Below are positions 1 through 64,000 of a stretch of 64,000 nt of DNA, piece after piece. Made by a program: the position numbers and the translations under genes. The notes under the pieces were generated by a model, which ran no database searches, was not told where the DNA came from, and was given only the letters and a program-made list of their open reading frames with translations. Every line of letters begins with the position of its first letter. The first letter of the stretch is position 1. The DNA is from Brevibacillus laterosporus (GTDB taxonomy: Bacteria; Bacillota; Bacilli; Brevibacillales; Brevibacillaceae): the NCBI GenBank assembly GCA_007833815.1, contig CP033464.1:864501-928500 (forward strand), in the 5' to 3' direction.

Positions 1-154
1 AGCTTATTGAGACTGGAAATACCAAAGTACCTAGTAGACGCGACCTTTTTCTTTTATAGGCTACCGCTTGGTCAGGCATCACAAAAGTAGGCTGATCTAA
101 TTCCCCAGCTACTTTTTTTAGAGCTTGTGCAATCTGTTGGTCAAGATTAGTCAT
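1..154 (-). CDS. Start of a gene downstream of an ECF sigma factor (partial, possible anti-sigma)
   Basis: The frame opens with ATG at 154 and stays open to the window edge, giving the first 51 residues (begins MTNLDQQIAQALKK). The ATG lies inside the last codons of the sigma factor gene (8-bp overlap), so the two are translationally coupled. Residues 36-39 are basic (KRKR), followed by a hydrophobic stretch that could start a membrane segment. A short soluble N-terminus followed by a membrane helix, directly behind an ECF sigma gene, fits an anti-sigma factor. That role is inferred from position only, because the rest lies outside the window. Confidence 0.6.
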   Translation of the reverse strand, partial: MTNLDQQIAQALKKVAGELDQPTFVMPDQAVAYKRKRSRLLGTLVFPVSIS

Positions 155-716
155 GCATGATCACTCCCATCTCGGTAATTACCTGTGTTTCTTTTTCTAC
201 TTGTATTTTTTCAGCGATTAACCTTCTTGCCTTATGTAGCCTTGACTTTACCGTTCCCTCAAACACACCAAGGATTTTTGCGATTTCAGCTATACTAAAC
301 TCTTCGTAATAGTAAAGAACAATTGCAGAACGATGCTTCGGCTTCATCGTCTGGATCGCTCGCCAAATCTGTTGCTCTGTCTCCTTTTGGAGAATATTCT
401 CCAACGGACTTTGGCCAGGATCAATGTAGTCTGCGTATTCTTCCGTTTTTTTCTTTCTACGCACCATATTAAGCGCCCGATGCGTCACAATTTTCATAAA
501 CCACGCTCGAAATGATGTCCCTTTTCGTTCATCATACCGATAAAGTGATTGATATGCCTCCCACAGTGCTTCTTGAACGGCATCCTGAGCTAGATGGTAA
601 TCGTGGACGATCAAAAAAGCGACTCGAAATGCCGTAGTTAAGTGAGGTTGAACAAGCATTTCAAAACTAACTGACCCTCCTTCTCTAGCTTCTGGAAAAT
701 GCTGATTTTCCTTCAC
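147..716 (-). CDS. ECF-type RNA polymerase sigma factor
   Basis: The protein directs RNA polymerase to an alternative promoter set. Sigma region 2 covers roughly residues 18-85 of the product, with a DAVQEALWEAYQ core helix. Sigma region 4 covers the last ~60 residues before the tail, with the helix-turn-helix SIAEIAKILGVFEGTVKSRL. The frame is open from a GTG at 746, but that GTG sits almost on its own AAGGAG. A second GTG at 716 is preceded by GAGGAGGG at a good distance (9 nt) and is preferred here. A probable anti-sigma gene overlaps its stop codon. Family assignment is firm; the signal it answers to is unknown. Confidence 0.88.
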   Translation of the reverse strand: MKENQHFPEAREGGSVSFEMLVQPHLTTAFRVAFLIVHDYHLAQDAVQEALWEAYQSLYRYDERKGTSFRAWFMKIVTHRALNMVRRKKKTEEYADYIDPGQSPLENILQKETEQQIWRAIQTMKPKHRSAIVLYYYEEFSIAEIAKILGVFEGTVKSRLHKARRLIAEKIQVEKETQVITEMGVIMHD

Positions 717-1003
717 GTAAAAAACCCTCCTCGTTTTCCCTGTCACTCCTTATTCACCATCTCTCATGTTTTGGTTCAAAAAAAGAGGAAAATATCTTTT
801 TACATGTGTACAGTCCAACTATGTTTATATTTTACTACCTATGGATTACACCCACCTTTAGTTTGACAGCTGTCTACTTCCTAAGACTGATTCTTATTTA
901 AATATTAAATATTATAATGATTAAACATTATAGATATCCCACATCTAGTTCTACATACACAACACATTTTTAAAAATAGTAAAAAAATGAGGGATAGGAA
1001 ATC

Positions 1004-2986
1004 ATGAAGAAAATGACTCGAAGCACGAATCTCGCCGTTCTACTATTATCTACGCTCGTTTTCACAACTTCCACACCACCTATTAGCGTATCTGCATTGG
1101 AATCATCCGCACCAGCTACTTCTAGCTTACATGGTCCACAAGACTCTAAAGAAGTAGAAGCATTTGCTGATCAAATACTTGCAGATAAAATGAAGAAGTT
1201 CAATGTTAATGGCTCTAATTTTGTTGTCGTCAAGGACGGAAAAGTAGTAGTAAACAAAGGCTACGGATATGCAGACAAGGAAAAGAAAACCCCTGTTGAT
1301 AAAAACACTGTCTTTCAAATCGCTTCTGTTTCAAAAACGTTTACAGCACTAGCCGCGATGCAGCTCGTAGAACAAGGAAAAATGAATCTCGATCATGACA
1401 TACAAGAGTATCTTGGCGGATTAAAGGTACCGAATCAAACAGGAAAACCACTAACCTTGAATCATCTGCTCACTTATACAAGTGGTGTTGATCTTCCTGA
1501 TATAACAACATACGTATCGCCTGAATTTATTGATAAAGACATTCCAATGAAAGAGTTTTTGGTTGACCATATGCCAACTGTGGTAAGGACACCTGGAGAA
1601 GCTTATACCTATGACAACTTTGGATATTTATTGGCAGGATATGCTGTAGAAAATGTGAGTGGTATACCCTTTGCACAATATATGGATAAGAAGATATTTA
1701 AGCCGTTAGGTATGAACTCAACTAGTGCTCGGTTTACACCTGAGCTTCTCGCAAGAATGGCCACCCACTATAAACCTACCGGTGAGGCACATGAGACAAA
1801 TGGACATGCCCCAACCGATGGACCCCAAGGTAGCATTATATCTACAGGAGATGACATGTCCAAGTATATGATTATGCAGCTACAAAAGGGGAACTTTGAA
1901 AACAAAGAAATAATTAGTAAAAAAGGCATGGATCAAATGCACACTTACCAAGTCTTTGCCGAAAAATCAATTCCAATGACAACTGTTGGGGGATTTGAAG
2001 GGTACTTTAATAATCTTATGAATGGTCAGCATGTGGTTTTAAAGGGAGGAAGTATGCCTGGACATCAATCCTTGATGGTATTATTGCCTGAGAAGAATGT
2101 TGGTCTCTTCATGTCCTACAATAATGATACAATGATGAGCTTGGAAGTGTACGAGGCGTTCATGGATCACTATTACCCTCAGAAAAAAACTCCGAAATCT
2201 ACCTACGTGCCTCTAAATGAAAAGGACGCTAAAAAGTATCTCGGAATATACCAAAATACGCGCCTATTTTTCTTAAAATCTAAGTTTTCGTATGCAAACG
2301 GCAATTTGGTTATGGAAACAGGTACTAATGGTAAGCACACTCTGAAAATGATCAATCCTTTGTTATTTGAAGATGAAGCCGGAAATAAATTGGCTTTTAA
2401 GAAGGATCATAAAGGAAATATCGAGTATTTTTATTATTCAAATCCAAAAAGTTTGGATTTTGTTTCAGATGCACAAAAAATACACATGAAGCAACCTTTT
2501 TCAGATGTCCCTGCTAACAGTAAATATAAATCATATATTGATAATCTACACGCATTTGGAATCATGGGAGCAAAATCTGGAAACCGTTTTGATCCACAAG
2601 GTACCATGACCCAAGCGGAATTTGCGAATACACTTTTTCGTGCTCACGGATGGTATGGAGTTGCCTCCGTCATAGATGAAAATAAACAGAAGATGATAGA
2701 AGGCATACCTAATTTTGATGCGAATGCTCCAATCACACGACAAACGGCAGCTGTTATGATCCAAAATTTAAAACAAGTGAAACCTACAAGGAAAATTACG
2801 TTAACTGGTCAAACAGATACTTGGGCAGTTGATGCAATCCGTGCATTGATTTCAACAGGAATTGTTGATCCAGACACCAAGGTTAATCAAGATGGTTCTG
2901 TAGATTTCCGTTCCAAACAGCCTTTGCTTCGTCAAGAAGCTAGTGCCTTACTTGATAAAGCTTTTGGCTACTACTCTTCACTATAA
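1004..2986 (+). CDS. S-layer-anchored serine hydrolase (beta-lactamase/PBP class C fold) with SLH domains
   Basis: 660-residue exported protein. A signal peptide covers about residues 1-31 (MKKMTRS then a hydrophobic core, cleavage near VSA). The beta-lactamase-related catalytic domain spans about 48-400 and has the SxxK motif SVSK at 108-111 (nucleophile Ser108), the second motif Y203-D-N205, and a KGGSMPGH block at ~347-354 in place of KTG. The last ~160 residues contain SLH repeats (FSDVPANSKYKSYIDNLHAFG; ITRQTAAVMI; LLRQEASALL), which bind pyruvylated secondary wall polymer. So the enzyme is displayed on the cell surface. Family members include D-amino-acid peptidases and esterases, so the substrate is not known. 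The gene is monocistronic, followed at once by a terminator. Confidence 0.88.
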   Translation: MKKMTRSTNLAVLLLSTLVFTTSTPPISVSALESSAPATSSLHGPQDSKEVEAFADQILADKMKKFNVNGSNFVVVKDGKVVVNKGYGYADKEKKTPVDKNTVFQIASVSKTFTALAAMQLVEQGKMNLDHDIQEYLGGLKVPNQTGKPLTLNHLLTYTSGVDLPDITTYVSPEFIDKDIPMKEFLVDHMPTVVRTPGEAYTYDNFGYLLAGYAVENVSGIPFAQYMDKKIFKPLGMNSTSARFTPELLARMATHYKPTGEAHETNGHAPTDGPQGSIISTGDDMSKYMIMQLQKGNFENKEIISKKGMDQMHTYQVFAEKSIPMTTVGGFEGYFNNLMNGQHVVLKGGSMPGHQSLMVLLPEKNVGLFMSYNNDTMMSLEVYEAFMDHYYPQKKTPKSTYVPLNEKDAKKYLGIYQNTRLFFLKSKFSYANGNLVMETGTNGKHTLKMINPLLFEDEAGNKLAFKKDHKGNIEYFYYSNPKSLDFVSDAQKIHMKQPFSDVPANSKYKSYIDNLHAFGIMGAKSGNRFDPQGTMTQAEFANTLFRAHGWYGVASVIDENKQKMIEGIPNFDANAPITRQTAAVMIQNLKQVKPTRKITLTGQTDTWAVDAIRALISTGIVDPDTKVNQDGSVDFRSKQPLLRQEASALLDKAFGYYSSL

Positions 2987-3030
2987 ACACTACTCAAAAA
3001 ATAACCTTTGTTAGAAACGTTACCAACAAA

Positions 3031-3074
3031 AAGAAGCGTCAAAGGAACGAGGTTGTTCTTTGGCGCTTCTTTTT
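3031..3074. terminator. Bidirectional Rho-independent terminator between convergent genes
   Basis: Stem arms AAGAAGCGTCAAAG and CTTTGGCGCTTCTT (one G-T pair) are flanked by A-runs on the left and T-runs on the right. The hairpin can therefore end both the serine hydrolase transcript (+) and the HAD gene transcript (-). Confidence 0.85.
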
Positions 3075-3104
3075 TATAAGCATGAAAATGATTCATACCA
3101 TTTT

Positions 3105-3929
3105 CTATGCTTGTAACATTTTATTTAGAATAAAGGTTTCAACTACCTTTGCCACACCATGGTTCATATTAGTATCTGTCACATAGTTAGCTACTTCTTT
3201 AATATCATCAGGTGCATTGCCCATTGCGACACCAAGCCCTGCAAAGGTAATCATAGCAAGATCATTGTAGCTATCGCCTATAGCAATAACTTCTTCTTGT
3301 TCAATTCCTACCTGCTTAATGAGCTGGTGCAAGCTAGTTCCTTTGTCTACACCAGCCTCTGTGAACTCCAAGAAAAATGGCTTAGATCGCATCACACTCA
3401 ATTTACCCTCTAGCTGTTTTTGCAGTTTCTTTTCCACGATAGCTAGTTTTGTAGGCTCGTCTACCATTAGTACTTTTACTACTGGTCGTGTAATAGCTTG
3501 TTTAAAGCTATCTACTTCTTTAATGTGCATTCCTGTAATTTCAGATTCTTTTTTGGTATACGCAGTAATTGTTTCTGCTACGATATCATCTCCATCATAG
3601 GTAAGAATCGAAACATCTTCTTTTTTACTAATGTCGTATAGGCCATGCACCGTTTCTACTGGTAGTGTGCTACTAAATAATTCTTCTTTAGTTTTGTAGT
3701 TTATAATTTTTGCACCATTAAAGGATAAAATGAAGCTCCCGTATTTTTCTAGCTCTAGCTCTTCTGCAATATGTATCATTGCGAAGGTGGGACGACCAGA
3801 TGCGAGAACCACTTTTACTCCAGCTTCTTGTGCCTTCATTAATGCTTTTTTTGTACGTGCTGAAATGGTGTGGTCATCTTGAAGCAGAGTATCATCTAAA
3901 TCGAGGACAATCATTTTATAATTTTGCAT
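3105..3929 (-). CDS. Cof-type HAD-IIB sugar-phosphate phosphatase
   Basis: Cytosolic HAD-superfamily phosphatase of the Cof/YkrA group (about 274 aa), a family that hydrolyses small phosphometabolites such as sugar phosphates. Motif I is DLDDTLL near the N-terminus (Asp nucleophile and acid/base Asp), motif II SGRP, motif III the lysine of VDKGTSL, and motif IV GDSYND with the metal-binding aspartates. The C2 cap domain lies between motifs II and III. The frame is open to 3950, but the ATG at 3929 (MQNYKMIVLDLDDT) has GGATGG 7 nt upstream and places motif I where the family expects it. The exact substrate cannot be read from sequence. Confidence 0.88.
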   Translation of the reverse strand: MQNYKMIVLDLDDTLLQDDHTISARTKKALMKAQEAGVKVVLASGRPTFAMIHIAEELELEKYGSFILSFNGAKIINYKTKEELFSSTLPVETVHGLYDISKKEDVSILTYDGDDIVAETITAYTKKESEITGMHIKEVDSFKQAITRPVVKVLMVDEPTKLAIVEKKLQKQLEGKLSVMRSKPFFLEFTEAGVDKGTSLHQLIKQVGIEQEEVIAIGDSYNDLAMITFAGLGVAMGNAPDDIKEVANYVTDTNMNHGVAKVVETFILNKMLQA

Positions 3930-4060
3930 CACAAAACCATCCAATCTCATCTAGTTGTAGAAATCAACTATAATCATAACATTGAAGTTGCAATTAATGT
4001 GTAAAAAAGGTTAGATGGATGACTTTGGTTAATGAAAAAAAAACTAGTTTTTTCATAAAA

Positions 4061-4083
4061 AAGAACGCTCATAGGAGCGTTCT
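4061..4083 (-). terminator. Terminator of quorum-sensing cassette 1
   Basis: Read on the minus strand, AGAACGCTCC-TATG-AGCGTTCT forms a stem followed by TTTTTT, 18 nt past the stop of the propeptide gene. A second A/T palindrome (about 4033-4055) follows. The stem core AGAACGCT/AGCGTTCT recurs at the end of cassette 2. Confidence 0.8.
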
Positions 4084-4101
4084 AAGGAGAAATGAATGGA
4101 A

Positions 4102-4236
4102 TTAAAAGCCTGGATCATACACGTACTGTATTACATTGGGTTTACTAGCTTCTGCGACATGAGAGAAGGAATCAATAGAACCCACAGAAATAACCATTGC
4201 TAACGTCATAAAAATCATTATAATTGCCTTTTTCAT
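4102..4236 (-). CDS. Exported signalling propeptide (Phr/PapR-like), cassette 1
   Basis: A 44-codon ORF starting at ATG 4236, 20 nt after the receptor gene's stop, with a strong AGGAGGG site. The product begins MKKAIIMIFMTLAMVISVGS, a compact signal peptide (two lysines then a hydrophobic core). A short hydrophilic linker follows (SHVAEASKPN), then the C-terminal tail VIQYVYDPGF. This is the architecture of RRNPP pheromone precursors: exported by Sec, trimmed outside the cell, re-imported as a 5-10 residue C-terminal peptide, and bound by the co-transcribed TPR receptor. The mature peptide is inferred to be some C-terminal part of that tail. The second cassette's peptide shares the Y-V...P pattern. 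The ORF is too short for routine calling. Confidence 0.75.
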   Translation of the reverse strand: MKKAIIMIFMTLAMVISVGSIDSFSHVAEASKPNVIQYVYDPGF

Positions 4237-4256
4237 CTCAATCCCTCCTAAGCTAA

Positions 4257-5549
4257 CTAATTAATTTTATTTTGTATAATTCTATTATATACGTCTTGAA
4301 GCTTCTGCACCATTTGTAAATCTACAGATTTTTTTTCGCAGAAATAATAGGAGAGAATACTCTTCATACATTCATTAATTTCATGATAAGCATTTATTTT
4401 TCCATATATTGACATACTGGTAAGATAACTATTTAATCCTTCTTCAAATGCTTCAACTAATATTTGATAGGTTCCTTTATTTTGATAATATAATCCCATT
4501 GAATAATACTTATAAGGTGTTTTCGATTCAACTCTCAAAAAATTGTCTTCTTGACTAATTAAATCTGCAATGGCTTCAAACTTTTCCATTTGTAAATATA
4601 GCTCAAACAACTCATTAACTGCATGAATTCGTGAGTCCTCACTAGTATTTTGTAAGCAATCTAGTAGTAATGGAATAGCTACTTCATAATCTTTTTTCTT
4701 TGCCTTTACTATTGCACGAGTCAATGTAGCTGATTCATGGACAAATTGAAAATCAAAAGTTTTATAAATAGATAGATATTTTTCTACCTCATCATATTTC
4801 TCTAATAATAACAGTGCATTAATCATAGCTAAATAAGCTCTAACTTTTAACTCGTTTATTGTATTGTCTTCTACAAGACCTGTCTTTGTTAATTCAATGC
4901 ATTGCTGATATTTTTTTATAGCAAATGCATGAAGCCCCATTCTAAAATAGAAGGTATTTTTCTCGTCCTCGGACAAAAAATCTACATAGTGAATGATTTC
5001 TTCACCAATTTTAAATGACTCCTCCAGATTTTTGAAATCCTGTCTTTCAATTAGATATTTTTGTAGGGACGGTTTGGCTATATAATTTGGTATTCCATGT
5101 ACTCTCGCATACTTGATGATAGCACTATAAAGAGTGAGTCTAATCTCATTACCTGTGATGCTATTACATAGATCATAAAGACGCTCTAATGCTGTATATG
5201 TATCTTCTTGAGGATTTTCAAGGATTTTTTGAGCAACCTTACCTATTAACGTTGTATTAGATAGTTCAATCATTTCTAGTAGTAGCTCGTATAAAATTTC
5301 TACTCGTTGTTGTATCTCTATATAATTCTCTATAATCTCTTCGTATGGTAATACTAATACCGTTGTAATTGCTTTAATTGTTCGAAGCTCTGGTCGCTTC
5401 GTTTCACATGATTCTATTTTTGAGAGTACTCCCTTGCTAACACCTGATAACCTTCCCAATTCTGATAAACTTAGGTTTGCTTGTTGTCTTTTATTTTTTA
5501 TTAATTCACCTAGAGAGGAGTAAAGTACCGCTTGATTTCCTTCCATCAT
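4257..5549 (-). CDS. RRNPP-type HTH-TPR peptide-pheromone receptor, cassette 1
   Basis: 430-residue cytosolic regulator. An Xre-type helix-turn-helix spans about residues 10-66 (LGELIKNKRQQANLSLSELG, GVSKGVLSKIES), and the rest is all-alpha with TPR-like helix pairs (for example KKYQQCIEL, KYDEVEKYLSIYK, KDYEVAIPLLLDCL). This matches PlcR/NprR-type RRNPP receptors, in which a re-imported peptide bound in the TPR groove switches DNA binding. The next gene in the same operon encodes an exported propeptide. It is paralogous to the receptor at 22130-23419, with near-identical stretches such as GVSKGVLSKIES, KRPELRT and SFKIGEEI. ATG 5549 is followed at once by a second ATG; AAGGTGG lies upstream. 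Target genes are not known. Confidence 0.88.
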   Translation of the reverse strand: MMEGNQAVLYSSLGELIKNKRQQANLSLSELGRLSGVSKGVLSKIESCETKRPELRTIKAITTVLVLPYEEIIENYIEIQQRVEILYELLLEMIELSNTTLIGKVAQKILENPQEDTYTALERLYDLCNSITGNEIRLTLYSAIIKYARVHGIPNYIAKPSLQKYLIERQDFKNLEESFKIGEEIIHYVDFLSEDEKNTFYFRMGLHAFAIKKYQQCIELTKTGLVEDNTINELKVRAYLAMINALLLLEKYDEVEKYLSIYKTFDFQFVHESATLTRAIVKAKKKDYEVAIPLLLDCLQNTSEDSRIHAVNELFELYLQMEKFEAIADLISQEDNFLRVESKTPYKYYSMGLYYQNKGTYQILVEAFEEGLNSYLTSMSIYGKINAYHEINECMKSILSYYFCEKKSVDLQMVQKLQDVYNRIIQNKIN

Positions 5550-5589
5550 ATTCCCACCTTAGGACATAATTTCTCAGGACAAAATGAGA

Positions 5590-5605
5590 GAATGGTATAC
5601 CATTC
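5590..5605. promoter_or_regulatory. Perfect 16-bp palindrome in the receptor-1 leader (candidate operator)
   Basis: GAATGGTATACCATTC is its own reverse complement. It lies between the receptor-1 promoter and its start codon, about 40 nt upstream of the ATG. It is a good candidate for autoregulation by the HTH receptor or another dimeric regulator. The same palindrome was not seen at the second cassette, so autoregulation is only a suggestion. Confidence 0.5.
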
Positions 5606-5624
5606 CATTCATTACTCCTCTATA

Positions 5625-5653
5625 ATTCTAGATTAGTTGTATATTATTGTAAA
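5625..5653 (-). promoter_or_regulatory. SigA-type promoter of cassette 1, shared with cassette 2
   Basis: On the minus strand: -35 TTTACA (5653-5648), 17-nt spacer, -10 TAGAAT (5630-5625). The receptor-2 promoter has the same two hexamers and the same 17-nt spacing, and both spacers contain AATATACAA. The conservation of spacer bases suggests a shared regulatory element as well as common descent. Confidence 0.7.
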
Positions 5654-5912
5654 TATAAATAAAGTTTAGTAGTGAAATTATTGTTAATTAAGTGATTTAT
5701 TAATGAAAATAAAAGTAAAATTATCCTTTTTTAGATAATTGCCTTTTTCGAACAAACTTCCATACGCCATGTATTCGAGTAGCTCCTCCACTTCCTGTAA
5801 GCGTTTGGATAAATGGTTAGCTCATTTCCTCCTATTTAGATTTAGCACATTTTCCATAACACCACATTTCTCATTAAGGGTCTTATCCTGTTATAATCAC
5901 TATAAGCAAATC
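5654..5912. other. Intergenic region upstream of the Crp/Fnr gene
   Basis: AT-rich and without a convincing gene. A TATAAT hexamer at 5892-5897 may be the -10 of the Crp/Fnr gene; no good -35 is visible at 17 nt. Confidence 0.4.
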
Positions 5913-5946
5913 AAAGCGAAAGTCAGAACGTTCCGACTTTCGCTTT
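5913..5946 (+). terminator. Terminator-like hairpin in the leader of the Crp/Fnr gene
   Basis: AAAGCGAAAGTC and GACTTTCGCTTT form a perfect 12-bp stem with a 10-nt loop, followed by T residues. It lies only 20 nt before the ATG of the Crp/Fnr gene and downstream of its candidate -10. It could act as an attenuator, or as the terminator of an unseen upstream transcript. Confidence 0.6.
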
Positions 5947-5965
5947 TTCACTTATGGAGGTTGCT

Positions 5966-6481
5966 ATGAGATTGCATAGGGGTGAAATATTATTTCGCCA
6001 AGGAGAAACTGGCCCGCTGTATCACCTAAAAAGCGGCTTATTGAAAATTGTTAGAATTCATGAAGATGGAACAACAACCTTAGTTAATATTATTGTACCT
6101 AATGAAATCATCCCACACCATTCTCTTATCAGCTCCAATCCCTATTTTGGGACCGCCGTCGCACTCGTAACTTGTGAGATCGACATCCTCTATGAACGGG
6201 AATGGTATCAGGAGCTACAGAAAAACCCAGACAAGTGCCGGACCATTGCCTTGCAGCTTCAGGAAAAGCTACGAATGATGCAGCATCGAATTGACCAATT
6301 AACCGAAGTGTCTGCCGCAGATAAATTGCGGAAACTCCAAGCTTGGTTTGAATTCTATATTTCTCCCACTACTTTGACGGATGTGCTAACACAGGATGAA
6401 ATCGGGCAATTTATCGGACTTCGTCGTGAGACTGTAAATAGATTGTTACGAGCTCAGTCTGCCGCTAAATCCGACTCATAG
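5966..6481 (+). CDS. Crp/Fnr-family transcriptional regulator
   Basis: 172-residue DNA-binding regulator. Residues 1-100 form the cyclic-nucleotide-binding-type beta-roll (RGEILFRQGETGPLYHLKSG). The C-terminal third holds the winged helix-turn-helix, with LTQDEIGQFIGLRRETVNRL as the recognition segment. There is no FNR-type cysteine cluster near the N-terminus, so direct iron-sulfur oxygen sensing is not supported. ATG 5966 is chosen over 5954 because TGGAGG lies 5 nt before it. It converges on flavohaemoglobin, whose promoter carries a textbook Crp/Fnr palindrome, so it may control that gene (inference). Confidence 0.88.
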   Translation: MRLHRGEILFRQGETGPLYHLKSGLLKIVRIHEDGTTTLVNIIVPNEIIPHHSLISSNPYFGTAVALVTCEIDILYEREWYQELQKNPDKCRTIALQLQEKLRMMQHRIDQLTEVSAADKLRKLQAWFEFYISPTTLTDVLTQDEIGQFIGLRRETVNRLLRAQSAAKSDS

Positions 6482-6523
6482 TTGCCGCTGGTTAGAGAGG
6501 GCTCTCCCGCTTTACCCAAGATC

Positions 6524-7738
6524 TTACAGACTACCTGCCGGACCAAAAAACTCAAAATGAATATCTGCTTCAGCAATTTTATATTCCTTCAGGTTGCTGT
6601 ACAATGCCTTCATAAAAGGCATCGGACCACAGAAATAGAAGCTGACATCTTTAGATGGAACCATTTCTTGCAATGTAGCCATATCTACATAGCCTTCTTT
6701 ATGAAAAACATTTGTGGCTCTGTCGTGATCCGTCGGTTTGTCATAACACCAGTAGACCGATACCTGTGAGTGCTGACTAGCAAGCTCTTCCACTTGTTCT
6801 CTCATAGCGTGAACATCCCCGTTCTGAGCTGCATGGATGAAGGTGATTTGTCGGTTCGGATTAGTTTCTACCAGTGTGTGGAGCATACTAACTAAAGGCG
6901 TTAATCCGACCCCACCGCTAATGAGAACTACAGGACGATCATCTTTTTGATCCAGAACGAAGTCCCCTGCTGGTGCCGAAAGCAATACGACATCTCCCTG
7001 TTCAACCTGTTCATGTAAATAGACCGATACCTTCCCAGCAGGCTGGTCCTGCTGGCCGTCCTCTCTTTTAACAGAGATCCGATAATAAGGTTTTCCCGGA
7101 GCGTCAGACAAGCTATATTGACGAATATGGGTATTGGACTCGCCGGGAATTTCCATTTTCACACTAATATACTGACCCGGTTCAAATACCGCAATGGCTT
7201 CTTCATCCTGTGGAACGAGATAAAATGAAGTAATAACGTCACTCTCCTTCACCTTTCTGTCCACTCTAAATGCCCTAAATCCTTCCCAACCGCCCTCTTG
7301 CTGTTCAGCTTGTTCATAGAGCTCAGCCTCGACACCGATAAAAGCATCTGCTATTACACCATAAGCTTCCGCCCATGCCTGCAAGATTTCATCTGTAGCC
7401 TGACTGCCGAGTACATCCTTAATCGCAGCAAGCAGATTCTCTCCAACAATCGGGTAATGCTCTGCTCTGATTCCAAGACTACGATGTTTATGACCGATCT
7501 GTTTCACAACAGGGATGATCGTTTCCAATTTGTCTATATATTGTGCCGCGGCATACACAGCGTTTGCTAGAGCGGTCTGTTGTTTTCCTTGCTTCTGATT
7601 GGCATGATTAAAAATATTCAAAAGCTCTGGGTGATGAGTAAACAATAATTGATAAAATCGTTTTGTAATATCTAATCCGTGTTTTTCCAATACGGGTACT
7701 GTAGATTTAATGATTTGAATTGTTTTTTCACTTAGCAT
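6524..7738 (-). CDS. hmp: Flavohaemoglobin, nitric oxide dioxygenase
   Basis: Oxidises NO to nitrate using O2 and NAD(P)H in the cytosol. The N-terminal globin domain (about 1-135 of the product) contains the distal region and the proximal-histidine segment IGHKHRSLGI. The FAD-binding domain follows with the signature RQYSLSDAPG, then the NAD-binding domain with ISGGVGLTPLVSML and the C-terminal YFCGPMPFM and FEFFGP motifs. Length (404 aa) is normal for the family. The frame is open to 7777, but the ATG at 7738 (MLSEKTIQI) has GTGAGG 8 nt upstream and fits the family N-terminus. Regulation is suggested by the Crp/Fnr-type box upstream. Confidence 0.95.
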   Translation of the reverse strand: MLSEKTIQIIKSTVPVLEKHGLDITKRFYQLLFTHHPELLNIFNHANQKQGKQQTALANAVYAAAQYIDKLETIIPVVKQIGHKHRSLGIRAEHYPIVGENLLAAIKDVLGSQATDEILQAWAEAYGVIADAFIGVEAELYEQAEQQEGGWEGFRAFRVDRKVKESDVITSFYLVPQDEEAIAVFEPGQYISVKMEIPGESNTHIRQYSLSDAPGKPYYRISVKREDGQQDQPAGKVSVYLHEQVEQGDVVLLSAPAGDFVLDQKDDRPVVLISGGVGLTPLVSMLHTLVETNPNRQITFIHAAQNGDVHAMREQVEELASQHSQVSVYWCYDKPTDHDRATNVFHKEGYVDMATLQEMVPSKDVSFYFCGPMPFMKALYSNLKEYKIAEADIHFEFFGPAGSL

Positions 7739-7778
7739 AATCATTACCTCACTTTCGTTTTGCGTGGTATGAACCAAG

Positions 7779-7820
7779 TATATAGAGTGAGGAATGTCAC
7801 CCTATGTGATTAAGATCACT
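7779..7820 (-). promoter_or_regulatory. hmp promoter with a Crp/Fnr-type operator
   Basis: TGTGATTAAGATCACT (7805-7820) fits the TGTGA-N6-TCACA consensus; the core GTGAT/ATCAC arms are perfect. A TATATA -10-like hexamer lies at 7784-7779. Taking a start about 7 nt past the hexamer, the dyad centre falls close to -41, the class II activator position for Crp/Fnr proteins. Confidence 0.7.
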
Positions 7821-7916
7821 TTAAAAGGCACAGATTTGCGAAGATAATTCATACTTGTATATTTTCATACAACAGGTAATAATAATCGATTCCCCTTCTT
7901 TTACTCTCTTTTCAAT

Positions 7917-8561
7917 ATGACTTCCTCCCCAGTCACACATAAAATCAAGAACTTTAGTAAGTGTTTGCCCATAATCAACCAGTGGAAATACCGTAGGCTT
8001 TACTATCAGCTGCAAAAAAATGTGGACCAGTAAATGCTTAAGGTTTTTGAAGCGCTTACCCGCTCTTCCTTCTATGACAAGACAATTGTTATTTTTACAT
8101 CCGATCACGGTGAACTACTTGGGGCTCATGGCAATCTTCATCAAAAATGGTATTGTGCTTATGAAGAAATGCTGCATGTCCCCTTTATCATTCATAACCA
8201 AAAACTCTTTCCCCAGCGTAAGCATTACAATACACTTACAAGTCATGTTGATCTGCTGCCCACCATGTTAGGATTGGCCAATGCCGATGTAAGAGACATC
8301 CAAAGCCGCTTACGAAAAAAATTCAGCGAAGTTCATTCCTTAGCAGGCCATGACCTTTCCCCCTTTATCTTGGGGCAAAATAATTCCAATCCAGTCGAAG
8401 AACCAATCTATTTCATGATGGACGACGATGTTACGCGAGGTCAGCACCAGATCAACCCTTTGGGCAGAACCTATCCTTTTGTTATACACGCTTGGAACCA
8501 AGCATGCAATGAACTAAGCATTGATAAACCGTTGTTTAAACTAAAACAGCAATCCTATTGA
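7917..8561 (+). pseudogene. C-terminal remnant of a sulfatase (alkaline-phosphatase superfamily)
   Basis: The readable part 8034-8561 encodes the tail of a sulfatase: TIVIFTSDHGELLGAHG carries the metal-binding Asp-His pair, followed by KWYCAYEEMLHVPFI. The same frame continues upstream through YRRLYYQLQKNVDQ, typical sulfatase sequence, but is broken by TAA at 8031. The N-terminal half with the formylglycine Cys/Ser motif is absent. Loss of the catalytic N-terminus and an internal stop make this a non-functional fragment. Confidence 0.8.
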
Positions 8562-8648
8562 GAGTCTTACTCCTGGTATATGCCCTATAATCCCAACCTC
8601 TAAGCTTATCATTCCACGACATTACCGATGTAAAGAGATAGTCTCTTT

Positions 8649-8855
8649 TTACTTGCTTAATATTTCCTTGATAAACTTGTCTTTATTAGTAAGAAAATAC
8701 TTTGTTATTTGATAGTGTTCTATATTCTCATATTCAACTTCGGTAATCGTTTCACCATCGAAGCTTAACAGGGTTGCATTGGGATACCCCAGTAAAATGG
8801 GTGAATGAGTAGCAATCAACAAAATAAAAAGCATTATATAATACAAAAAATTCAT
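8649..8855 (-). CDS. Possible small membrane protein (68 aa)
   Basis: The N-terminus (MNFLYYIMLFILLIATHSP) is a hydrophobic helix or uncleaved signal, followed by a charged tail rich in Glu, Lys and Tyr. It is transcribed away from the secreted protein gene at 8921. No clear ribosome-binding site precedes the ATG, so the gene is uncertain. No family is recognised. The arrangement resembles two other secreted-protein/small-membrane-protein divergent pairs in this window. Confidence 0.35.
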   Translation of the reverse strand: MNFLYYIMLFILLIATHSPILLGYPNATLLSFDGETITEVEYENIEHYQITKYFLTNKDKFIKEILSK

Positions 8856-8920
8856 TAATTGACTTATATTTCAAAATATTTTATTATATTTGTAATAAAT
8901 TGTAAAAAGGGGAGTTTTAT

Positions 8921-9610
8921 TTGAATTTAAAATCTTTTTTAAAATCAGGTGTTATTGTAACATTTTTACTTACATCAGTTGTTCCTACAACGTTCGCAGA
9001 AGAATCAACAAGCATTCAAATTACAAATTACGAACAAAGCCCTATTAACTATGATGCTACTGTTCAATTTACTGATCCACAATTAGCTGGCACAGCGAAA
9101 CCTACAACTCAGGGAGGGGTTAGTACGCAAGGAGTAATTCGTGAAGAATACTCTCATTCTTATTACAATTTTGGATCAGCCAAAATCACTGACTACAATT
9201 TAGATAAACGAACTGCAGACACCTTTTTAATTAGTGTTGCTAGAGGACAAACAGTAACACTTGGTAAAACAGTTACTGTTTCAGGTTCTATTGAGTTCAA
9301 TACCTCTGTAAGCACCGAAATTAAAAAAGTAATTAGTCTAGGCTTTGATTTGAAAGCAAATGGATCTTACTCTGATTCATTTTCATCTTCTACTACCTTT
9401 ACTGGTCCTTCAGAATCTTCAAGCAAGCTACATCGGGACTTCTATGGGGCTATTGGCTATGATAAGTATACAGTTAAACTCAAGAAATACGATGTATACA
9501 AAGTTTATAATGGTAACGCTTATATGAGAGATGAGACATATAGTGCAGGGGATATTACAGTTTCAAGCGTTGATAGACCTAAAAAAATTTCTTACTCTAA
9601 AGATTTTTAA
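8921..9610 (+). CDS. Secreted beta-rich protein, pore-former-like repeat pattern
   Basis: 229 residues from a TTG start with AAAAGGGGAG upstream. A signal peptide (about 1-26, cleavage after TFA) is followed by a Ser/Thr-rich, beta-strand-alternating region (GQTVTLGKTVTVSGSIEFN, then SLGFDLKANGSYSDSFSSST). Long runs of alternating Ser/Thr and hydrophobic residues with no cysteines resemble aerolysin/ETX-MTX2-type pore-formers and a broad class of secreted Gram-positive proteins, but no diagnostic motif settles this. It is followed after 6 nt by a lipoprotein gene and a shared terminator, so the two form an operon. Function unknown. Confidence 0.75.
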   Translation: MNLKSFLKSGVIVTFLLTSVVPTTFAEESTSIQITNYEQSPINYDATVQFTDPQLAGTAKPTTQGGVSTQGVIREEYSHSYYNFGSAKITDYNLDKRTADTFLISVARGQTVTLGKTVTVSGSIEFNTSVSTEIKKVISLGFDLKANGSYSDSFSSSTTFTGPSESSSKLHRDFYGAIGYDKYTVKLKKYDVYKVYNGNAYMRDETYSAGDITVSSVDRPKKISYSKDF

Positions 9611-9616
9611 TGATAT

Positions 9617-10132
9617 ATGATTAAAAAAATCCTCTGTATCATTTCAATGATGTCATTGTTATTAGCTTCGTGTGATAAAGAAATGATTAAGGAGCCTCCT
9701 AGCCCTCAACCTCTAACGGATGGGAAGATTACAATGGGTAATTACGATCAAATTGAGCTACTAGAAATATCCATACGCAAAGCTAATGTAATTGCTGGTA
9801 AAAAGCTAAATGCTCTTGATTTTAGAGTTCCATTCAAAGCAAAGAAACAATTAAGAAAAGCTGATTTAAGCAAATATCAAATAGTATTACATTTTAGTGA
9901 GAAACAAAAATCGGTACTACAATACGAGAATATAATACTTAATAGTGGTACTACTCTTGATAAATCGCAGAATATATATTCTGCTGATTTGGTTGTCGCT
10001 GGTGATCATCTAACAGAAAAAGCTCTAGATACTTTCATAAGTGAAAATGAGAAAATTCTTGTAAGAGTTAACTTCGATGAAAAAATGCAATATGAGAAAG
10101 AAATGGATCCTAAAATCCAAGATGATAACTAA
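9617..10132 (+). CDS. Small lipoprotein co-transcribed with the secreted protein
   Basis: 171 residues. The N-terminus MIKKILCIISMMSLLLASC is a type II signal with the lipobox LLASC, so Cys19 should be lipidated and the protein tethered outside the membrane. The rest is hydrophilic with a beta/alpha pattern (LSKYQIVLHFSEKQKSVLQY) and no recognised domain. It starts 6 nt after the secreted protein's stop and ends in the shared terminator. A membrane-tethered partner of a possible secreted toxin could be an immunity or chaperone protein; this is inference from position. Confidence 0.75.
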   Translation: MIKKILCIISMMSLLLASCDKEMIKEPPSPQPLTDGKITMGNYDQIELLEISIRKANVIAGKKLNALDFRVPFKAKKQLRKADLSKYQIVLHFSEKQKSVLQYENIILNSGTTLDKSQNIYSADLVVAGDHLTEKALDTFISENEKILVRVNFDEKMQYEKEMDPKIQDDN

Positions 10133-10146
10133 TCATCTTGGATTTT
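10112..10146 (+). terminator. Terminator of the secreted protein/lipoprotein operon
   Basis: A perfect 15-bp stem, AAAATCCAAGATGAT/ATCATCTTGGATTTT, with a 5-nt loop overlaps the lipoprotein stop codon. Confidence 0.9.
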
Positions 10147-10157
10147 ATTATATACTT

Positions 10158-10238
10158 GAATCAATTTCATAGAGGCTTATTCCAAAAGTGAATAGACAGT
10201 CCATTCGGTACCTATCTTGTTTTTTTGAAAAAATTCAG
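10158..10238. repeat. Diverged end of the 1558-bp IS family (relic)
   Basis: GAATCAATTTCATAGAGGC at 10158 matches the outer end of the two intact IS copies (GAATCAATTTCATAAAGGC), and the match resumes with TTTTTTTGAAAAAATT about 60 nt inside, as in the intact copies. The middle is diverged (AGACAGTCCATTCGGTACC versus AGACTATCCCTACGGG). No transposase follows, so this is a solitary end left by a related element. Confidence 0.65.
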
Positions 10239-10322
10239 TTTCCGTAAAGAGTCATACAGTTGCAACAAGTCATTCCGATTTTTATCCTTGCAATTAAGTT
10301 AGGATTCACTTACTATATCATC

Positions 10323-10895
10323 ATGAAGAAAAAACCACATGTTGACAGTAAAAAGAAAGATATTTTACAAGCCGCTATGCGCCTATTTGCGACAAAAGGG
10401 ATTGATGGCATCTCGGTTAAAGAGATTGGCCACTTAGCAGGTGTTACGGATGCCGCTATTTACAAGCATTTTAAGAATAAGAATGAGGTAGCATCAGAGG
10501 TGTTTTCCCAGTATTGCAATAGCTACACAAAAATGGTCGATTTTTATGTAAGTCAACCTGGAACGTTTCTTAGCAGATTTGACCGTTTAATCGAACAGCT
10601 AGTAGAGATGCACGACGAGGATCACTGGGGATTGCTACTGCTGTCTCAGCATCACGATGTTTATCAGCAAATTGCTCAGAAAAACATGAGACAGCCGTTA
10701 GATGCTTTGAATGAATTGATTCTTCAAGGAATCAAAAGCGGTGAATTGCCTGAACAGGATGCAAGACTCTCGGCTGTTCTGATTATTGGGGCTTTTACGG
10801 GCTTGGCAGTCTCTAGTTTTCAGGGTGAGCTCCCTAGCCAACTAGAATCATTGGCTTCTATGATTAAGGAGAGGCTATTGGCTTTATTACAGTAG
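10323..10895 (+). CDS. TetR/AcrR-family transcriptional regulator
   Basis: About 190 residues. The N-terminal TetR helix-turn-helix is clear: ILQAAMRLFATKGIDGISVK, then EIGHLAGVTDAAIYKHFKNK. The all-alpha C-terminal ligand domain has no assignable specificity. The frame extends to a TTG at 10260, but the first 21 residues (hydrophobic, IPIFILAIKLG) are unlike TetR proteins, so ATG 10323 is preferred, although its ribosome-binding site is weak. The same-strand neighbours are a flavodoxin-fold oxidoreductase and a quinone oxidoreductase, likely targets in a quinone or electrophile stress response. Confidence 0.82.
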   Translation: MKKKPHVDSKKKDILQAAMRLFATKGIDGISVKEIGHLAGVTDAAIYKHFKNKNEVASEVFSQYCNSYTKMVDFYVSQPGTFLSRFDRLIEQLVEMHDEDHWGLLLLSQHHDVYQQIAQKNMRQPLDALNELILQGIKSGELPEQDARLSAVLIIGAFTGLAVSSFQGELPSQLESLASMIKERLLALLQ

Positions 10896-11007
10896 AGATG
10901 ATATATGTGTCCATGGTTTTAAAACATGATAGGTCAGCATTGACCTTTTCTTTTTCACAATAAAGTTAGTAAATGCTAACTAACTAAATTTTGCAAGAGG
11001 CTTATAT

Positions 11008-11586
11008 ATGAAAAAGATCCTACTTATTCAGGGAAATCCCGTGAAGGGGAGCTATGGAGAAGCACTAGCGGCTGCTTATCAAAAGGGTGCAGTGTCAGCA
11101 GGTGCTGTGGTGAAAAGCTTACGTTTGGCTGATCTTGATTTTAATCCTAACTTAGCTGGCGGCTATAAAAATAAACCCCAGTTGGAGGATGATTTGGTGC
11201 TAGCTCAGCAATTAATTAGCTGGGCCGATCATCTCGTGTTCGTCTATCCGATCTGGTGGGGTGCTCCACCTGCATTGCTAAAGGGATTTCTCGATCGCGT
11301 CCTCATGCCGGGCTATGCTTTTTCCTATAAAAAGGACTCATCCCTCCCTCAGCAATTATTGAAAGGAAAATCAGCAAGACTGATCGTCACGATGGATTCA
11401 CCGTACTGGTACTTCAGTCTTTTTCAGGGGAAGCCGGGCCATCGGATGATGAAAAAGTCTATCTTGCAATTTTGCGGTATCAATCCTGTAAAAATCACAA
11501 CCTTCAGTCAGGTTGGTAAGGCAGGTGATGAAAAGAGAAAGCAGTGGCTGGAGGCTGTGAACCAATTAGGCAAAAAGCTAGGGTAG
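11008..11586 (+). CDS. Flavodoxin-fold NAD(P)H oxidoreductase (Flavodoxin_2/NQO family)
   Basis: 192-residue cytosolic FMN-dependent reductase related to MdaB/KefF-type quinone reductases. Near the N-terminus KKILLIQGNPVKGSYGEAL is the phosphate-binding loop for FMN. The family hallmark WADHLVFVYPIWWGAPPALL, followed by KGFLDRVLMPGYAF, sits mid-protein. Its position between a TetR regulator and a quinone-oxidoreductase-like MDR enzyme suggests a small detoxification unit for quinones or other electrophiles. The substrate is not determinable here. Confidence 0.88.
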   Translation: MKKILLIQGNPVKGSYGEALAAAYQKGAVSAGAVVKSLRLADLDFNPNLAGGYKNKPQLEDDLVLAQQLISWADHLVFVYPIWWGAPPALLKGFLDRVLMPGYAFSYKKDSSLPQQLLKGKSARLIVTMDSPYWYFSLFQGKPGHRMMKKSILQFCGINPVKITTFSQVGKAGDEKRKQWLEAVNQLGKKLG

Positions 11587-11620
11587 TTGTGCGTGCCATA
11601 ACATAAAAGGAGGGATTTTG

Positions 11621-12595
11621 ATGAGAGCATTAGTCGTAAAACAATTTGATACACAGCCTATTTTAGAAATAGAGGAGCGTCAGGATGTAACACCGAAAAC
11701 AGGAGAAGCGGTAGTCCGTATTCATAGAGCTGCTCTGAACCCACTGGATCTGGCGATTATGACAGGTGCTTTTCCACATGTGAAACAACCGCCTCTAATC
11801 CTGGGAACTGAAGCGTCAGGCGTTGTCGTTACATCATCTGTATACGCACCGGGCACAAGAGTGATTGTGTCAGCTCCTACGCTGGGAATTCTTGAGGATG
11901 GAGTGATCCAAAATTATGTTTCCGTACCAGAATCGTACGTACTCCCATTACCTGAATCGTATAATTTCGACGAAGGAGCCGCGTATTCGGTTGCCTATGT
12001 GACAGCCTATGTGGCACTTACCCAGTATGCTCAGGTGAAGCCGGGTGATTACGTAGCTATCACAGGGGCCAGTGGATCTGTAGGCTATGCTACGATTCAG
12101 GTTGCGCAAGCCCTTTGTGCCAATCCGATCGCAATTGTGTCGACCTCACTAAAGGCCGAACAGGTTCAGAGTGCACGCCCCTATGGTGTCATCGACTTAT
12201 CTCAAGAAAATGTACAGGACGGTATAGCGCGAATCACCAATGGTTTCGGAACTGACCTGATTATCGATCCAGTTGGTGGAGAATTAGTGGAACAGCTGAT
12301 AGCAGCGGCAGCACCTAACGCAAGATTCGTCAGTATTGGTGATGCTGCAGGGCTGACTACAACGATAAACCTGATGGATATTATCGTGAAACAGATTCAG
12401 ATCGTGGGACTCAATATTCTTACCCTCCCTCAAAATACGATTGTTGATGCCTACCAGAGCTTATTACCTATGGCGGAAGCTGGACAATTACGCCCTCTCA
12501 TCGACTCTCGTTTTCCAATCGAGGATGCCGAGCATGCGATAGCTAGGCTATTATCGCGTAAGGCAGTGGGAAAGATTATTTTTCAATTAGAGTAG
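11621..12595 (+). CDS. Zinc-independent MDR-family quinone oxidoreductase
   Basis: 324-residue NADPH-dependent medium-chain dehydrogenase/reductase. The GroES-like N-terminal fold contains RIHRAALNPLDLAIMTG, where the usual zinc Cys is absent, as in quinone oxidoreductases. The Rossmann nucleotide site is AITGASGSVGYATIQVAQAL. A C-terminal KAVGKIIFQLE tail closes the fold. ATG 11621 follows AGGAGGG by 6 nt. It starts 34 nt after the flavodoxin-fold reductase and is probably co-transcribed with it. Confidence 0.88.
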   Translation: MRALVVKQFDTQPILEIEERQDVTPKTGEAVVRIHRAALNPLDLAIMTGAFPHVKQPPLILGTEASGVVVTSSVYAPGTRVIVSAPTLGILEDGVIQNYVSVPESYVLPLPESYNFDEGAAYSVAYVTAYVALTQYAQVKPGDYVAITGASGSVGYATIQVAQALCANPIAIVSTSLKAEQVQSARPYGVIDLSQENVQDGIARITNGFGTDLIIDPVGGELVEQLIAAAAPNARFVSIGDAAGLTTTINLMDIIVKQIQIVGLNILTLPQNTIVDAYQSLLPMAEAGQLRPLIDSRFPIEDAEHAIARLLSRKAVGKIIFQLE

Positions 12596-12706
12596 ATCGA
12601 ATGCTACCTTTGTTCGCTTAGCAACTTATGGATGATTTAATAGTCCGTATTTCGATTACAATTGCAACCCAAACATAACCCTTCACACTTTTAACGAAAG
12701 ATAGGA

Positions 12707-12743
12707 TGATAATAATTATCATTTTTTGTGTCAACATTATAAT
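12707..12743 (+). promoter_or_regulatory. Fur box overlapping an orphan promoter
   Basis: TGATAATAATTATCA (12707-12721) is a perfect 7-1-7 Fur/Per-type inverted repeat. Its right arm contains TTATCA, which lies 16 nt from a TATAAT hexamer (12738-12743), so repressor binding would cover the -35. No intact gene follows; only degenerate reading frames do. Confidence 0.7.
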
Positions 12744-13320
12744 ATGCTTATATTTTTTCTTTATCTTTTGGTGGGGGTAATAAAAAATCCCCAACATTGT
12801 GGGGATTGGGTGATCATGCCTCTTTTCGTAAAATAATGCTGTGATATAGCTGTCTCGTAATTACATAGTAGGTCGTACGGATTACGAGGGGAATTACTGT
12901 TGGAAGCCAGATGCTTATGTATGGATCGAGGCTCCGATGAACAGATCAAGCGCCTGAGGCTCTTTGATCTGAAGGAGCGCAAAGTAATCGACTGAGCTTG
13001 TGGGAGGAGAAATTTGGCGATCAAGAACAAGCGCATATCTACTATAAAAAAAGCTTATGAAAACAATAGGCAGAGAGCATTTGGCTTCATTTGACTGAGA
13101 ATGGATATTCCTTTGGCAACTTAAAGTGGCTCATTTTTTATACATATGACAATCACCATTTGACTTTTATGAAGAATATTACATCTATAATAATGAAAAT
13201 CACTAATACAATAAAAAGCACCAAAATTTTTTTATCTCTATTGTATTTCTTAGATAAGCGACTTATCTAAAAAAGATATTTAAAATCATTGCAGACGTAA
13301 TTTGAAGTAGGGAAATTATT
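12744..13320. other. Degenerate region after the Fur-regulated promoter
   Basis: No intact gene. A hairpin at 12786-12807 (AATCCCCA/TGGGGATT) has a T-run on the minus strand. On the plus strand, about 12890-13070, a decayed frame reads protein-like (for example RGSDEQIKRLRLFDLKERK) but is broken by TGA codons. The family is not recognised. Confidence 0.4.
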
Positions 13321-14049
13321 TTACCAAATACCCCAATAAAAAAAGAGAGTACTAACCCCAAGACTAATAAGAATATTTTCTTTTTGCTTTTTCAAAACTG
13401 AACTAGCTTTTTCCCTAAGATTACTACTACTTTTTAATTTAATTCTTGGTATAAATAAAGTTTGTATAAAGTAGACAAAAATTAAAGTGATAAAACCTAT
13501 AACAAAAAACATGAATTTGTCAATTGTCTGATAGCTACTAGGCTCTTTTAATAAAATAAACTCCTTAATAATAAATAGTGAAATTAGAATTGTACTTACT
13601 GTTGAAATCAATGGACTCCTTAGGGCCTTTTTCCAAGTTTTATATGGCTCTAAAATGTTTTTTAGCTTAGTTTCTGTGTTTATAATCCAATCTTTCTCAT
13701 TAGAATAGATTTTAATTTTTGAAGGATGTTTTATGGATTCAAACTCTTTAAAATCTATTAAAATAGCCTGGTTTTCAGATAAACTATCAAAATGTACTTC
13801 AATAGAAAAAATAGCATTTGATTCATCAATTATTTGTTCTAATGTATCAAAGTTGTTAAGTCTAATTGTTCCAAAATCACTTTCAATCTTTATAGAAGAT
13901 AATAAAGGATGAATAAGTAAATCCTGTATATTTTTTAATGACAATAGAAGTGTATTTGTATTAGGAAATCTGTAGAAATCCAGCGATACACTTCTATCGT
14001 ATTTATATTTTATACCATTTAGGAAACTATCTTTCATTTCCTCTCCCAT
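13321..14049 (-). CDS. Hypothetical membrane protein, AT-rich accessory gene
   Basis: 242 residues. The first ~140 are soluble and beta/alpha-like (IESDFGTIRLNNFDTLEQII). Hydrophobic segments follow at about 147-167 (LISTVSTILISLFIIKEFI), 178-202 (FFVIGFITLIFVYFIQTLF) and 225-241, giving two or three membrane helices near the C-terminus. Base composition is markedly lower in GC than the core genes, consistent with acquired DNA. No family is recognised. The neighbours are decayed genes and a phage-defence remnant. Confidence 0.6.
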   Translation of the reverse strand: MGEEMKDSFLNGIKYKYDRSVSLDFYRFPNTNTLLLSLKNIQDLLIHPLLSSIKIESDFGTIRLNNFDTLEQIIDESNAIFSIEVHFDSLSENQAILIDFKEFESIKHPSKIKIYSNEKDWIINTETKLKNILEPYKTWKKALRSPLISTVSTILISLFIIKEFILLKEPSSYQTIDKFMFFVIGFITLIFVYFIQTLFIPRIKLKSSSNLREKASSVLKKQKENILISLGVSTLFFYWGIW

Positions 14050-14504
14050 GCCCCCTATATCGAACTCATTTATTGAGAAGCCTTCTTTAAATAATAATGC
14101 TAAATACTATGAAGGTAAACCAAGGATTGGAAACATTTGTTCCATTTGAAGAGAAAATTAATCTTTACTTCCCGCTCCCCTCATCGGGAAGAGATGGCTA
14201 TTCCTCCATCTCCAATCTGGCATCGGTTAGTATATTTATTTTTCATGTATTGATATGAATGAAAATCGAAGGATATTATACCTTGTCACTAGATTATTAG
14301 TACCAAAATCATACCGGTATATATTTCCTTTATATTTCATTTCACTTAATTTAAAGAAACTTCTACTTTATTGCCAATTAGGTTTTGAATGTAATGATTC
14401 CATCCATTCTTCTAATGTAGATTTAATTTCATATCTGTTCTTTGAACATTTTTCTTTTTAAATATCCCATTTTTTATTGGCAACTACCAATCTATATTAC
14501 CCGC
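14050..14504. other. Gene-poor stretch
   Basis: AT-rich, no convincing gene. A plus-strand 68-codon frame at 14255-14461 lacks a ribosome-binding site and protein-like composition. Confidence 0.4.
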
Positions 14505-14728
14505 TTAAATGTGAATCCATCCTAAATCGATTATCAGTATATTGTCATTAGGTATTATCCATTCTCCATGACTAATTTCCATCTTGATAATTTGGAGTAT
14601 ATCCTCTGTAGAATGGTTCCAATTTCCTTAAAAATATTGCCATCTTGTTCTAATTCGGGATAAACATCACAATAATTGTTATAGCAAATAGCAAACCCTT
14701 GGGATATCCTTTGTTCCATTAAATTCAT
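14505..14728 (-). pseudogene. Frameshifted small gene (unknown family)
   Basis: From ATG 14728 the frame reads MNLMEQRISQGFAICYNN and stays protein-like for about 39 codons. A one-base shift near 14610 moves the good frame to STEDILQIIKMEISHG and IIPNDNILIIDLGW, ending at TAA 14507-14505. Restoring the frame would give a protein of about 74 residues, possibly of the immunity or defence-associated type, but no family is recognised. Confidence 0.4.
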
Positions 14729-14879
14729 ATAGACGATATTCCTTTCTCACATTTCAGATATACTCATTCTTTTATAAAACAAGTAGCCTTGAGAACAAGG
14801 CTACTACCATTATAATACCATATTTTACCTATTTGTGATACGGTTCTCCGTGGTGTATTTAAACGAGGTTATACTTTAC

Positions 14880-16506
14880 CTAAATTCCTACTAGATTATC
14901 AGTTGTATGAGGTTTTATAAATTCATCCTGTAAAATCTCTTCAATCAAGTTAGTTCCTTTTGCTACTTTATTATTTCCACCTAGTTTTATATATTTTTTG
15001 TAAACATATTCGGTACACACTTTAATGTTTTCTTCAGTAAACTGTTCTAATTGTATTCTACTCAACTGTTCAGGTGTAATATCTAAAGAACCTACAATTT
15101 TGGCTGCACAAACATACATTACATAAAATGAAATATCGGATTGCTCACTCACAGAATATAAACCCAAATTACTGATTGAGTTTTTAACTTTTTTTCCTAT
15201 TACAGCAGCATTATAATAACTATCTAGAATTTTATTATTAAGATACAAATGATTATATGTATCTTCGTCATTTAATAGTGTAGAGGGTCTCGCTCTAGCA
15301 TAGTTTGGTTTCTTTAATAAAATTGATATTAGGCACTGCGCAAGAAACTGGATACTAATAATTTTATCTTTGGGTTTTCCTTCATTTTTATAGAAGTTTT
15401 TTCTTCTATCATAAAATAAATCTTTAGTTTTCAAGTAGCTTTCAATCTCTCTGTGAATGCTATCTGTTCCTCTCAAAATAGCTTTAGGAATAGCTGTTTG
15501 GCTATTAGTAGCTAAGATAATATTATCCCTAGAAGCTTCATTATTAGGAACTATTATCCTTACTAAAACTTTTCTATTTTCTTCTAAGTCCTCTTTTTCT
15601 TTGGAAATAAAGTAGTTGAATATCTCTGTAGATGTTTGTAATCCATTAACGATTTCAGGATTCTTTATCTCAAACACCTTTGTAGATTTCTGATCTATTT
15701 TACTTGCTAACATCGTTATCCCATTATTTAGCCACCAAAAATCTTCTACCGAATTACTTTGACTTAGAGTTTCTGCAATTTCTTTGTTGACGGTTGTATT
15801 CCCTTGATAATCTCGTACATTAGCCTCGAAAATATGTTTTATTAATTTGTTATTCTCATTAGTTATAAAATCAAAGTACTGTTTTAAATTAGCTAAAACT
15901 ATATATTCTTTTTCCTCTTGTACAATTATAGGAGTTTCAGAGATGTGCAAAACAAATTCCGTTTTCGAAGGTGCATCATATAATGCGAGGATTTTCTGAG
16001 CATCAATATAATCTACACTGATAGTAGTATTTGGACTAGGGTATAATACTTTTAATTTATCCATCATCTCATCAGCTTGTTGTTGCACATTAATATGCAC
16101 TTCATTACCAATACTTGTATAAAAAAACTTAAAATTTACTTTTGGTGATTTAGTAATTAAGTTTAAAAAAGTGTTATGGAATCTTTCGAAAAATTCTAAT
16201 ACATCACTGTTATACCTTTTTGAAAAATCATTATGCTGAAATGATTCTAAAGAAAAAAGATTATCAACAATACTTTTCCAACTGCTAAATGCACTTTCTC
16301 TAAAAGATGTTTCAAATTTTGATTGAATAATATATACATCGAGTGTAGGATTCTTTTTTATATTTCCTAAAGGGGTATCGTCCATAATTAACTCCTCATT
16401 TACAAACAAAAACAGTCCATCACATCCTCCATCATTCCCACTGCCTACTATCCCTTTTTCTAATTCTTCGTCACTTAGATCAAATGACTTTAAAATTAAG
16501 CTAGCT
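14880..16506 (-). pseudogene. AIPR-family phage-defence gene, 3' part (separated from its start by an IS)
   Basis: This encodes most of an AIPR (abortive infection phage resistance) protein, a family linked to phage exclusion. AIPR hallmarks are IFEANVRDYQG, VNKEIAETL, DFWWLNNGITML and EIVNGLQTST. The frame runs upstream of the first ATG-like codon through SLILKSFDLSDEELEKGIVG and GNDGGCDGLFLFVNEEL right to the IS edge at 16507, so the true gene start lies on the other side of the IS (18065-18217). Removing the IS and one AGCT target copy joins the two parts in frame. As it stands the gene is split and probably inactive. Confidence 0.88.
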
Positions 16507-18064
16507 GAATCAATTTCATAAAGGCTTTTTCCAAAAATAATTAGACTATCCCTACGGGATTAATGCTGTTTTTTTGAAAAAATTAAGCTGCTACTTTCAT
16601 CCTACTTGCCAGTTCCTACGAATTCGATCCACTGCTAACTTGGAAGCATTATAAACAAGAGTAACCAAGTCAAAATGGACTTTTGCCCTCTTTCCTGTGC
16701 GATATCGGACATTGTTTAGCTGAAAGAACTCCTTCAAATAAGCATGTACTCGCTCTACGGCTGTTCTCTGGTCATATAGTTCTTCCCACGTTTTTGTTCC
16801 TCTGGCTGGCGCGGCGTACTTTCGAAGATCGGTTTCAGCCTTAATTTTATAGACTTTTTGACAGAGAGAATCCTGATTCAATGGACAGTCTTTACATTCT
16901 TTTGGCCGTACAAATTTCAACGTTTTGTACTTCTTATCATAACTGTCGTAACGATAAGAGCATTCTCGGACACAAGTTGGCGCAAAATGTGAATCGAATC
17001 CAACCATTTCTCCTTCATTCCGCTTGTTGTAAGCAATAATCGCTTGTGCGTTCATTCGTCCGACTTGTTGATAGATCGGGACATAGTCATATCCCGCATC
17101 CATGATTGCATATCGCATGTGATTGGGCAGTACAGTTTGAATTCCTTTCAACAAAGGAATCGCTGCTTTCCCATCGTTCATACTTCCAGAGGACATGAGG
17201 GAGCAAAGAATATATTGACTTTTCGTACTGACTGCAAGATGAGCTTTGTATCCAAACCAAAACATGTTCTTTCCATCACTATTTTTCTTTATTCCCCAAG
17301 CAGGTTTGATAGGAACTTGGGACCGTAGGTCCTCCAACGTCACATCCAATTGAGCTACAATGTTTTTTTCATATAAGGACTTCTGGGCTTCCTTTTCTTG
17401 CTTTTGCTTGTCGTAGATATCTTTTTCTGCTTTTGATTTACGTCCGCGTTTTTTCAATTCTGGTTTCGTCTTTTTTTCTTTTGCCACACCTCGATCACGG
17501 GATTCAAAATGGGTTGCATCGATGGCAATTGCTTCATCGCCTATGAACCCTTCCTGTATCGCTTGCAACAGTAACTTGTCTTGGACTTTATCGAGGTGTG
17601 CTGTTTCAGAAAGCTTCTGAACGAGACGAGAGTACGATGCCTCGGAAGGAAGATTGTCAGAAAACAGAAAACCGCATTCCATTCGAAAGATAAAGTCATG
17701 TTTTAGTCGTTTTCGTAAATCTTTCACAGTGGGAATTCGTTCTACGATTCGAGCGACCAGAGAATATAGCATGGCAGCATAATTCAACTCGGTAGGAGCA
17801 CCATATATCGACTTTTTGGAAATAGAGAAAAGAAGCGGTTCAATGTCAAGAGTGGAGAAAATAGCCTCAAAACGTTTGGGAGGTTCTAAGTCGAATAATT
17901 CTTGTATATCAAATAGGCTTCCTTGTTTTATAATAGACATTGGGAGTCACCACCACCTCTTAAGTTTGGGTCGCACTTAACTTATTAGAGATTTGGGGAG
18001 GTACTCCTTTTTCTATGCTCAAAAACTCTTGGGCCCGTAGGGCTCTGATTTATGAAATTGATTC
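16507..18064 (-). mobile_element. Insertion sequence copy A (1558 bp), inside the AIPR gene
   Basis: The ends are GAATCAATTTCATAAA and its inverted copy, flanked by a 4-bp direct repeat AGCT (16503-16506 and 18065-18068). One transposase gene occupies most of it on the minus strand. Copy B (18251-19808) is the same length, has the same transposase, and looks identical base for base where compared, so both insertions are recent. The target duplication is a palindromic tetranucleotide in both cases. Confidence 0.93.
16597..17940 (-). CDS. DDE transposase of IS copy A
   Basis: 447-residue DDE-type transposase. The N-terminal DUF772-like domain (YGAPTELNYAAMLYSLVARI) is followed by the catalytic core. 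The first Asp is in AIDATHFESRD, the second in AIMDAGYDYVP, and the Glu in RTAVERVHAYLKEFF. A Cys cluster (ECKDCPLNQDSLCQ) precedes the last catalytic block, as in IS1182/IS5-like transposases. A basic, charged insertion (KKTKPELKKRGRKSKAEK) lies after the first Asp. The ORF is intact, so the element may still be mobile. The exact IS family (IS1182 or a neighbour) needs an ISfinder comparison. Confidence 0.9.
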   Translation of the reverse strand: MSIIKQGSLFDIQELFDLEPPKRFEAIFSTLDIEPLLFSISKKSIYGAPTELNYAAMLYSLVARIVERIPTVKDLRKRLKHDFIFRMECGFLFSDNLPSEASYSRLVQKLSETAHLDKVQDKLLLQAIQEGFIGDEAIAIDATHFESRDRGVAKEKKTKPELKKRGRKSKAEKDIYDKQKQEKEAQKSLYEKNIVAQLDVTLEDLRSQVPIKPAWGIKKNSDGKNMFWFGYKAHLAVSTKSQYILCSLMSSGSMNDGKAAIPLLKGIQTVLPNHMRYAIMDAGYDYVPIYQQVGRMNAQAIIAYNKRNEGEMVGFDSHFAPTCVRECSYRYDSYDKKYKTLKFVRPKECKDCPLNQDSLCQKVYKIKAETDLRKYAAPARGTKTWEELYDQRTAVERVHAYLKEFFQLNNVRYRTGKRAKVHFDLVTLVYNASKLAVDRIRRNWQVG

Positions 18065-18217
18065 AGCTGAAAAGAATTCAAAATAATTATGTAACATACT
18101 ATTAAATTGGGCATCATTACTAATACTCGTTATTCCATTTTCTAATAAACTCTCTTCAAAGCTTTTTTTTATTAGTTGTTTTGCAATCAACTGAGAATTA
18201 TCCATTTTCTTTGACAA
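18065..18217 (-). pseudogene. AIPR-family gene, 5' part
   Basis: About 50 codons ending at IS copy A. The product contains MDNSQLIAKQLIKKSFEESL and FNSMLHNYFEFFSA, then runs into the IS end and stops. Read across the precise excision point (...FFSA joined to SLILKSFD...), it restores one continuous AIPR frame of about 590 residues. Start codon uncertain: TTG 18217 or ATG 18205 (the frame is open to an ATG at 18244). The upstream promoter region is separated from it by IS copy B. Confidence 0.8.
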
Positions 18218-18250
18218 AACTATCAACACCACCCAAATACTCATATATAT

Positions 18251-19808
18251 GAATCAATTTCATAAAGGCTTTTTCCAAAAATAATTAGACTATCCCTACG
18301 GGATTAATGCTGTTTTTTTGAAAAAATTAAGCTGCTACTTTCATCCTACTTGCCAGTTCCTACGAATTCGATCCACTGCTAACTTGGAAGCATTATAAAC
18401 AAGAGTAACCAAGTCAAAATGGACTTTTGCCCTCTTTCCTGTGCGATATCGGACATTGTTTAGCTGAAAGAACTCCTTCAAATAAGCATGTACTCGCTCT
18501 ACGGCTGTTCTCTGGTCATATAGTTCTTCCCACGTTTTTGTTCCTCTGGCTGGCGCGGCGTACTTTCGAAGATCGGTTTCAGCCTTAATTTTATAGACTT
18601 TTTGACAGAGAGAATCCTGATTCAATGGACAGTCTTTACATTCTTTTGGCCGTACAAATTTCAACGTTTTGTACTTCTTATCATAACTGTCGTAACGATA
18701 AGAGCATTCTCGGACACAAGTTGGCGCAAAATGTGAATCGAATCCAACCATTTCTCCTTCATTCCGCTTGTTGTAAGCAATAATCGCTTGTGCGTTCATT
18801 CGTCCGACTTGTTGATAGATCGGGACATAGTCATATCCCGCATCCATGATTGCATATCGCATGTGATTGGGCAGTACAGTTTGAATTCCTTTCAACAAAG
18901 GAATCGCTGCTTTCCCATCGTTCATACTTCCAGAGGACATGAGGGAGCAAAGAATATATTGACTTTTCGTACTGACTGCAAGATGAGCTTTGTATCCAAA
19001 CCAAAACATGTTCTTTCCATCACTATTTTTCTTTATTCCCCAAGCAGGTTTGATAGGAACTTGGGACCGTAGGTCCTCCAACGTCACATCCAATTGAGCT
19101 ACAATGTTTTTTTCATATAAGGACTTCTGGGCTTCCTTTTCTTGCTTTTGCTTGTCGTAGATATCTTTTTCTGCTTTTGATTTACGTCCGCGTTTTTTCA
19201 ATTCTGGTTTCGTCTTTTTTTCTTTTGCCACACCTCGATCACGGGATTCAAAATGGGTTGCATCGATGGCAATTGCTTCATCGCCTATGAACCCTTCCTG
19301 TATCGCTTGCAACAGTAACTTGTCTTGGACTTTATCGAGGTGTGCTGTTTCAGAAAGCTTCTGAACGAGACGAGAGTACGATGCCTCGGAAGGAAGATTG
19401 TCAGAAAACAGAAAACCGCATTCCATTCGAAAGATAAAGTCATGTTTTAGTCGTTTTCGTAAATCTTTCACAGTGGGAATTCGTTCTACGATTCGAGCGA
19501 CCAGAGAATATAGCATGGCAGCATAATTCAACTCGGTAGGAGCACCATATATCGACTTTTTGGAAATAGAGAAAAGAAGCGGTTCAATGTCAAGAGTGGA
19601 GAAAATAGCCTCAAAACGTTTGGGAGGTTCTAAGTCGAATAATTCTTGTATATCAAATAGGCTTCCTTGTTTTATAATAGACATTGGGAGTCACCACCAC
19701 CTCTTAAGTTTGGGTCGCACTTAACTTATTAGAGATTTGGGGAGGTACTCCTTTTTCTATGCTCAAAAACTCTTGGGCCCGTAGGGCTCTGATTTATGAA
19801 ATTGATTC
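18251..19808 (-). mobile_element. Insertion sequence copy B (1558 bp), in the AIPR 5' leader
   Basis: Same length, ends and transposase as copy A, offset by exactly 1744 bp. It is flanked by the direct repeat ATAT (18247-18250 and 19809-19812). It separates the AIPR start region from a candidate promoter whose extended -10 (TGTTATAAT on the minus strand) lies at 19818-19823. Confidence 0.93.
18341..19684 (-). CDS. DDE transposase of IS copy B
   Basis: The 447-residue product has the same sequence as the copy A transposase, including the DDE residues in DATHFESRD, MDAGYDY and AVERVHAYLKEFF. The reading frame is intact. Two same-orientation identical copies 186 bp apart could recombine and delete the intervening AIPR start. 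Confidence 0.9.
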   Translation of the reverse strand: MSIIKQGSLFDIQELFDLEPPKRFEAIFSTLDIEPLLFSISKKSIYGAPTELNYAAMLYSLVARIVERIPTVKDLRKRLKHDFIFRMECGFLFSDNLPSEASYSRLVQKLSETAHLDKVQDKLLLQAIQEGFIGDEAIAIDATHFESRDRGVAKEKKTKPELKKRGRKSKAEKDIYDKQKQEKEAQKSLYEKNIVAQLDVTLEDLRSQVPIKPAWGIKKNSDGKNMFWFGYKAHLAVSTKSQYILCSLMSSGSMNDGKAAIPLLKGIQTVLPNHMRYAIMDAGYDYVPIYQQVGRMNAQAIIAYNKRNEGEMVGFDSHFAPTCVRECSYRYDSYDKKYKTLKFVRPKECKDCPLNQDSLCQKVYKIKAETDLRKYAAPARGTKTWEELYDQRTAVERVHAYLKEFFQLNNVRYRTGKRAKVHFDLVTLVYNASKLAVDRIRRNWQVG

Positions 19809-19812
19809 ATAT

Positions 19813-20213
19813 AGTTAATTATAACAAAAACAGCCCAACTAAATCACTTAATAAGGTTTCATCGAATAATCCCTAAACCTCATTTACTTATGATAAGGCT
19901 CACCGTACCGTATCTAAGAACATAGTTTGTTATGAGCAGAAGGTAGTTATTACTGTTTGAAACATTAATACTAATAGAATACCCATGAATCCTCTATATT
20001 TCAAGAATCATGGGTATTTTTATTAGTTACTAGTCCTCTATTAATGAAAAGGCTACACTTTGTTGATTAATCTTACAACTAACACACAGGGCTTATTTAA
20101 CAAAGTAAAAACGTCCGAATTTTAGGATTCGGACGTTTTGTTTGTATAACGTTTATAATCGGTACTCGTCTTTTATGAGAGACTTGCCGGATTGGTCATA
20201 GTTGAGAGAATGA
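19813..20213. other. Non-coding region with promoter and terminators
   Basis: Holds the stranded AIPR promoter (-10 TATAAT, minus strand, 19823-19818). A plus-strand hairpin lies at 19978-20018 (AATACCCATGA/TCATGGGTATT then T-run). The terminator described at 20106-20139 is also here. No gene seen. Confidence 0.5.
20106..20139. terminator. Terminator downstream of the secreted protein gene
   Basis: AAAACGTCCGAAT/ATTCGGACGTTTT forms a perfect 13-bp stem with A/T runs on both sides, so it can work in both directions. Confidence 0.85.
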
Positions 20214-20924
20214 CTATAATGTTTTGAACCAGCCCTTGTAAGTCCCATCTTTGTACAGTTCAAGAGTTCCTTTGACGCTAATTGTTTGGAATGTAGCTAT
20301 TTCCCAGAGACCAAATCTAAATTTTGAACCACCTGTCGTTACAGCATCGGTGTCAGTGTTGTAGTTTTCACTTACCAGTTGCCACTGACTAATTACAGGC
20401 AAAGCCCAATATTTAGAGTAAGGAGTAGACCATGATTTTACCTTTTTACCGTCATATTTAAAATCTTGATATAAGGTATACTCAGCTAAATCTAAGCCTG
20501 TCCAACTCTCGATTAAATAGTCTACTTTAGCGGTTTTACTACTGGTGCTATCGGACTTATTTGGTACTAACGTTTGACTACTTGTAGTTTCTGCCCCTGT
20601 GTTAATAGAAATGGAGCTTCCATCCTCAAATACAAATCTCTCGTTACCTTCGCTTTGAATTGTATTCATAGCTTTTTCTATTTCTTTAGAGTCAAGAGCC
20701 TGAATCAGTTGTCCATTTTTGAGGATATGTTCCTCAACAATTTGCGTTTTTTCTTCGTCAGTTAAATTATCTAGCTTTTCCTGATTCAAATTATCTCTCT
20801 CACCAACACGGATTTCTCCTAGATCAATTGGTTTTTTCTCAGTTGCCAGTGCCGAATTAGCACCCACCAACGAGGTAGTCCCCAAGACAAGTGATAGAGC
20901 TAGCGCTGAAGCCATTTTTTTCAT
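20214..20924 (-). CDS. Secreted protein of unknown function
   Basis: 236 residues. ATG 20924 follows AAGGAGG by 8 nt; the upstream extension of the frame is not used. A signal peptide covers about 1-28 (MKKMASALALSLVLGTTSLV, cleavage after ALA). A charged helical region (DNLTDEEKTQIVEEHILKNG) is followed by a Ser/Thr-rich linker and a beta-rich aromatic C-terminal half (LIESWTGLDLAEYTLYQDFK; FGLWEIATFQTISVKGTLEL). No enzyme motif is visible. A 61-residue two-helix membrane protein is encoded divergently 87 bp away, as at the 58.3-59.3 kb locus, suggesting a functional pair. Confidence 0.75.
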   Translation of the reverse strand: MKKMASALALSLVLGTTSLVGANSALATEKKPIDLGEIRVGERDNLNQEKLDNLTDEEKTQIVEEHILKNGQLIQALDSKEIEKAMNTIQSEGNERFVFEDGSSISINTGAETTSSQTLVPNKSDSTSSKTAKVDYLIESWTGLDLAEYTLYQDFKYDGKKVKSWSTPYSKYWALPVISQWQLVSENYNTDTDAVTTGGSKFRFGLWEIATFQTISVKGTLELYKDGTYKGWFKTL

Positions 20925-21011
20925 TGTTATTTCCTCCTTAAATTGGCATTTAATAATAAAAATGGTAATATGTTTGTTAATTATCAATGTTTGATGAAAG
21001 GGGTTCTACTT

Positions 21012-21197
21012 ATGAAAACAGTTAAACTAAGTAAAATATCAATAATTGTTATGGTTATAACTTTTTTGATTTTAATCATCAACATCCCAACAAAAGGTGT
21101 AAATTCATATTTCTGGGCAGTAGTAGCTGTTATTTTTAGCAGTATACTTGTTGGATTTATTAGTGAATTTATACTTAGTTTATTTAGAAAAAAATGA
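21012..21197 (+). CDS. Small two-helix membrane protein, divergent partner
   Basis: 61 residues. ATG 21012 follows AAAGGGG by 8 nt. Two hydrophobic segments (about 9-25, IIVMVITFLILIINIP; about 33-56, YFWAVVAVIFSSILVGFISE) separated by a short polar turn, ending in FRKK. No family recognised. It is divergent from a secreted protein gene, so an immunity or export-helper role is possible but unproven. Confidence 0.6.
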   Translation: MKTVKLSKISIIVMVITFLILIINIPTKGVNSYFWAVVAVIFSSILVGFISEFILSLFRKK

Positions 21198-21257
21198 ATT
21201 TGGAGCAAAAAGGAATGCTTATAATTGGAGAAGATAAAACGATCTATCTTCTGTTAA

Positions 21258-21569
21258 TCATCTCGTTCCTTTTTGTTTTGTTTCAAGCAAGATGTCCTTA
21301 GCTTCTTTTTTTAACTCAAGTCGGCGTTCAGACCATTCTAGTTTTAATTCTTGTTTTCGTAATATTCTAGCTGGCTCTATCAATTTCAATTTCTTGATAG
21401 GAGTCACCCCATACCAACATAATGAAACCCCCTCTAGCGTCTTAAAGGAATAGCTGAAAAACGGCTGTTTATATGCCCCAAAGGGGTTCGTAAGGTTCCC
21501 GTACAGCGTATTCTCATCGACAACCAGTTTAGCGTTTTGTAAGCTTTTGAAAGACAACAATGTACTCAT
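21258..21569 (-). CDS. Uncertain ORF (103 codons)
   Basis: The frame yields a moderately protein-like product with a basic, helical C-terminus (ARILRKQELKLEWSERRLEL). Its ATG lies inside the end of the Spo0E-like frame (41-bp overlap), and no strong ribosome-binding site is present. No family is recognised. It may be a fragment of a mobile gene. Confidence 0.3.
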   Translation of the reverse strand: MSTLLSFKSLQNAKLVVDENTLYGNLTNPFGAYKQPFFSYSFKTLEGVSLCWYGVTPIKKLKLIEPARILRKQELKLEWSERRLELKKEAKDILLETKQKGTR

Positions 21570-21741
21570 CTAGTTGTTGACTAATATGCAATACTTCTGG
21601 ATGTAAAAAGGAACCTTTTTTGAAATACCGATGCTCTAACTCTTTACGGAGGACTTCTATAAGCTTCTGTAAATTGTTTTCTAATTGAAAATTTTCTGTT
21701 TTCTTATCCTGTAAATCAGTGGTAGAATATCCTTGAGTAAC
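21529..21741 (-). CDS. Spo0E-family aspartyl-phosphate phosphatase (start unclear, possibly decayed)
   Basis: The frame reads LENNLQKLIEVLRKELEHRY, then HPEVLHISQQLDEYIVVFQK, the two-helix hairpin of Spo0E-like phosphatases with the signature S-x-x-x-D (SQQLD). These proteins dephosphorylate Spo0A~P and delay sporulation. No ATG, GTG or TTG occurs in frame between the upstream stop and the conserved part, so translation would need a rare start (ATT-type), or the gene has lost its start. The coordinates given are the open part of the frame. It lies directly beyond quorum-sensing cassette 2. Confidence 0.55.
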   Translation of the reverse strand, partial: VTQGYSTTDLQDKKTENFQLENNLQKLIEVLRKELEHRYFKKGSFLHPEVLHISQQLDEYIVVFQKLTKR

Positions 21742-21759
21742 TTTTTTTGTTGCTCAAGG
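21731..21759. promoter_or_regulatory. Hairpin over the 5' end of the Spo0E-like frame
   Basis: CCTTGAGTAAC, T7 loop, GTTGCTCAAGG: an 11-bp stem with one wobble. Together with an upstream GGGCGTTCC/GGAACACCC inverted repeat it gives the transcript a structured leader, possibly regulatory. Confidence 0.4.
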
Positions 21760-21939
21760 TGGGGGTGTTCCGATGGTCGTCAAACTAACGGGAACGCCCT
21801 TCTCTATTGTTAAAAAGCATAGGCTAATAACAGACACCTCCTTCCTTGTGTGTATTATTTTACCATATGTACTATAAATTTCCTTCATTCAAAAAAATGT
21901 AATACGATCTACAAATTTCGACAAAATATCACAAATAAA

Positions 21940-21963
21940 AGAACGCTAAATTTATAGCGTTCT
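21940..21963 (-). terminator. Terminator of quorum-sensing cassette 2
   Basis: AGAACGCTA/TAGCGTTCT stem with a T-rich run on the minus strand, 26 nt past the propeptide stop. The stem closely resembles the cassette 1 terminator. Confidence 0.75.
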
Positions 21964-21988
21964 AAAGGGGGTAATACACGATGTTACA

Positions 21989-22126
21989 TCAGCCTTGTGG
22001 ATTATCAACATATGCTTTTACACTACTGTAGACTACATGATTTTCTGAGTTATTATAATTAGCTACAGTGAATAGCGTAAATAATACTAGTGAACCAGTT
22101 GTGATAATGGTTAAATATTTCTTCAT
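21989..22126 (-). CDS. Exported signalling propeptide (Phr/PapR-like), cassette 2
   Basis: A 45-codon ORF starting 3 nt after the receptor stop, using AAGGGAGG inside the receptor's last codons. The product begins MKKYLTIITTGSLVLFTLFT (signal peptide), then a polar linker (NYNNSENHVVYSS) and the tail VKAYVDNPQG. Length, layout and position match the cassette 1 propeptide (44 residues, tail VIQYVYDPGF). Both tails have Tyr-Val followed by an acidic/Asn residue and Pro. It is inferred to be the precursor of the peptide read by the receptor at 22130-23419. Confidence 0.75.
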   Translation of the reverse strand: MKKYLTIITTGSLVLFTLFTVANYNNSENHVVYSSVKAYVDNPQG

Positions 22127-22129
22127 TAC

Positions 22130-23419
22130 TTATTCCTCCCTTTCCTCTCCTTTATTTACCATATTATATACTCCCGTTAGCTTTTTCAGAAGGGGTAATT
22201 CCAATTGTTTTGCTTTCTCACAGTGATACTTGTATATATCTTCTTGACACTCCATAATATTTTTCCGATCATTAATTTTGCTATAGAAGTGCATACTTTG
22301 GAGATAAGCCTCCATTCCCTCATCAAACAAGCCACAGTCTACAAGAAACGTACCTTTATATTTAAAGTACTTTCCTAATCCAGAAAAATTATAAACGTTG
22401 TTAAAATCAAATGGAAAGTTCTTTTCCTCTTTTTCTATAATCTCCTGGACTGAATCTACATCATTTATGTTGAGTAATGCCTCTAATAGCTCATTGACTC
22501 TATGAATTCGGTTATTTTTTGTTGCTTCTTCTACACACTCTTTTAATAAAGGGATAGCTTCCTGATATTCCCCCTTTTTCGACAGTATAACTGAACGAAA
22601 AGTTTTTGTTCGCTCAATTATAAAGCGATAGTCTAGCCTCTCATACATCTCTAGATGTTCTTCTACACTTAAAAAGTTATTCATTCGGAAGTAGGAATTA
22701 CAAATCGCTAAAGCAACCCTTTCTTTTACCTCATTGTCTGTTTTATCTTCGGCATGTCCCATCTTGCCGAATTCAATACACTTTTCATACTTATTAATAT
22801 CATGTGCATCAAACGACATTTTATAGTAAAGCGTGATCTTCTCTTCTTGATCTAAGAAGTCTATGTAATGCAGGATCTCTTCTCCAATTTTAAAGGAATC
22901 TTCAAGATGCTTTAAATCCGTTCTCTCAATCAAGTATTTCTGCAATAGCCCTTTAGCTATATACTTTGGCACTCCATGTAATCTGGCGTATTTAATAATA
23001 ACATTATATATTACTTGCCTTGCTTCATTGTTTACGATTGAACCAGCAATATTATGCAGATGTTCTAATATTAAATATGTATCCATGCTAGGGGATTTCA
23101 TGATCTGTTGTGCCACTTTAGTGGTTAGTGATATGTTAGAAATTTCAACCGATTCTAAAAGCAAATGATCTAGGATATCAATTCGGTGTTCAACATCGAT
23201 ATAGCGTTCAATGATTTCTTCATAAGGGATTTCTAAAACATCTGCAATCGGTTTTAATGTCCGAAGCTCTGGACGTTTCGTTTCCCCAGATTCAATCTTC
23301 GATAAGACCCCCTTACTAACTCCTGACACTCTCCCCAGTTCCGACAGACTAATACCCATCTCTGTTCTTTTCCCTTTTATCAGCTCCCCCAATGTTGTGA
23401 AAGTTAGGCTTACAATCAT
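22130..23419 (-). CDS. RRNPP-type HTH-TPR peptide-pheromone receptor, cassette 2
   Basis: 429 residues. The Xre helix-turn-helix spans about 9-65 (LGELIKGKRTEMGISLSELG; GVSKGVLSKIESGETKRPEL). A TPR-like superhelix follows (EYQEAIPLLKECVEEATKN; DEGMEAYLQSMHFYSKIN). It is paralogous to the receptor at 4257-5549 along its whole length. ATG 23419 has AAGGGG 6 nt upstream. It forms a tight operon with the propeptide gene. The Spo0E-like frame next to it suggests the pathway touches sporulation or phosphorelay control, but targets are not identifiable from sequence. Confidence 0.88.
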   Translation of the reverse strand: MIVSLTFTTLGELIKGKRTEMGISLSELGRVSGVSKGVLSKIESGETKRPELRTLKPIADVLEIPYEEIIERYIDVEHRIDILDHLLLESVEISNISLTTKVAQQIMKSPSMDTYLILEHLHNIAGSIVNNEARQVIYNVIIKYARLHGVPKYIAKGLLQKYLIERTDLKHLEDSFKIGEEILHYIDFLDQEEKITLYYKMSFDAHDINKYEKCIEFGKMGHAEDKTDNEVKERVALAICNSYFRMNNFLSVEEHLEMYERLDYRFIIERTKTFRSVILSKKGEYQEAIPLLKECVEEATKNNRIHRVNELLEALLNINDVDSVQEIIEKEEKNFPFDFNNVYNFSGLGKYFKYKGTFLVDCGLFDEGMEAYLQSMHFYSKINDRKNIMECQEDIYKYHCEKAKQLELPLLKKLTGVYNMVNKGEEREE

Positions 23420-23478
23420 GTTAATCCCCTTCCCAATTTATCAGTAGTATCATTACATCCTTTATTAATCTTAACCCA

Positions 23479-23507
23479 ATTCTAACTTTATTGTATATTT
23501 TTGTAAA
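23479..23507 (-). promoter_or_regulatory. SigA-type promoter of cassette 2
   Basis: On the minus strand: TTTACA (23507-23502), 17-nt spacer, TAGAAT (23484-23479). Both hexamers and spacing equal those of cassette 1. Confidence 0.7.
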
Positions 23508-23549
23508 TAACAATAAAAAATAATAGATTGATTTATTTTTTATTATCAG

Positions 23550-23719
23550 AGCATTTTTGAAGGAAAATTTTGAAAGTTGGGGAGACAATGTGCTAGGTCA
23601 TAAACATTCAAACCATAGCTTTAAACGGTCATAAATCCCCCCTAGATATCTTAGAAGAAGCATCTGATAAAATGTATGTTTTATCAAAAGATATCAGGGA
23701 AGAGGGGGATGGACGTTAT
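23550..23719 (+). pseudogene. Decayed small ORF upstream of receptor 2
   Basis: GGGGAGACA-ATG at about 23588 opens a frame that hits TAG at its third codon. It then continues protein-like for about 48 codons (KSPLDILEEASDKMYVLSKD then IREEGDGRYDN) to a TAA. No family recognised; it looks like a gene with an early nonsense mutation. Confidence 0.35.
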
Positions 23720-23885
23720 GATAACATCTATTATCGTACGTAAATTATTCATCTAGGATGGAGCTATGGAAGTGTTCAGTCCCGTATGAATATTTGAGGG
23801 TAGGGTGTGAATGTAGAATATCCCCCCTCCTTTAGTCAATGGGTTCAACTAAAACAAAAAAAGCCATCCATTCAGGATAGCTTAT
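23704..23885. repeat. Repeat element R1, copy 1
   Basis: Shares its first ~90 bases (GACGTTATGAT..CATCTAT; CATCTAGG.TGG; GCTATGGAAGTGTTCAG) and its last ~45 bases (AAACAAAAAAAGCCATCCAT plus GGATAGCTTA) with 24537-24725. The final part is a minus-strand terminator serving the gene at 23907. The middle differs. Not coding in a consistent frame in both copies. Confidence 0.6.
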
Positions 23886-23906
23886 CTCATAACAATTCTA
23901 AATTCT

Positions 23907-24356
23907 CTACTTTTTATTAATCACTTGGATCATTTGCTGTTCCCATTGTTGCGATTGTTTAATTAACTCCATCAGTTTCTTTTGTTCCCATTGTTTAATT
24001 AATTTTTCACTATGTGAACTAGCAGGAAAACTGTTTATTTCTGCTTGTCTTTCTGCTAGTGTTTTAATTTTATTAGGTGTATTTACATTAAGTTTAGCAT
24101 CTTTTGCATAATATGCCAGTAATTCTTTCTCGGTAACTCCTATTTGTTTAGCTGTCTCAGCAGTAGATGTTTTAGACACAGTTACAGTTGCACCAAAGTT
24201 AGCTACATTTGAGTTAACTCCATTTGAGATACTTACATTTGAGGGAGTACCTACATTTGTTTTGATTTGACCAGTTACACCTTGAGATGCAAAAGCAGAG
24301 CTTGCCATAGCGCATACAGCAAGAACCATTGTAGTTGCCATTAGTTTCTTTTTCAT
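23907..24356 (-). CDS. Secreted protein of unknown function
   Basis: 149 residues with an AGGAGG site 8 nt before ATG 24356. A signal peptide spans about 1-24 (MKKKLMATTMVLAVCAMASS, cleavage after AFA). The mature protein has an Asn/Ser/Val-rich beta-like N-terminal part (SNVSISNGVNSNVANFGATV) and a helical, Gln/Trp-rich C-terminus (IKQWEQKKLMELIKQSQQWE). No family recognised. It lies upstream of receptor 2 on the same strand but has its own terminator within repeat R1. Confidence 0.7.
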   Translation of the reverse strand: MKKKLMATTMVLAVCAMASSAFASQGVTGQIKTNVGTPSNVSISNGVNSNVANFGATVTVSKTSTAETAKQIGVTEKELLAYYAKDAKLNVNTPNKIKTLAERQAEINSFPASSHSEKLIKQWEQKKLMELIKQSQQWEQQMIQVINKK

Positions 24357-24536
24357 TGAGAAATTCCTCCTAAGTGTTTGGTGTTTTTAAAGAGTATGAA
24401 GTGAATTTCATATGTTCATATCCTTCGTTGTTTATAATGTATCAGTTCATTCTGGAGTTTATCTGTAGTTAAAATGGAGTCTAGATGAACTTAATAGTTA
24501 GAAATAAAAACGAAGCAAAGAGCTATTCAATGAGAA

Positions 24537-24725
24537 GAGGGATGAAGACGTTATGATGGCATCTATTAGTCGTATCGTGAATTTTTCATCTAGGGTGGCG
24601 CTATGGAAGTGTTCAGCCCCATATTGGAACAAGCACATGCTGAATGGATGTAAACTATCCCCCTTCCAAGAAGCTATTTCAGTCATCATGAAACAAAAAA
24701 AGCCATCCATGTAGGATAGCTTACT
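24537..24725. repeat. Repeat element R1, copy 2
   Basis: Second copy of the element at 23704-23885, including the terminator-like tail GCCATCCATGTAGGATAGC. The two copies flank the secreted protein gene at 23907-24356. Confidence 0.6.
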
Positions 24726-24732
24726 TTATAAA

Positions 24733-25220
24733 CAAATTCTTAATGGTATTATACAAAAGGTTAACTATAAAATTTCAACACATAAAGAACCACTAGTCCA
24801 CAACTTTCTTATACAGACCAACAGATAAGTAAAGTAGAGGCTAACATTCAAAAATATTTCATGCTCTTTGAGAGAGACAAGGTTTCTTCTTATATCGTTA
24901 AAGAGAAGCTTGCGCTGTATGAAAGGGAACTTGCAACCCTCAAAAAAACAAAGGAAACCGTCACATATGAATTATCCAAACCTACGATAAGAGAGGTTTC
25001 GGTAGATCAGATACAAAACATTCTTACTAATTTCTCACAGGTACTTTTTAACGTATCACCTGAGAGACAAAAAGATTTACTGCACTCGATTATCAATCGT
25101 ATTACAATAAAATTTTCTAACAATATTAAAGAGCGTTGTATCGAGAACATTGAGTTGTTCTTCGATACATCTCTCCCCATAAACCTTGTGCCTATTTATG
25201 GTATGGTTCCCCCCGACTAA
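24733..25220 (+). pseudogene. C-terminal fragment of a large serine recombinase, ending in rlmH
   Basis: The last ~130 residues of a large serine recombinase: coiled-coil (VEANIQKYFMLFERDKVSSY; ALYERELATLKKTKETVTYE) followed by LLHSIINRITIKFSNN. Upstream sequence (ILNGIIQKVNYKIS) belongs to the same protein but in another frame, so there is a frameshift near 24815. The catalytic domain is missing. The last codons ([10 protein letters not shown]) overlap the 3' end of rlmH by 29 bp on the opposite strand. That is what is expected if the element integrated at the rlmH 3' end, as SCC elements do. Confidence 0.75.
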
Positions 25221-25671
25221 TCCGAAACGCCCGATAAACCTGCTCCACCAGCACCAACCGCATCAATTGATGAGGAAACGTCATCTTAGAAAATGACAAC
25301 TGCGCATCCGCCCGCTTCAACACCTCATCTGCCAGCCCCAGCGAACCGCCAATCACAAACGCCACCTGACTACGTCCGTGCAGCGCCAGCCTGTCCATTT
25401 CACTAGATAGCTTTTCAGATGACCACATCTGCCCTTCAATAGCCAGCGCAATCACATAATGATCCTGCTTAATATGCGCTAATATCCGCTCGCCTTCTTT
25501 GCGTTTCACCTGCTCCATTTCCGTTGCACTTAGTTCTTCTGGAGCTTTCTCATCGCTTACTTCGACGACATTCATCTTGCAATAAGCCGTCAGACGCTTC
25601 GTATACTCGGCGATGCCTTCTTTTAAATACTTCTCTTTTAGCTTCCCGACCGTAATAATCGTAATTTGCAC
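25192..25671 (-). CDS. rlmH: 23S rRNA pseudouridine-1915 N3-methyltransferase
   Basis: Full-length (159 aa) SPOUT methyltransferase that methylates pseudouridine 1915 in helix 69 of 23S rRNA in assembled 70S ribosomes, using S-adenosylmethionine. Visible hallmarks: N-terminal [21 protein letters not shown]-loop segment [18 protein letters not shown], and the C-terminal trefoil-knot block [20 protein letters not shown] followed by ISRGEPYHK. The 3' end of this gene is the SCC attachment site in staphylococci. Here too a serine-recombinase remnant abuts it, while the coding sequence itself stays complete. Confidence 0.97.
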
Positions 25672-25676
25672 TTCTC

Positions 25677-25910
25677 CTACATTCCCTTCACATGCAATAA
25701 CACAATTTTGCCTGGTTGATTACATTCCATGCAGGTAGATGAGATTTCCCCTAGTTCTACTTCGTCCACTGAAAACGTATCTGGCGCAACGTCGTGATAA
25801 TTTACGTAATCATCTAGCTCGACTTCTATATGCTCCATACAGCTCACACGTATTGGATGCTCTTCGTGAAGTGGTGTTTCTTTTCCCTGAATAACGATTG
25901 TTTTTGCCAT
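25677..25910 (-). CDS. CxxH/CxxC motif protein (small zinc-binding type)
   Basis: 77 residues. [17 protein letters not shown] carries C-x-x-H and [16 protein letters not shown] carries C-x-x-C. This is the layout of the CxxH/CxxC family (BA_5709-like), found next to rlmH in many Bacillales. A zinc site formed by these four ligands is expected. It has an extra ~20-residue N-terminus compared with the minimal family pattern. It ends 5 nt before rlmH on the same strand, so the pair is an operon. Function unknown. Confidence 0.75.
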
Positions 25911-26259
25911 AATGTATTTACCCTCGCTTTATAGTAAATCGTCTCTTACTTACTCGGTTAAAAGATCGACTTTAGATTCATATACAAATTGCTTGTATTT
26001 CTCACTCTCCTAGTCTACCCCAGATGAGTACTGAATCAAAGGTGGTTGAACATAAAAAAGGAAGCTCTTTGATAAGCTGTCCCAAAAACAAAGAGGTTGG
26101 CTCTTCTTATCCAGTCAAGATATCGCCAGCAAAACGCGGATTTCCAACGTTAAAGACATCAAGACACAAAAATAGCCGGTTTTCACCATGTTAGGGGTGT
26201 AACCGGCTTTCTTTATAGCTCAAAATCCTCATCGTCTTTATATATCCATGATAATTCTA
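25911..26259. other. Intergenic region between the rlmH operon and the DUF4288 gene
   Basis: No gene. Contains a bidirectional terminator (AGCCGGTT 26174-26181 with AACCGGCT 26201-26208) that can end the DUF4288 transcript. The rest presumably holds the rlmH-operon promoter, not confidently located. Confidence 0.5.
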
Positions 26260-26679
26260 CTATTGTTCTTCTTCTCCATATAAAGCCTCAGGGTAGTACC
26301 TTTTAATAATTTCATTAGTGGTTTCTTTGTTTGTTGCATGTATAAATCTTGAGTAAACTTCTACCCCAGTTGTTAATTCCAAATCGTTAAGTTCAAAAGC
26401 ATGCAATGTACATACTAATTGATCCCTAACTTGTTCACCATAGTAATTTAGATATTCATGTTCGGCCTTTTTTGCATATTCTTCTGCCAATTTACAGGCT
26501 TGTTCTATGTCTGTAGCTTTAACTACTATGATGCTTTCTTCAAAAAGTTTATTCTCTTTACTTACATAATAGTCTGCATTTATTTTATCAGGAAGTGGAC
26601 CCCCTGAGTGAATAGATTCAAAAAGAACTTTTACTGAATACCATTTCATTCGGCATTCATTCGACAAAACATTTTCCAT
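26260..26679 (-). CDS. DUF4288 protein, candidate immunity protein
   Basis: 139 residues from ATG 26679, which has GAGAGGAG 8 nt upstream. Characteristic DUF4288 blocks: MKWYSVKVLFESIHSGG, FEESIIVVKATDIEQACKLA, EEYAKKAEHEYLNYYGEQV and TTGVEVYSRFI. It lacks a signal peptide and so should be cytosolic. It lies directly downstream of a secreted toxin-like gene on the same strand, the order typical of toxin-immunity pairs. DUF4288 has no established biochemical role known to me, so the immunity function is inference. Confidence 0.8.
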   Translation of the reverse strand: MENVLSNECRMKWYSVKVLFESIHSGGPLPDKINADYYVSKENKLFEESIIVVKATDIEQACKLAEEYAKKAEHEYLNYYGEQVRDQLVCTLHAFELNDLELTTGVEVYSRFIHATNKETTNEIIKRYYPEALYGEEEQ

Positions 26680-26728
26680 ACAAATCTCTCCTCTCGTAAC
26701 TAACAACTTTTAGGTATATTAAAGTAAA

Positions 26729-26753
26729 ACCCACCCTAAATTCTAGAGTGGGT
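26729..26753 (-). terminator. Terminator between toxin-like gene and DUF4288 gene
   Basis: ACCCACTCTA/TAGGGTGGGT stem (one wobble) then a T-rich tract on the minus strand. It would reduce, or separate, downstream gene expression. Confidence 0.65.
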
Positions 26754-26769
26754 ATAAGCAACACCATTA

Positions 26770-27252
26770 TTACTTATCGAATCGTTTATCTGTCAATAGT
26801 TTTTTAGCCTTTTTCGCATTTTTATCCCCACGTTGAGCTGCTGATTCAATTTCATCTAACGTTTTATCTAGCCATTCAGTAGGGAATTCTCTTCTAATGG
26901 ATCCTTTTTTCTTAGATGAAATTATATCATCAGCTGTATCTGCTTTGAACCACGATTGGAATACATCATAAAGCCATGATCCTGCATAATAAATGGCACC
27001 ACCAATTGCAATAGCTCCTGTAGCTAAAAGGGCAACTTCTCCGACACCAGGGATAGCATAAACTGCTACTACTGCTGGTACCCCTTGTGGTTTAGAAGCT
27101 GGTTTACTTACAGGTACTCTTGTAACTGTCTTTTTAGAATGAGAAGACATTTTTTCTTGGGCAAATGCGCTACTTGCTGGAGCTATAGCACCCCCTAGAA
27201 ACCCAACAGTAGTTAAAATTGCAATACCTTTAATTATTTTTTTGTTTATCAT
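26770..27252 (-). CDS. Secreted polymorphic-toxin-like protein
   Basis: 160 residues. A signal peptide covers 1-31 (MINKKIIKGIAILTTVGFLG, cleavage after AFA). A Pro/Ser/Lys linker is followed by a Gly/Ala-rich hydrophobic segment (IPGVGEVALLATGAIAIGG), like the pre-toxin segments of polymorphic toxins. The C-terminal domain of about 50 residues (KKGSIRREFPTEWLDKTLDE; RGDKNAKKAKKLLTDKRFDK) is basic and resembles tails that recur at the C-termini of polymorphic toxins. No catalytic motif can be named with certainty. With DUF4288 next to it, this is a candidate small secreted bacteriocin-like toxin. Confidence 0.65.
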   Translation of the reverse strand: MINKKIIKGIAILTTVGFLGGAIAPASSAFAQEKMSSHSKKTVTRVPVSKPASKPQGVPAVVAVYAIPGVGEVALLATGAIAIGGAIYYAGSWLYDVFQSWFKADTADDIISSKKKGSIRREFPTEWLDKTLDEIESAAQRGDKNAKKAKKLLTDKRFDK

Positions 27253-27741
27253 AAATCATTTCCTCTTTTTCATATATTTCAAATATACGGATATATTACT
27301 ATACTAACTATAAATTTACAATATTATCCATAAAATAAAACGATTAGGTAGCAAAAAACCTCTAATCAGTTCGATTTGGAAAAGAGGGTATTTTAATTTA
27401 ACAGTTAGGATTAGTGGCGTAGAGAATGACGAAGGTTTATTTAATGAGCCTATACTTACTTCCACATCTCGATAATAAGCATTACGGGGTACCGCCACAT
27501 GCCCATCAAGCTAAGGAAAATGCTACCTCCTCAAAACAAAAAAGGGGCTGTCTCAAAAGTCAATTTTTTGACTGAAAGACACCCCTAATTTTAAAATCCT
27601 TGATAAGCGGATGTAGCCTTTTTTCGTGCTTTGCCATACGGGGCATTTCATTTTGCAAAAAAAAAATAAGATGTGAACCGAACTTTTTTTCGATAAAAAG
27701 ACAATATAGTGTGTAAGCTGCTTATTCAGGAGGGGCCCTCT
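27253..27741. other. Intergenic region with a long hairpin
   Basis: No gene. A hairpin at 27542-27586 (AGGGGCTGTCT with AGACACCCCT; inner arms AAGTCAATT and TTGACT) resembles either a terminator or the outer end of an IS (GGGGCTGTCTCAAAAGTC). The rest is A/T-rich with poly-A and poly-T tracts. Confidence 0.45.
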
Positions 27742-27889
27742 GAATGGAAAATGAAGAATATACCAATTACTAATAAAAATGAAAGAGGGTGAAGAACAGG
27801 CGTTTCATACGATGTACGATGCCACCTTTCATCGCAAAAACTTTGGGAATCTCCCACTGGAAAGGATGGAAGAGATCAATGACTATTGA
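27742..27889 (+). pseudogene. Remnant of a small ECF sigma-like gene
   Basis: ATG 27742 has AGGAGG upstream but stops after nine codons. A second frame from ATG 27779 reads KEGEEQAFHTMYDATFHRKN, reminiscent of an ECF sigma N-terminus, and ends at TGA 27887-27889 overlapping the next ATG. This looks like a sigma gene reduced by internal deletion and frameshift, upstream of what resembles its anti-sigma-like partner. Tentative. Confidence 0.3.
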
Positions 27890-28013
27890 ACGCAAAATCC
27901 GTGAACATCTGCACGAAGAGGCAGAAACGATGGAGTGTCCGCCGGCCATTTCCAAACGAATAGAACAATCCTATTCTCACTATTTGCAACAAAAAGGAGC
28001 GAATTCACTATGA
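27879..28013 (+). CDS. 44-residue protein coupled to the following gene
   Basis: ATG 27879 has AAGGATGG upstream. The product is charged and helical (MTIERKIREHLHEEAETMEC; PPAISKRIEQSYSHYLQQKG). Its TGA overlaps the ATG of the next gene (ATGA), so they are translationally coupled. The N-terminal pattern resembles the cytoplasmic start of anti-sigma proteins whose membrane part would be the next ORF. It may be one protein split by a frameshift, or two coupled subunits. Confidence 0.5.
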   Translation: MTIERKIREHLHEEAETMECPPAISKRIEQSYSHYLQQKGANSL

Positions 28014-28909
28014 AAAAACGATTAATTGGTGGAATGGTTGCTGCTGCGATTTTGATTCCAACCGCGGCATTTGCGGCCCCTGCCGTGATTGAAATGCTTA
28101 CTCGAGTACCAATGACTTCAGAACAAGTCAAGGTGGATGAGGTTGGTAAAGCAACACTGGAGAAGCTGTATCTCGCATTTCCCGAAACAAAATCGTTTGA
28201 GATTGTCGATGCAAGCAACGTTCAAGGTGATGTATCCAAAGGGGATTTAATCAAAGTGAACCAAACAAGCATCGTCCTACAGGAAAAAGGAGGAACCGGC
28301 AAAAAGATTACCCTCCATACAAACGGTAGTACGGGTGAGATTGAACACGTGATTCAAGAGAATTGGGAGCCTAAGGAGAAGTCACTCATTACTTTAACCG
28401 ATCAGGAAATCAAAGCGAAGGTAAATGATCTCATTGATAAAATGTATGGCAACATCGAAGAGTACGAGGTTGCTATTGAGCAAATGGAGAACCCGGATCA
28501 AAAAACGTTTATGTTGAATTACACCGAAAAGGGATCAAAAACACCGTTCTACCAGGTATTTGTTCAGGGCAATACAATCAGTGTTTCTATGATCGGAGGT
28601 GGACCTACAGCACCGGCGAATTCGGATTTTAATGGACCTGCTGCAAACTACCTGAATAATGAAGAATTGTTTAAATTACTGGGAATGGATGCTTCCACAT
28701 TGAAAAAGGAATTGGATACAGGTAAATCCATTTTCGACATTGCGGCCACTAAAAATGTTTCGAGGCAACAGGTGCTTGACGTCATCATTGAAGCCGAAAC
28801 GAAATCTCAAATAGAATTTAATCAAAAAAATGGATTCACAACAAATTCCAATCTTAAGAATGATCTAAATAAAAAGGTAGAACATGTACTTAATGATTCG
28901 AAAAAATAA
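28010..28909 (+). CDS. Exported protein with PepSY-like repeats
   Basis: 299 residues from ATG 28010. N-terminus MKKRLIGGMVAAAILIPTAA is a signal or membrane anchor. Two units follow with the pattern 'helix - PETKSFEIVDAS - strands - HTNGSTGEIEHV', close to the ~70-residue repeats in the BlaI/M56 locus 2-5 kb downstream (PETKSYEI... SKTGQV). The C-terminal ~90 residues are helical (LLGMDASTLKKELDTGKSIF, a DxxTLxxxLxxGKS pattern). An extracytoplasmic regulatory or sensing role is suggested by the coupled upstream ORF; there is no direct evidence. Confidence 0.7.
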   Translation: MKKRLIGGMVAAAILIPTAAFAAPAVIEMLTRVPMTSEQVKVDEVGKATLEKLYLAFPETKSFEIVDASNVQGDVSKGDLIKVNQTSIVLQEKGGTGKKITLHTNGSTGEIEHVIQENWEPKEKSLITLTDQEIKAKVNDLIDKMYGNIEEYEVAIEQMENPDQKTFMLNYTEKGSKTPFYQVFVQGNTISVSMIGGGPTAPANSDFNGPAANYLNNEELFKLLGMDASTLKKELDTGKSIFDIAATKNVSRQQVLDVIIEAETKSQIEFNQKNGFTTNSNLKNDLNKKVEHVLNDSKK

Positions 28910-28985
28910 CGAACCTTGTTTTCCATCGTAATAAATCTGACCGAGGGACAGTTTGGGATTGTCCAAAGGTCAACCATGCAACAAA

Positions 28986-29036
28986 AGGCGCGGGCTTCTC
29001 TCTTTGTTTCACGTAGAGAAGGGGCCCGCGCTCCTT
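28986..29036 (+). terminator. GC-rich terminator
   Basis: GGCGCGGGCTTCTCTC pairs with GAGAAGGGGCCCGCGC, followed by TTTT. It ends the transcript of the PepSY-like gene. Confidence 0.85.
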
Positions 29037-29149
29037 TTATTTTTCAATATAATGGGTTCCATATAAAATGAAAAATAGACCTAATACGGGTACAGCCGAG
29101 ATACATGCAAAATGAGTCATAATCTTACTTTTATTTCCAAATGATGATT

Positions 29150-29290
29150 TTATCGCATTCTTAGTTTTAATAGTTCTTCATTAAATCCATACGTACTTTT
29201 TAACTTTTCTACAGCTTTACTTAAATATACGGTGTTCCATATAATGATGCCATTTATGAGAATGCTTAATGCAATTGATCTTGGAGAGCA
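29150..29290 (-). pseudogene. C-terminal scrap of a Tn3-family transposase
   Basis: Minus-strand frame reads SIALSILINGIIIWNTVYLS then KAVEKLKSTYGFNEELLK before a stop, matching the conserved C-terminus of Tn3-family TnpA (NAxxxWNTVYL). Nothing else of the transposon is left here. Confidence 0.7.
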
Positions 29291-29338
29291 CGTTCAACTA
29301 GGGGTCACCTCACGAAACGGAAAAAATCGTACGTTAAG

Positions 29339-29779
29339 GAGCTAGTTTGGCAAATTTAGTAGGGAGTAAAAACCAACTAAAAAAAGAATTCTCATGATTA
29401 AAAACTTCCACAAAGCATCGTATCGTTTGTCAACCCTAGGATTGGTTGCTGTCATTGTTATATCTGGCGCTTCATTAGTAAATGCAAAAGCCCCTTCTCA
29501 AAATACTGTAGCTCAAAAACAAGATTCTGAGAAATTGTATGCAGGAGGTTTCAAAAAAAAATCCCAGCTTCCGAGGCTCTTGCGGACAAGAATGTGAAAG
29601 CAGCACTCGATGGAGTCTATGCTCAGTTTCCAGAAACAAAATCCTATGCGATTACAGGTGCCAGTTTTCTAGACAGAGGCGATTCTAGCTGGTATATCAT
29701 TGTGTTTAGGGATAAAGCTTCCAAAGACTCAATCACTTTTAGAATAGATGCGAAAACGGGAGAGATTATGCCCTAGAAA
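29339..29779 (+). pseudogene. Frameshifted 3' copy of the M56 sensor gene
   Basis: From 29339 (TTTGGCAAATTTAGTAGGG) the DNA matches the 3' part of the M56 gene at 32267 onward. An ORF from ATG 29394 (equivalent to the membrane segment RLSTLGLVAVIVISGASLVN) breaks in a poly-A tract near 29552: nine As here, seven in the two intact copies. The frame resumes as AALDGVYAQFPETKSY and ends in IDAKTGEIMP. Only one ectodomain repeat is kept. Confidence 0.85.
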
Positions 29780-29808
29780 AAAGAAGATAACCTGTGAAAA
29801 AGAATGGG

Positions 29809-29863
29809 TTGACATTTTAGGATTACGAATGTAATATACACATAAGGATTACTTATGTAATCC
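29809..29863 (+). promoter_or_regulatory. Promoter with two BlaI-type operators, secreted repeat protein
   Basis: TTGACA (29809-29814), 17-nt spacer, TAATAT (29832-29837). Dyad 1 GATTACGAATGTAAT (29821-29835) overlaps spacer and -10. Dyad 2 GGATTACTTATGTAATCC (29846-29863) covers the start region. Both share ATTAC-N4-GTAAT with the dyad at the BlaI gene's own promoter. Confidence 0.8.
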
Positions 29864-29893
29864 GAAAATACATGAACTAAAAGGAGAATTGGT

Positions 29894-30709
29894 ATGAAAA
29901 AAAACCTTAAAAAAACATCCGTACGTTTGACAGCTTTAGGATTGGTCACTGCGATCGCCCTATCTGGTGGTTTACTAGTAAGTGCACATGAAAATCCAAC
30001 TCAAAATACTGTAGCTCAAAAACAAGATTCTGAGAAATTGTATGCAGGAGGTTTCAAAAAAATCCCAGTTTCCGAGGCTCTTGCGGACAAGAATGTGAAA
30101 GCAGCACTCGATGGAGTCTATGCTCAGTTTCCAGAAACAAAATCCTATGAGATTAGTGTTTATCAAGATGTGGATTCAAGCGAGCAGTATACTATTAGAC
30201 TTAATGAAGGTGCTTTTCAATTTTCAGTAGATTTGAAAACAGGGAAAGTTATCGATAGCATACGATCATTGGCAGCTTCCGAGGCTCTTGCGGACAAGTA
30301 TGTGAAAGCAGCACTCGATAGAGTCTATGCTCAGTTTCCAGAAACAAAATCCTATGCGATTGAAGCCAGTTTTCTAGACAGAGGTGATTCTAGCTGGTAT
30401 AACATTACGTTAAGTGATAAAGATTTCAAAAATTATTTCACTGTTGCAGTAGATTCGAAAACAGGGCAAGTTAGCTATACGGTACAATCATTGAAGGCTT
30501 CTGAAGTTCTTTCAAACGAGAATGTAAAATCCGGGGTAGATAAAATGCATGCCTTGAAACCAGAAACAAAATCCTATGAGATTACAGAAGCCAGTGTTAC
30601 GGAAAACAATTTTTATGTCAGCTATCACATTACGTTAAGTGATAAAGATTCCGAAGATAGTATCGTTTTTTCAATAGATGGGAAAACGGGAGAGCTTATT
30701 GGATACTGA
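29894..30709 (+). CDS. Secreted soluble copy of the M56 sensor ectodomain
   Basis: 271 residues; AAAGGAG precedes ATG 29894. Signal peptide (about 1-31, LTALGLVTAIALSGGLLVSA) is followed by a short linker and three ~70-residue repeats, each beginning ASEALADK/SEVLSNEN, continuing PETKSY[EA]I and closing with a [DS]SKTGQV/DGKTGEL turn. The repeats are PepSY-like. From NTVAQKQDSEKLYAGGFKKI to the C-terminus it matches the ectodomain of the M56 protein at 31391 with only a few substitutions, although the signal region differs. A soluble decoy, ligand-binding or inhibitor role is plausible. BlaI-type dyads at its promoter tie it to that regulator. Confidence 0.8.
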   Translation: MKKNLKKTSVRLTALGLVTAIALSGGLLVSAHENPTQNTVAQKQDSEKLYAGGFKKIPVSEALADKNVKAALDGVYAQFPETKSYEISVYQDVDSSEQYTIRLNEGAFQFSVDLKTGKVIDSIRSLAASEALADKYVKAALDRVYAQFPETKSYAIEASFLDRGDSSWYNITLSDKDFKNYFTVAVDSKTGQVSYTVQSLKASEVLSNENVKSGVDKMHALKPETKSYEITEASVTENNFYVSYHITLSDKDSEDSIVFSIDGKTGELIGY

Positions 30710-30864
30710 TAAAAAACTCTCCACTTAAAATGAAGTGCACCCCTTATAGTAGAATAGGAAAAACTCCTTGGAAATCCGATTCAAGGGGTGCATTTTTGTT
30801 TAACAGCAACAAGCGCCCGAAATGTAAGCTCCCATCCAAGTGGCGAAATATGACTCAACAGATC
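30001..30864 (+). repeat. Segmental duplication, copy 1 (about 0.86 kb)
   Basis: Nearly identical to 32423-33286. It covers the sensor ectodomain coding region, the stop codon and the following terminator, with a handful of base differences and one inserted T. The boundary lies just after the signal-peptide region upstream and at AACAGATC downstream. Confidence 0.9.
30736..30797 (+). terminator. Terminator after the secreted repeat protein
   Basis: TGCACCCCTT (30736-30745) pairs with AAGGGGTGCA (30783-30792) and is followed by TTTTT. The same hairpin ends the M56 gene. Confidence 0.8.
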
Positions 30865-30898
30865 GTATGTTTTGCGCTTTTTGTTGGTATGACCCCGG

Positions 30899-30952
30899 TT
30901 GACACCTGTAGATTACGGGTATAGTATAAACAAAATGATTACATTTGTAATT
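30899..30952 (+). promoter_or_regulatory. Promoter and BlaI-type operator of the BlaI/M56 operon
   Basis: TTGACA (30899-30904), 17-nt spacer, TAGTAT (30922-30927). The dyad ATTACA-TT-TGTAAT (30938-30951) lies just downstream of the -10. A GATTAC half site lies in the spacer. The arrangement predicts autorepression. Confidence 0.8.
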
Positions 30953-30974
30953 ATAAAAAAGAGGGTGAGAGTGT

Positions 30975-31358
30975 ATGACAGAACGTCCGAAAATTTCTGA
31001 TTCAGAATGGGAAGTAATGAAAATCCTGTGGTCAAAAAAATCACCTCAAACAGCTAACGATATTATCAAAGCTCTTGAGGGACACAAGGATTGGATGCCA
31101 AAAACAATACGAACGCTAATCAATCGATTGGTTCAGAAAAACGCGATATCCTATCACCAAGATAAAGGCAGGGGCTATTTCTACTATCCCGTGGTTTCTC
31201 AGGATGACTATTTGCAAGTAGAAACCAAGTCTTTCCTTCAACGCCTTTATGGCGGGGCATTACAACCATTGCTTGTGAACTTCTTGAAAGACGAGAAATT
31301 GTCCAAAGAGGAGATCAGTGAACTAAAAAACATCCTTGATAATAAGAAAGAATCCTAG
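30975..31358 (+). CDS. BlaI/MecI-family repressor
   Basis: 127 residues. Winged-helix domain with the BlaI pattern ISDSEWEVMKILWSKKSPQT, then KTIRTLINRLVQKNAISYHQ and GRGYFYYPVVSQDDYL. The C-terminal dimerisation helices contain FLKDEKLSKEEISELKNIL. In bla/mec systems such repressors are inactivated after the M56 membrane protease senses a signal. Here the M56 gene follows 32 nt downstream in the same operon. Dyads in front of this operon and of the gene at 29894 define the probable regulon. Confidence 0.93.
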   Translation: MTERPKISDSEWEVMKILWSKKSPQTANDIIKALEGHKDWMPKTIRTLINRLVQKNAISYHQDKGRGYFYYPVVSQDDYLQVETKSFLQRLYGGALQPLLVNFLKDEKLSKEEISELKNILDNKKES

Positions 31359-31390
31359 CTAAGGACGGAACGAAGAAAGGAAAGATAAGC

Positions 31391-33130
31391 GTGGAATTCG
31401 TCAATATCTATCTTTTACCCTTCTTTAGTTGGGTGTTACAGACTTCTATGATGGCTAGCGTGATGGTAGGTCTCATCTTATTGATTAAGGCTGTGCTTGG
31501 AAACAGACTGTCCCCAAGATGGCATTATCTGTTATGGATGCTGGTTATTCTGCGGTTGCTCCTCTTATGGGCACCTGAGAGTTCGTTCAGCATCTATAAC
31601 ATGCTACCCTATAGTCACGAAACATCACCAACGTTCCACATAATATCTTCGCTTCCCTCAGAGGAGTCAGTTGTCCCTAGCTCATCTATGCACCATGAAG
31701 GAAAAAAAGTGGAATCAGCTAGCCTTTCCCTCTATACGCTGGGGTTATTTATTTGGATAGTGGGTGTCTTTTGCTTTGGTATGGTAGCCATTGTTGTAAA
31801 TAGACGAGTATATTTGCATATCAAAAAACAATCCATCATTACCGATCCACGAGTGATTCAGCTCTTTGAACGCTGTAAAAAGAAGATGTCAGTCAAACGC
31901 TCCATTCCTTTAGTCGTATCAAATGGAATTTCAAGCCCTACGGTTTTTGGATTTATGCGCCCCCGCATTCTCCTGTCTGATACGCTCTTACAAACGCTTG
32001 GAGATAAGCAGCTACAGTTTATTTTCTATCATGAATTAGCTCACATTAAACGAAATGATGTGGGGATCAATTTGCTGATGAATGCTTTGCTCCTCTTGCA
32101 TTGGTTCAATCCACTTCTGTGGTATGCGTATTACCGCATGCGAGAGGATCAGGAAATTGCATGCGATGCACGTGCGCTCACATACATTGATTCCGAACAA
32201 AAAATCGAGTACGGTCATACGATCATCCGTTTACTGGAGCATTATTCAAGAAATCAGCATCTTCCTAGTTTGGCAAATTTAGTAGGGAGTAAAAACCAAC
32301 TAAAAAGAAGAATTCTCATGATTAAAAACTTCCACAAAGGATCGTATCGTTTGTCAACCCTAGGATTGGTTGCTGCCATTGTTATATCTGGCGCTTCATT
32401 AGTAAATGCAAAAGCCCCTTTTCAAAATACTGTAGCTCAAAAACAAGATTCTGAGAAATTGTATGCAGGAGGTTTCAAAAAAATCCCAGCTTCCGAGGCT
32501 CTTGCGGACAAGAATGTGAAAGCAGCACTCGATAGAGTCTATGCTCAGTTTCCAGAAACAAAATCCTATGAGATTAGTGTTTATCAAGATGTGGATTCAA
32601 GCGAGCAGTATACTATTAGACTTAATGAAGGTGCTTTTCAATTTTCAGTAGATTTGAAAACAGGGAAAGTTATCGATAGCATACGATCATTGGCAGCTTC
32701 CGAGGCTCTTGCGGACAAGTATGTGAAAGCAGCACTCGATAGAGTCTATGCTCAGTTTCCAGAAACAAAATCCTATGCGATTGAAGCTAGTTTTCTAGAC
32801 AGAGGTGATTCTAGCTGGTATAACATTACGTTAAGTGATAAAGATTTCAAAAATTATTTCACTGTTGCAGTAGATTCGAAAACAGGGCAAGTTAGCAATA
32901 CGGTACAATCATTGAAGGCTTCTGAAGTTCTTTCAAACGAGAATGTAAAATCCGGGGTAGATAAAATGCATGCCTTGAAACCAGAAACAAAATCCTATGA
33001 GATTACAGAAGCCAGTGTTACGGAAAACAATTTTTCTGTCAGCTATCACATTACGTTAAGTGATAAAGATTCCGAAGATAGTATCGTTTTTTCAATAGAT
33101 GGGAAAACGGGAGAGCTTATTGGATACTGA
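31391..33130 (+). CDS. M56 (BlaR1-type) membrane metalloprotease with a repeat ectodomain
   Basis: 579 residues. Several N-terminal membrane helices (for example SWVLQTSMMASVMVGLILLI; LLWMLVILRLLLLWAPE; GLFIWIVGVFCFGMVAIVV) flank the M56 protease: zinc motif HELAH in FIFYHELAHIKRND and the downstream EDQEIACDARAL. After a further helix (RLSTLGLVAAIVISGASLVN) comes an extracellular part of three PepSY-like repeats instead of the penicillin-binding sensor of BlaR1. The signal sensed is therefore unlikely to be a beta-lactam through that domain. The operon partner is the BlaI-type repressor. The ectodomain is almost the same as the secreted protein at 29894. Confidence 0.9.
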   Translation: MEFVNIYLLPFFSWVLQTSMMASVMVGLILLIKAVLGNRLSPRWHYLLWMLVILRLLLLWAPESSFSIYNMLPYSHETSPTFHIISSLPSEESVVPSSSMHHEGKKVESASLSLYTLGLFIWIVGVFCFGMVAIVVNRRVYLHIKKQSIITDPRVIQLFERCKKKMSVKRSIPLVVSNGISSPTVFGFMRPRILLSDTLLQTLGDKQLQFIFYHELAHIKRNDVGINLLMNALLLLHWFNPLLWYAYYRMREDQEIACDARALTYIDSEQKIEYGHTIIRLLEHYSRNQHLPSLANLVGSKNQLKRRILMIKNFHKGSYRLSTLGLVAAIVISGASLVNAKAPFQNTVAQKQDSEKLYAGGFKKIPASEALADKNVKAALDRVYAQFPETKSYEISVYQDVDSSEQYTIRLNEGAFQFSVDLKTGKVIDSIRSLAASEALADKYVKAALDRVYAQFPETKSYAIEASFLDRGDSSWYNITLSDKDFKNYFTVAVDSKTGQVSNTVQSLKASEVLSNENVKSGVDKMHALKPETKSYEITEASVTENNFSVSYHITLSDKDSEDSIVFSIDGKTGELIGY

Positions 33131-33286
33131 TTAAAAAACTCTCCACTTAAAATGAAGTGCACCCCTTATAGTAGAACAGGAAAAACCCCTTGGAAATCCG
33201 ATTCAAGGGGTGCATTTTTGTTTAACAGCAACAAGCGCCCGAAATGTAAGCTCCCATCCAAGTGGCGAAATATGACTCAACAGATC
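32423..33286 (+). repeat. Segmental duplication, copy 2
   Basis: Copy of 30001-30864, forming the 3' end of the M56 gene and its terminator hairpin (TGCACCCCTT 33158 onward with AAGGGGTGCA to 33214). Confidence 0.9.
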
Positions 33287-33302
33287 CTCTCGAAGAATGT
33301 TC

Positions 33303-33351
33303 TTTACTTTCCTGTATGCTCAAATAAACTGTATTCCAGACACTAATCGCG
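33303..33351 (-). pseudogene. Tn3-family transposase scrap
   Basis: The minus strand reads NAISVWNTVYLS, the Tn3 TnpA C-terminal signature, for about a dozen codons only. A second Tn3 scrap lies at 29150-29290. Confidence 0.5.
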
Positions 33352-33357
33352 TTGTGT

Positions 33358-33498
33358 CGAGAGTTAGTTGGAGGCGGTGTAGATATTGCTACGGTGGTAG
33401 AACTGGATGGCCATGCAGATATTAATATGACCAGGAGGTACGCTAAACCCACCGCTATAGAGTTAGAACGCGCGATTGAAAAAGCATTTCACGCCTGA
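33358..33498 (+). pseudogene. C-terminal fragment of a tyrosine recombinase (integrase)
   Basis: Reads RELVGGGVDIATVVELDGHA then DINMTRRYAKPTAIELERAI. The His of the GHA box and the catalytic Tyr in TRRYAKPT are recognisable, but the N-terminal and central domains are missing. Such TnpI-type recombinases accompany some Tn3-family transposons (Tn4430, Tn5401), consistent with the adjacent Tn3 scraps. Confidence 0.75.
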
Positions 33499-33528
33499 TT
33501 GTGTGTAAGGAAAGGAGACAAATACCCT

Positions 33529-33735
33529 ATGAATGCATCTAAAGATATTCAAACAATTGACGACGTTGTGGAAATCTTGGAAGATAAGATTCAGGAACGG
33601 AAGATGTACTTACAGAAAATCAAAGTAGACTCGAAATATCCTGAACATGCGCATGTAGTTGGACAGACAAGTGGTTTGCATTTGGCCCAAACATTATTAC
33701 TTCAATTACAAAAGAATCAGAATGGCAAATTGTAA
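33529..33735 (+). CDS. Small hypothetical protein (68 aa)
   Basis: ATG 33529 is preceded by AAAGGAG. The product is hydrophilic and helical (DIQTIDDVVEILEDKIQERK; GLHLAQTLLLQLQKNQNGKL). It is followed by a good terminator, which supports a real gene. No family recognised. Confidence 0.55.
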   Translation: MNASKDIQTIDDVVEILEDKIQERKMYLQKIKVDSKYPEHAHVVGQTSGLHLAQTLLLQLQKNQNGKL

Positions 33736-33743
33736 TGTAACGT

Positions 33744-33788
33744 AAAAACTCGATGTTCCTTAGCGTACAGGAAATCGAGTTTTTTATT
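33744..33788 (+). terminator. Terminator
   Basis: AAAACTCGATGTTCCT pairs with AGGAAATCGAGTTTT and is followed by a T-run. Confidence 0.85.
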
Positions 33789-33844
33789 GCATCCAAATGC
33801 TTAGCTTGATGGCGATGTGGCGGTACCCCTAGTTAAAATGATGT

Positions 33845-35119
33845 TTACGGAAATTGCGGTTGTTGCTGTTCTTGCCCTTGCTCCGGCTTATCTCCGAGCG
33901 TTACTTTGACCACTTTCTTAAATCCTTCTCGGTACAGCGTAATCGATACAGATTCACCCGGTTTTTTATTCAGAGTGAAATATTTCAACAACTGTGCACT
34001 ACTATTAATCGGTGTATCATCTAACTGCGTGATGACATCGTACTGCTTCAAGCCGCCTTTAGATGCTGGAGAGAAGCTACCTACGTCCATAGCAACTACA
34101 CCTGTTTGCACTTCACTTGGCAGATTTAATACTTCTTTCCACGCATATTTAGGTACGTCAGTTAGATCGCGTGGGGTTACACCGAGATAGGCGCGTTTTA
34201 GATAGCCATCCTGCATTAGGCGTGGAACGATATTTTTTACGTCGTTAATTGGGATAGCAAATCCTAAACCCTCAACGCCCTCACGAGAAATTTTCAGCGT
34301 ATTAATCCCGATCACTTGACCATAGATGTTTACCAAGGCTCCACCGCTGTTTCCTGGGTTAATCGCTGCATCTGTCTGAATAACGTCCAGCTCCCAATCC
34401 ACAATGCCATCACCATTTATGTCTATTGGCATGGAGCGACTTGTGGAACTAATAATTCCTTGTGTAACGGTACGGGAGAAGTCTAGACCTAGTGGGTTAC
34501 CAATTGCAATGGTTGGTTCCCCTACTTTTAAGGTGCTAGAGTCACCTAGCTCAGCGACCTTTGTTACTTTCGCCGCATCGATTTCTAATACAGCCAAATC
34601 GTTGTATTGGTCAGCTCCAAGGACTTTGGCATTTACTTTGTCCCCGCTTGCTAAACTTACTTCTATGCTTTGCGCACCCTGTACAACGTGATTGTTCGTG
34701 ATGATATGCGCTTTCCCATCTTTCTTATCAAAAATAACACCAGAACCTACACCCGATTCTACGTTACCTGTTTGTCTGGTCCAGGGATTAGCTACCCGTT
34801 TGATATTGGTAATTCCTACAACAGCATCCTCTGCTTTTTCCACCGCGCTAGTGACCGCTGTTTCCACATTAACACTTACTGACTGATTTGTTTTACTAGA
34901 TATCGTAGATGCTGCCACGGCTGCTTGATTGGCATCTGCTCCCGAATTTAAAGGTAGATTCATATAACCTGTTCTCGAGATTGCTGGCGTGAGCATAAGC
35001 ACGACCAGACCACCAATGACGGCAGATGTGACAGAGGTCACGATATATTTGCCCATGCCAGAACGGCTAGCCCTTTTCTTTGGTTCCATTTCATAGAAAT
35101 CTTTATCGTAATAACCCAT
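33845..35119 (-). CDS. htrC: HtrA/DegP-like membrane-anchored serine protease
   Basis: 424 residues. A short cytosolic N-terminus and one membrane helix (about 25-47, YIVTSVTSAVIGGLVVLML) place the trypsin-like protease outside the membrane. The catalytic triad is visible: His in ITNNHVVQ, Asp in QYNDLAVLEID, Ser in NPGNSGGALVN. One C-terminal PDZ domain (GVVAMDVGSFSPASKGGLKQ; DVITQLDDTPI) follows, then a Gln/Pro tail. It handles misfolded secreted proteins and envelope stress. Position at the distal end of the walRKHIJ cluster matches yyxA/htrC of Bacillus. Confidence 0.93.
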   Translation of the reverse strand: MGYYDKDFYEMEPKKRASRSGMGKYIVTSVTSAVIGGLVVLMLTPAISRTGYMNLPLNSGADANQAAVAASTISSKTNQSVSVNVETAVTSAVEKAEDAVVGITNIKRVANPWTRQTGNVESGVGSGVIFDKKDGKAHIITNNHVVQGAQSIEVSLASGDKVNAKVLGADQYNDLAVLEIDAAKVTKVAELGDSSTLKVGEPTIAIGNPLGLDFSRTVTQGIISSTSRSMPIDINGDGIVDWELDVIQTDAAINPGNSGGALVNIYGQVIGINTLKISREGVEGLGFAIPINDVKNIVPRLMQDGYLKRAYLGVTPRDLTDVPKYAWKEVLNLPSEVQTGVVAMDVGSFSPASKGGLKQYDVITQLDDTPINSSAQLLKYFTLNKKPGESVSITLYREGFKKVVKVTLGDKPEQGQEQQQPQFP

Positions 35120-35366
35120 AACAATTACTCCTTTCGCTCTAGCAGGAATAAAAGATAATTTTGTAATAAGGAACTTTCATATTCTTGCTGTAGTAACAGT
35201 ATACGCAGGCTTTGAGGCAAATTAACGTTAGAAATATGGAAAGGTTGTGGAATGAAACTTGTCCACCCGCATAAGATGAGTAGTAAGCGTCAAGAATGGT
35301 TCTATGAATACACGAACAAGACTTCTAGAATATACTCAAATCATAAAAAGAAAGGACGTGCTTCAT

Positions 35367-35681
35367 ATGAAACAGCCCTTTTCCCCCCTAGATCAGCTAG
35401 ACATTTTAGCCAAGCTTAGCGATCTGCGCCATGTTGATTACCATAATACGTTGGTGCTTCATGCCATTATTGAGTTATTGACCGAAAAAGGAATTCTTAG
35501 TCATGAAGAAGTAACTGCCAAAGCTCAGCAATTGGACGACCACATGAACAAGCAGGCAGTAGAAAAGCCTTTTTCAAAAGGATTTGATGCTTTTCAAAAG
35601 ACCAAAAGCAATGCTCCTGTCGATTTTCAAGCTACCCAAAGAACAAATGAAGAGAATTATGTGCCTAGCAAGCCACAGTAA
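35367..35681 (+). CDS. Hypothetical protein between htrC and walJ, opposite strand
   Basis: 104 residues from ATG 35367 with AAAGGA upstream. The first ~60 residues are helical (DQLDILAKLSDLRHVDYHNT; LVLHAIIELLTEKGILSHEE) and the C-terminus is Lys/Gln/Asn-rich and probably disordered. No membrane segment or known motif. The gene interrupts an otherwise minus-strand cluster. Confidence 0.65.
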   Translation: MKQPFSPLDQLDILAKLSDLRHVDYHNTLVLHAIIELLTEKGILSHEEVTAKAQQLDDHMNKQAVEKPFSKGFDAFQKTKSNAPVDFQATQRTNEENYVPSKPQ

Positions 35682-35707
35682 TTTTATAAAAGCATGAACA
35701 TAGCTTC

Positions 35708-36496
35708 CTACAACACTTCCAGCTTTGTAGGGCGATGCGGGTAGGTTTCTCGCAAGTACACATCATTTCCGACACTCAAACCTTTTTCTTCCAATATATT
35801 TTTAACCGTCAGCTTTGCCAGATCCATCATATTGTTTTCTTTGCTTAAATGCGCCAAGAATACGCGCTCTGCTCGTCCACCCAGAATATCTGTCAAAGCT
35901 TCGCCTGCCATTTCATTGGAAAGGTGACCTACATCGCTTAAAATTCGGCGTTTAATACTCCACGGATATTGCGACATGCGCAACATATCTACGTCGTGAT
36001 TTGATTCAAAGATATAAGCATCTGCTCCGCGAATAACTTCCTTTATACGGTCACTTACATAACCTAGATCGGTTGCGATACTTAGTTTTTTATTATCCGC
36101 ATGCATACAAAAGCCCATTGGCTCGGTAGCATCGTGCGAGATTCCAAAGGATTCGACCGTGATATCGCCGAATTCCATCGTTTGGCCCACTTCAAAGAGT
36201 TGCTTCTGGCCTTCTGGGATCGTTCCTATTAGTTTGTCCAATTCGCCCCACGTTTTTTGCGTGGTATAGATCGGGATGCCATAGCGTCTCGCCATGACAC
36301 CCACCCCTTTTATATGATCGGAGTGCTCGTGTGTCACTAGAATCGCCTGCAAATCACCCGGCTTTACACCTACTTCTTCTAAACACGCCTCTGCTTGTTT
36401 CCCCGTAAGACCGACGTCAATCAATAAGGAAGTACGTTCTGTTCCTACATAGATGGAATTCCCCGTACTTCCACTGGCTAACACACTAAATTGCAA
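35708..36496 (-). CDS. walJ: Metallo-beta-lactamase-fold exonuclease-like protein WalJ (YycJ)
   Basis: 262 residues. The MBL-fold metal site is visible as THEHSDHIKGV plus later Asp/His residues (SIATDLGYVS; FESNHDVDML; FLAHLSKENN). The YycJ/WalJ group has been linked to DNA processing and coordination of replication with cell-wall control. Normal length. It follows yycI after 18 nt and is the last gene of the wal operon proper. Confidence 0.93.
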   Translation of the reverse strand: MQFSVLASGSTGNSIYVGTERTSLLIDVGLTGKQAEACLEEVGVKPGDLQAILVTHEHSDHIKGVGVMARRYGIPIYTTQKTWGELDKLIGTIPEGQKQLFEVGQTMEFGDITVESFGISHDATEPMGFCMHADNKKLSIATDLGYVSDRIKEVIRGADAYIFESNHDVDMLRMSQYPWSIKRRILSDVGHLSNEMAGEALTDILGGRAERVFLAHLSKENNMMDLAKLTVKNILEEKGLSVGNDVYLRETYPHRPTKLEVL

Positions 36497-36514
36497 CAGA
36501 TATCCCTCTTTCCT

Positions 36515-37294
36515 CTATTCGACCATTCCTCTTTTGTCTAGTGGTCGCTCCATCGTCCCCGTAAATCCATTCATATATTCGACTTTATTGCCATGCTGAA
36601 AACGCCACACGGGTGCTAACACCTGTATCTCAGCATCGTATTTATATCCGTAATATCCTAGTGAGATGCTATCAATACTTTCTCCGCTCCTAATCACTTC
36701 TTTTTCTATCAGTGAACGTAGAGCTGTATAAGCAGTAATGATTTTGCGACCAGTTCCTTGGTTTTTCACCAGCAAATAGGTCTGCTTATAGCCCCTAATA
36801 AATCCGTCAGCGATGTGTAGCTCCAGCGGTGCGACGAACATCGGCAACCCATCATGCATCTGCCAATATACCGGAGTAGACAAAGTCCAGTTTACATCCC
36901 CTTTATACTGATCAGTGAATTTAATTGTGTTTTGTAGTTGGTTTAAGACATCCTTTGGACTTTTAAAATCTCTGATAGCGATCGGTTTTTCAAGGCGAGA
37001 TTCTAGCACTGTATTATCTACAACTACCTGCTGATCCACCATCGTCTCCTGCTCAAAGGAAGCCGATGTCACATACTCTACATATAGATAGTTTAATAAA
37101 GGAGTTTCCTGTGGGATATCCATCTTGAGAGTGATGTTTTGCTTCGATAGATAGTTTTCAATCTCCCACTGCATATTTTGTGTTTCCGACTCTACACCAT
37201 GTTGCAATTTTGATAGGTAAACCTGATAGCCAAGAAAAAGATTAAGCGTCAGGAAGGCAAGAATCAGAATGGTTTTCGTCTTACTCCAGTCCAC
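36515..37294 (-). CDS. yycI: WalK regulatory membrane protein YycI (WalI)
   Basis: 259 residues with one N-terminal membrane helix (TKTILILAFLTLNLFLGYQV) and an extracytoplasmic YycI domain (SLGYYGYKYDAEIQVLAPVW near the C-terminus). With YycH it forms a membrane complex that modulates the WalK kinase. The start overlaps the end of yycH by 14 bp, showing translational coupling. Confidence 0.92.
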   Translation of the reverse strand: MDWSKTKTILILAFLTLNLFLGYQVYLSKLQHGVESETQNMQWEIENYLSKQNITLKMDIPQETPLLNYLYVEYVTSASFEQETMVDQQVVVDNTVLESRLEKPIAIRDFKSPKDVLNQLQNTIKFTDQYKGDVNWTLSTPVYWQMHDGLPMFVAPLELHIADGFIRGYKQTYLLVKNQGTGRKIITAYTALRSLIEKEVIRSGESIDSISLGYYGYKYDAEIQVLAPVWRFQHGNKVEYMNGFTGTMERPLDKRGMVE

Positions 37295-38669
37295 TCACTA
37301 TCCCTCCTTTTGGCACCGCACTGCGAACATCAATTATTTTATTATACATGCCTTCCAACTGCACCACCCAGGTTGGAATTACTTGCATGTAGCCTTTTTG
37401 CTCTACTAATTGATACGCCAGATATACATTGCTCACTTTTTCTGTGTCTATTTTGTTCTCTTGTAAATAGGCAACCAGATCAGTACCAGAAGCCACACTC
37501 ACTTCCTTATAGCCAAAGAACGTATCTAAATCAATCAACGATCTTCTCATTGATTGAACCTGGCCTTTATCCATATTAAGTTGAATGTTATCGATTAATT
37601 TAGCATCCTGGCTGATTAACGGGTAGGCTCCGAGATATTGACGGAAAATGATTTGGGAGCTACTTTCCGTACGCTCTTCCATTGAACGTAAGCGGAATTC
37701 ATCAATCCAACCCATATGCTGGTTTATAAAAGAAACGCTCTCTTGTAGCTGTTCGTAGGCGGTCATTTGTGTATCACCAGCTTGCCATACCGGTGTAGTT
37801 AGAGTCATTAAGTGTTGCCCATTACGCACCTGAACAGATCTGGTACCATCTGTATAAATGTTGGTACCATCCCGTTCCACTATCTGTCTAACCAAGCCTG
37901 GATCGAGAAAATAGCTATCCATTAACTGTTTGCGTGAAATAGGTAGATAGTTGTAATTGTACATACTCATGACACTTTGCTTTTTCGGTAGATAATAAAT
38001 GTTCCAGAAGGTTAATTTATCTTGCATAATATACGGTGATCCCTGTGGGTCTTTATACATTTTCAATATCTGCTCAGGCAAATTCTTACCAAACAATAGA
38101 TAGGAATTACGTAAATCTTTTGGACTCACGGCTGTCTTCGCTCGAAAGCTCTGGTGATCCTTTGTTGATAAAAATAGAGCGTACACCGTATCATCTGCCT
38201 CTTCATAATACAGCCAGACTCGATCTACTCCTGTTAACTCCCGATCAATATCCCCACGCAGCGTCAGTACCTGTTCCATAATGGAAATTGGTATTTGAGC
38301 GTTATATTGTAGCTCTAATCCCAGTTTTTTTCGTGCTATGCCATTCCACTTTTCTTCCGTCATGGGGTAATAGCTAAATTCATTAAAGTACCAGTTCTGC
38401 ACTTGCCCCATCAGGATTCGATACACATCATCACTAGAGACCGCCTTTGTATGACGGTCTTCGCCATAATGAAAAAGAACAGCATCTGGTACCACAAAAT
38501 CTTTCGCTTGCTTGGATGCACCCTGCTTGTCGGCAGGGACAAACGTGGCAGGTGATATAAATTCTAGCTGTGGCTGATTGTTTAGAAGAAGGGTAGTTAA
38601 CATCAGACTGAGCAGGACCAATATCACAAGCACGACAGACTTTATATTTTCCATCCGCTCTCTGCTCAA
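37281..38669 (-). CDS. yycH: WalK regulatory membrane protein YycH (WalH)
   Basis: 462 residues. One N-terminal helix (SVVLVILVLLSLMLTTLLLN) and a large extracytoplasmic domain of the YycH type (QLEFISPATFVPADK...). It controls WalK activity together with YycI. Start: TTG at 38669 overlaps the walK stop (TTGA) and has GGAGAGG upstream; an ATG 15 nt later is the alternative. Confidence 0.92.
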   Translation of the reverse strand: MSRERMENIKSVVLVILVLLSLMLTTLLLNNQPQLEFISPATFVPADKQGASKQAKDFVVPDAVLFHYGEDRHTKAVSSDDVYRILMGQVQNWYFNEFSYYPMTEEKWNGIARKKLGLELQYNAQIPISIMEQVLTLRGDIDRELTGVDRVWLYYEEADDTVYALFLSTKDHQSFRAKTAVSPKDLRNSYLLFGKNLPEQILKMYKDPQGSPYIMQDKLTFWNIYYLPKKQSVMSMYNYNYLPISRKQLMDSYFLDPGLVRQIVERDGTNIYTDGTRSVQVRNGQHLMTLTTPVWQAGDTQMTAYEQLQESVSFINQHMGWIDEFRLRSMEERTESSSQIIFRQYLGAYPLISQDAKLIDNIQLNMDKGQVQSMRRSLIDLDTFFGYKEVSVASGTDLVAYLQENKIDTEKVSNVYLAYQLVEQKGYMQVIPTWVVQLEGMYNKIIDVRSAVPKGGIVSGLE

Positions 38670-40498
38670 GCTTCCTCTCCTCCTTTACCTAAAGGAATCC
38701 AAAATGTTACAATGGTCCCTTCATTCCACTCACTTGCAATTTGTATGTCTCCACCATGCGCTTCTACCAGTTCCCGAGCAATAGCTAATCCCAAGCCTGT
38801 GCCTCCTTGACTACGTGACCTTGCTTTATCCACTCGATAAAAACGTTCAAAAATGAACCGCAAATCCCGCTTGGGAATCCCGATACCTGTATCTTTTACA
38901 GAAATATAGGCACGTTGTTGTTCTCTATCAGCGCGTGCCTCTACCGTTACTTCCCCGCCCTCTGGCGTATATTTGAGTGCATTAGACAACAGATTATCCA
39001 CTACTTGAGTAATCGCATCATCATCTATATATACATCGTCTAAACCTTCCGTATGGGAAAAAGTCAGCTTGATCCCATTTTGTTCACACTGCATCGCAAA
39101 GCGCTGGGTTGCGTACACCAAAAGTTCATTCATACTTACCTGTTTTTGATTCAATTGAATACCTTGCGCGTCAAATCTTGTGAGTTGCAACAAATCATTC
39201 ACCAAACGAATCATGCGGTCTGTCTCATTCATGGTGACACGTAAGAATTGGTTCGATAGCTCTGGTACTTCCACAGCTCCATCCATGAGTGCTTCTGTGT
39301 AGCTTTTAATTGTAGTAAGCGGGGTACGTAGCTCGTGTGATACATTGGCTACAAAATTACGTCGCTGTTGTTCCGTGCGTTCCTGCTCCGTAACATCTTG
39401 CAACACAGCAATAATACCACCCTTTTTCCCACTATCCTGTTGGAGTGGCGTAATTAATACTCGCAACATAATCACTTCTCGATTAGATACCATCATCTCT
39501 AAAAGGAGAGGCTCCACTTCTTGAAATAAAGGCATTTCTTCTTCAGGTGGCAAGCGGAGCACATCATATATACTACGCTTTTGTTCTAAAACAGCTGCTT
39601 CCTGTACCTCAAGCATCTCTTCTGCTGATCGATTCATTAAGATAATCGTGCCATCTCGGTCAGTCGCCATGACGCCATCGCTCATGTTCGCTAAAATTTG
39701 CGACAGCTTTTCTCGTTCCTCTTCCTCTAATAAGACCGCCTCTTTTAAGCGTGCTGTCATATAGTTAAAGGTAGTGCCGAGCTGCCCAATCTCATCATCG
39801 CTATAAATGTGTACCGAACGGTTAAAATCCCCGTTAGCTACAGCCTTAGCCTGACGTGTCATTTCTTTTACTGGCTTCGTGATGGTTTGCGCTAATAAAT
39901 ACCCCAGCACTGCCGTGACGAATAATGCGATAAAAGTTCCTGTAGCAAAAATATTAGTGGTCTTGCGAATGGTCGTATACAAGCTTTCAATAGAAGCAAC
40001 CATGTACACAGCCCCGTAAACCACGTTCCCCTTTTTTATAGGAACAGCTAATACCTTTACCCGCCCTTCTGTAACAGGATCGATACGCATAGACTCATTG
40101 CGTGTCCCAAGCAGAGCGATAGTAATCTCCTTCTGGGCAGTACGTTGTCCAATGATCGCTGGATTATCTTCTGAAGTGCTAATGACCGTCCCATTCGCAT
40201 CGACTACCTGTACATGCGCCTCTTTAAAGGACATGTTACGGATCAGATTATCTATATCGGTTTTTACATCTTGTCCGTTATGATCATCAGGACTACGTGG
40301 CTGGCTAAAATATTTCTCTAGTAGAGTAGACAATAAGGTAGCCTGTCCATTTAAGCCTTCTGAAAAGTTGTTCGTATAGTACTTTTCTACTTCACGAGTA
40401 AAATATGCCCCAATGACTTGCATCGCCATTAATAGTAATAGCATATAAATGACGACTACTTTCCACTGAACTGTTTTGAACAGCTTCAGTTTAGCCAT
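38666..40498 (-). CDS. walK: Essential cell-wall sensor histidine kinase WalK
   Basis: 610 residues. TM1 (about 11-31), extracytoplasmic PAS-like sensor, TM2 (about 183-203), HAMP ([20 protein letters not shown]), cytosolic PAS ([19 protein letters not shown]), HisKA with the phosphorylatable His in [16 protein letters not shown], and HATPase with N box [15 protein letters not shown]1 [12 protein letters not shown] and G2 [10 protein letters not shown]. It responds to cell-wall status, and with WalR controls autolysins. Overlaps walR by 8 bp. All kinase motifs are intact. Confidence 0.96.
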
Positions 40499-41201
40499 GA
40501 GTCGATCCTCCCGTGGAAGGTTGTTTCATGGTATAACCAAGACCACGTCTCGTGATGATATAAGTAGGCTGACTTGGATCATCCTCAATTTTTTCTCTAA
40601 GACGTCTAATTGTGACATCGACGGTACGCACATCACCAAAATAATCATAGCCCCATACCGCTTGCAACAAATGCTCTCGTACCATGACCTGTCCTTGATG
40701 CTTTGCCAAATAGACAAGCAATTCAAATTCACGATGGGTTAATTCCAGTGTTTCATCTACTTTCTTTACCGTATAAGAGTACAAGTCAATCTCAAGATCA
40801 CCAATGCGGAAAAGGTGCTTATTCTGTACTCCTTGCTTTGGTTTTTGCCTGCGTAGATGAGCTTTTACACGAGCTAATAACTCACGTGTACCAAATGGTT
40901 TGGTCACATAATCATCTGCACCTAATTCTAAGCCCAGTACTTTATCTAACTCCGAATCCTTAGCCGTTAGCATAATGATCGGCATTTCATATTCCTGACG
41001 TACAATCCGACACACGTCCATACCATCTCGACCAGGCAACATAATATCTAATAAAATTAAATCAGGTTTTTCTTGATGCACCAACCGAAGAGCTTCTTCG
41101 CCATCATAAGCGCACACCACTTGATAACCCTCTTTTTCTAAAGAAAATTTCAATATATCAGCAATTGGTTTTTCATCATCCACTACGAGGAGTTTCGCCA
41201 A
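40491..41201 (-). CDS. walR: Essential response regulator WalR
   Basis: OmpR/PhoB-type regulator of about 236 residues. The receiver has the acidic pocket VVDDEKPI, phospho-Asp in [11 protein letters not shown], and Thr/Lys switch residues in MLTAKD and VTKPFG. The winged helix carries [20 protein letters not shown]. The frame is open to a GTG at 41210 that sits right on AAAGGA. The TTG at 41201 ([13 protein letters not shown], 8 nt after AAGGAG) is more plausible and matches the family N-terminus. Confidence 0.95.
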
Positions 41202-41318
41202 TGGATTCACTCCTTTCGACTACTCGATCTATTCGCGTACTCTGTCCATTCCACTTTAACGAATAATTTCCTTTCAAGCAATCTACAGAGCTTCACGTAA
41301 CTAGTAGAGAAAAAGAAA

Positions 41319-41358
41319 ACAGACCATCCTGGCATTTCTCTGCCAGAATTGGTCTGTT
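41319..41358 (-). terminator. Terminator of the M23 hydrolase gene
   Basis: ACAGACCA...TGGCAG / CTGCCAG...TGGTCTGT imperfect stem with a TTTTCTTTTT tract on the minus strand, 14 nt past the stop. Confidence 0.8.
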
Positions 41359-41371
41359 GAATTGTCTATTG

Positions 41372-42862
41372 TTAGCGTAACACAGAAAGCGGGTTCACCA
41401 AACGCCCGTTTTTGTGCACTTCAAAATGAAGATGGACACCTGTAGAGTCACCTGTAGAGCCCATAACACCGATGGCGGCACCTTGGCTGACAACTTGTCC
41501 AACTTTTACTTTTGCACTGCGTAAATGTCCATAGAGAGTTTGCATACCATTTCCGTGATTAATAGTAACTGAAATACCGTAGTCACCATTCCAGCCAACT
41601 TGGACAACGCGACCGTTATCTGCTGCTTTCACTGTACCTGATCCCGCAATATCAATTCCCTTATGCATACGTCCCCAGCGAGTGCCGAATCCACTGCTGA
41701 TATAGCCTTTTGCTGGCCAAGTGATGCGACCGGTACCACGGTCTGCAATGACCTTCGTACCCTTTTCAATAACTTTTGAGACCGGTTGTTGAATCATATC
41801 TTCATCGATCATCTTTGTTGCTACAAGCTGACCATTTTCTTTTATATATTCATATTGAACACGTTTTAAACCGTTCTTACCTTCTTGCACTACTTTTGTT
41901 TCGCCTTTAGGCATTTTTGCATTCGATTTTGTTTCAATGGGATAAAAAATATTTTCGTCCTTAGTTGCATTCTCCACCACTTGAACCGTCACATAAGGGC
42001 GAATCTCGGTAACATTTAATTTTTGATCCAATTGAAGCAACGTATTCTCGGTAACACCAGGATTATTTTTAAATATCTGTTTTTGGGTAATTCCATATTG
42101 TTTAGCAATTCCGCTAACTGTATCACCAGACTTCACAGAATGTGTCACGTCTTGTGCCGTACCCTTAATCAATACTTCTTCTAGTTTTTCAGCTGGAATA
42201 ATCTTGTCAGCTGGTACAATTTCTGCATCGAGGGAAATTTTTTCCTTAAATTTCACTGACTTAACCTGTTTGTCAGTCGGAAGAGAAGCCGCCATAACTT
42301 CTTGTTTATTTGTTTTCTTCATGGGAACGCCACTGAACCGTTCCTTGATGTCTGTTAAAATTTGATCTGCTTGTTCTTGATTAGCTGCATAACCTACAAG
42401 TTTGCCTTCCACCATTACCTTTACAGCTTCAACCTGAAGATTTGCTTCCTTTTCAAGCTTTTGAAGTGTTTCGTCATTGTTTACTTGCCCTTTAAAAACC
42501 TTTTCTTCTGCAAACGTGATATTATCACTTAGCGTAAGCGGGGCATGATGTTTCTGTTCCTGTTCCTTTAAGCGTTCTTCCGTCCATTGCCTCACCACTT
42601 CAGGGTTGTCCACCACACCTATCTCTTTGCCATTTAACACGACATGATAAAGGGGAGTCATATTAGAAGTGTAGTAGTAATTCGCATAGGTTACACTAGA
42701 AGCACCCATTATAAGTGTCACAGCTACAGTAACAGATTGTTTCTTATGGCTAAGGATATATGCCCAAGCACGGTCTGCAATTCGTCTGGAACTTTGATTA
42801 CATGTATCAAGCAATGGCTTGACACGTTGAACCAACCAGTCTTTCCATTCGGCCGGTCGCAT
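41372..42862 (-). CDS. M23 murein endopeptidase with LysM and G5 domains
   Basis: 496 residues. A long basic N-terminus and one helix (SVTVAVTLIMGASSVTYANY) export the protein. A LysM domain follows (VTHSVKSGDTVSGIAKQYGI), then a G5 domain (VTVQVVENATKDENIFYPIE onward), then the C-terminal M23 peptidase with zinc ligands in MHKGIDIAGSG and GVHLHFEVHK. It binds and cleaves peptidoglycan cross-links. ATG 42862 follows AGGAGG. Position immediately upstream of walR fits a WalR-type target, but no WalR box was found in front of it. Confidence 0.92.
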   Translation of the reverse strand: MRPAEWKDWLVQRVKPLLDTCNQSSRRIADRAWAYILSHKKQSVTVAVTLIMGASSVTYANYYYTSNMTPLYHVVLNGKEIGVVDNPEVVRQWTEERLKEQEQKHHAPLTLSDNITFAEEKVFKGQVNNDETLQKLEKEANLQVEAVKVMVEGKLVGYAANQEQADQILTDIKERFSGVPMKKTNKQEVMAASLPTDKQVKSVKFKEKISLDAEIVPADKIIPAEKLEEVLIKGTAQDVTHSVKSGDTVSGIAKQYGITQKQIFKNNPGVTENTLLQLDQKLNVTEIRPYVTVQVVENATKDENIFYPIETKSNAKMPKGETKVVQEGKNGLKRVQYEYIKENGQLVATKMIDEDMIQQPVSKVIEKGTKVIADRGTGRITWPAKGYISSGFGTRWGRMHKGIDIAGSGTVKAADNGRVVQVGWNGDYGISVTINHGNGMQTLYGHLRSAKVKVGQVVSQGAAIGVMGSTGDSTGVHLHFEVHKNGRLVNPLSVLR

Positions 42863-42865
42863 CAT

Positions 42866-43122
42866 TAATACCTCCTATAAGCCTTTCCAACATCAACATT
42901 ACTCGCGAAAAGTTGAAAAAACAAAATGTTCCAGCACAAAGTGTCTGGAGTTAAATTATACCTGTCAAATTTCCTATATAAGCCAACTTATTAAACTGTA
43001 TCACATCACAGCAATCGACATCAAGTGTAAAATCGGGTCGAATAAATAGTTATGTGTCGAGTAATAATAAAGTCACAAGACTGTAAAAGAATAACAAGGT
43101 ACTATTTTCCTAGATAATAATG
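42866..43122. other. Intergenic region upstream of the M23 gene
   Basis: No gene. Presumably holds the M23 gene promoter; no convincing paired WalR motif (TGTWA-N6-TGTWA) seen on either strand. Confidence 0.4.
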
Positions 43123-43143
43123 ATTATTTCCATAGGAAATAAT
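43123..43143. promoter_or_regulatory. Long perfect dyad, candidate operator
   Basis: ATTATTTCC-N3-GGAAATAAT: 9-bp perfect arms around ATA, about 90 nt before the gene at 43234. It is not a Fur box. The cognate regulator is unknown. Confidence 0.5.
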
Positions 43144-43233
43144 CCCCATGACAAGTAAAGAAATAACGATCGGCTCTGGTAAAAATATAGTGTCGATTCT
43201 TGCCATGCTTCTCATCAATTGGAGGTAATTTCT

Positions 43234-43605
43234 ATGAAAGAAATTAGTGTTTTAGCAGGTTTTTCATCCCTTCAGAATGCTCAACAAGCAGCAGATGAAT
43301 TACGTCAACTGGGATGCTCTACAGTCCAAATTGATGAAGTAAGCAGTTATCCCGGAAAAGGGGTAGACAAAATAATGAATGCCATTACCGGGGAAATACC
43401 CAATTTAGGAAGTTTGACGTTAAGTGGAGACTTCCCTACTGGGCCTGATGCTAGTGTTTTAGCTGCCGCTGACCCTTCAGCTAGCGGTATGGCTGATCGA
43501 GGTGCTGAAGCAAGTATGCCAGGTCTGGTGCTAACCTGCCTAGTTGATGATGCCATCAGTAGCAAAGCAACTCAAATTATTCAATCCTATGGTGGTTTGG
43601 TTTAA
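43234..43605 (+). CDS. Hypothetical stress-protein-like protein (123 aa)
   Basis: ATG 43234 is preceded by TTGGAGG. The first ~45 residues (EISVLAGFSSLQNAQQAADE; LRQLGCSTVQIDEVSSY) match the beta-alpha pattern of YflT-like general-stress domains. The middle is Gly/Ser/Pro/Ala-rich, and the end (PGLVLTCLVDDAISSKATQI) is again a strand-helix unit, so two half-domains flank a flexible loop. No catalytic motif. Monocistronic with its own terminator. Confidence 0.65.
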   Translation: MKEISVLAGFSSLQNAQQAADELRQLGCSTVQIDEVSSYPGKGVDKIMNAITGEIPNLGSLTLSGDFPTGPDASVLAAADPSASGMADRGAEASMPGLVLTCLVDDAISSKATQIIQSYGGLV

Positions 43606-43632
43606 ACGGTTATCTCCCACCATTAGAAAAAA

Positions 43633-43695
43633 GGAAAAGGGGCTGTTCCCAACGTCTACGCACATTCACCTAGACGAAGAGGACAGCCCTTTTCC
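43633..43695. terminator. Bidirectional terminator
   Basis: GGAAAAGGGGCTGTTCC pairs with GGACAGCCCTTTTCC; the loop contains a second small stem (CGTCTA/TAGACG). Confidence 0.8.
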
Positions 43696-43808
43696 TACTC
43701 TACTGCTCCTTTGGTACAAAACCAAACCAATAGTACAATTCATTTCACTACTTTTCTTTTTCAATCGATATCCCCTGCTATTCTAATGTACATGGATCCG
43801 GCATACTC

Positions 43809-44021
43809 TTACTTAATAGCAACCATGGAAGTAATGTCACGTATGGATAGTCTACGAATTTCTTTCTTTTTGGTTGGTACATCATCTTCTCTCTTACCAA
43901 GTATGAAGCAGACATATCCCTTGCTCACGTGAGTCATCGTACCACTGATGATTACCCCATTAAACATTTTAACTTCTACGTCCTTACCCACTAATGTCAT
44001 TGCTTTTTGATCGAATCCCAT
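43809..44021 (-). CDS. Small SH3/LSm-like hypothetical protein
   Basis: 70 residues from ATG 44021, weakly preceded by GGGGTG; the frame is open to 44093. The sequence alternates like a small beta-barrel (LVGKDVEVKMFNGVIISGTM then THVSKGYVCFILG), recalling LSm/DUF2642-type folds, and ends in a basic KKKEIRRLS segment. No known family is certain. It stands alone between two terminators. Confidence 0.5.
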   Translation of the reverse strand: MGFDQKAMTLVGKDVEVKMFNGVIISGTMTHVSKGYVCFILGKREDDVPTKKKEIRRLSIRDITSMVAIK

Positions 44022-44139
44022 TATCAAGCACCCCGTTTTCATTTGGTATACGATACGATATGCCCAGATGGTGGGTACTGGTGACTGTCCCAAATAAATG
44101 TTTTTTCTAAGAATAGAAATTCATCGTCTCGGTTCATGA

Positions 44140-44188
44140 AAAAAAGCAGCTCCTATGCTATTTACCAGCATAAGAACCGCTTTTTTTA
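44140..44188 (-). terminator. purA terminator
   Basis: AAGCGGTTCTTATGCT / AGCATAGGAGCTGCTT stem followed by TTTTTTT on the minus strand. Confidence 0.85.
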
Positions 44189-44200
44189 TTTTCGAAGTAA

Positions 44201-45523
<1,323 letters not shown>

Positions 45524-45563
45524 TTAATTTTACTAAACCAAAGACCAGATGTCAACTAAATCA

Positions 45564-45597
45564 CGAACATTATATAATCATTATTATTATATGTTCG
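45564..45597 (-). promoter_or_regulatory. Inverted PurR boxes upstream of purA
   Basis: CGAACAT at 45564-45570 and its inverse ATGTTCG at 45591-45597 are separated by 20 A/T-rich bases. Two inverted CGAAC-type PurBoxes are the operator form used by the Bacillus PurR repressor at purA. A TATAAT on the minus strand lies between them, so binding would block the promoter. Confidence 0.75.
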
Positions 45598-45745
45598 TAA
45601 ATACATCATCATTCTATGCTAAAAAGGCGCAAGTTTCCCTGTCCTTATACCTATTTTTCTTAGTATATGCCAAAAAAAGAAAAAGCGGCGAATTCGAGCC
45701 TTTGTTGTACCTAGAAAAATTATTATTTTTCATCCGGCACCAAAA

Positions 45746-45772
45746 AGCCATCTTCTCTACAAGGAAGATGGC
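45746..45772 (-). terminator. dnaB terminator
   Basis: AGCCATCTTC/GAAGATGGCT stem with TTTTT on the minus strand, just past the dnaB stop. Confidence 0.85.
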
Positions 45773-45783
45773 TCTGCTTTTCA

Positions 45784-47130
45784 TTAACCTACATCTCGAT
45801 ATCGTTGATCTAGGCTAACGAATTTATTAAATTCTTTTAAGAAAACAAGCTCAACGGTTCCCGTAGGACCATTACGTTGTTTGGCTATGATAATTTCAAT
45901 AATATTTTTAGCTTCCGTTTCCTTATCGTAGTAGTCATCACGATACAGGAAAGCAACAATATCAGCATCCTGCTCGATAGATCCCGATTCACGAATATCG
46001 GACATCATTGGGCGCTTGTCTTGCCGTTGCTCAACAGAACGACTTAACTGTGACAGAGCAATGATAGGTACATTAAGTTCACGAGCAATCCCTTTTAATG
46101 TACGAGAGATCTCTGATACCTCCTGCTGACGGTTGTCACCCTTTCCTCGCCCCTGAATTAACTGCAAATAGTCAATCAGAATGAGCCCAAGTCCCTTTTC
46201 AGTTTGAAGACGTCTGCATTTAGCACGAATATCTTGTACGGTTATACCTGGCGTATCATCAATGTAGACAGGTGCCTTAGCTAAAGTCCCAATAGCCATC
46301 GTTAGCTTTTGCCAATCATCTTCTTCCAACCCACCAGAACGCATACGGGAGGCATCTAAATTACCCTCCGCACAAATCATACGTTGAACGAGCTGTGATG
46401 CGGACATCTCTAGAGAAAAGATAGCTACTGTTTCGTTAGCTCTTGCAGCTACGTTCTGGGCCACATTCAAAGCAAATGCTGTCTTCCCTACAGAAGGACG
46501 GGCTGCTAGAATAATCAGGTCAGAACGTTGGAAACCAGCAGTCATTTTATCTAAATCAGGATACCCAGATGGAATACCTGTTACATCGCCTTTTCTTTGG
46601 CTCAAAAACTCAATACGTTCATAGGTTTCCATCAAAGCATCGCGAATAGGAATAAAACCTCCGCTATTGCGATTTTGCGCAATCTCTAGGATGTATTTTT
46701 CCGCATCTGCAATGATTTCGCCTACTTCATCTTCACGTGAGTAGCCATCATTAGCAATTTTAGTAGCCGTTCGAATTAATCGACGAAGTAATGATTTCTC
46801 TTCCACGATCTTGGCATAATACTCAATATTAGCTGCTGTAGGAACAGAGCTAGCAAGAGATGTTAAATAGACCACACCACCCGTTTCTTCCAAGACCTTT
46901 TGATCCTGTAAATCTGCTGTTACGGTTACAAGGTCAACAGGCTCTCCTCTTTCATAAAGGACGAGCATGGTATTGAAGATACGCTGGTGAGAAGTTTTGT
47001 AGAAGTCTTCTGGGCGAAGGAGTTCCATCGCAGTAATAAGCGCTTCTTTGGATAAGAAAATCGCACCCAACACCGATTCTTCCGCCTCTATATTTTGCGG
47101 CGGCACACGGTCCAAATATAAATCGCTCAC
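45784..47130 (-). CDS. dnaB: Replicative DNA helicase
   Basis: 448 residues, called dnaC in Bacillus subtilis. The N-terminal primase-interacting domain (PPQNIEAEESVLGAIFLS) is followed by the RecA-like motor: Walker A AARPSVGKTAFALN, catalytic SLEMSASQLVQRM, Walker B LGLILIDYLQLI, DNA-binding RQQEVSEISR and sensor QLSRSVEQR. Hexameric 5'-3' helicase at the fork. Full length and co-directional with rplI. Confidence 0.97.
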   Translation of the reverse strand: MSDLYLDRVPPQNIEAEESVLGAIFLSKEALITAMELLRPEDFYKTSHQRIFNTMLVLYERGEPVDLVTVTADLQDQKVLEETGGVVYLTSLASSVPTAANIEYYAKIVEEKSLLRRLIRTATKIANDGYSREDEVGEIIADAEKYILEIAQNRNSGGFIPIRDALMETYERIEFLSQRKGDVTGIPSGYPDLDKMTAGFQRSDLIILAARPSVGKTAFALNVAQNVAARANETVAIFSLEMSASQLVQRMICAEGNLDASRMRSGGLEEDDWQKLTMAIGTLAKAPVYIDDTPGITVQDIRAKCRRLQTEKGLGLILIDYLQLIQGRGKGDNRQQEVSEISRTLKGIARELNVPIIALSQLSRSVEQRQDKRPMMSDIRESGSIEQDADIVAFLYRDDYYDKETEAKNIIEIIIAKQRNGPTGTVELVFLKEFNKFVSLDQRYRDVG

Positions 47131-47158
47131 TTCACACCCCTCAACTTCTGTTCATATT

Positions 47159-47602
47159 TTACTCTTCTACTACATGCACTTTTAAAGTAGCCACAATGTC
47201 GTGGTATAACTTTGTTTTTACTTGTGTAACGCCTAAAGAACGAATAGGCTCCATATCTAATTTACGTTTGTCCACTTTTACGTTAAATTGCTCTTCCAAC
47301 GCTTCTACAACTTGCTTGCTGGAAATCGCACCAAAAAGACGTCCGCCCTCACCGGCTTTCCCTTTTATTTTAACGGTCATTTCGTTCATTTTCTCAGCCA
47401 ATTGTTGGGCTTCAAGCTTTTCTTGCTCTTTTCTTTTATCTTCGCTCTTTTTTTGTGCCTCTAAATTCTTAACATTTCCATCTGTTGCTTCTTTTGCTAA
47501 GCCTCTCGGAAGTAAGAAATTGCGAACATAGCCCTCAGACAATTCCTTGATTTCACCTTTTTTACCTTGTCCTTTTACGTCTTTCAAAAAGATTACTTTC
47601 AT
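47159..47602 (-). CDS. rplI: 50S ribosomal protein L9
   Basis: 147 residues with the two-lobed L9 fold: N-terminal [20 protein letters not shown] and [15 protein letters not shown], a long connecting helix ([20 protein letters not shown]), and the C-terminal domain [17 protein letters not shown]. It binds 23S rRNA near the L1 stalk and limits frameshifting. Sits in the conserved gdpP-rplI-dnaB order. Confidence 0.97.
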
Positions 47603-47617
47603 TTGAAACGTCCTCCT

Positions 47618-49555
47618 TTACAATTCTGTATCTATTACATCTTTTAACAATCGTACAGCGTCAGGAATGGCAATATCTTTCATCTGGGTAGCAGCTCCAT
47701 TTAAATGACCGCCTCCACCCATTTTCTCCATAATTGACTGTACATTTATATCACCTAATGAACGCGCACTAATTAAAACTGCTTCATCAGCACGCATGGC
47801 AATGACAAACGAGGCCTGAATTCCCTCAAGTGTTAATAGAGCCTCAGCGGCTTGTGCTACCTGCACCTGAGAGTAGGTTTCCTGAGGGTCTCCCACAGCA
47901 ATCGCCATCTTGTCACGATACACCTCTGTATTCATAACTACACGTGCACGCTTGACAAACTGTTGGATATCCTCTTTTAAGAAACGCTGTACCATAGCTG
48001 TATCGGCGCCATTCCTCCGCAAGAAGGAGGCTGCCTCAAAGGTACGTGAGCCTGTACGGAACGCAAAGCTTTTGGTATCAACTACAATCCCTGCTAACAA
48101 CCCTGTAGCGGTCACGCTATCAAGACTAACACGATCATTCTGGTACTGTAGAAGCTCAGTCACTAGCTCAGCTGTTGAAGAGGCATATGGCTCCAAATAC
48201 AACAGGACGGGATCATTAATAAACTCTTCCGAACGTCGATGGTGATCAATAACCACAATTCGACTGGTTTCTTGCAATAGACGGGATTCAATCACCAGTG
48301 ACGGACGATGTGTATCTACAATTACCAATAAGGTCCGTGAAGAGACAATCTGTAGAGCTTGATCAGGTGAAATGAATGCTTCCGCTAGTGGAGATTGATT
48401 CACTTCCTTCATGAGTCGCTCAATCGCTGGATTAACCTCGTCCAATACGATAAAACCTGGTTTATTGTGTATTTGTACGGTTTTTATCACACCAAGACAA
48501 GCCCCGATAGAATCCATATCGGCATTTTTATGTCCCATGACAATAACTTGCTCAGCTTCGTGGATTAAATCACGTAGCGCATGGGCAATAACCCTTGCAC
48601 GAACACGTGTCCGTTTTTCAACGGCATTGGACTTACCACCATAGAAGGTTAATTTATTTCCGACTTTCACTGCTGCCTGGTCACCACCGCGTCCAAGAGC
48701 AATATCTAGACTGGATTGAGCATTCTTGCCCACTTCCACTAGGCTTGGCATTGCTGCACCTACCCCAATGGACAACGTAATCGGAATCTTGTTGTCAGCT
48801 GTCATTTCGCGCACGACATCCAAGATATCAAAACGTGTTTCTTCTAACCGATCTAAGGTAGCGCGATCCATAACCGCTAAAAACTTATCAGAACTCATGC
48901 GACGAAGTAAAATTCCATGCTTTTGTGCCCATTCGAGTATCACGCCAGAGACACTAGTCGTAAGTAACGTACGGCTTTGGTCATCCATTACCTGGCTTAG
49001 CTCATCAAGATTATCTAAATGAATGATACCCACAATGGTTTTTTCTTGCTGGTACCGAATAGCTAGTTCTTTGTATTCAGTTACATCGGTAAAATACAGC
49101 AAACGTTCTTCGGGACGGATTAATACCTCATAAATTCGCTCACCAAAGATAAAATCAAGTTTCTTCTGTTCTGCTTTCCATTCAAGTGCAGGAAATACTT
49201 CAGCTAACTCTTTTCCGATCAAATTATCCATATTGGTCATTTGTTGCATATAAGGATTTGTCCACTCAACTTCCCGATCCTCATTAAACAACAATATCCC
49301 AATGGGCATTTCCTGTAATACGCCCTCACTTGCCTTCTTAACTCGATGATTAATAGTGGCAATATACATTTTTAAGTCTTGCTGAAATTTCTTTTCAATC
49401 TGAAGCGTGGCTAATATGAGACCGATAATAGAAACTATCCCTATTGCGCCATATATCCAGTGATATAACGTCAAGATGGCGACAAGCACTAAGCTAAAAC
49501 TTAAAGCTAAAACCATATGTAAGCCATACCAACGTTTAAACAGGAACTTGGGCAT
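47618..49555 (-). CDS. gdpP: Cyclic-di-AMP phosphodiesterase GdpP (YybT)
   Basis: 645 residues. Two N-terminal helices (LHMVLALSFSLVLVAILTLY; IYGAIGIVSIIGLILATLQI), a PAS-like haem-binding domain (MPIGILLFNEDREVEWTNPY), a degenerate GGDEF domain, then DHH (GHKNADMDSIGACLG, IVDTHRP, VVIDHHRR) and DHHA1 with GGGGHLNGA. Hydrolyses c-di-AMP to pApA and so sets osmolyte, wall and beta-lactam tolerance. All metal-binding motifs intact. Confidence 0.95.
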   Translation of the reverse strand: MPKFLFKRWYGLHMVLALSFSLVLVAILTLYHWIYGAIGIVSIIGLILATLQIEKKFQQDLKMYIATINHRVKKASEGVLQEMPIGILLFNEDREVEWTNPYMQQMTNMDNLIGKELAEVFPALEWKAEQKKLDFIFGERIYEVLIRPEERLLYFTDVTEYKELAIRYQQEKTIVGIIHLDNLDELSQVMDDQSRTLLTTSVSGVILEWAQKHGILLRRMSSDKFLAVMDRATLDRLEETRFDILDVVREMTADNKIPITLSIGVGAAMPSLVEVGKNAQSSLDIALGRGGDQAAVKVGNKLTFYGGKSNAVEKRTRVRARVIAHALRDLIHEAEQVIVMGHKNADMDSIGACLGVIKTVQIHNKPGFIVLDEVNPAIERLMKEVNQSPLAEAFISPDQALQIVSSRTLLVIVDTHRPSLVIESRLLQETSRIVVIDHHRRSEEFINDPVLLYLEPYASSTAELVTELLQYQNDRVSLDSVTATGLLAGIVVDTKSFAFRTGSRTFEAASFLRRNGADTAMVQRFLKEDIQQFVKRARVVMNTEVYRDKMAIAVGDPQETYSQVQVAQAAEALLTLEGIQASFVIAMRADEAVLISARSLGDINVQSIMEKMGGGGHLNGAATQMKDIAIPDAVRLLKDVIDTEL

Positions 49556-49570
49556 TTACTCAGCTCCTCT

Positions 49571-50551
49571 TCACTTTCTACTCTCAAGTCTAGTACGTAA
49601 TCGTATGCCCAAATCAAGCAATCCCACGAATCCTAATACGGTAGCCAACAATAATACTACCCCGCCTATAGTAAGTATAGTAGCTAGGAGGAGAAAAATA
49701 AATACTCCAGCAAAGACATATGGAAAACGCCATTTGCTCTTATATTTATCAACAACGAATGCTACAAACCCTACTCCCTGAATAAAAAAGAGGAATTGTA
49801 GAGCATAAAATAAGTTAAATAACAAAGAACCACTCGTTGTTTGACCCATTGTATTTCTATTGAAAAGCATGAACAGCAACGTTACCACATAAAAAAACAG
49901 AAGTGATCTCGGTAATTGCCATTCTCGTATAGGTGGCATAGCTGGAATTTTGATGGACAATCTTTTACAGATCAGTCGTGCAATCCAATGAATAATCGTG
50001 GTAGATACAAAGCTACCAAACATAATGAGAAACGGCAACAGGACGGTCACCATCTGAAACATATCCTGTATCATTTTTTTCCATTCTTCTACGGTAAGTT
50101 CTGGAGGTCTTACATCTAAAAGTTGCTGACTATTTAATACTAATTCTTTACCTTGATTAAACTGTTGAACAATATCAATACCCAAAAGCTTTGATGATAC
50201 ATAAACCAAAAACACATAAGATAGCGCTTTAACAATGGAACCTGCAAAAATACCTGGAAATGCCCGATCTGTCTTCCTGTAGGTATAGCCCATCGCCCAG
50301 CCCAACATTACGGAAGATAGTGCAAAAATAATACCTACAATCGAGCTAATGATCAGTCCAAGCACAGCAAATGCTACTGATATCATAACCATTTGTTTAC
50401 CTGTTCGTCTCATTGCTAAAATAATGAACGGAATAGGTAACAAGATAGAGAATACGCCGGATAGAAAAGTTGCCAGGCTTAAAAAGAGAAATACACCTGC
50501 AATTCCTAGTAACAAAGCACTTTCTGCTAGTTGTTTGGTTCGATTAGGCAA
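49571..50551 (-). CDS. yybS: DUF2232 membrane protein YybS
   Basis: 326 residues with about eight hydrophobic segments (for example LLLGIAGVFLFLSLATFLSG; MISVAFAVLGLIISSIVGII; FLLLATILTIGGVVLLLATV). Matches the multi-spanning YybS/DUF2232 family, always found upstream of gdpP in Bacillales. Function unknown. Separated from rpsR by a terminator. Confidence 0.88.
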   Translation of the reverse strand: MPNRTKQLAESALLLGIAGVFLFLSLATFLSGVFSILLPIPFIILAMRRTGKQMVMISVAFAVLGLIISSIVGIIFALSSVMLGWAMGYTYRKTDRAFPGIFAGSIVKALSYVFLVYVSSKLLGIDIVQQFNQGKELVLNSQQLLDVRPPELTVEEWKKMIQDMFQMVTVLLPFLIMFGSFVSTTIIHWIARLICKRLSIKIPAMPPIREWQLPRSLLFFYVVTLLFMLFNRNTMGQTTSGSLLFNLFYALQFLFFIQGVGFVAFVVDKYKSKWRFPYVFAGVFIFLLLATILTIGGVVLLLATVLGFVGLLDLGIRLRTRLESRK

Positions 50552-50583
50552 AAAGGAGCGACTCCCCTCTTATAAATATGGAA

Positions 50584-50613
50584 AAAGAGGGGCCACGTCT
50601 CTGTGCCCCCCTT
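50584..50613 (-). terminator. Terminator of the rpsF-ssb-rpsR operon
   Basis: GGGGGGCAC/GTGGCCCCT stem plus TCTTTTT on the minus strand, 15 nt past the rpsR stop. Confidence 0.8.
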
Positions 50614-50627
50614 TGACTTTATTAATT

Positions 50628-50858
50628 CTATTCAGCCGAATATGGCAGCAACGCTACTTGACGAGAGCGCTTAATAGCGATTGTCAATCTACGTTGGTAT
50701 TTAGCAGAAGTACCAGTTACACGACGAGGTAAAATTTTACCACGCTCGCTGATGAACTTCTTCAGAAGATCAATGTCTTTATAATCGATCTTTTTAATCT
50801 TGTTAACAGTAAAGTAGCAAACTTTACGGCGTTTATTAGGACGTCCTTTACGTGCCAT
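50628..50858 (-). CDS. rpsR: 30S ribosomal protein S18
   Basis: 76 residues: [40 protein letters not shown] and [20 protein letters not shown] are the S18 signature. Binds 16S rRNA as a dimer with S6. The single Cys in VCYF is the non-zinc (C-) form. Last gene of the S6-SSB-S18 operon. Confidence 0.97.
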
Positions 50859-50908
50859 GAGAGTCCCTCCTTTTCAAGTTATGATAGTTTAATACGATCT
50901 AGAACTTA

Positions 50909-51379
50909 CTAGAAAGGCAGATCATCATCTGAGATGTTAATCGGCTTTCCAGAATCGGCGAAGGGGTCATTAAATGAATCGTTATTACCTTTGGAAGCCG
51001 GACGCGTACCACCACCATAGCTTGGACCAGGGTCATAGCCGGTGTTTCCTTCACCCGCTTCACGTGAGCTCAGGAATTGCACGTTATCTGCAACAACTTC
51101 TGTCACGTAAACTCTTTTACCTTCTTTATTATCATAGCTTCTGGTCTGCAAACGACCTTCTACTGCTGCTTTTCTACCTTTGCGAAGATAGTTGGCACAC
51201 AGATCAGCCAATTGACGCCATGCCACAATATTGATAAAGTCCGTTTCCTTTTCGCCACCGGCTCCAGAATAAGGACGATTTATCGCCAAGGTAAAAGTCG
51301 TTACCGCAACACCATTGGGCGTATAACGCAACTCAGGGTCCTTTGTTAAGTTTCCAATTAGAATAACACGATTTAGCAT
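50909..51379 (-). CDS. ssb: Single-stranded DNA-binding protein
   Basis: 156 residues. The N-terminal OB fold has [20 protein letters not shown] and [21 protein letters not shown] Gly/Pro/Asn-rich linker leads to the acidic tip DDDLPF that recruits replication and repair partners. Essential SSB (ssbA-type), judged by the tail and its place between rpsF and rpsR. Confidence 0.97.
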
Positions 51380-51404
51380 AAGACTCCCCTCCCCGCGACA
51401 ACTA

Positions 51405-51692
51405 TTACTGGTCTTCTCTTACGAAAAGGAAACGAATAACGTCGTCGTTAATTTTCATCAAACGCTCAGTTTCAGTAACAACTTCAGCGTTAGCTTTAAA
51501 GTTCATCAAAACGTAGAAACCATCCTTGAACTTTTGGATTTCATAAGCAAGACGACGCTTACCCATTTCTTGAAGTTTGGTGACTTCTCCACCATTGTTA
51601 GTCACGACTTCGCTATAACGAGCTACGTTCGCTTTCACTTTCTCTTCTTCAAGGTCTGGACGCAATACATACATTACTTCATATTGACGCAT
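51405..51692 (-). CDS. rpsF: 30S ribosomal protein S6
   Basis: 95 residues: [40 protein letters not shown], and the end [11 protein letters not shown]. Forms a heterodimer with S18 on the platform of the 30S subunit. Strong AGGAGGTG before the ATG. First gene of the operon; its leader carries a candidate S6:S18 binding structure. Confidence 0.97.
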
Positions 51693-51704
51693 ACCTTTTT
51701 CACC

Positions 51705-51736
51705 TCCTTTTGGACTAGCGGCCCTTTTAAAAAAAG
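51705..51736 (-). promoter_or_regulatory. Candidate S6:S18 autoregulatory leader structure
   Basis: On the minus strand CCTTTT...AAAAGG arms enclose GGGCCGCTAG, which contains the CCG expected in the S6:S18-binding motif. The 3' arm runs into the rpsF Shine-Dalgarno (AAAAGGAGGTG), so a complex bound here would block initiation. Assigned by motif and position; not folded computationally. Confidence 0.45.
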
Positions 51737-51832
51737 GACAAGGAGCGAGTGCTAATGAAACCTGCTAGAGGCACCCATTTTCCATACTCGCATTTTTGCA
51801 TTATAACAAACCATTAGAGACAAATCAAGAGA

Positions 51833-52933
51833 TTACACGTTAAAACGGAAGTGAATAACGTCGCCATCTTTTACCACGTATTCTTTACCTTCCAAACGGT
51901 ACTGTCCTTTTTCACGAGAAGCATTCACGCTTCCTGCTTCGACTAGATCATTATAAGCTACTACTTCAGCACGAATAAATCCACGCTCAAAATCTGTATG
52001 AATAACGCCAGCAGCTTGAGGAGCCTTGGTTTCTTGACGAATCGTCCATGCACGTACCTCTTGAACCCCAGCTGTAAAATACGTAATCAGACCAAGCAAG
52101 GAATACGCAGCACGAATCAAACGGTCAAGACCTGATTCTTGCAAACCTAGTTCTTCTAGGAACATTTCCTTATCTTCGCCTTCCAATTCAGCAATCTCAG
52201 ATTCTACTTTCGCACTGATAATAACTACTTCAGCGCCTTCCGTTTCCGCATGCTTGCGAACTGCTTGTACATGTGGATTTTCATCAGCAGTATGAATACC
52301 ATTTTCAGCTACATTACAAACATAAAGCATCGGTTTAATTGTCAAAAGGTGCAGGTCACGAATAATTTTTAGCTCATCTTCCGTTAGCTCAACACCACGT
52401 GCTGCTTGACCTTCTTCAAAAGCGGCTTTTAATTTTTCCAATACATCAAGCTCTACTTTTGCCTCTTTATCACCTGATTTTGCTTTACGTCCCATACGAT
52501 CAATGCGACGAGTAACGGAATCTAAATCAGCAAATACCAATTCCAAGTTAATGGTTTCGATATCGCTCACTGGATCTACTTTACCTGCTACGTGTACGAT
52601 GTTCTCATCTTCAAAACAACGTACCACCTGTGCAATCGCATCTACTTCACGAATGTGGGCTAAAAATTGGTTTCCCAATCCTTCCCCTTTGCTCGCTCCT
52701 TTAACCAAACCAGCAATGTCTACGAACTCAAAAGCAGTAGGTACGACTTTATTTGGAACAACGATCTCTGTTAATTTGTTTAGACGTGGATCGGGTACTT
52801 CAACGATACCAACGTTAGGATCAATCGTACAGAAAGGATAGTTAGCGGATTCTGCTCCCGCTTGTGTAATCGCATTAAACAAGGTAGATTTACCAACATT
52901 CGGAAGACCTACAATCCCACAAGACATTCCCAT
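51833..52933 (-). CDS. ychF: Obg-like ATPase YchF
   Basis: 366 residues. P-loop GIVGLPNVGKSTLFNAIT, switch region FVDIAGLVKGASKGEGLGNQ, atypical G4 (NVAE-type, giving ATP preference), a coiled-coil insert and the C-terminal TGS domain (HTDFERGFIRAEVVAYNDL). Binds ribosomes and proteasome-like partners in other organisms and is involved in stress and translation control. ATG 52933 follows AAGGAG. Confidence 0.95.
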   Translation of the reverse strand: MGMSCGIVGLPNVGKSTLFNAITQAGAESANYPFCTIDPNVGIVEVPDPRLNKLTEIVVPNKVVPTAFEFVDIAGLVKGASKGEGLGNQFLAHIREVDAIAQVVRCFEDENIVHVAGKVDPVSDIETINLELVFADLDSVTRRIDRMGRKAKSGDKEAKVELDVLEKLKAAFEEGQAARGVELTEDELKIIRDLHLLTIKPMLYVCNVAENGIHTADENPHVQAVRKHAETEGAEVVIISAKVESEIAELEGEDKEMFLEELGLQESGLDRLIRAAYSLLGLITYFTAGVQEVRAWTIRQETKAPQAAGVIHTDFERGFIRAEVVAYNDLVEAGSVNASREKGQYRLEGKEYVVKDGDVIHFRFNV

Positions 52934-53051
52934 ATATATACACTCCTTAATTTCCGAAATAGAACATGCTCTCTAGTATAAAGAGTTAATGATTATAATA
53001 CAATCACGTAGTTTCCAACTTTTAATAGAAAGAGTTCCCACAATAAGGACC
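52934..53051. other. Short intergenic segment upstream of ychF
   Basis: Contains only the ychF leader; no clear promoter called. Confidence 0.3.
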
Positions 53052-53168
53052 TCAAATTGCTTCTTCGTATTCCTTTAATATCTTATAAAAAGTCGTCTTT
53101 TTTAAATCGAGTTCCTTCAAAAATTGTACATCAAGTAATGGTACCGCTCTTCGATCATCTGACCAATT
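53052..53168 (-). pseudogene. C-terminal scrap of a serine resolvase/invertase
   Basis: The minus strand reads RRAVPLLDVQFLKELDLKKT then TFYKILKEYEEAI and a stop: the DNA-binding helix-turn-helix of small serine recombinases (xFLKxLGLKKTTFYK). The catalytic domain is absent. Confidence 0.6.
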
Positions 53169-53263
53169 TTACATTTGATCGCCACTAACTTCACCTCATA
53201 ACAACACTTCTTTTCTATGAATGTCGAATCCTTTGACGAGGAAATGGAGGTTTTGACGAAAAA

Positions 53264-53284
53264 AGCTCCCCTTACAGGGAGCCT
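53264..53284 (-). terminator. Terminator of the truncated kinase operon
   Basis: GGCTCCC/GGGAGCT stem, then TTTTTT on the minus strand. Confidence 0.8.
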
Positions 53285-53301
53285 TACAAACTTAGCAGTT
53301 A

Positions 53302-53730
53302 TTAATTTCCTTCTTCTGGCCCTAAAGAACCTGTGCCTATACCATGATTGTCCTGACGTAGCCGATCCGCCATATCTTTGAACGACTGAATAAGTGTATC
53401 GTCAATAAAACGATTTAAGGATGTATGAAGGATGAGACGCTTTTGTTTATCATAAATTTGCACCATGGGCTTAAATCCTTCTATGGAGCGTTGGTGATTA
53501 TCTAATATACGTGGTAAGAAAGGGAATATCACAACCATCCCATCCGTTGTAATAATTTGCTCAGAAATTGTCATTGCCATGTATTTCATGACGTCGAGCC
53601 GTTTTTGCGTTTCATTGTAGCGTATCCACATGATAGAGAAAAGACCAATAACGACAAGACCAACACATATAGTGAGTACATAACGAGTTGTCCAATAGGT
53701 TAATAGCGTCTTCCGCTCTTTATTTTTCAT
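53302..53730 (-). CDS. Truncated sensor histidine kinase (sensor end only)
   Basis: 142 residues from ATG 53730, overlapping the response regulator by 11 bp. One membrane helix (TRYVLTICVGLVVIGLFSIM) and an extracytoplasmic stretch (QIITTDGMVVIFPFLPRILD; IQSFKDMADRLRQDNHGIG) that ends without a second helix, HAMP, HisKA or HATPase domain. A normal kinase of this family would be about 450 residues or more. A good terminator directly follows. The gene is probably a deletion remnant, unless the short form has a role of its own. Confidence 0.7.
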   Translation of the reverse strand: MKNKERKTLLTYWTTRYVLTICVGLVVIGLFSIMWIRYNETQKRLDVMKYMAMTISEQIITTDGMVVIFPFLPRILDNHQRSIEGFKPMVQIYDKQKRLILHTSLNRFIDDTLIQSFKDMADRLRQDNHGIGTGSLGPEEGN

Positions 53731-54406
53731 TGACACAGAACTGATACCCCAATCCCCGTAGTGTACGAATCTCTCCTTCATCGGTTGGCCAGTTTTGTAA
53801 GGTTCTCCTGATCCGTTTCACCGCTAGATCAACAGCACGATCACTGCCCTCATAATCCATACCCCAAACGTGTTCGATTAACTGCTCCCTTGTAAAGGTC
53901 TGATTGGGATGCTGTGCGAGAAATAAAAAAAGGGACAGAATACGTGGTGTGAAAGTAAGTTCAATGCCGTGTAACATAACAGAATGAGCCTGGTAATCTA
54001 CTTTTAAACTACCAAAAATCCGTGCCTGATAGTCACCCATGACCAGCAAAGTGCGTCGCATGACAGCATTGACACGTGCCACAACTTCCTCACCAATGAA
54101 AGGCTTGGTAATGTAATCATCAGCACCCTGATTTAACCCAGTTATCTTCTGGTCCAGTTGTCCTAACGCTGTTAACATGATGACGGGACAACTACTTTTG
54201 CTACGTATATACTCTAGTACCTTCCAACCGCTCTGCCCTGGTAGCATGACGTCCAATAAGACCAGAGAAGGTGTCACACGATCGAATATAGTAATGGCTT
54301 CTTCACCGTCAAAGGCAAGCTCCACCTGATATCCCGCTTTTTCCAAATAGACTTGTAAAACCCGAGAAATCGACCCTTCGTCTTCTACGATTACTATTGT
54401 TTGCAT
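53720..54406 (-). CDS. OmpR-family response regulator without an intact kinase
   Basis: 228 residues. Receiver with VEDEGSIS, phospho-Asp in LLDVMLPGQSG, switch MLTALG and ITKPFI; winged helix with EHVWGMDYEGSDRAVDLAVK and RTLRGLGYQF. All phosphorylation residues are present. Its partner kinase gene downstream encodes only the sensor end, so this regulator is either orphaned, cross-phosphorylated or inactive. Confidence 0.9.
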   Translation of the reverse strand: MQTIVIVEDEGSISRVLQVYLEKAGYQVELAFDGEEAITIFDRVTPSLVLLDVMLPGQSGWKVLEYIRSKSSCPVIMLTALGQLDQKITGLNQGADDYITKPFIGEEVVARVNAVMRRTLLVMGDYQARIFGSLKVDYQAHSVMLHGIELTFTPRILSLFLFLAQHPNQTFTREQLIEHVWGMDYEGSDRAVDLAVKRIRRTLQNWPTDEGEIRTLRGLGYQFCVNEK

Positions 54407-54407
54407 A

Positions 54408-54524
54408 TCATATGCTCCCTTCCAACTGTATAACGTTTGAAGGATTAGTGTAAATGCCTTTCTCTTCCATCCGCATTTCGAATTGTTCCTGAGTTAATGT
54501 ACCATTTTTCAATTGTTCCCCCAG
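54408..54524 (-). pseudogene. SHOCT-like C-terminal fragment
   Basis: A frame ending at TGA 54410-54408 reads LGEQLKNGTLTQEQFEMRME then EKGIYTNPSNVIQLEGSI. LKNGTLTQEQFE is a SHOCT-type short C-terminal domain. The 5' part is cut off by the IS3-type relic. Confidence 0.4.
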
Positions 54525-54528
54525 CACC

Positions 54529-54850
54529 CCTTAAAGTAGACATTGGAAAAACCCTCGAGGTTATCCGATGAACTTTAGGGGGTGTATTTTTATGGCAATC
54601 AAAGGACAGAAGTTTAGAAGTTATCCAGAATCACTTAAATTGGAAGCAGTACGATTGCATCTAAATGAAAAGTGGACTCACAAACAGATAGCTGAACACT
54701 TGGGAATTAACGATAAAGATCGTGTTAAAGTTTGGATGAGAAAAGCGGGGGGAATTTAGCTTGCTTGAATCAACGTGGACGACGTGAGGTGTATCTTGAT
54801 CAGGATTTACTACTGGCTTTGTTTGAAAAACTTATAATTCCAGATTGTTA
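54529..54850 (+). pseudogene. IS3-family left end with a broken orfA
   Basis: ATG 54592 opens MAIKGQKFRSYPESLKLEAV, RLHLNEKWTHKQIAEHLGIN, the helix-turn-helix of IS3-family OrfA. It stops at 54759, but the continuation (CLNQRGRREVYLDQD) is present in another frame, so there is a frameshift. The rest of the element (orfB, right end) is missing. Confidence 0.7.
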
Positions 54851-54965
54851 AATGGGAATTAGTCTTAACTAAACATCTAAAAGATGAGTGCTAAAAATCA
54901 CTTCTGAAGAAAAGGAGTTAAAGAAACATTTTATTATTATATTGTACACAACTAAGTTTTAATAC

Positions 54966-55010
54966 AAAAGAGCCGGTTTACTCTTAACGGGGTAAACCTC
55001 GGCTCTTTTT
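54966..55010. terminator. Terminator-like hairpin
   Basis: AGAGCC(G)GGTTTAC pairs with GTAAACC(T)CGGCTCT; T-run on the right. It isolates the next two-component operon. Confidence 0.7.
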
Positions 55011-55245
55011 TGTCGAAATCTGCTTAACGTGGTTTTTTCCAAAATGCTGGCGGTATTCAGGATTTTCCCCATAACGATATAAATAAAAGTGAATAAATAT
55101 TTCCTAGTTTTCTCCTTAATTGATTGAAACGACCATTTCTTTACTATCTGATACCTCATTGTTTAGCTAACTCATCCAAATCCCAATTTTTTCTATACAG
55201 ATAAACTCCAGATTGTTCTGATATAATTCTTTTAGGTGATGAAAA

Positions 55246-55908
55246 ATGTCTTATCGAATCCTGGTCATTGAAGATGACATAGATATTCAGGAAGTAATAA
55301 AAGAATTTTTATTAGCACATGGTTTTTTGGTTGAAACTGCTTCAGATGGGTTAGAAGGAGTGGCACTCTTTAACAAACAAGAGTTTGATCTCGTTGTATT
55401 AGATATTATGATGCCAAATTTAGATGGCTATCAAACTTCTAAAATAATAAGAAGTACATCGAACGTACCTATTATTATGTTAACTGCTTTAGAAGAAGAA
55501 CTAGACCAAGTTAAAGGCTTTGAATCAGGAATTGATGATTATATTACGAAGCCATTTTCATTTGATATTTTAATTAAAAGAGTAGAAGCGATACTAAGAA
55601 GAAGCAGAAACAAAGAGCATAATCATATTTATACATTTCAAGAGTTAAAAATTGATTGTGATACGTATAGAGCCTTTGTAAATGAAGAGGAAGTAATCCT
55701 AACTACTAAAGAATTTGAAATTATTCAAACATTATTAGAAGCTAAAGGCAAAGTCATTTCGAGAGAAGCCATGTTGGATAAACTTTGGGGATATGACTAC
55801 TACGGAGATTCTAGAATATTAGATACTCATATGAAAAACATAAGAAAAAAGCTTAATCTACCCTATCTTAAAACAGTAAAGGGGATTGGTTATAAAATTG
55901 GCACATAA
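55246..55908 (+). CDS. OmpR-family response regulator
   Basis: 220 residues. Receiver: IEDDIDIQ, phospho-Asp in VLDIMMPNLDG, MLTALE, ITKPFS. Winged helix: LDKLWGYDYYGDSRILDTHM and KTVKGIGYKIG. The kinase gene begins inside its last codons (23-bp overlap), so both are made together. AT-rich compared with the core genes. Targets unknown; the next downstream gene is VanZ-like. Confidence 0.92.
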   Translation: MSYRILVIEDDIDIQEVIKEFLLAHGFLVETASDGLEGVALFNKQEFDLVVLDIMMPNLDGYQTSKIIRSTSNVPIIMLTALEEELDQVKGFESGIDDYITKPFSFDILIKRVEAILRRSRNKEHNHIYTFQELKIDCDTYRAFVNEEEVILTTKEFEIIQTLLEAKGKVISREAMLDKLWGYDYYGDSRILDTHMKNIRKKLNLPYLKTVKGIGYKIGT

Positions 55909-57433
55909 ACTTCTTCAGATCATAAACAGAAAAAGTATATCTTTTAAAATTTTTCTTGTAACCCTGATTCTTCTATTAGTTTCCGCCAGTACTATTTATC
56001 TAACCCTCTACTTCTATCTCCCTATTTTTTATGAAAAATACAAAACAAACAGCTTAGAAGTAGAGAGTAATAGATTAGTAGAGAAAGCAAAAAATCTTTA
56101 TTTGGATGATGCTACAATACTTTTCGATAAATTTGAACAAAATTTCAATGCTTATCCATCACTAACTGACAATACAGGCAAAATCGTTTTTCCTTTAATC
56201 AATTATCGCATTTTATCAAAAGCTCAAAGGTTAGATGAAAATTTAGATTTAGATAATGAACCTGAAATTTTAACTATAGAAGAATCAACTGCTCAAGTTG
56301 GAGTTGCTTTAACTGCTCAAGTTGGAGTTGCTTCAACTTCTCAAGCTGGAATTATTACTATGAATAACTTGCCAAAGACCTATAAGATTTCTGTACCAAT
56401 TGTGTTTAAAGATGAAACATTAACTCTAAACATACATGCAACGTTGCAGCCAATTGACGAGGCTTCTCAAGTATTATTATTGCTTATTCCTTATATTGGA
56501 GTAGTGATTTTTATTATTTCGATTAGTGGAGCCTATATTTATTCTAAGATTTTTTCTAAACCATTAATTACTATTAATCATGTAGCTAAGAAAATGGCTA
56601 ATTTGGACTTTACAGCTAAAATAAATCTTGATTCAACAGATGAGATAGGTCAGCTGTCCAGAAGTTTAAATGAAATGTCAGCAAACTTACAAAGAACGAT
56701 GCAAGAGCTACAAACAGCCAATGAAGCATTGAAAAGTGACATGGAGAAAAAACAGGAAGCAGAAGCAAAACGCAGAGAGTTATTTGCAACAATTTCACAT
56801 GAGTTGAAATCACCTATTACAGCTGTAAAAGGGCAATTAGAAGGGATGCTTCATAATATAGGTGTATACAAAGAACGGGAAAAGTACTTAAAACGGTCTT
56901 ATCAAATCATGGAAACGATGGAATCACTCGTTCGTCAAATTCTTCAAATATCAAAACTTGAACAACTTGGTTTTACTTCCAAATATGAAAGGGTCAATAT
57001 ATCTACTTTGGTTTGTACTACGATAAATAATCTTGGTTTTTTCGCTACTGAAAAAAATATTCAAGTGATTAACGAAGTACAGGAAGAACTTTTTATCAAC
57101 ACAGATAAACAACTATTAGAAAAAGTAATAGGGAATGTTATTCACAATGCCATTGTATATTCCAATCATTTCGAACAGGTTCACATTCACTTAAAAGATA
57201 ATGGTAATGGAACGTTGAAATTTGAAGTTTTAAATACTGGAGCATATATACAGGAAGAACATATCAAACAAATATTTGAACCATTCTATCGAGTGGAAAA
57301 ATCTAGAAATAGGAATACGGGAGGCAGTGGTTTAGGATTATATATTGTTAAAACAGTGTGTGAAGCCTTATCTATTGATTATTCGATGAGAAATACAAAA
57401 GAGGGTGTTCTATTTAGTGCTCAAATTAATTAG
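55886..57433 (+). CDS. Sensor histidine kinase with a tandem repeat in its sensor domain
   Basis: About 515 residues. TM1 near 20-42 (FLVTLILLLVSASTIYLTLY), an extracytoplasmic domain of ~160 residues, TM2 (LLLIPYIGVVIFIISISGAY), HAMP, coiled coil, HisKA with His in TISHELKSPITAVKG, and HATPase (NVIHNAIVYSNH; GGSGLGLYIVK). Within the sensor domain an octapeptide is repeated (TAQVGVAL-TAQVGVAS-TSQAGI), encoded by a 24-bp tandem repeat. Start TTG 55886 or TTG 55898; neither has ideal spacing from AAAGGGG. Confidence 0.9.
   Translation: MVIKLAHKLLQIINRKSISFKIFLVTLILLLVSASTIYLTLYFYLPIFYEKYKTNSLEVESNRLVEKAKNLYLDDATILFDKFEQNFNAYPSLTDNTGKIVFPLINYRILSKAQRLDENLDLDNEPEILTIEESTAQVGVALTAQVGVASTSQAGIITMNNLPKTYKISVPIVFKDETLTLNIHATLQPIDEASQVLLLLIPYIGVVIFIISISGAYIYSKIFSKPLITINHVAKKMANLDFTAKINLDSTDEIGQLSRSLNEMSANLQRTMQELQTANEALKSDMEKKQEAEAKRRELFATISHELKSPITAVKGQLEGMLHNIGVYKEREKYLKRSYQIMETMESLVRQILQISKLEQLGFTSKYERVNISTLVCTTINNLGFFATEKNIQVINEVQEELFINTDKQLLEKVIGNVIHNAIVYSNHFEQVHIHLKDNGNGTLKFEVLNTGAYIQEEHIKQIFEPFYRVEKSRNRNTGGSGLGLYIVKTVCEALSIDYSMRNTKEGVLFSAQIN
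56287..56358 (+). repeat. 24-bp in-frame tandem repeat, 3 units
   Basis: Units begin at 56287, 56311 and 56335 (AACTGCTCAAGTTGGAGTTG twice, then AACTTCTCAAGCTGGAATTA). The period is a multiple of three, so gain or loss of units keeps the kinase frame. Confidence 0.85.
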
Positions 57434-57777
57434 TATTGCTGTCTTATTGAGTCTTGATAACCGCCCTCATAGACACCCAGATTCGACAATCCTAGGGCAT
57501 GTTGCGATCCTCAAGAGGGATTGGAAATATGTCCCATTTTTATGTTTTTTGCTTGTATGTTTGATGTAAGCGTACTACGAACAAGTAGTATTGAAACCAA
57601 AAAACTACAAAACGCCTTTTTTCACCTTATTCCTTACAGTATTTTGATGCAAAATTAAAGCTTCTAAGAGAAATGATATACTGCTTAATATAACTATTTC
57701 CTCTAATTGGAATTTTCGCTTATTTTTTGGTATACTTTGCCTGATATGTAAGAATTGTTTTTTTATTAACTACGTTA
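57434..57777. other. Intergenic region before the VanZ-like gene
   Basis: No gene. AT-rich with T-tracts; a promoter for the VanZ-like gene is not clearly visible. Confidence 0.4.
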
Positions 57778-58257
57778 ATGAGGCGTTCTATTACGAAGAT
57801 TAAAAAGAATGCCATCTTGTATAACATGATTTTCTTTCTTCTGCCCCTTTATTTACTGTATATTTTCCTAAATACAGAGCGTTTTCATAGACATTACTTT
57901 AAAATAAGATTGATTCCGTTTGAAAAAATCATAGATTTCTTTACCCATTTTGAAACGTTTAATCGCTATGAATTACTAGGGAGGATCCTACTTTACATTC
58001 CTATTGGGATTCTTATACCTCTGTTATTTAGCTCAATAAACAACATGTTAATAACTTTTGTGTTTACCCTAACCCTTAGCTTTTTAATGAATTCAGTTAA
58101 AATAGTAGCTCAGGCTGGTTTCTTTGAAATCGATGATATCATACTTAATGTGATAGGTGTTGTGATAGGATTCGTATTTGTTAAAGGCTGGTTTTCTCTT
58201 ATAGAAATCTTGTTTAATTCTAAAGAGTCTCACAAAGAAAGCCTACTGCAAAATTAA
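57778..58257 (+). CDS. VanZ-like membrane protein
   Basis: 159 residues with about four hydrophobic segments (NMIFFLLPLYLLYIFL; ELLGRILLYIPIGILIPLLF; MLITFVFTLTLSFLM; IILNVIGVVIGFVFVKGWFS). VanZ-family pattern: KIRLIPFEKIIDFF, the polar-flanked RILLYIPIGIL and the conserved FEIDDIILN. VanZ confers low-level teicoplanin resistance in enterococci. Here it follows a two-component pair, as in van clusters, but no D-Ala-D-Lac ligase genes are present. No good ribosome-binding site before ATG 57778. Confidence 0.8.
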   Translation: MRRSITKIKKNAILYNMIFFLLPLYLLYIFLNTERFHRHYFKIRLIPFEKIIDFFTHFETFNRYELLGRILLYIPIGILIPLLFSSINNMLITFVFTLTLSFLMNSVKIVAQAGFFEIDDIILNVIGVVIGFVFVKGWFSLIEILFNSKESHKESLLQN

Positions 58258-58258
58258 A

Positions 58259-58281
58259 AAACGCACCCTTTTGGATGCGTC
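58259..58281 (-). terminator. Terminator of the secreted protein gene
   Basis: GACGCATCC / GGGTGCGTT stem and T-run on the minus strand, overlapping the end of the VanZ-like gene region. Confidence 0.75.
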
Positions 58282-58288
58282 TCAATAA

Positions 58289-58999
58289 CTATCTAGGAAT
58301 CTCACCATGTGGATTTCTAAATTTTGTAACGACAATGCTATTACCGAAATCTTTAGTTGCTAAAGTGGCGGTAAAAATATCATCGAACACAAAACCTGCT
58401 TTTTTAAATTTGTACACCTTCGCATTATTCCAAGTCCAAATTTCTCCTTGTTTTCCTGCTGGAATATTCACAGTAAATGTATCTTTAAAGGTTTCAACTT
58501 CCTTCCATTTTTGTCCTACTTCAGCTTTGAAGGCATCTTGAAATCCCCCATCTACTGTGATTGATGTTTCAGATGTTGCCTCTCTTGAAACCTCACGCAC
58601 CCATTTGAAATTTTCTTTCGTTCTGTTTTCTGTATAGTCGACTCTATAATCGTATTTTGTCGTACCAACATAATCCATAAGTTGATAGTCCAGCCAAGCC
58701 GTTGGTTGTATACCTTTACCTTTTTCGTCATTGTTAGTATTTTGTTCCTTGACAACAGATTCTTTTATAAATCCATTCTGTTCCATGAATTCTTGAGCCT
58801 TTTCAGGATCGTCGATATAAATAACGGGTACAGTCTGTCCTTTTTCACTTATGATGTATTCAATCTTATCTGGTGTAATGCTACTGTCGCTCAATGAAGC
58901 AGGTAAATCATTTGCTTGAACATTGGTAATTGTCCAAGGAATTGTGACTCCAATAGACAATGCTGCAACCAATGACATTCCAACTAATTTCTTAATCAT
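58289..58999 (-). CDS. Secreted protein of unknown function (beta-rich)
   Basis: 236 residues from ATG 58999, 9 nt after AAAGGGAG. A signal peptide covers about 1-29 (MIKKLVGMSLVAALSIGVTI, cleavage after VQA). The C-terminal half is beta-rich: SITVDGGFQDAFKAEVGQKW, FKDTFTVNIPAGKQGEIWTW. The 'xSVGxxW...TFTVxIPAGKxGxxW' pattern occurs in a widespread class of secreted Gram-positive proteins of unknown function and is loosely shared with the protein at 8921. Divergent from a small membrane protein gene. Confidence 0.75.
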   Translation of the reverse strand: MIKKLVGMSLVAALSIGVTIPWTITNVQANDLPASLSDSSITPDKIEYIISEKGQTVPVIYIDDPEKAQEFMEQNGFIKESVVKEQNTNNDEKGKGIQPTAWLDYQLMDYVGTTKYDYRVDYTENRTKENFKWVREVSREATSETSITVDGGFQDAFKAEVGQKWKEVETFKDTFTVNIPAGKQGEIWTWNNAKVYKFKKAGFVFDDIFTATLATKDFGNSIVVTKFRNPHGEIPR

Positions 59000-59118
59000 G
59001 GTCATTACTCCCTTTTATGTAAAATACATACAAACCGAATAATAACATACAATTATTGGATATTCCATTCTGTTTGTAGTATTTTTAATATATTCCGTAT
59101 TTAGGAGGTTCTAAATTC

Positions 59119-59337
59119 ATGTTTAAAATAGGTATTGCGTTTCTTTTTGGAGCTTTCACCCATTTGTTTCTAACTTTGGTTTATGCAGAATACATGTCGC
59201 TAGAAATGTTTAAAATCATTGGATCGAAATCAGCTTATGACCTAAATAGTTCTTTCTATTCTCTTTTCTATTGGGAATTGGCCATAAGCGCCGCAATAAT
59301 TTTACTCTCCTTCTTTATTAAGAAGGAACCAAAGTAA
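59119..59337 (+). CDS. Small two-helix membrane protein, divergent partner
   Basis: 72 residues; TAGGAGG precedes the ATG. Helices at about 2-24 (KIGIAFLFGAFTHLFLTLVY) and 48-67 (LFYWELAISAAIILLSFFIK), ending in KKEPK. No family recognised. Same layout as the pair at 20214/21012. Confidence 0.65.
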   Translation: MFKIGIAFLFGAFTHLFLTLVYAEYMSLEMFKIIGSKSAYDLNSSFYSLFYWELAISAAIILLSFFIKKEPK

Positions 59338-59411
59338 AAATATCCACACATGTATATTGCTAAAAGGGGAAAAACACCCTAGAACTACAAGTTCTACGCA
59401 TGTGTTTCTAA

Positions 59412-59447
59412 GTAAGATCGCCAAAATATCGTTGGCGGTCTTCTTTT
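59412..59447 (+). terminator. Terminator after the small membrane protein
   Basis: AAGATCGCCAA/TTGGCGGTCTT stem followed by CTTTTTT. Confidence 0.85.
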
Positions 59448-59548
59448 TTAGAAAAGGACCAACAATAGCAACGTAATATATCAAATTGGAATAATAGTCT
59501 ATATCTTGTAAACTATTTAACGAATACGTCAGGAGGTGCTAAGCAGTC

Positions 59549-60016
59549 ATGAAAGTAGCGATATACATTTGTTTTTCAACAGATGAACAGGCCAAGGAAA
59601 GCGTCTCACTTGAAGAACAACAGGAACGCCTTGTAGCTTATTGCAAAGCTAACGGCTGGAAAGAATATACCCTACATAGATGATTGCTATAGCGCTAAAA
59701 CAACGGCCCGTCCTGAGTTCCAAAAGATGATGAGGGATTATAGTCTAAAAAGATAGAAATCGTTGTGACGACGAAAATAGACCGTCTGACGAGTCATTTG
59801 ATACTACTACACCAGTTGGCGGAATGATTTTGTAATACTAGGCGTTTTCGCGGAATTCGAACGCGAACGCAATGCGGAACGTGTTAAAGATAATATGATT
59901 CATATGGCTAAGTTTATGGATCAGCGCAAAGGTAAAACCATAGCACGTTCATGCTATGGTTTTGACATTATGATAAAGAGTATGTTGTCAATTCAGTGGA
60001 ATCTGCCGTCGTATAG
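59549..60016 (+). pseudogene. N-terminal part of a large serine recombinase, multiply frameshifted
   Basis: ATG 59549 (AGGAGG upstream) opens MKVAIYICFSTDEQAKESVS, the catalytic N-terminus with the nucleophile Ser in FSTDEQ. Later pieces of the same protein appear in other frames: YSAKTTARPEFQKMM, VVTTKIDRLT, GVFAEFERERNAERV and DKEYVVNSVESAVV, ending at TAG 60014-60016. At least three frameshifts. No C-terminal zinc-ribbon part follows. Confidence 0.85.
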
Positions 60017-60024
60017 CAGCGATT

Positions 60025-61956
60025 TTAAAACGCACCATTTGTTTCCTTCATCAATCTTTCCAATTCATCAAGCCTTTCCTTAAATACCTGCATCGCGTCC
60101 TCTATCGGCTTAGCTGTCGTCATATCTACTCCTGCTTCCTTCAAAACGATAAGAGGCGGTTTAGAGCTCCCTAACGAAAGTAAAGTCTGAATATAGCGCT
60201 CTGATTCTGGTTTTCCACCCGCTTCTACTTGTTTGGCCAGAGCCACGGATGCCGCAAAGCTAGTAGCATACTGATAGACATAATAGTTGTAATAAAAATG
60301 CGGAACGCGAGCCCACTCCATAGCAATCTCTTGATCCATAACTACCTGTTTACCATAATATTTTTTGTTAATATCCAAATACATTTTCTTAAGGGAGTCG
60401 GCCTGCAATGCTTCACCGCGTTGTTCAGCTTCATGCATCGCCTTCTCAAATTCAGCAAATTGAGTCTGACGGAATAACGTTGTACGGAAATTCTCTAAGT
60501 TTTGCACGAGCAAAGCCATTTTCTCTTTGTTTGTCTGAGCACTTTTATATTGACTAGTAAACAAGAGATTTTCATTCATGGTGGAGGCAACCTCAGCAGT
60601 GAAAATCGGATAACCTGATGTTATATAGGGTTGTGCCTTGTTTGTGTAGTAAGATTGCATAGCATGTCCCAATTCATGGGCAATAGTTGAGACATCTCCC
60701 TTTAAGCCTTGATAATTTAGCAATACATATGGGTGTGTATCATAAGCACCCCATTGGTAAGCACCTGTTCTTTTATCGGGTGTGGAATATACATCTATCC
60801 ATCTGTTATCAAATGCCCTTTTAATGTGAGATACATACTCCTCACCAAGAGGCATAATCCCTTTTACAACCATCTCTCTTGCTTGCTCATATGGGATATA
60901 TTCCGTTTTGCGATCAAATAAAGGTACATATAAGTCATACATATGAAGCTCTGGTAATGAAAGAATCTCTTTACGTAGCTTTAGATAACGCTCTAATAAC
61001 GGTAAATTCTTGTTTACGGTGGAAATCAATTGATCATATACCTCTACAGGTACATGATTTGGTGTAAGGCTAGCTTCCAAAGCATTCTTGTACTTTCTAT
61101 TTGATGCATATAGGTTATTTGCTTTGATTTGCCCTGCAATAGTCTGGGCCAGCGTATCCTGATATTTCTCTAGTGTCTGATACATAGCCTGGTATGCTGC
61201 TTTTCTTACCCTCTGATCCTTGCTTTCCAAATAAGTAGCATAATTCGTTCGGGTTAATGGCACCATTTTACCGGATTCAACTTTTATAAGGGGTAACGGG
61301 ATGTCTTTGGAGAGCATCTTATAAGTGTTTTCTGGGTTTTCTCCCAACGAAGTAAATGAAGCTAACAATTGTTCCTGTTCTTTCGGAAGCATGTGCTGTT
61401 TCGTACGAAGCTTTTCTTCAATAAACGGTTTATAAGGGGCTAGTTCTTTTGCCTGCAAAAACTTTTTCATCTTTTGATCGGGTATCAAAATAAGCTCTGG
61501 CCCTACCCAAGCTGTTTTTTCCTTAACATACACACGTATCTTTTCCGCCTGGTTCAAAATCGCCTGAGCACTTGGATCTGCCGTCTGTATATCAAAATTC
61601 AGCGTAGCATACACGTTCACTTTATCGAGTAGACGCATCAACTGACTATACGCTTCCATTCCTTGAACAAGTGCCTTTGCTGATTGGCCCCATTTCCCTT
61701 GGTGCTTCGCAAAATCATCGGCTAGGCGCTTTACTTCCTGCTTATCTTTTTCCCACGAAGTAAGATTTGGATAAGTATTTGCTAGATTCCATGTAAAAAT
61801 GGTTGGAATTTCTTTGCGATTTTGATATGATATTCGTTGTGTCTCTTTTTTATCCCCTTGTGGATAGGCAAAGGAAACAGACATAAAACTACTGTGGATA
61901 AAAAACGTGCATGCCGCAAAAGCGCATACAATGCTCTTTCTTTTTGTAGAAAGCAT
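60025..61956 (-). CDS. pepF: Exported M3B oligoendopeptidase (PepF type)
   Basis: 643 residues. Zinc motif HELGH in STIAHELGHAMQSYYTNKAQ with the downstream Glu in FTAEVASTMNENLL, and the family stretch YNYYVYQYATSFAASVALA. It hydrolyses short oligopeptides. Unlike typical cytosolic PepF, it begins with a signal peptide (KSIVCAFAACTFFIHSSFMS, cleavage near SFA), so it should act outside the cell and could process exported peptides. Full length; terminators on both sides. Confidence 0.9.
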   Translation of the reverse strand: MLSTKRKSIVCAFAACTFFIHSSFMSVSFAYPQGDKKETQRISYQNRKEIPTIFTWNLANTYPNLTSWEKDKQEVKRLADDFAKHQGKWGQSAKALVQGMEAYSQLMRLLDKVNVYATLNFDIQTADPSAQAILNQAEKIRVYVKEKTAWVGPELILIPDQKMKKFLQAKELAPYKPFIEEKLRTKQHMLPKEQEQLLASFTSLGENPENTYKMLSKDIPLPLIKVESGKMVPLTRTNYATYLESKDQRVRKAAYQAMYQTLEKYQDTLAQTIAGQIKANNLYASNRKYKNALEASLTPNHVPVEVYDQLISTVNKNLPLLERYLKLRKEILSLPELHMYDLYVPLFDRKTEYIPYEQAREMVVKGIMPLGEEYVSHIKRAFDNRWIDVYSTPDKRTGAYQWGAYDTHPYVLLNYQGLKGDVSTIAHELGHAMQSYYTNKAQPYITSGYPIFTAEVASTMNENLLFTSQYKSAQTNKEKMALLVQNLENFRTTLFRQTQFAEFEKAMHEAEQRGEALQADSLKKMYLDINKKYYGKQVVMDQEIAMEWARVPHFYYNYYVYQYATSFAASVALAKQVEAGGKPESERYIQTLLSLGSSKPPLIVLKEAGVDMTTAKPIEDAMQVFKERLDELERLMKETNGAF

Positions 61957-62276
61957 AGTAGCTGACTCCTTTCTAATACAGTAACACTTCTAAATTTTAT
62001 TTATGATATACATACTCTAGTTCGGCATGAATTTTATTCAGAAATATTCCTGGTAACAGTCACCTCTATTATTGTGAGAAATTGTGAGAAAATTATTCAG
62101 TTCATTTTTGAATAAACCTGTGGATATCTCTGTGGATAGTTTTCTTAAAAAAAGTTATACACAAGTGAAAGCCTTGCTACGTATAGGTTTTCACTTTTTG
62201 GGTTATCCACATTTTTTTGTATGATTTTGTGGGTAGTTTTTTTTCCATACAAAAAAATGCCCCCTTATAAGGAGGG
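61957..62276. other. Intergenic region between pepF and the IS
   Basis: Presumed pepF promoter. A hairpin at 62163-62197 (AAGTGAAA/TTTTCACTT) looks like a bidirectional terminator. The palindrome in which the IS sits begins near 62259. Confidence 0.45.
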
Positions 62277-62383
62277 CACTGAAAAAGTCCACTTAACAAA
62301 AAAAAGGTATAATCCCTCATTTTTCGAGGTGATTGTACCTTTTTTCTGTATAATAAAAGTATCAATTTATGTGGGTGGGTACG

Positions 62384-63835
62384 ATGATTCAAAAACAACA
62401 ATCAATGATCTTCAGTCCATTTATAGCTATATATGATGTAGTCGTTCCGAAGGATAATTTGTTACGAAAAATCAACGAACTTATGGACTTCTCTTTTGTG
62501 TATGACGAGCTTAAGGATAAATACTGCCTAGATAATGGTCGTAAAGCTATTGATCCTATTCGTATGTTTAAATATTTATTGTTGAAGTCTATTTATGATT
62601 TGTCTGATGTAGATTTGGTTGAACGTTCGAAATATGACATGTCATTTAAGTATTTTCTCCATATGGTACCAGAGGAGAAAGTGATAGAAGCGAGTTCTTT
62701 AACCAAATTTCGAAAGCTACGTTTAAAAGACATTAACCTTCTAGATATGCTTATTAATAAAACAGTTCAAATCGCTATTGAAAAGGGGATTATCAAAAGT
62801 AAAGCTATTATTGTTGATGCTACTCATACGAAAGCTCGCTATAATCAAAAATCTCCGAAGGAGATCCTCACGGATCGATCAAAGAAATTAAGAAGAGCCG
62901 TCTACACAATAGATGAAAATATGAAGCAGAAGTTCCCTGCTAAAACAACATCCAATGTATTAGAGGATGAAATAGACTACTGTCAAAAGCTCATTGACGT
63001 AATCGAAAAAGAAGGCAATATCTCCGAGTATCCAAAAGTAAAAGAACAGTTAAATCTACTGAAAGAAACTGTCACTGATGACCTCGAACAGTTGCAAATC
63101 TCAGAAGATCCTGATGCAAAACTTGGTCATAAAAGTGCAGATTCCTCGTTTTTTGGCTACAAAACACACTTGGCAATGAGTGAAGAAAGGATAATCACAG
63201 CCGCAACAATTACTTCTGGAGAAAAAAGTGATGGAAAGCAATTACAAACGTTGATTGAGAAAAGTATAGAAGCTGGCATGGAGATTGAAACAGTTATCGG
63301 TGATACAGCTTATTCGGAAAAAGATAATATTATTTACAGTAAAAAGAATGAAATCAAACTAGTTTCTAAATTAAACCCTCTCGTTACGCAAGGGAATCGT
63401 AAAAAGGAAGATGAATTTGAATTTAATAAGGATGCCGGGATGTATGTGTGTAAAGCAGGACATATGGCAGTCCGTAAAGCTCGACAAGGGAAAAAAGGTG
63501 TAGGGAAAAATCAAACGGATACGTATTACTTTGATATTGAGAAATGCAAGCAATGTCCATTGAAAGAGGATTGTTATAAAGACGGAGCAAAAAGCAAAAG
63601 TTACTCAGTGAGTATTAAATCCAGTGAACATACTGAACAGGCAAAATTCCAAGAGAGTGAGTACTTTAAAGAAAAATCAAAGGAAAGATATAAAATTGAA
63701 GCGAAAAACAGTGAGCTAAAACACAGACACGGGTATGATGTGGCATCATCTTCGGGTCTTATTGGCATGGAGTTACAAGGGGCAATGGCTATATTCACTG
63801 TAAACTTAAAAAGAATATTGAAATTAATGGATTAA
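62384..63835 (+). CDS. IS1182-family DDE transposase
   Basis: 483 residues from ATG 62384 (the frame opens at 62369). DUF772 N-terminal domain (RKAIDPIRMFKYLLLKSIYD), catalytic Asp in AIIVDATHTKARYN, second Asp in VIGDTAYSEKDN, Cys cluster CKQCPLKEDCYKDG, and catalytic Glu in RYKIEAKNSELKHRHGYD. All core motifs present; probably active. Confidence 0.93.
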   Translation: MIQKQQSMIFSPFIAIYDVVVPKDNLLRKINELMDFSFVYDELKDKYCLDNGRKAIDPIRMFKYLLLKSIYDLSDVDLVERSKYDMSFKYFLHMVPEEKVIEASSLTKFRKLRLKDINLLDMLINKTVQIAIEKGIIKSKAIIVDATHTKARYNQKSPKEILTDRSKKLRRAVYTIDENMKQKFPAKTTSNVLEDEIDYCQKLIDVIEKEGNISEYPKVKEQLNLLKETVTDDLEQLQISEDPDAKLGHKSADSSFFGYKTHLAMSEERIITAATITSGEKSDGKQLQTLIEKSIEAGMEIETVIGDTAYSEKDNIIYSKKNEIKLVSKLNPLVTQGNRKKEDEFEFNKDAGMYVCKAGHMAVRKARQGKKGVGKNQTDTYYFDIEKCKQCPLKEDCYKDGAKSKSYSVSIKSSEHTEQAKFQESEYFKEKSKERYKIEAKNSELKHRHGYDVASSSGLIGMELQGAMAIFTVNLKRILKLMD

Positions 63836-63865
63836 AAACAAAATAATAAACCGATGAAAATGGTA

Positions 63866-63914
63866 AAAAGACGACTCTTGCATTCAAGAAATGAATTTGA
63901 GCCGTCTTTTTTTT
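63866..63914 (+). terminator. Terminator inside the IS after the transposase
   Basis: AAAAGACGACTC... pairs imperfectly with ...GAGCCGTCTTTT and is followed by a T-run. Confidence 0.75.
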
Positions 63915-64000
63915 GATGAAGCTATATAATTCCTTCGGAAAATCGTAAGATTTTCAGTGCCCTCCTTATAAGGAGGCATCTTTTCTTATCTAGCATATTA

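Follow-up and report, generated by a model that had tools for sequence, protein, structure and literature searches.

A predicted receptor and peptide pheromone pair of the RRNPP type in Brevibacillus laterosporus

The receptor and propeptide genes at the locus

The window analysed here is a stretch of 64,000 nt from Brevibacillus laterosporus (assembly GCA_007833815.1, contig CP033464.1, positions 864,501-928,500 of the forward strand), and all coordinates refer to it. It contains two receptor-propeptide cassettes of the same family, the first of which (cassette 1) is our main subject. Their features are as follows.

4062..4083, minus strand: intrinsic terminator 3' of the propeptide ORF, a stem followed by TTTTT (z -4.5)
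4102..4236, minus strand: propeptide ORF of 44 aa, MKKAIIMIFMTLAMVISVGSIDSFSHVAEASKPNVIQYVYDPGF, with a signal-peptide-like start and the C-terminus VIQYVYDPGF; kept in orthologues L027-L029
4105..4134, minus strand: candidate mature pheromone VIQYVYDPGF, the last 10 codons (codon comparison; mature length putative)
4243..4249, minus strand: Shine-Dalgarno sequence AGGAGGG of the propeptide ORF
4257..5549, minus strand: receptor of 430 aa with an Xre-type HTH (residues about 13-74) and degenerate TPR-like repeats (ORF, Pfam, family profile)
5625..5653, minus strand: promoter-like TTTACA-N17-TAGAAT before the receptor-peptide operon (promoter scan and conservation)
5638..5655, minus strand: family promoter/operator-like element TATTTACAATAATATACA, TTTACA-N4-TATACA (genome-wide pattern search)
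21989..22126, minus strand: propeptide ORF of the second receptor, 45 aa, with the C-terminus VKAYVDNPQG
22130..23419, minus strand: second family receptor, 48% identical to the first (sequence comparison)
23492..23509, minus strand: the same element before the second receptor, TATTTACAAAAATATACA (pattern search)

In cassette 1, receptor and propeptide are separated by 20 nt (4237-4256). The propeptide begins with KK; a hydrophobic stretch and then a VAEA motif follow, and the tail is SKPNVIQYVYDPGF. Its signal peptide was judged from composition alone. Three terminator-like sites were found in 3950-6000, while 0.5 would be expected. An ORF with a Shine-Dalgarno sequence and a signal-peptide-like start stands directly behind only 2 of the 42 window frames compared (at least 170 codons, stop to stop), namely the two family receptors. 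Such a peptide ORF was seen at 45 of 20000 random positions, real ones not being excluded, so that the layout of receptor and peptide ORF is commoner than chance.

The receptor matches HTH_3 above the Pfam cut-off (E 1.7e-7, residues 17-65). Its own TPR signal is weak (TPR_12, E 0.0045, under the Pfam cut-off), whereas it is clear in the family as a whole: TPR_2 was found at E<=0.5 in 21 of 28 members scanned (best 2.9e-11), and designed consensus TPR proteins are matched by the family profile at 5.8e-18. The receptor also matches PHROG 32768, whose function is unassigned, at 2.4e-144. Its top PDB matches are Stl and Orf22 (E 4e-5; window 4260-5549, residues 9-191), which belong to an island repressor family. 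The original prediction, an HTH-TPR receptor with a 44-aa exported-type propeptide and a terminator, is therefore borne out by the gap, the Shine-Dalgarno sequence, HTH_3, the TPR signal of the family and the terminator stem.

Orthologues of the receptor, 88-90% identical, are present in three related genomes (L027, L028 and L029). The original prediction had named loss of the small ORF beside orthologous receptors as evidence against itself; we looked for this, and all three orthologues keep the peptide, with the tail VIQYVYDPGF or AIQYVYDPGF. The HAD hydrolase gene downstream is likewise retained at all three loci (90-92%). The Crp-like neighbour in the window was not found at L027-L029 within the sequence examined there, and by motif search no spo0E-like frame was seen in the DNA examined beside cassette 1 or its three orthologues. 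Among the four orthologous propeptides dN/dS is 0.06-0.28 (six pairs), and their codon columns hold 12 synonymous and 6 amino-acid-changing differences overall but 6 and 0, respectively, in the last nine codons (36-44). The proposed reading as a quorum-sensing receptor and propeptide is well supported by a peptide kept at 3 of 3 orthologous loci under purifying selection, and the two genes form a real and conserved pair, most likely a working pheromone pair.

Elsewhere in the window, two 447-aa frames of the same sequence (16597-17940 and 18341-19684) lie 400 bases apart and look transposase-like, and a secreted-looking protein of 229 aa (8921-9607) has no Pfam match at E 0.001. The neighbouring frames 29894-30709 and 31391-33130 have a nearly identical C-terminal stretch, which in one of them appears fused to a membrane metallopeptidase-like part.

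Paralogues, peptide tails and spread of the family

The genome itself contains 26 family matches. We analysed 16 of these receptors, which are full-length or nearly so and include cassette 1, and left out L015, L017-L020 and L022-L026 as fragments. A peptide ORF lies behind 15 of the 16 receptors, and none was found behind L016; in two (L003 and L005) the frame is interrupted by an internal stop. Within the genus, six genomes were searched, this one among them, and the family is present in all of them. For the genus set we combined the 16 receptors with 21 of the 64 matches from the five relatives (25 loci were fetched; L041, L045, L050 and L051 were left out). The peptide filter was passed by 34 of these 37 receptors, and L030 and L040 pass only a looser one.

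In most tails (28 of 34) the C-terminus is DPG followed by F, Y, H or W. YDPGF occurs in cassette 1 and its three orthologues, whereas the five remaining members of their group have YDPGY or YDPGH; elsewhere in the family the tails are VVDPG[HY], NADPGY, DNPQG and others. The second peptide of the window ends in VKAYVDNPQG, and thus DPG is not universal even within the window. Orthologous receptors largely have the same tail and most paralogues have different ones, as would be expected of a ligand, and conservation is strictest at the extreme C-terminus, outside the hydrophobic stretch. Both points argue against the alternative that the small ORF encodes some other secreted or membrane micropeptide which merely travels with the regulator. 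Tails do not follow the receptor tree strictly, since by inspection YVYDPGF appears again in the distant L031, and close receptor pairs such as L009 and L043 have tails that are unlike at the last residue. The recurrence of like tails in distant receptors such as L031 is what the micropeptide alternative would have in its favour, and we regard that alternative as very improbable compared with a pheromone.

Interrupted or truncated receptors are common in the genome (L003, L005, L015, L017-L020 and L022-L025), and an open peptide ORF is still present behind the defective receptors L003, L005, L015 and L019. Such interrupted receptors with retained peptide ORFs suggest rapid birth and death of receptor-peptide pairs.

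Family homologues are also encoded by plasmids of Brevibacillus and Paenibacillus (7 records) and by Brevibacillus phages, three in number (5 records, with a coverage of only 35% in Jenst). A search with a Paenibacillus plasmid receptor gave matches at 1e-20 in 13 of 200 class genomes, each labelled as own genus or own family. With the A1 profile, at 1e-30, the genome under study was the only match among 299 phylum genomes. A contig scan gave 45 family loci under the names Paenibacillus, Chengkuizengella and Brevibacillus and one Anoxybacillus name, with no P. polymyxa locus among the 45. Since few class or phylum genomes match yet the contig scan gives 45 loci, we consider the family patchy outside Brevibacillus.

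A promoter/operator-like element before the receptor genes

The promoter scan as a whole is near expectation (18 sites against 10.1 expected), and therefore the case for the promoter rests on its conservation in orthologues and paralogues. Inside the spacer of TTTACA-N17-TAGAAT lies TATACA, and we searched for the combined pattern WTTTACANNNNTATACA. In the own genome it has 15 matches, 13 of them before receptor genes or remnants, and it lies 73-129 nt upstream of intact receptor frames. The five other genomes have 28 matches, 23 at receptors or remnants (G003, 10/10; G004, 8/10; G005, 3/4; G001, 2/4), and G002 has no match in its genome. Together, 36 of the 43 matches in six genomes are at receptor genes or remnants. 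As a control, the pattern read backwards gave 3 matches in the own genome and 5 in the five others.

Seen from the receptors, the exact element precedes 12 of the 16 in the own genome; L008 has it with one mismatch, and L012, L016 and L021 lack it. It is also found before the receptor in the phages Sundance and SecTim467 and on a B. halotolerans plasmid, and it is absent before the receptor in pBRLA33 and in the two Paenibacillus plasmids examined. When up to 3 mismatches were allowed, the own genome had 18 matches, 14 of them at receptors or remnants. The remaining four (L175, L177, L181 and L182) have no receptor nearby and were rejected as extra targets, their number being close to that of the backwards control (3). 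The palindrome GAATGGTATACCATTC (about 5590-5605) was also rejected as an operator, as it is absent from orthologues L027-L029.

We read the element as a candidate for a combined promoter and operator through which the receptor would regulate its own gene. Because it overlaps the -35, it may owe some of its conservation to being an ordinary promoter of gene duplicates. On a stricter form of this explanation, TTTACA-N4-TATACA would be no more than a promoter that duplicated genes have kept, and the receptor would act at other sites: TTTACA and TAGAAT can be read as -35 and -10, and recent duplicates have long upstream stretches in common. Against it, TATACA in the spacer is kept before receptors that are only 44-55% identical, and also despite differing flanks in Sundance, SecTim467 and the B. 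halotolerans plasmid. We take this explanation as a serious competitor, somewhat the less probable of the two; it bears on this one step and not on the pair.

Spo0E-like frames behind sister cassettes

By sequence motif, and within the 1.5 kb examined, a Spo0E-like frame was detected behind 9 of the 16 receptors of the own genome; several phage, plasmid and Paenibacillus relatives have one too. Many sister cassettes are followed by a conserved block (window about 21529-21900, minus strand; L002, L003, L007, L010 and L011), which consists in order of a TTGTCGAA stretch, an extended -10, a purine-rich stretch, an ORF of roughly 27 codons ending in GTPPP, a second inverted repeat and the Spo0E-like frame. 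The TTGTCGAA stretch resembles a Spo0A box, and the GTPPP ORF contains an inverted repeat, GGGCGTTCC/GGAACGCCC. In the own genome, no ATG, GTG or TTG precedes the Spo0E motif in five of the nine Spo0E-like frames, yet these five are open and share the phase of the GTPPP ORF beyond its stop codon.

Folded as RNA, the stretch before spo0E has 15 predicted pairs, of which 1 shows a change on both sides, with a covariation term of +0.24; on these values we do not claim an RNA structure as proven. A search of Rfam gave nothing at the gathering score in the window, and two sub-threshold matches lie near cassette 2. In the Alo system, AloR13 directly controls a spo0E gene, as described in passages of PMC7425212, and Spo0E is a likely output of the sister cassettes.

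Assignment to a family of RRNPP receptors

According to passages of Bernard 2023 (PMC10075063), families are delimited by at least 30% identity over 80% mutual coverage, and a plasmid of B. laterosporus LMG 15441 carries one AloR homologue and one cluster 8 receptor. In our comparison AloR13 has a match of 44.5% on LMG 15441 plasmid pBRLA33. The gene concerned is the first long one beyond a window-family receptor and its small peptide gene, so that the family pair adjoins the AloR13 homologue on one plasmid (L052, 3989-7088). NZ_CP007808, the second LMG 15441 plasmid that AloR13 matches, has no match to the window receptor. Relative G003 is probably LMG 15441, since the family receptor on its contig C2 occupies the position that it has on pBRLA33. 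As pBRLA33 thus holds one AloR13 homologue and one receptor of the window family, the latter would by elimination be cluster 8. The cassette 1 receptor is 43.9% identical over 97% to this pBRLA33 receptor (BRLA_RS22615, WP_003338811.1), whose place in the catalogue as cluster 8 would follow from the same elimination. Moi 2025 (PMC12700828), in the passages available, describes a Paenibacillaceae "subfamily 08" with an HTH, nine TPRs and DPG peptides. By elimination and by the DPG motif, we infer that cassette 1 belongs to cluster 8 of Bernard 2023 and subfamily 08 of Moi 2025.

The alternative is that cassette 1 belongs to AloR-AloP, the described quorum-sensing family of Paenibacillaceae. Brevibacillus is among the genera with AloR-like matches in the part of Voichek 2020 (PMC7425212) concerned, the structure tree of Moi 2025 (PMC12700828) places subfamily 08 as the sister of AloR, the gene layout is alike, and spo0E-like frames stand beside many family members. 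We located alo13 loci in four genomes by the published mature peptide SHGRGG and a downstream Spo0E-like ORF; such a locus has a receptor of about 470 aa, an AloP13-like ORF and the Spo0E-like ORF. Over 94 N-terminal residues AloR13 is matched by the second window receptor (E 5e-7), and when the profiles are compared, 117 columns at the N-terminal end can be aligned (E 1.3e-4, probability 54%). The window family and AloR13 are therefore probably related in their HTH parts. Against membership, BLASTP of the receptor with four AloR13 sequences gave E 0.08-0.10 in a six-sequence database and about 20% identity over 186-299 residues, and Brevibacillus has a separate AloR13 homologue, on the same plasmid as a family receptor. 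The window receptor did not reach 30% identity over 80% mutual coverage with AloR13, and we rejected it as a member; that cassette 1 is an AloR-AloP system seems to us highly unlikely.

Proposed mechanism

The best overall explanation is that cassette 1 is a chromosomal RRNPP-type pair of subfamily 08 (cluster 8) that would work by the steps below, which are modelled on known RRNPP systems; we give it a probability of nearly nine in ten (about 0.88). First, receptor and propeptide would be transcribed as one operon from a sigma-A promoter, whose sequence is seen upstream. Second, the propeptide would be exported via Sec and cleaved after VAEA, as in RRNPP systems, leaving SKPNVIQYVYDPGF; further trimming may then yield a C-terminal peptide, about 6-10 residues long, that ends in YDPGF. 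Third, an oligopeptide permease would re-import the peptide, which would bind the TPR part of the receptor. Fourth, the receptor would bind TTTACA-N4-TATACA over its own promoter, and the peptide would alter this binding. The receptor is likely an autoregulated, peptide-controlled transcription factor. Through such peptide-dependent binding at the promoter, the pair would set its own expression by cell density.

Since this element recurs at many sister receptors, a receptor may also act on the promoters of its paralogues. Where a spo0E-like frame lies next to a sister cassette, that cassette probably controls the frame, and through it probably the timing of sporulation. A wider and doubtful proposal is that the subfamily 08 pairs of one genome form a single network, with a dozen receptors, mostly distinct DPG pheromones and one common promoter/operator, through which each peptide could shift the expression of other pairs; cassette 1 would be a node which has no effector gene of its own and only feeds the network.

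Comparison with known systems

In PlcR-PapR and NprR-NprX, an HTH-TPR receptor is followed by an exported propeptide. Cassette 1 has this RRNPP-type layout, as had been foreseen, but the PDB matches give no support for these two systems as its nearest kin: no chain named PlcR or NprR is among the 16 PDB chains matched by the receptor, nor among the 60 listed of the 303 that the family profile matches. Nor was the peptide system unrecorded at the family level, as the original prediction had it, since it fits cluster 8 and subfamily 08 with their DPG tail motif. The subfamily has already been described computationally (Bernard 2023, PMC10075063; Moi 2025, PMC12700828, in the passages available to us). 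What is added here is the TTTACA-N4-TATACA element before receptor genes, together with the tails largely common to orthologues. Among the matches listed for the open-licence literature, a scope outside which most subscription papers fall, there is no bench study of any subfamily 08 pair. Cassette 1 is a clean candidate for a first test, its pair being intact and chromosomal, with both pheromone and operator predicted, and because close relatives differ at the last residue (F, Y or H), specificity could be tested with few synthetic peptides.

Compared with AloR-AloP of Paenibacillus polymyxa, as described in parts of PMC7425212, gene order, many paralogues per genome and a spo0E beside some of them are the same. 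The mature AloP13, SHGRGG in the same source, is different in not being of the DPG type, and cassette 1 differs in having neither full-length similarity to AloR13 nor a spo0E-like frame beside it. With AimR-AimP (arbitrium), the likeness, drawn by description only, is the DPG motif in the peptides of both AimR and subfamily 08 as given in passages of Moi 2025 (PMC12700828). Cluster 8/subfamily 08, to which cassette 1 is assigned by elimination and motif, showed no difference from it in the features compared. They have in common an N-terminal HTH and TPRs in the receptor (the TPRs clear family-wide and weak in this receptor alone), an adjacent short exported propeptide with a Sec-type signal, here by composition, DPG tails, with YDPGF in cassette 1, and a spread across chromosomes, plasmids and phages.
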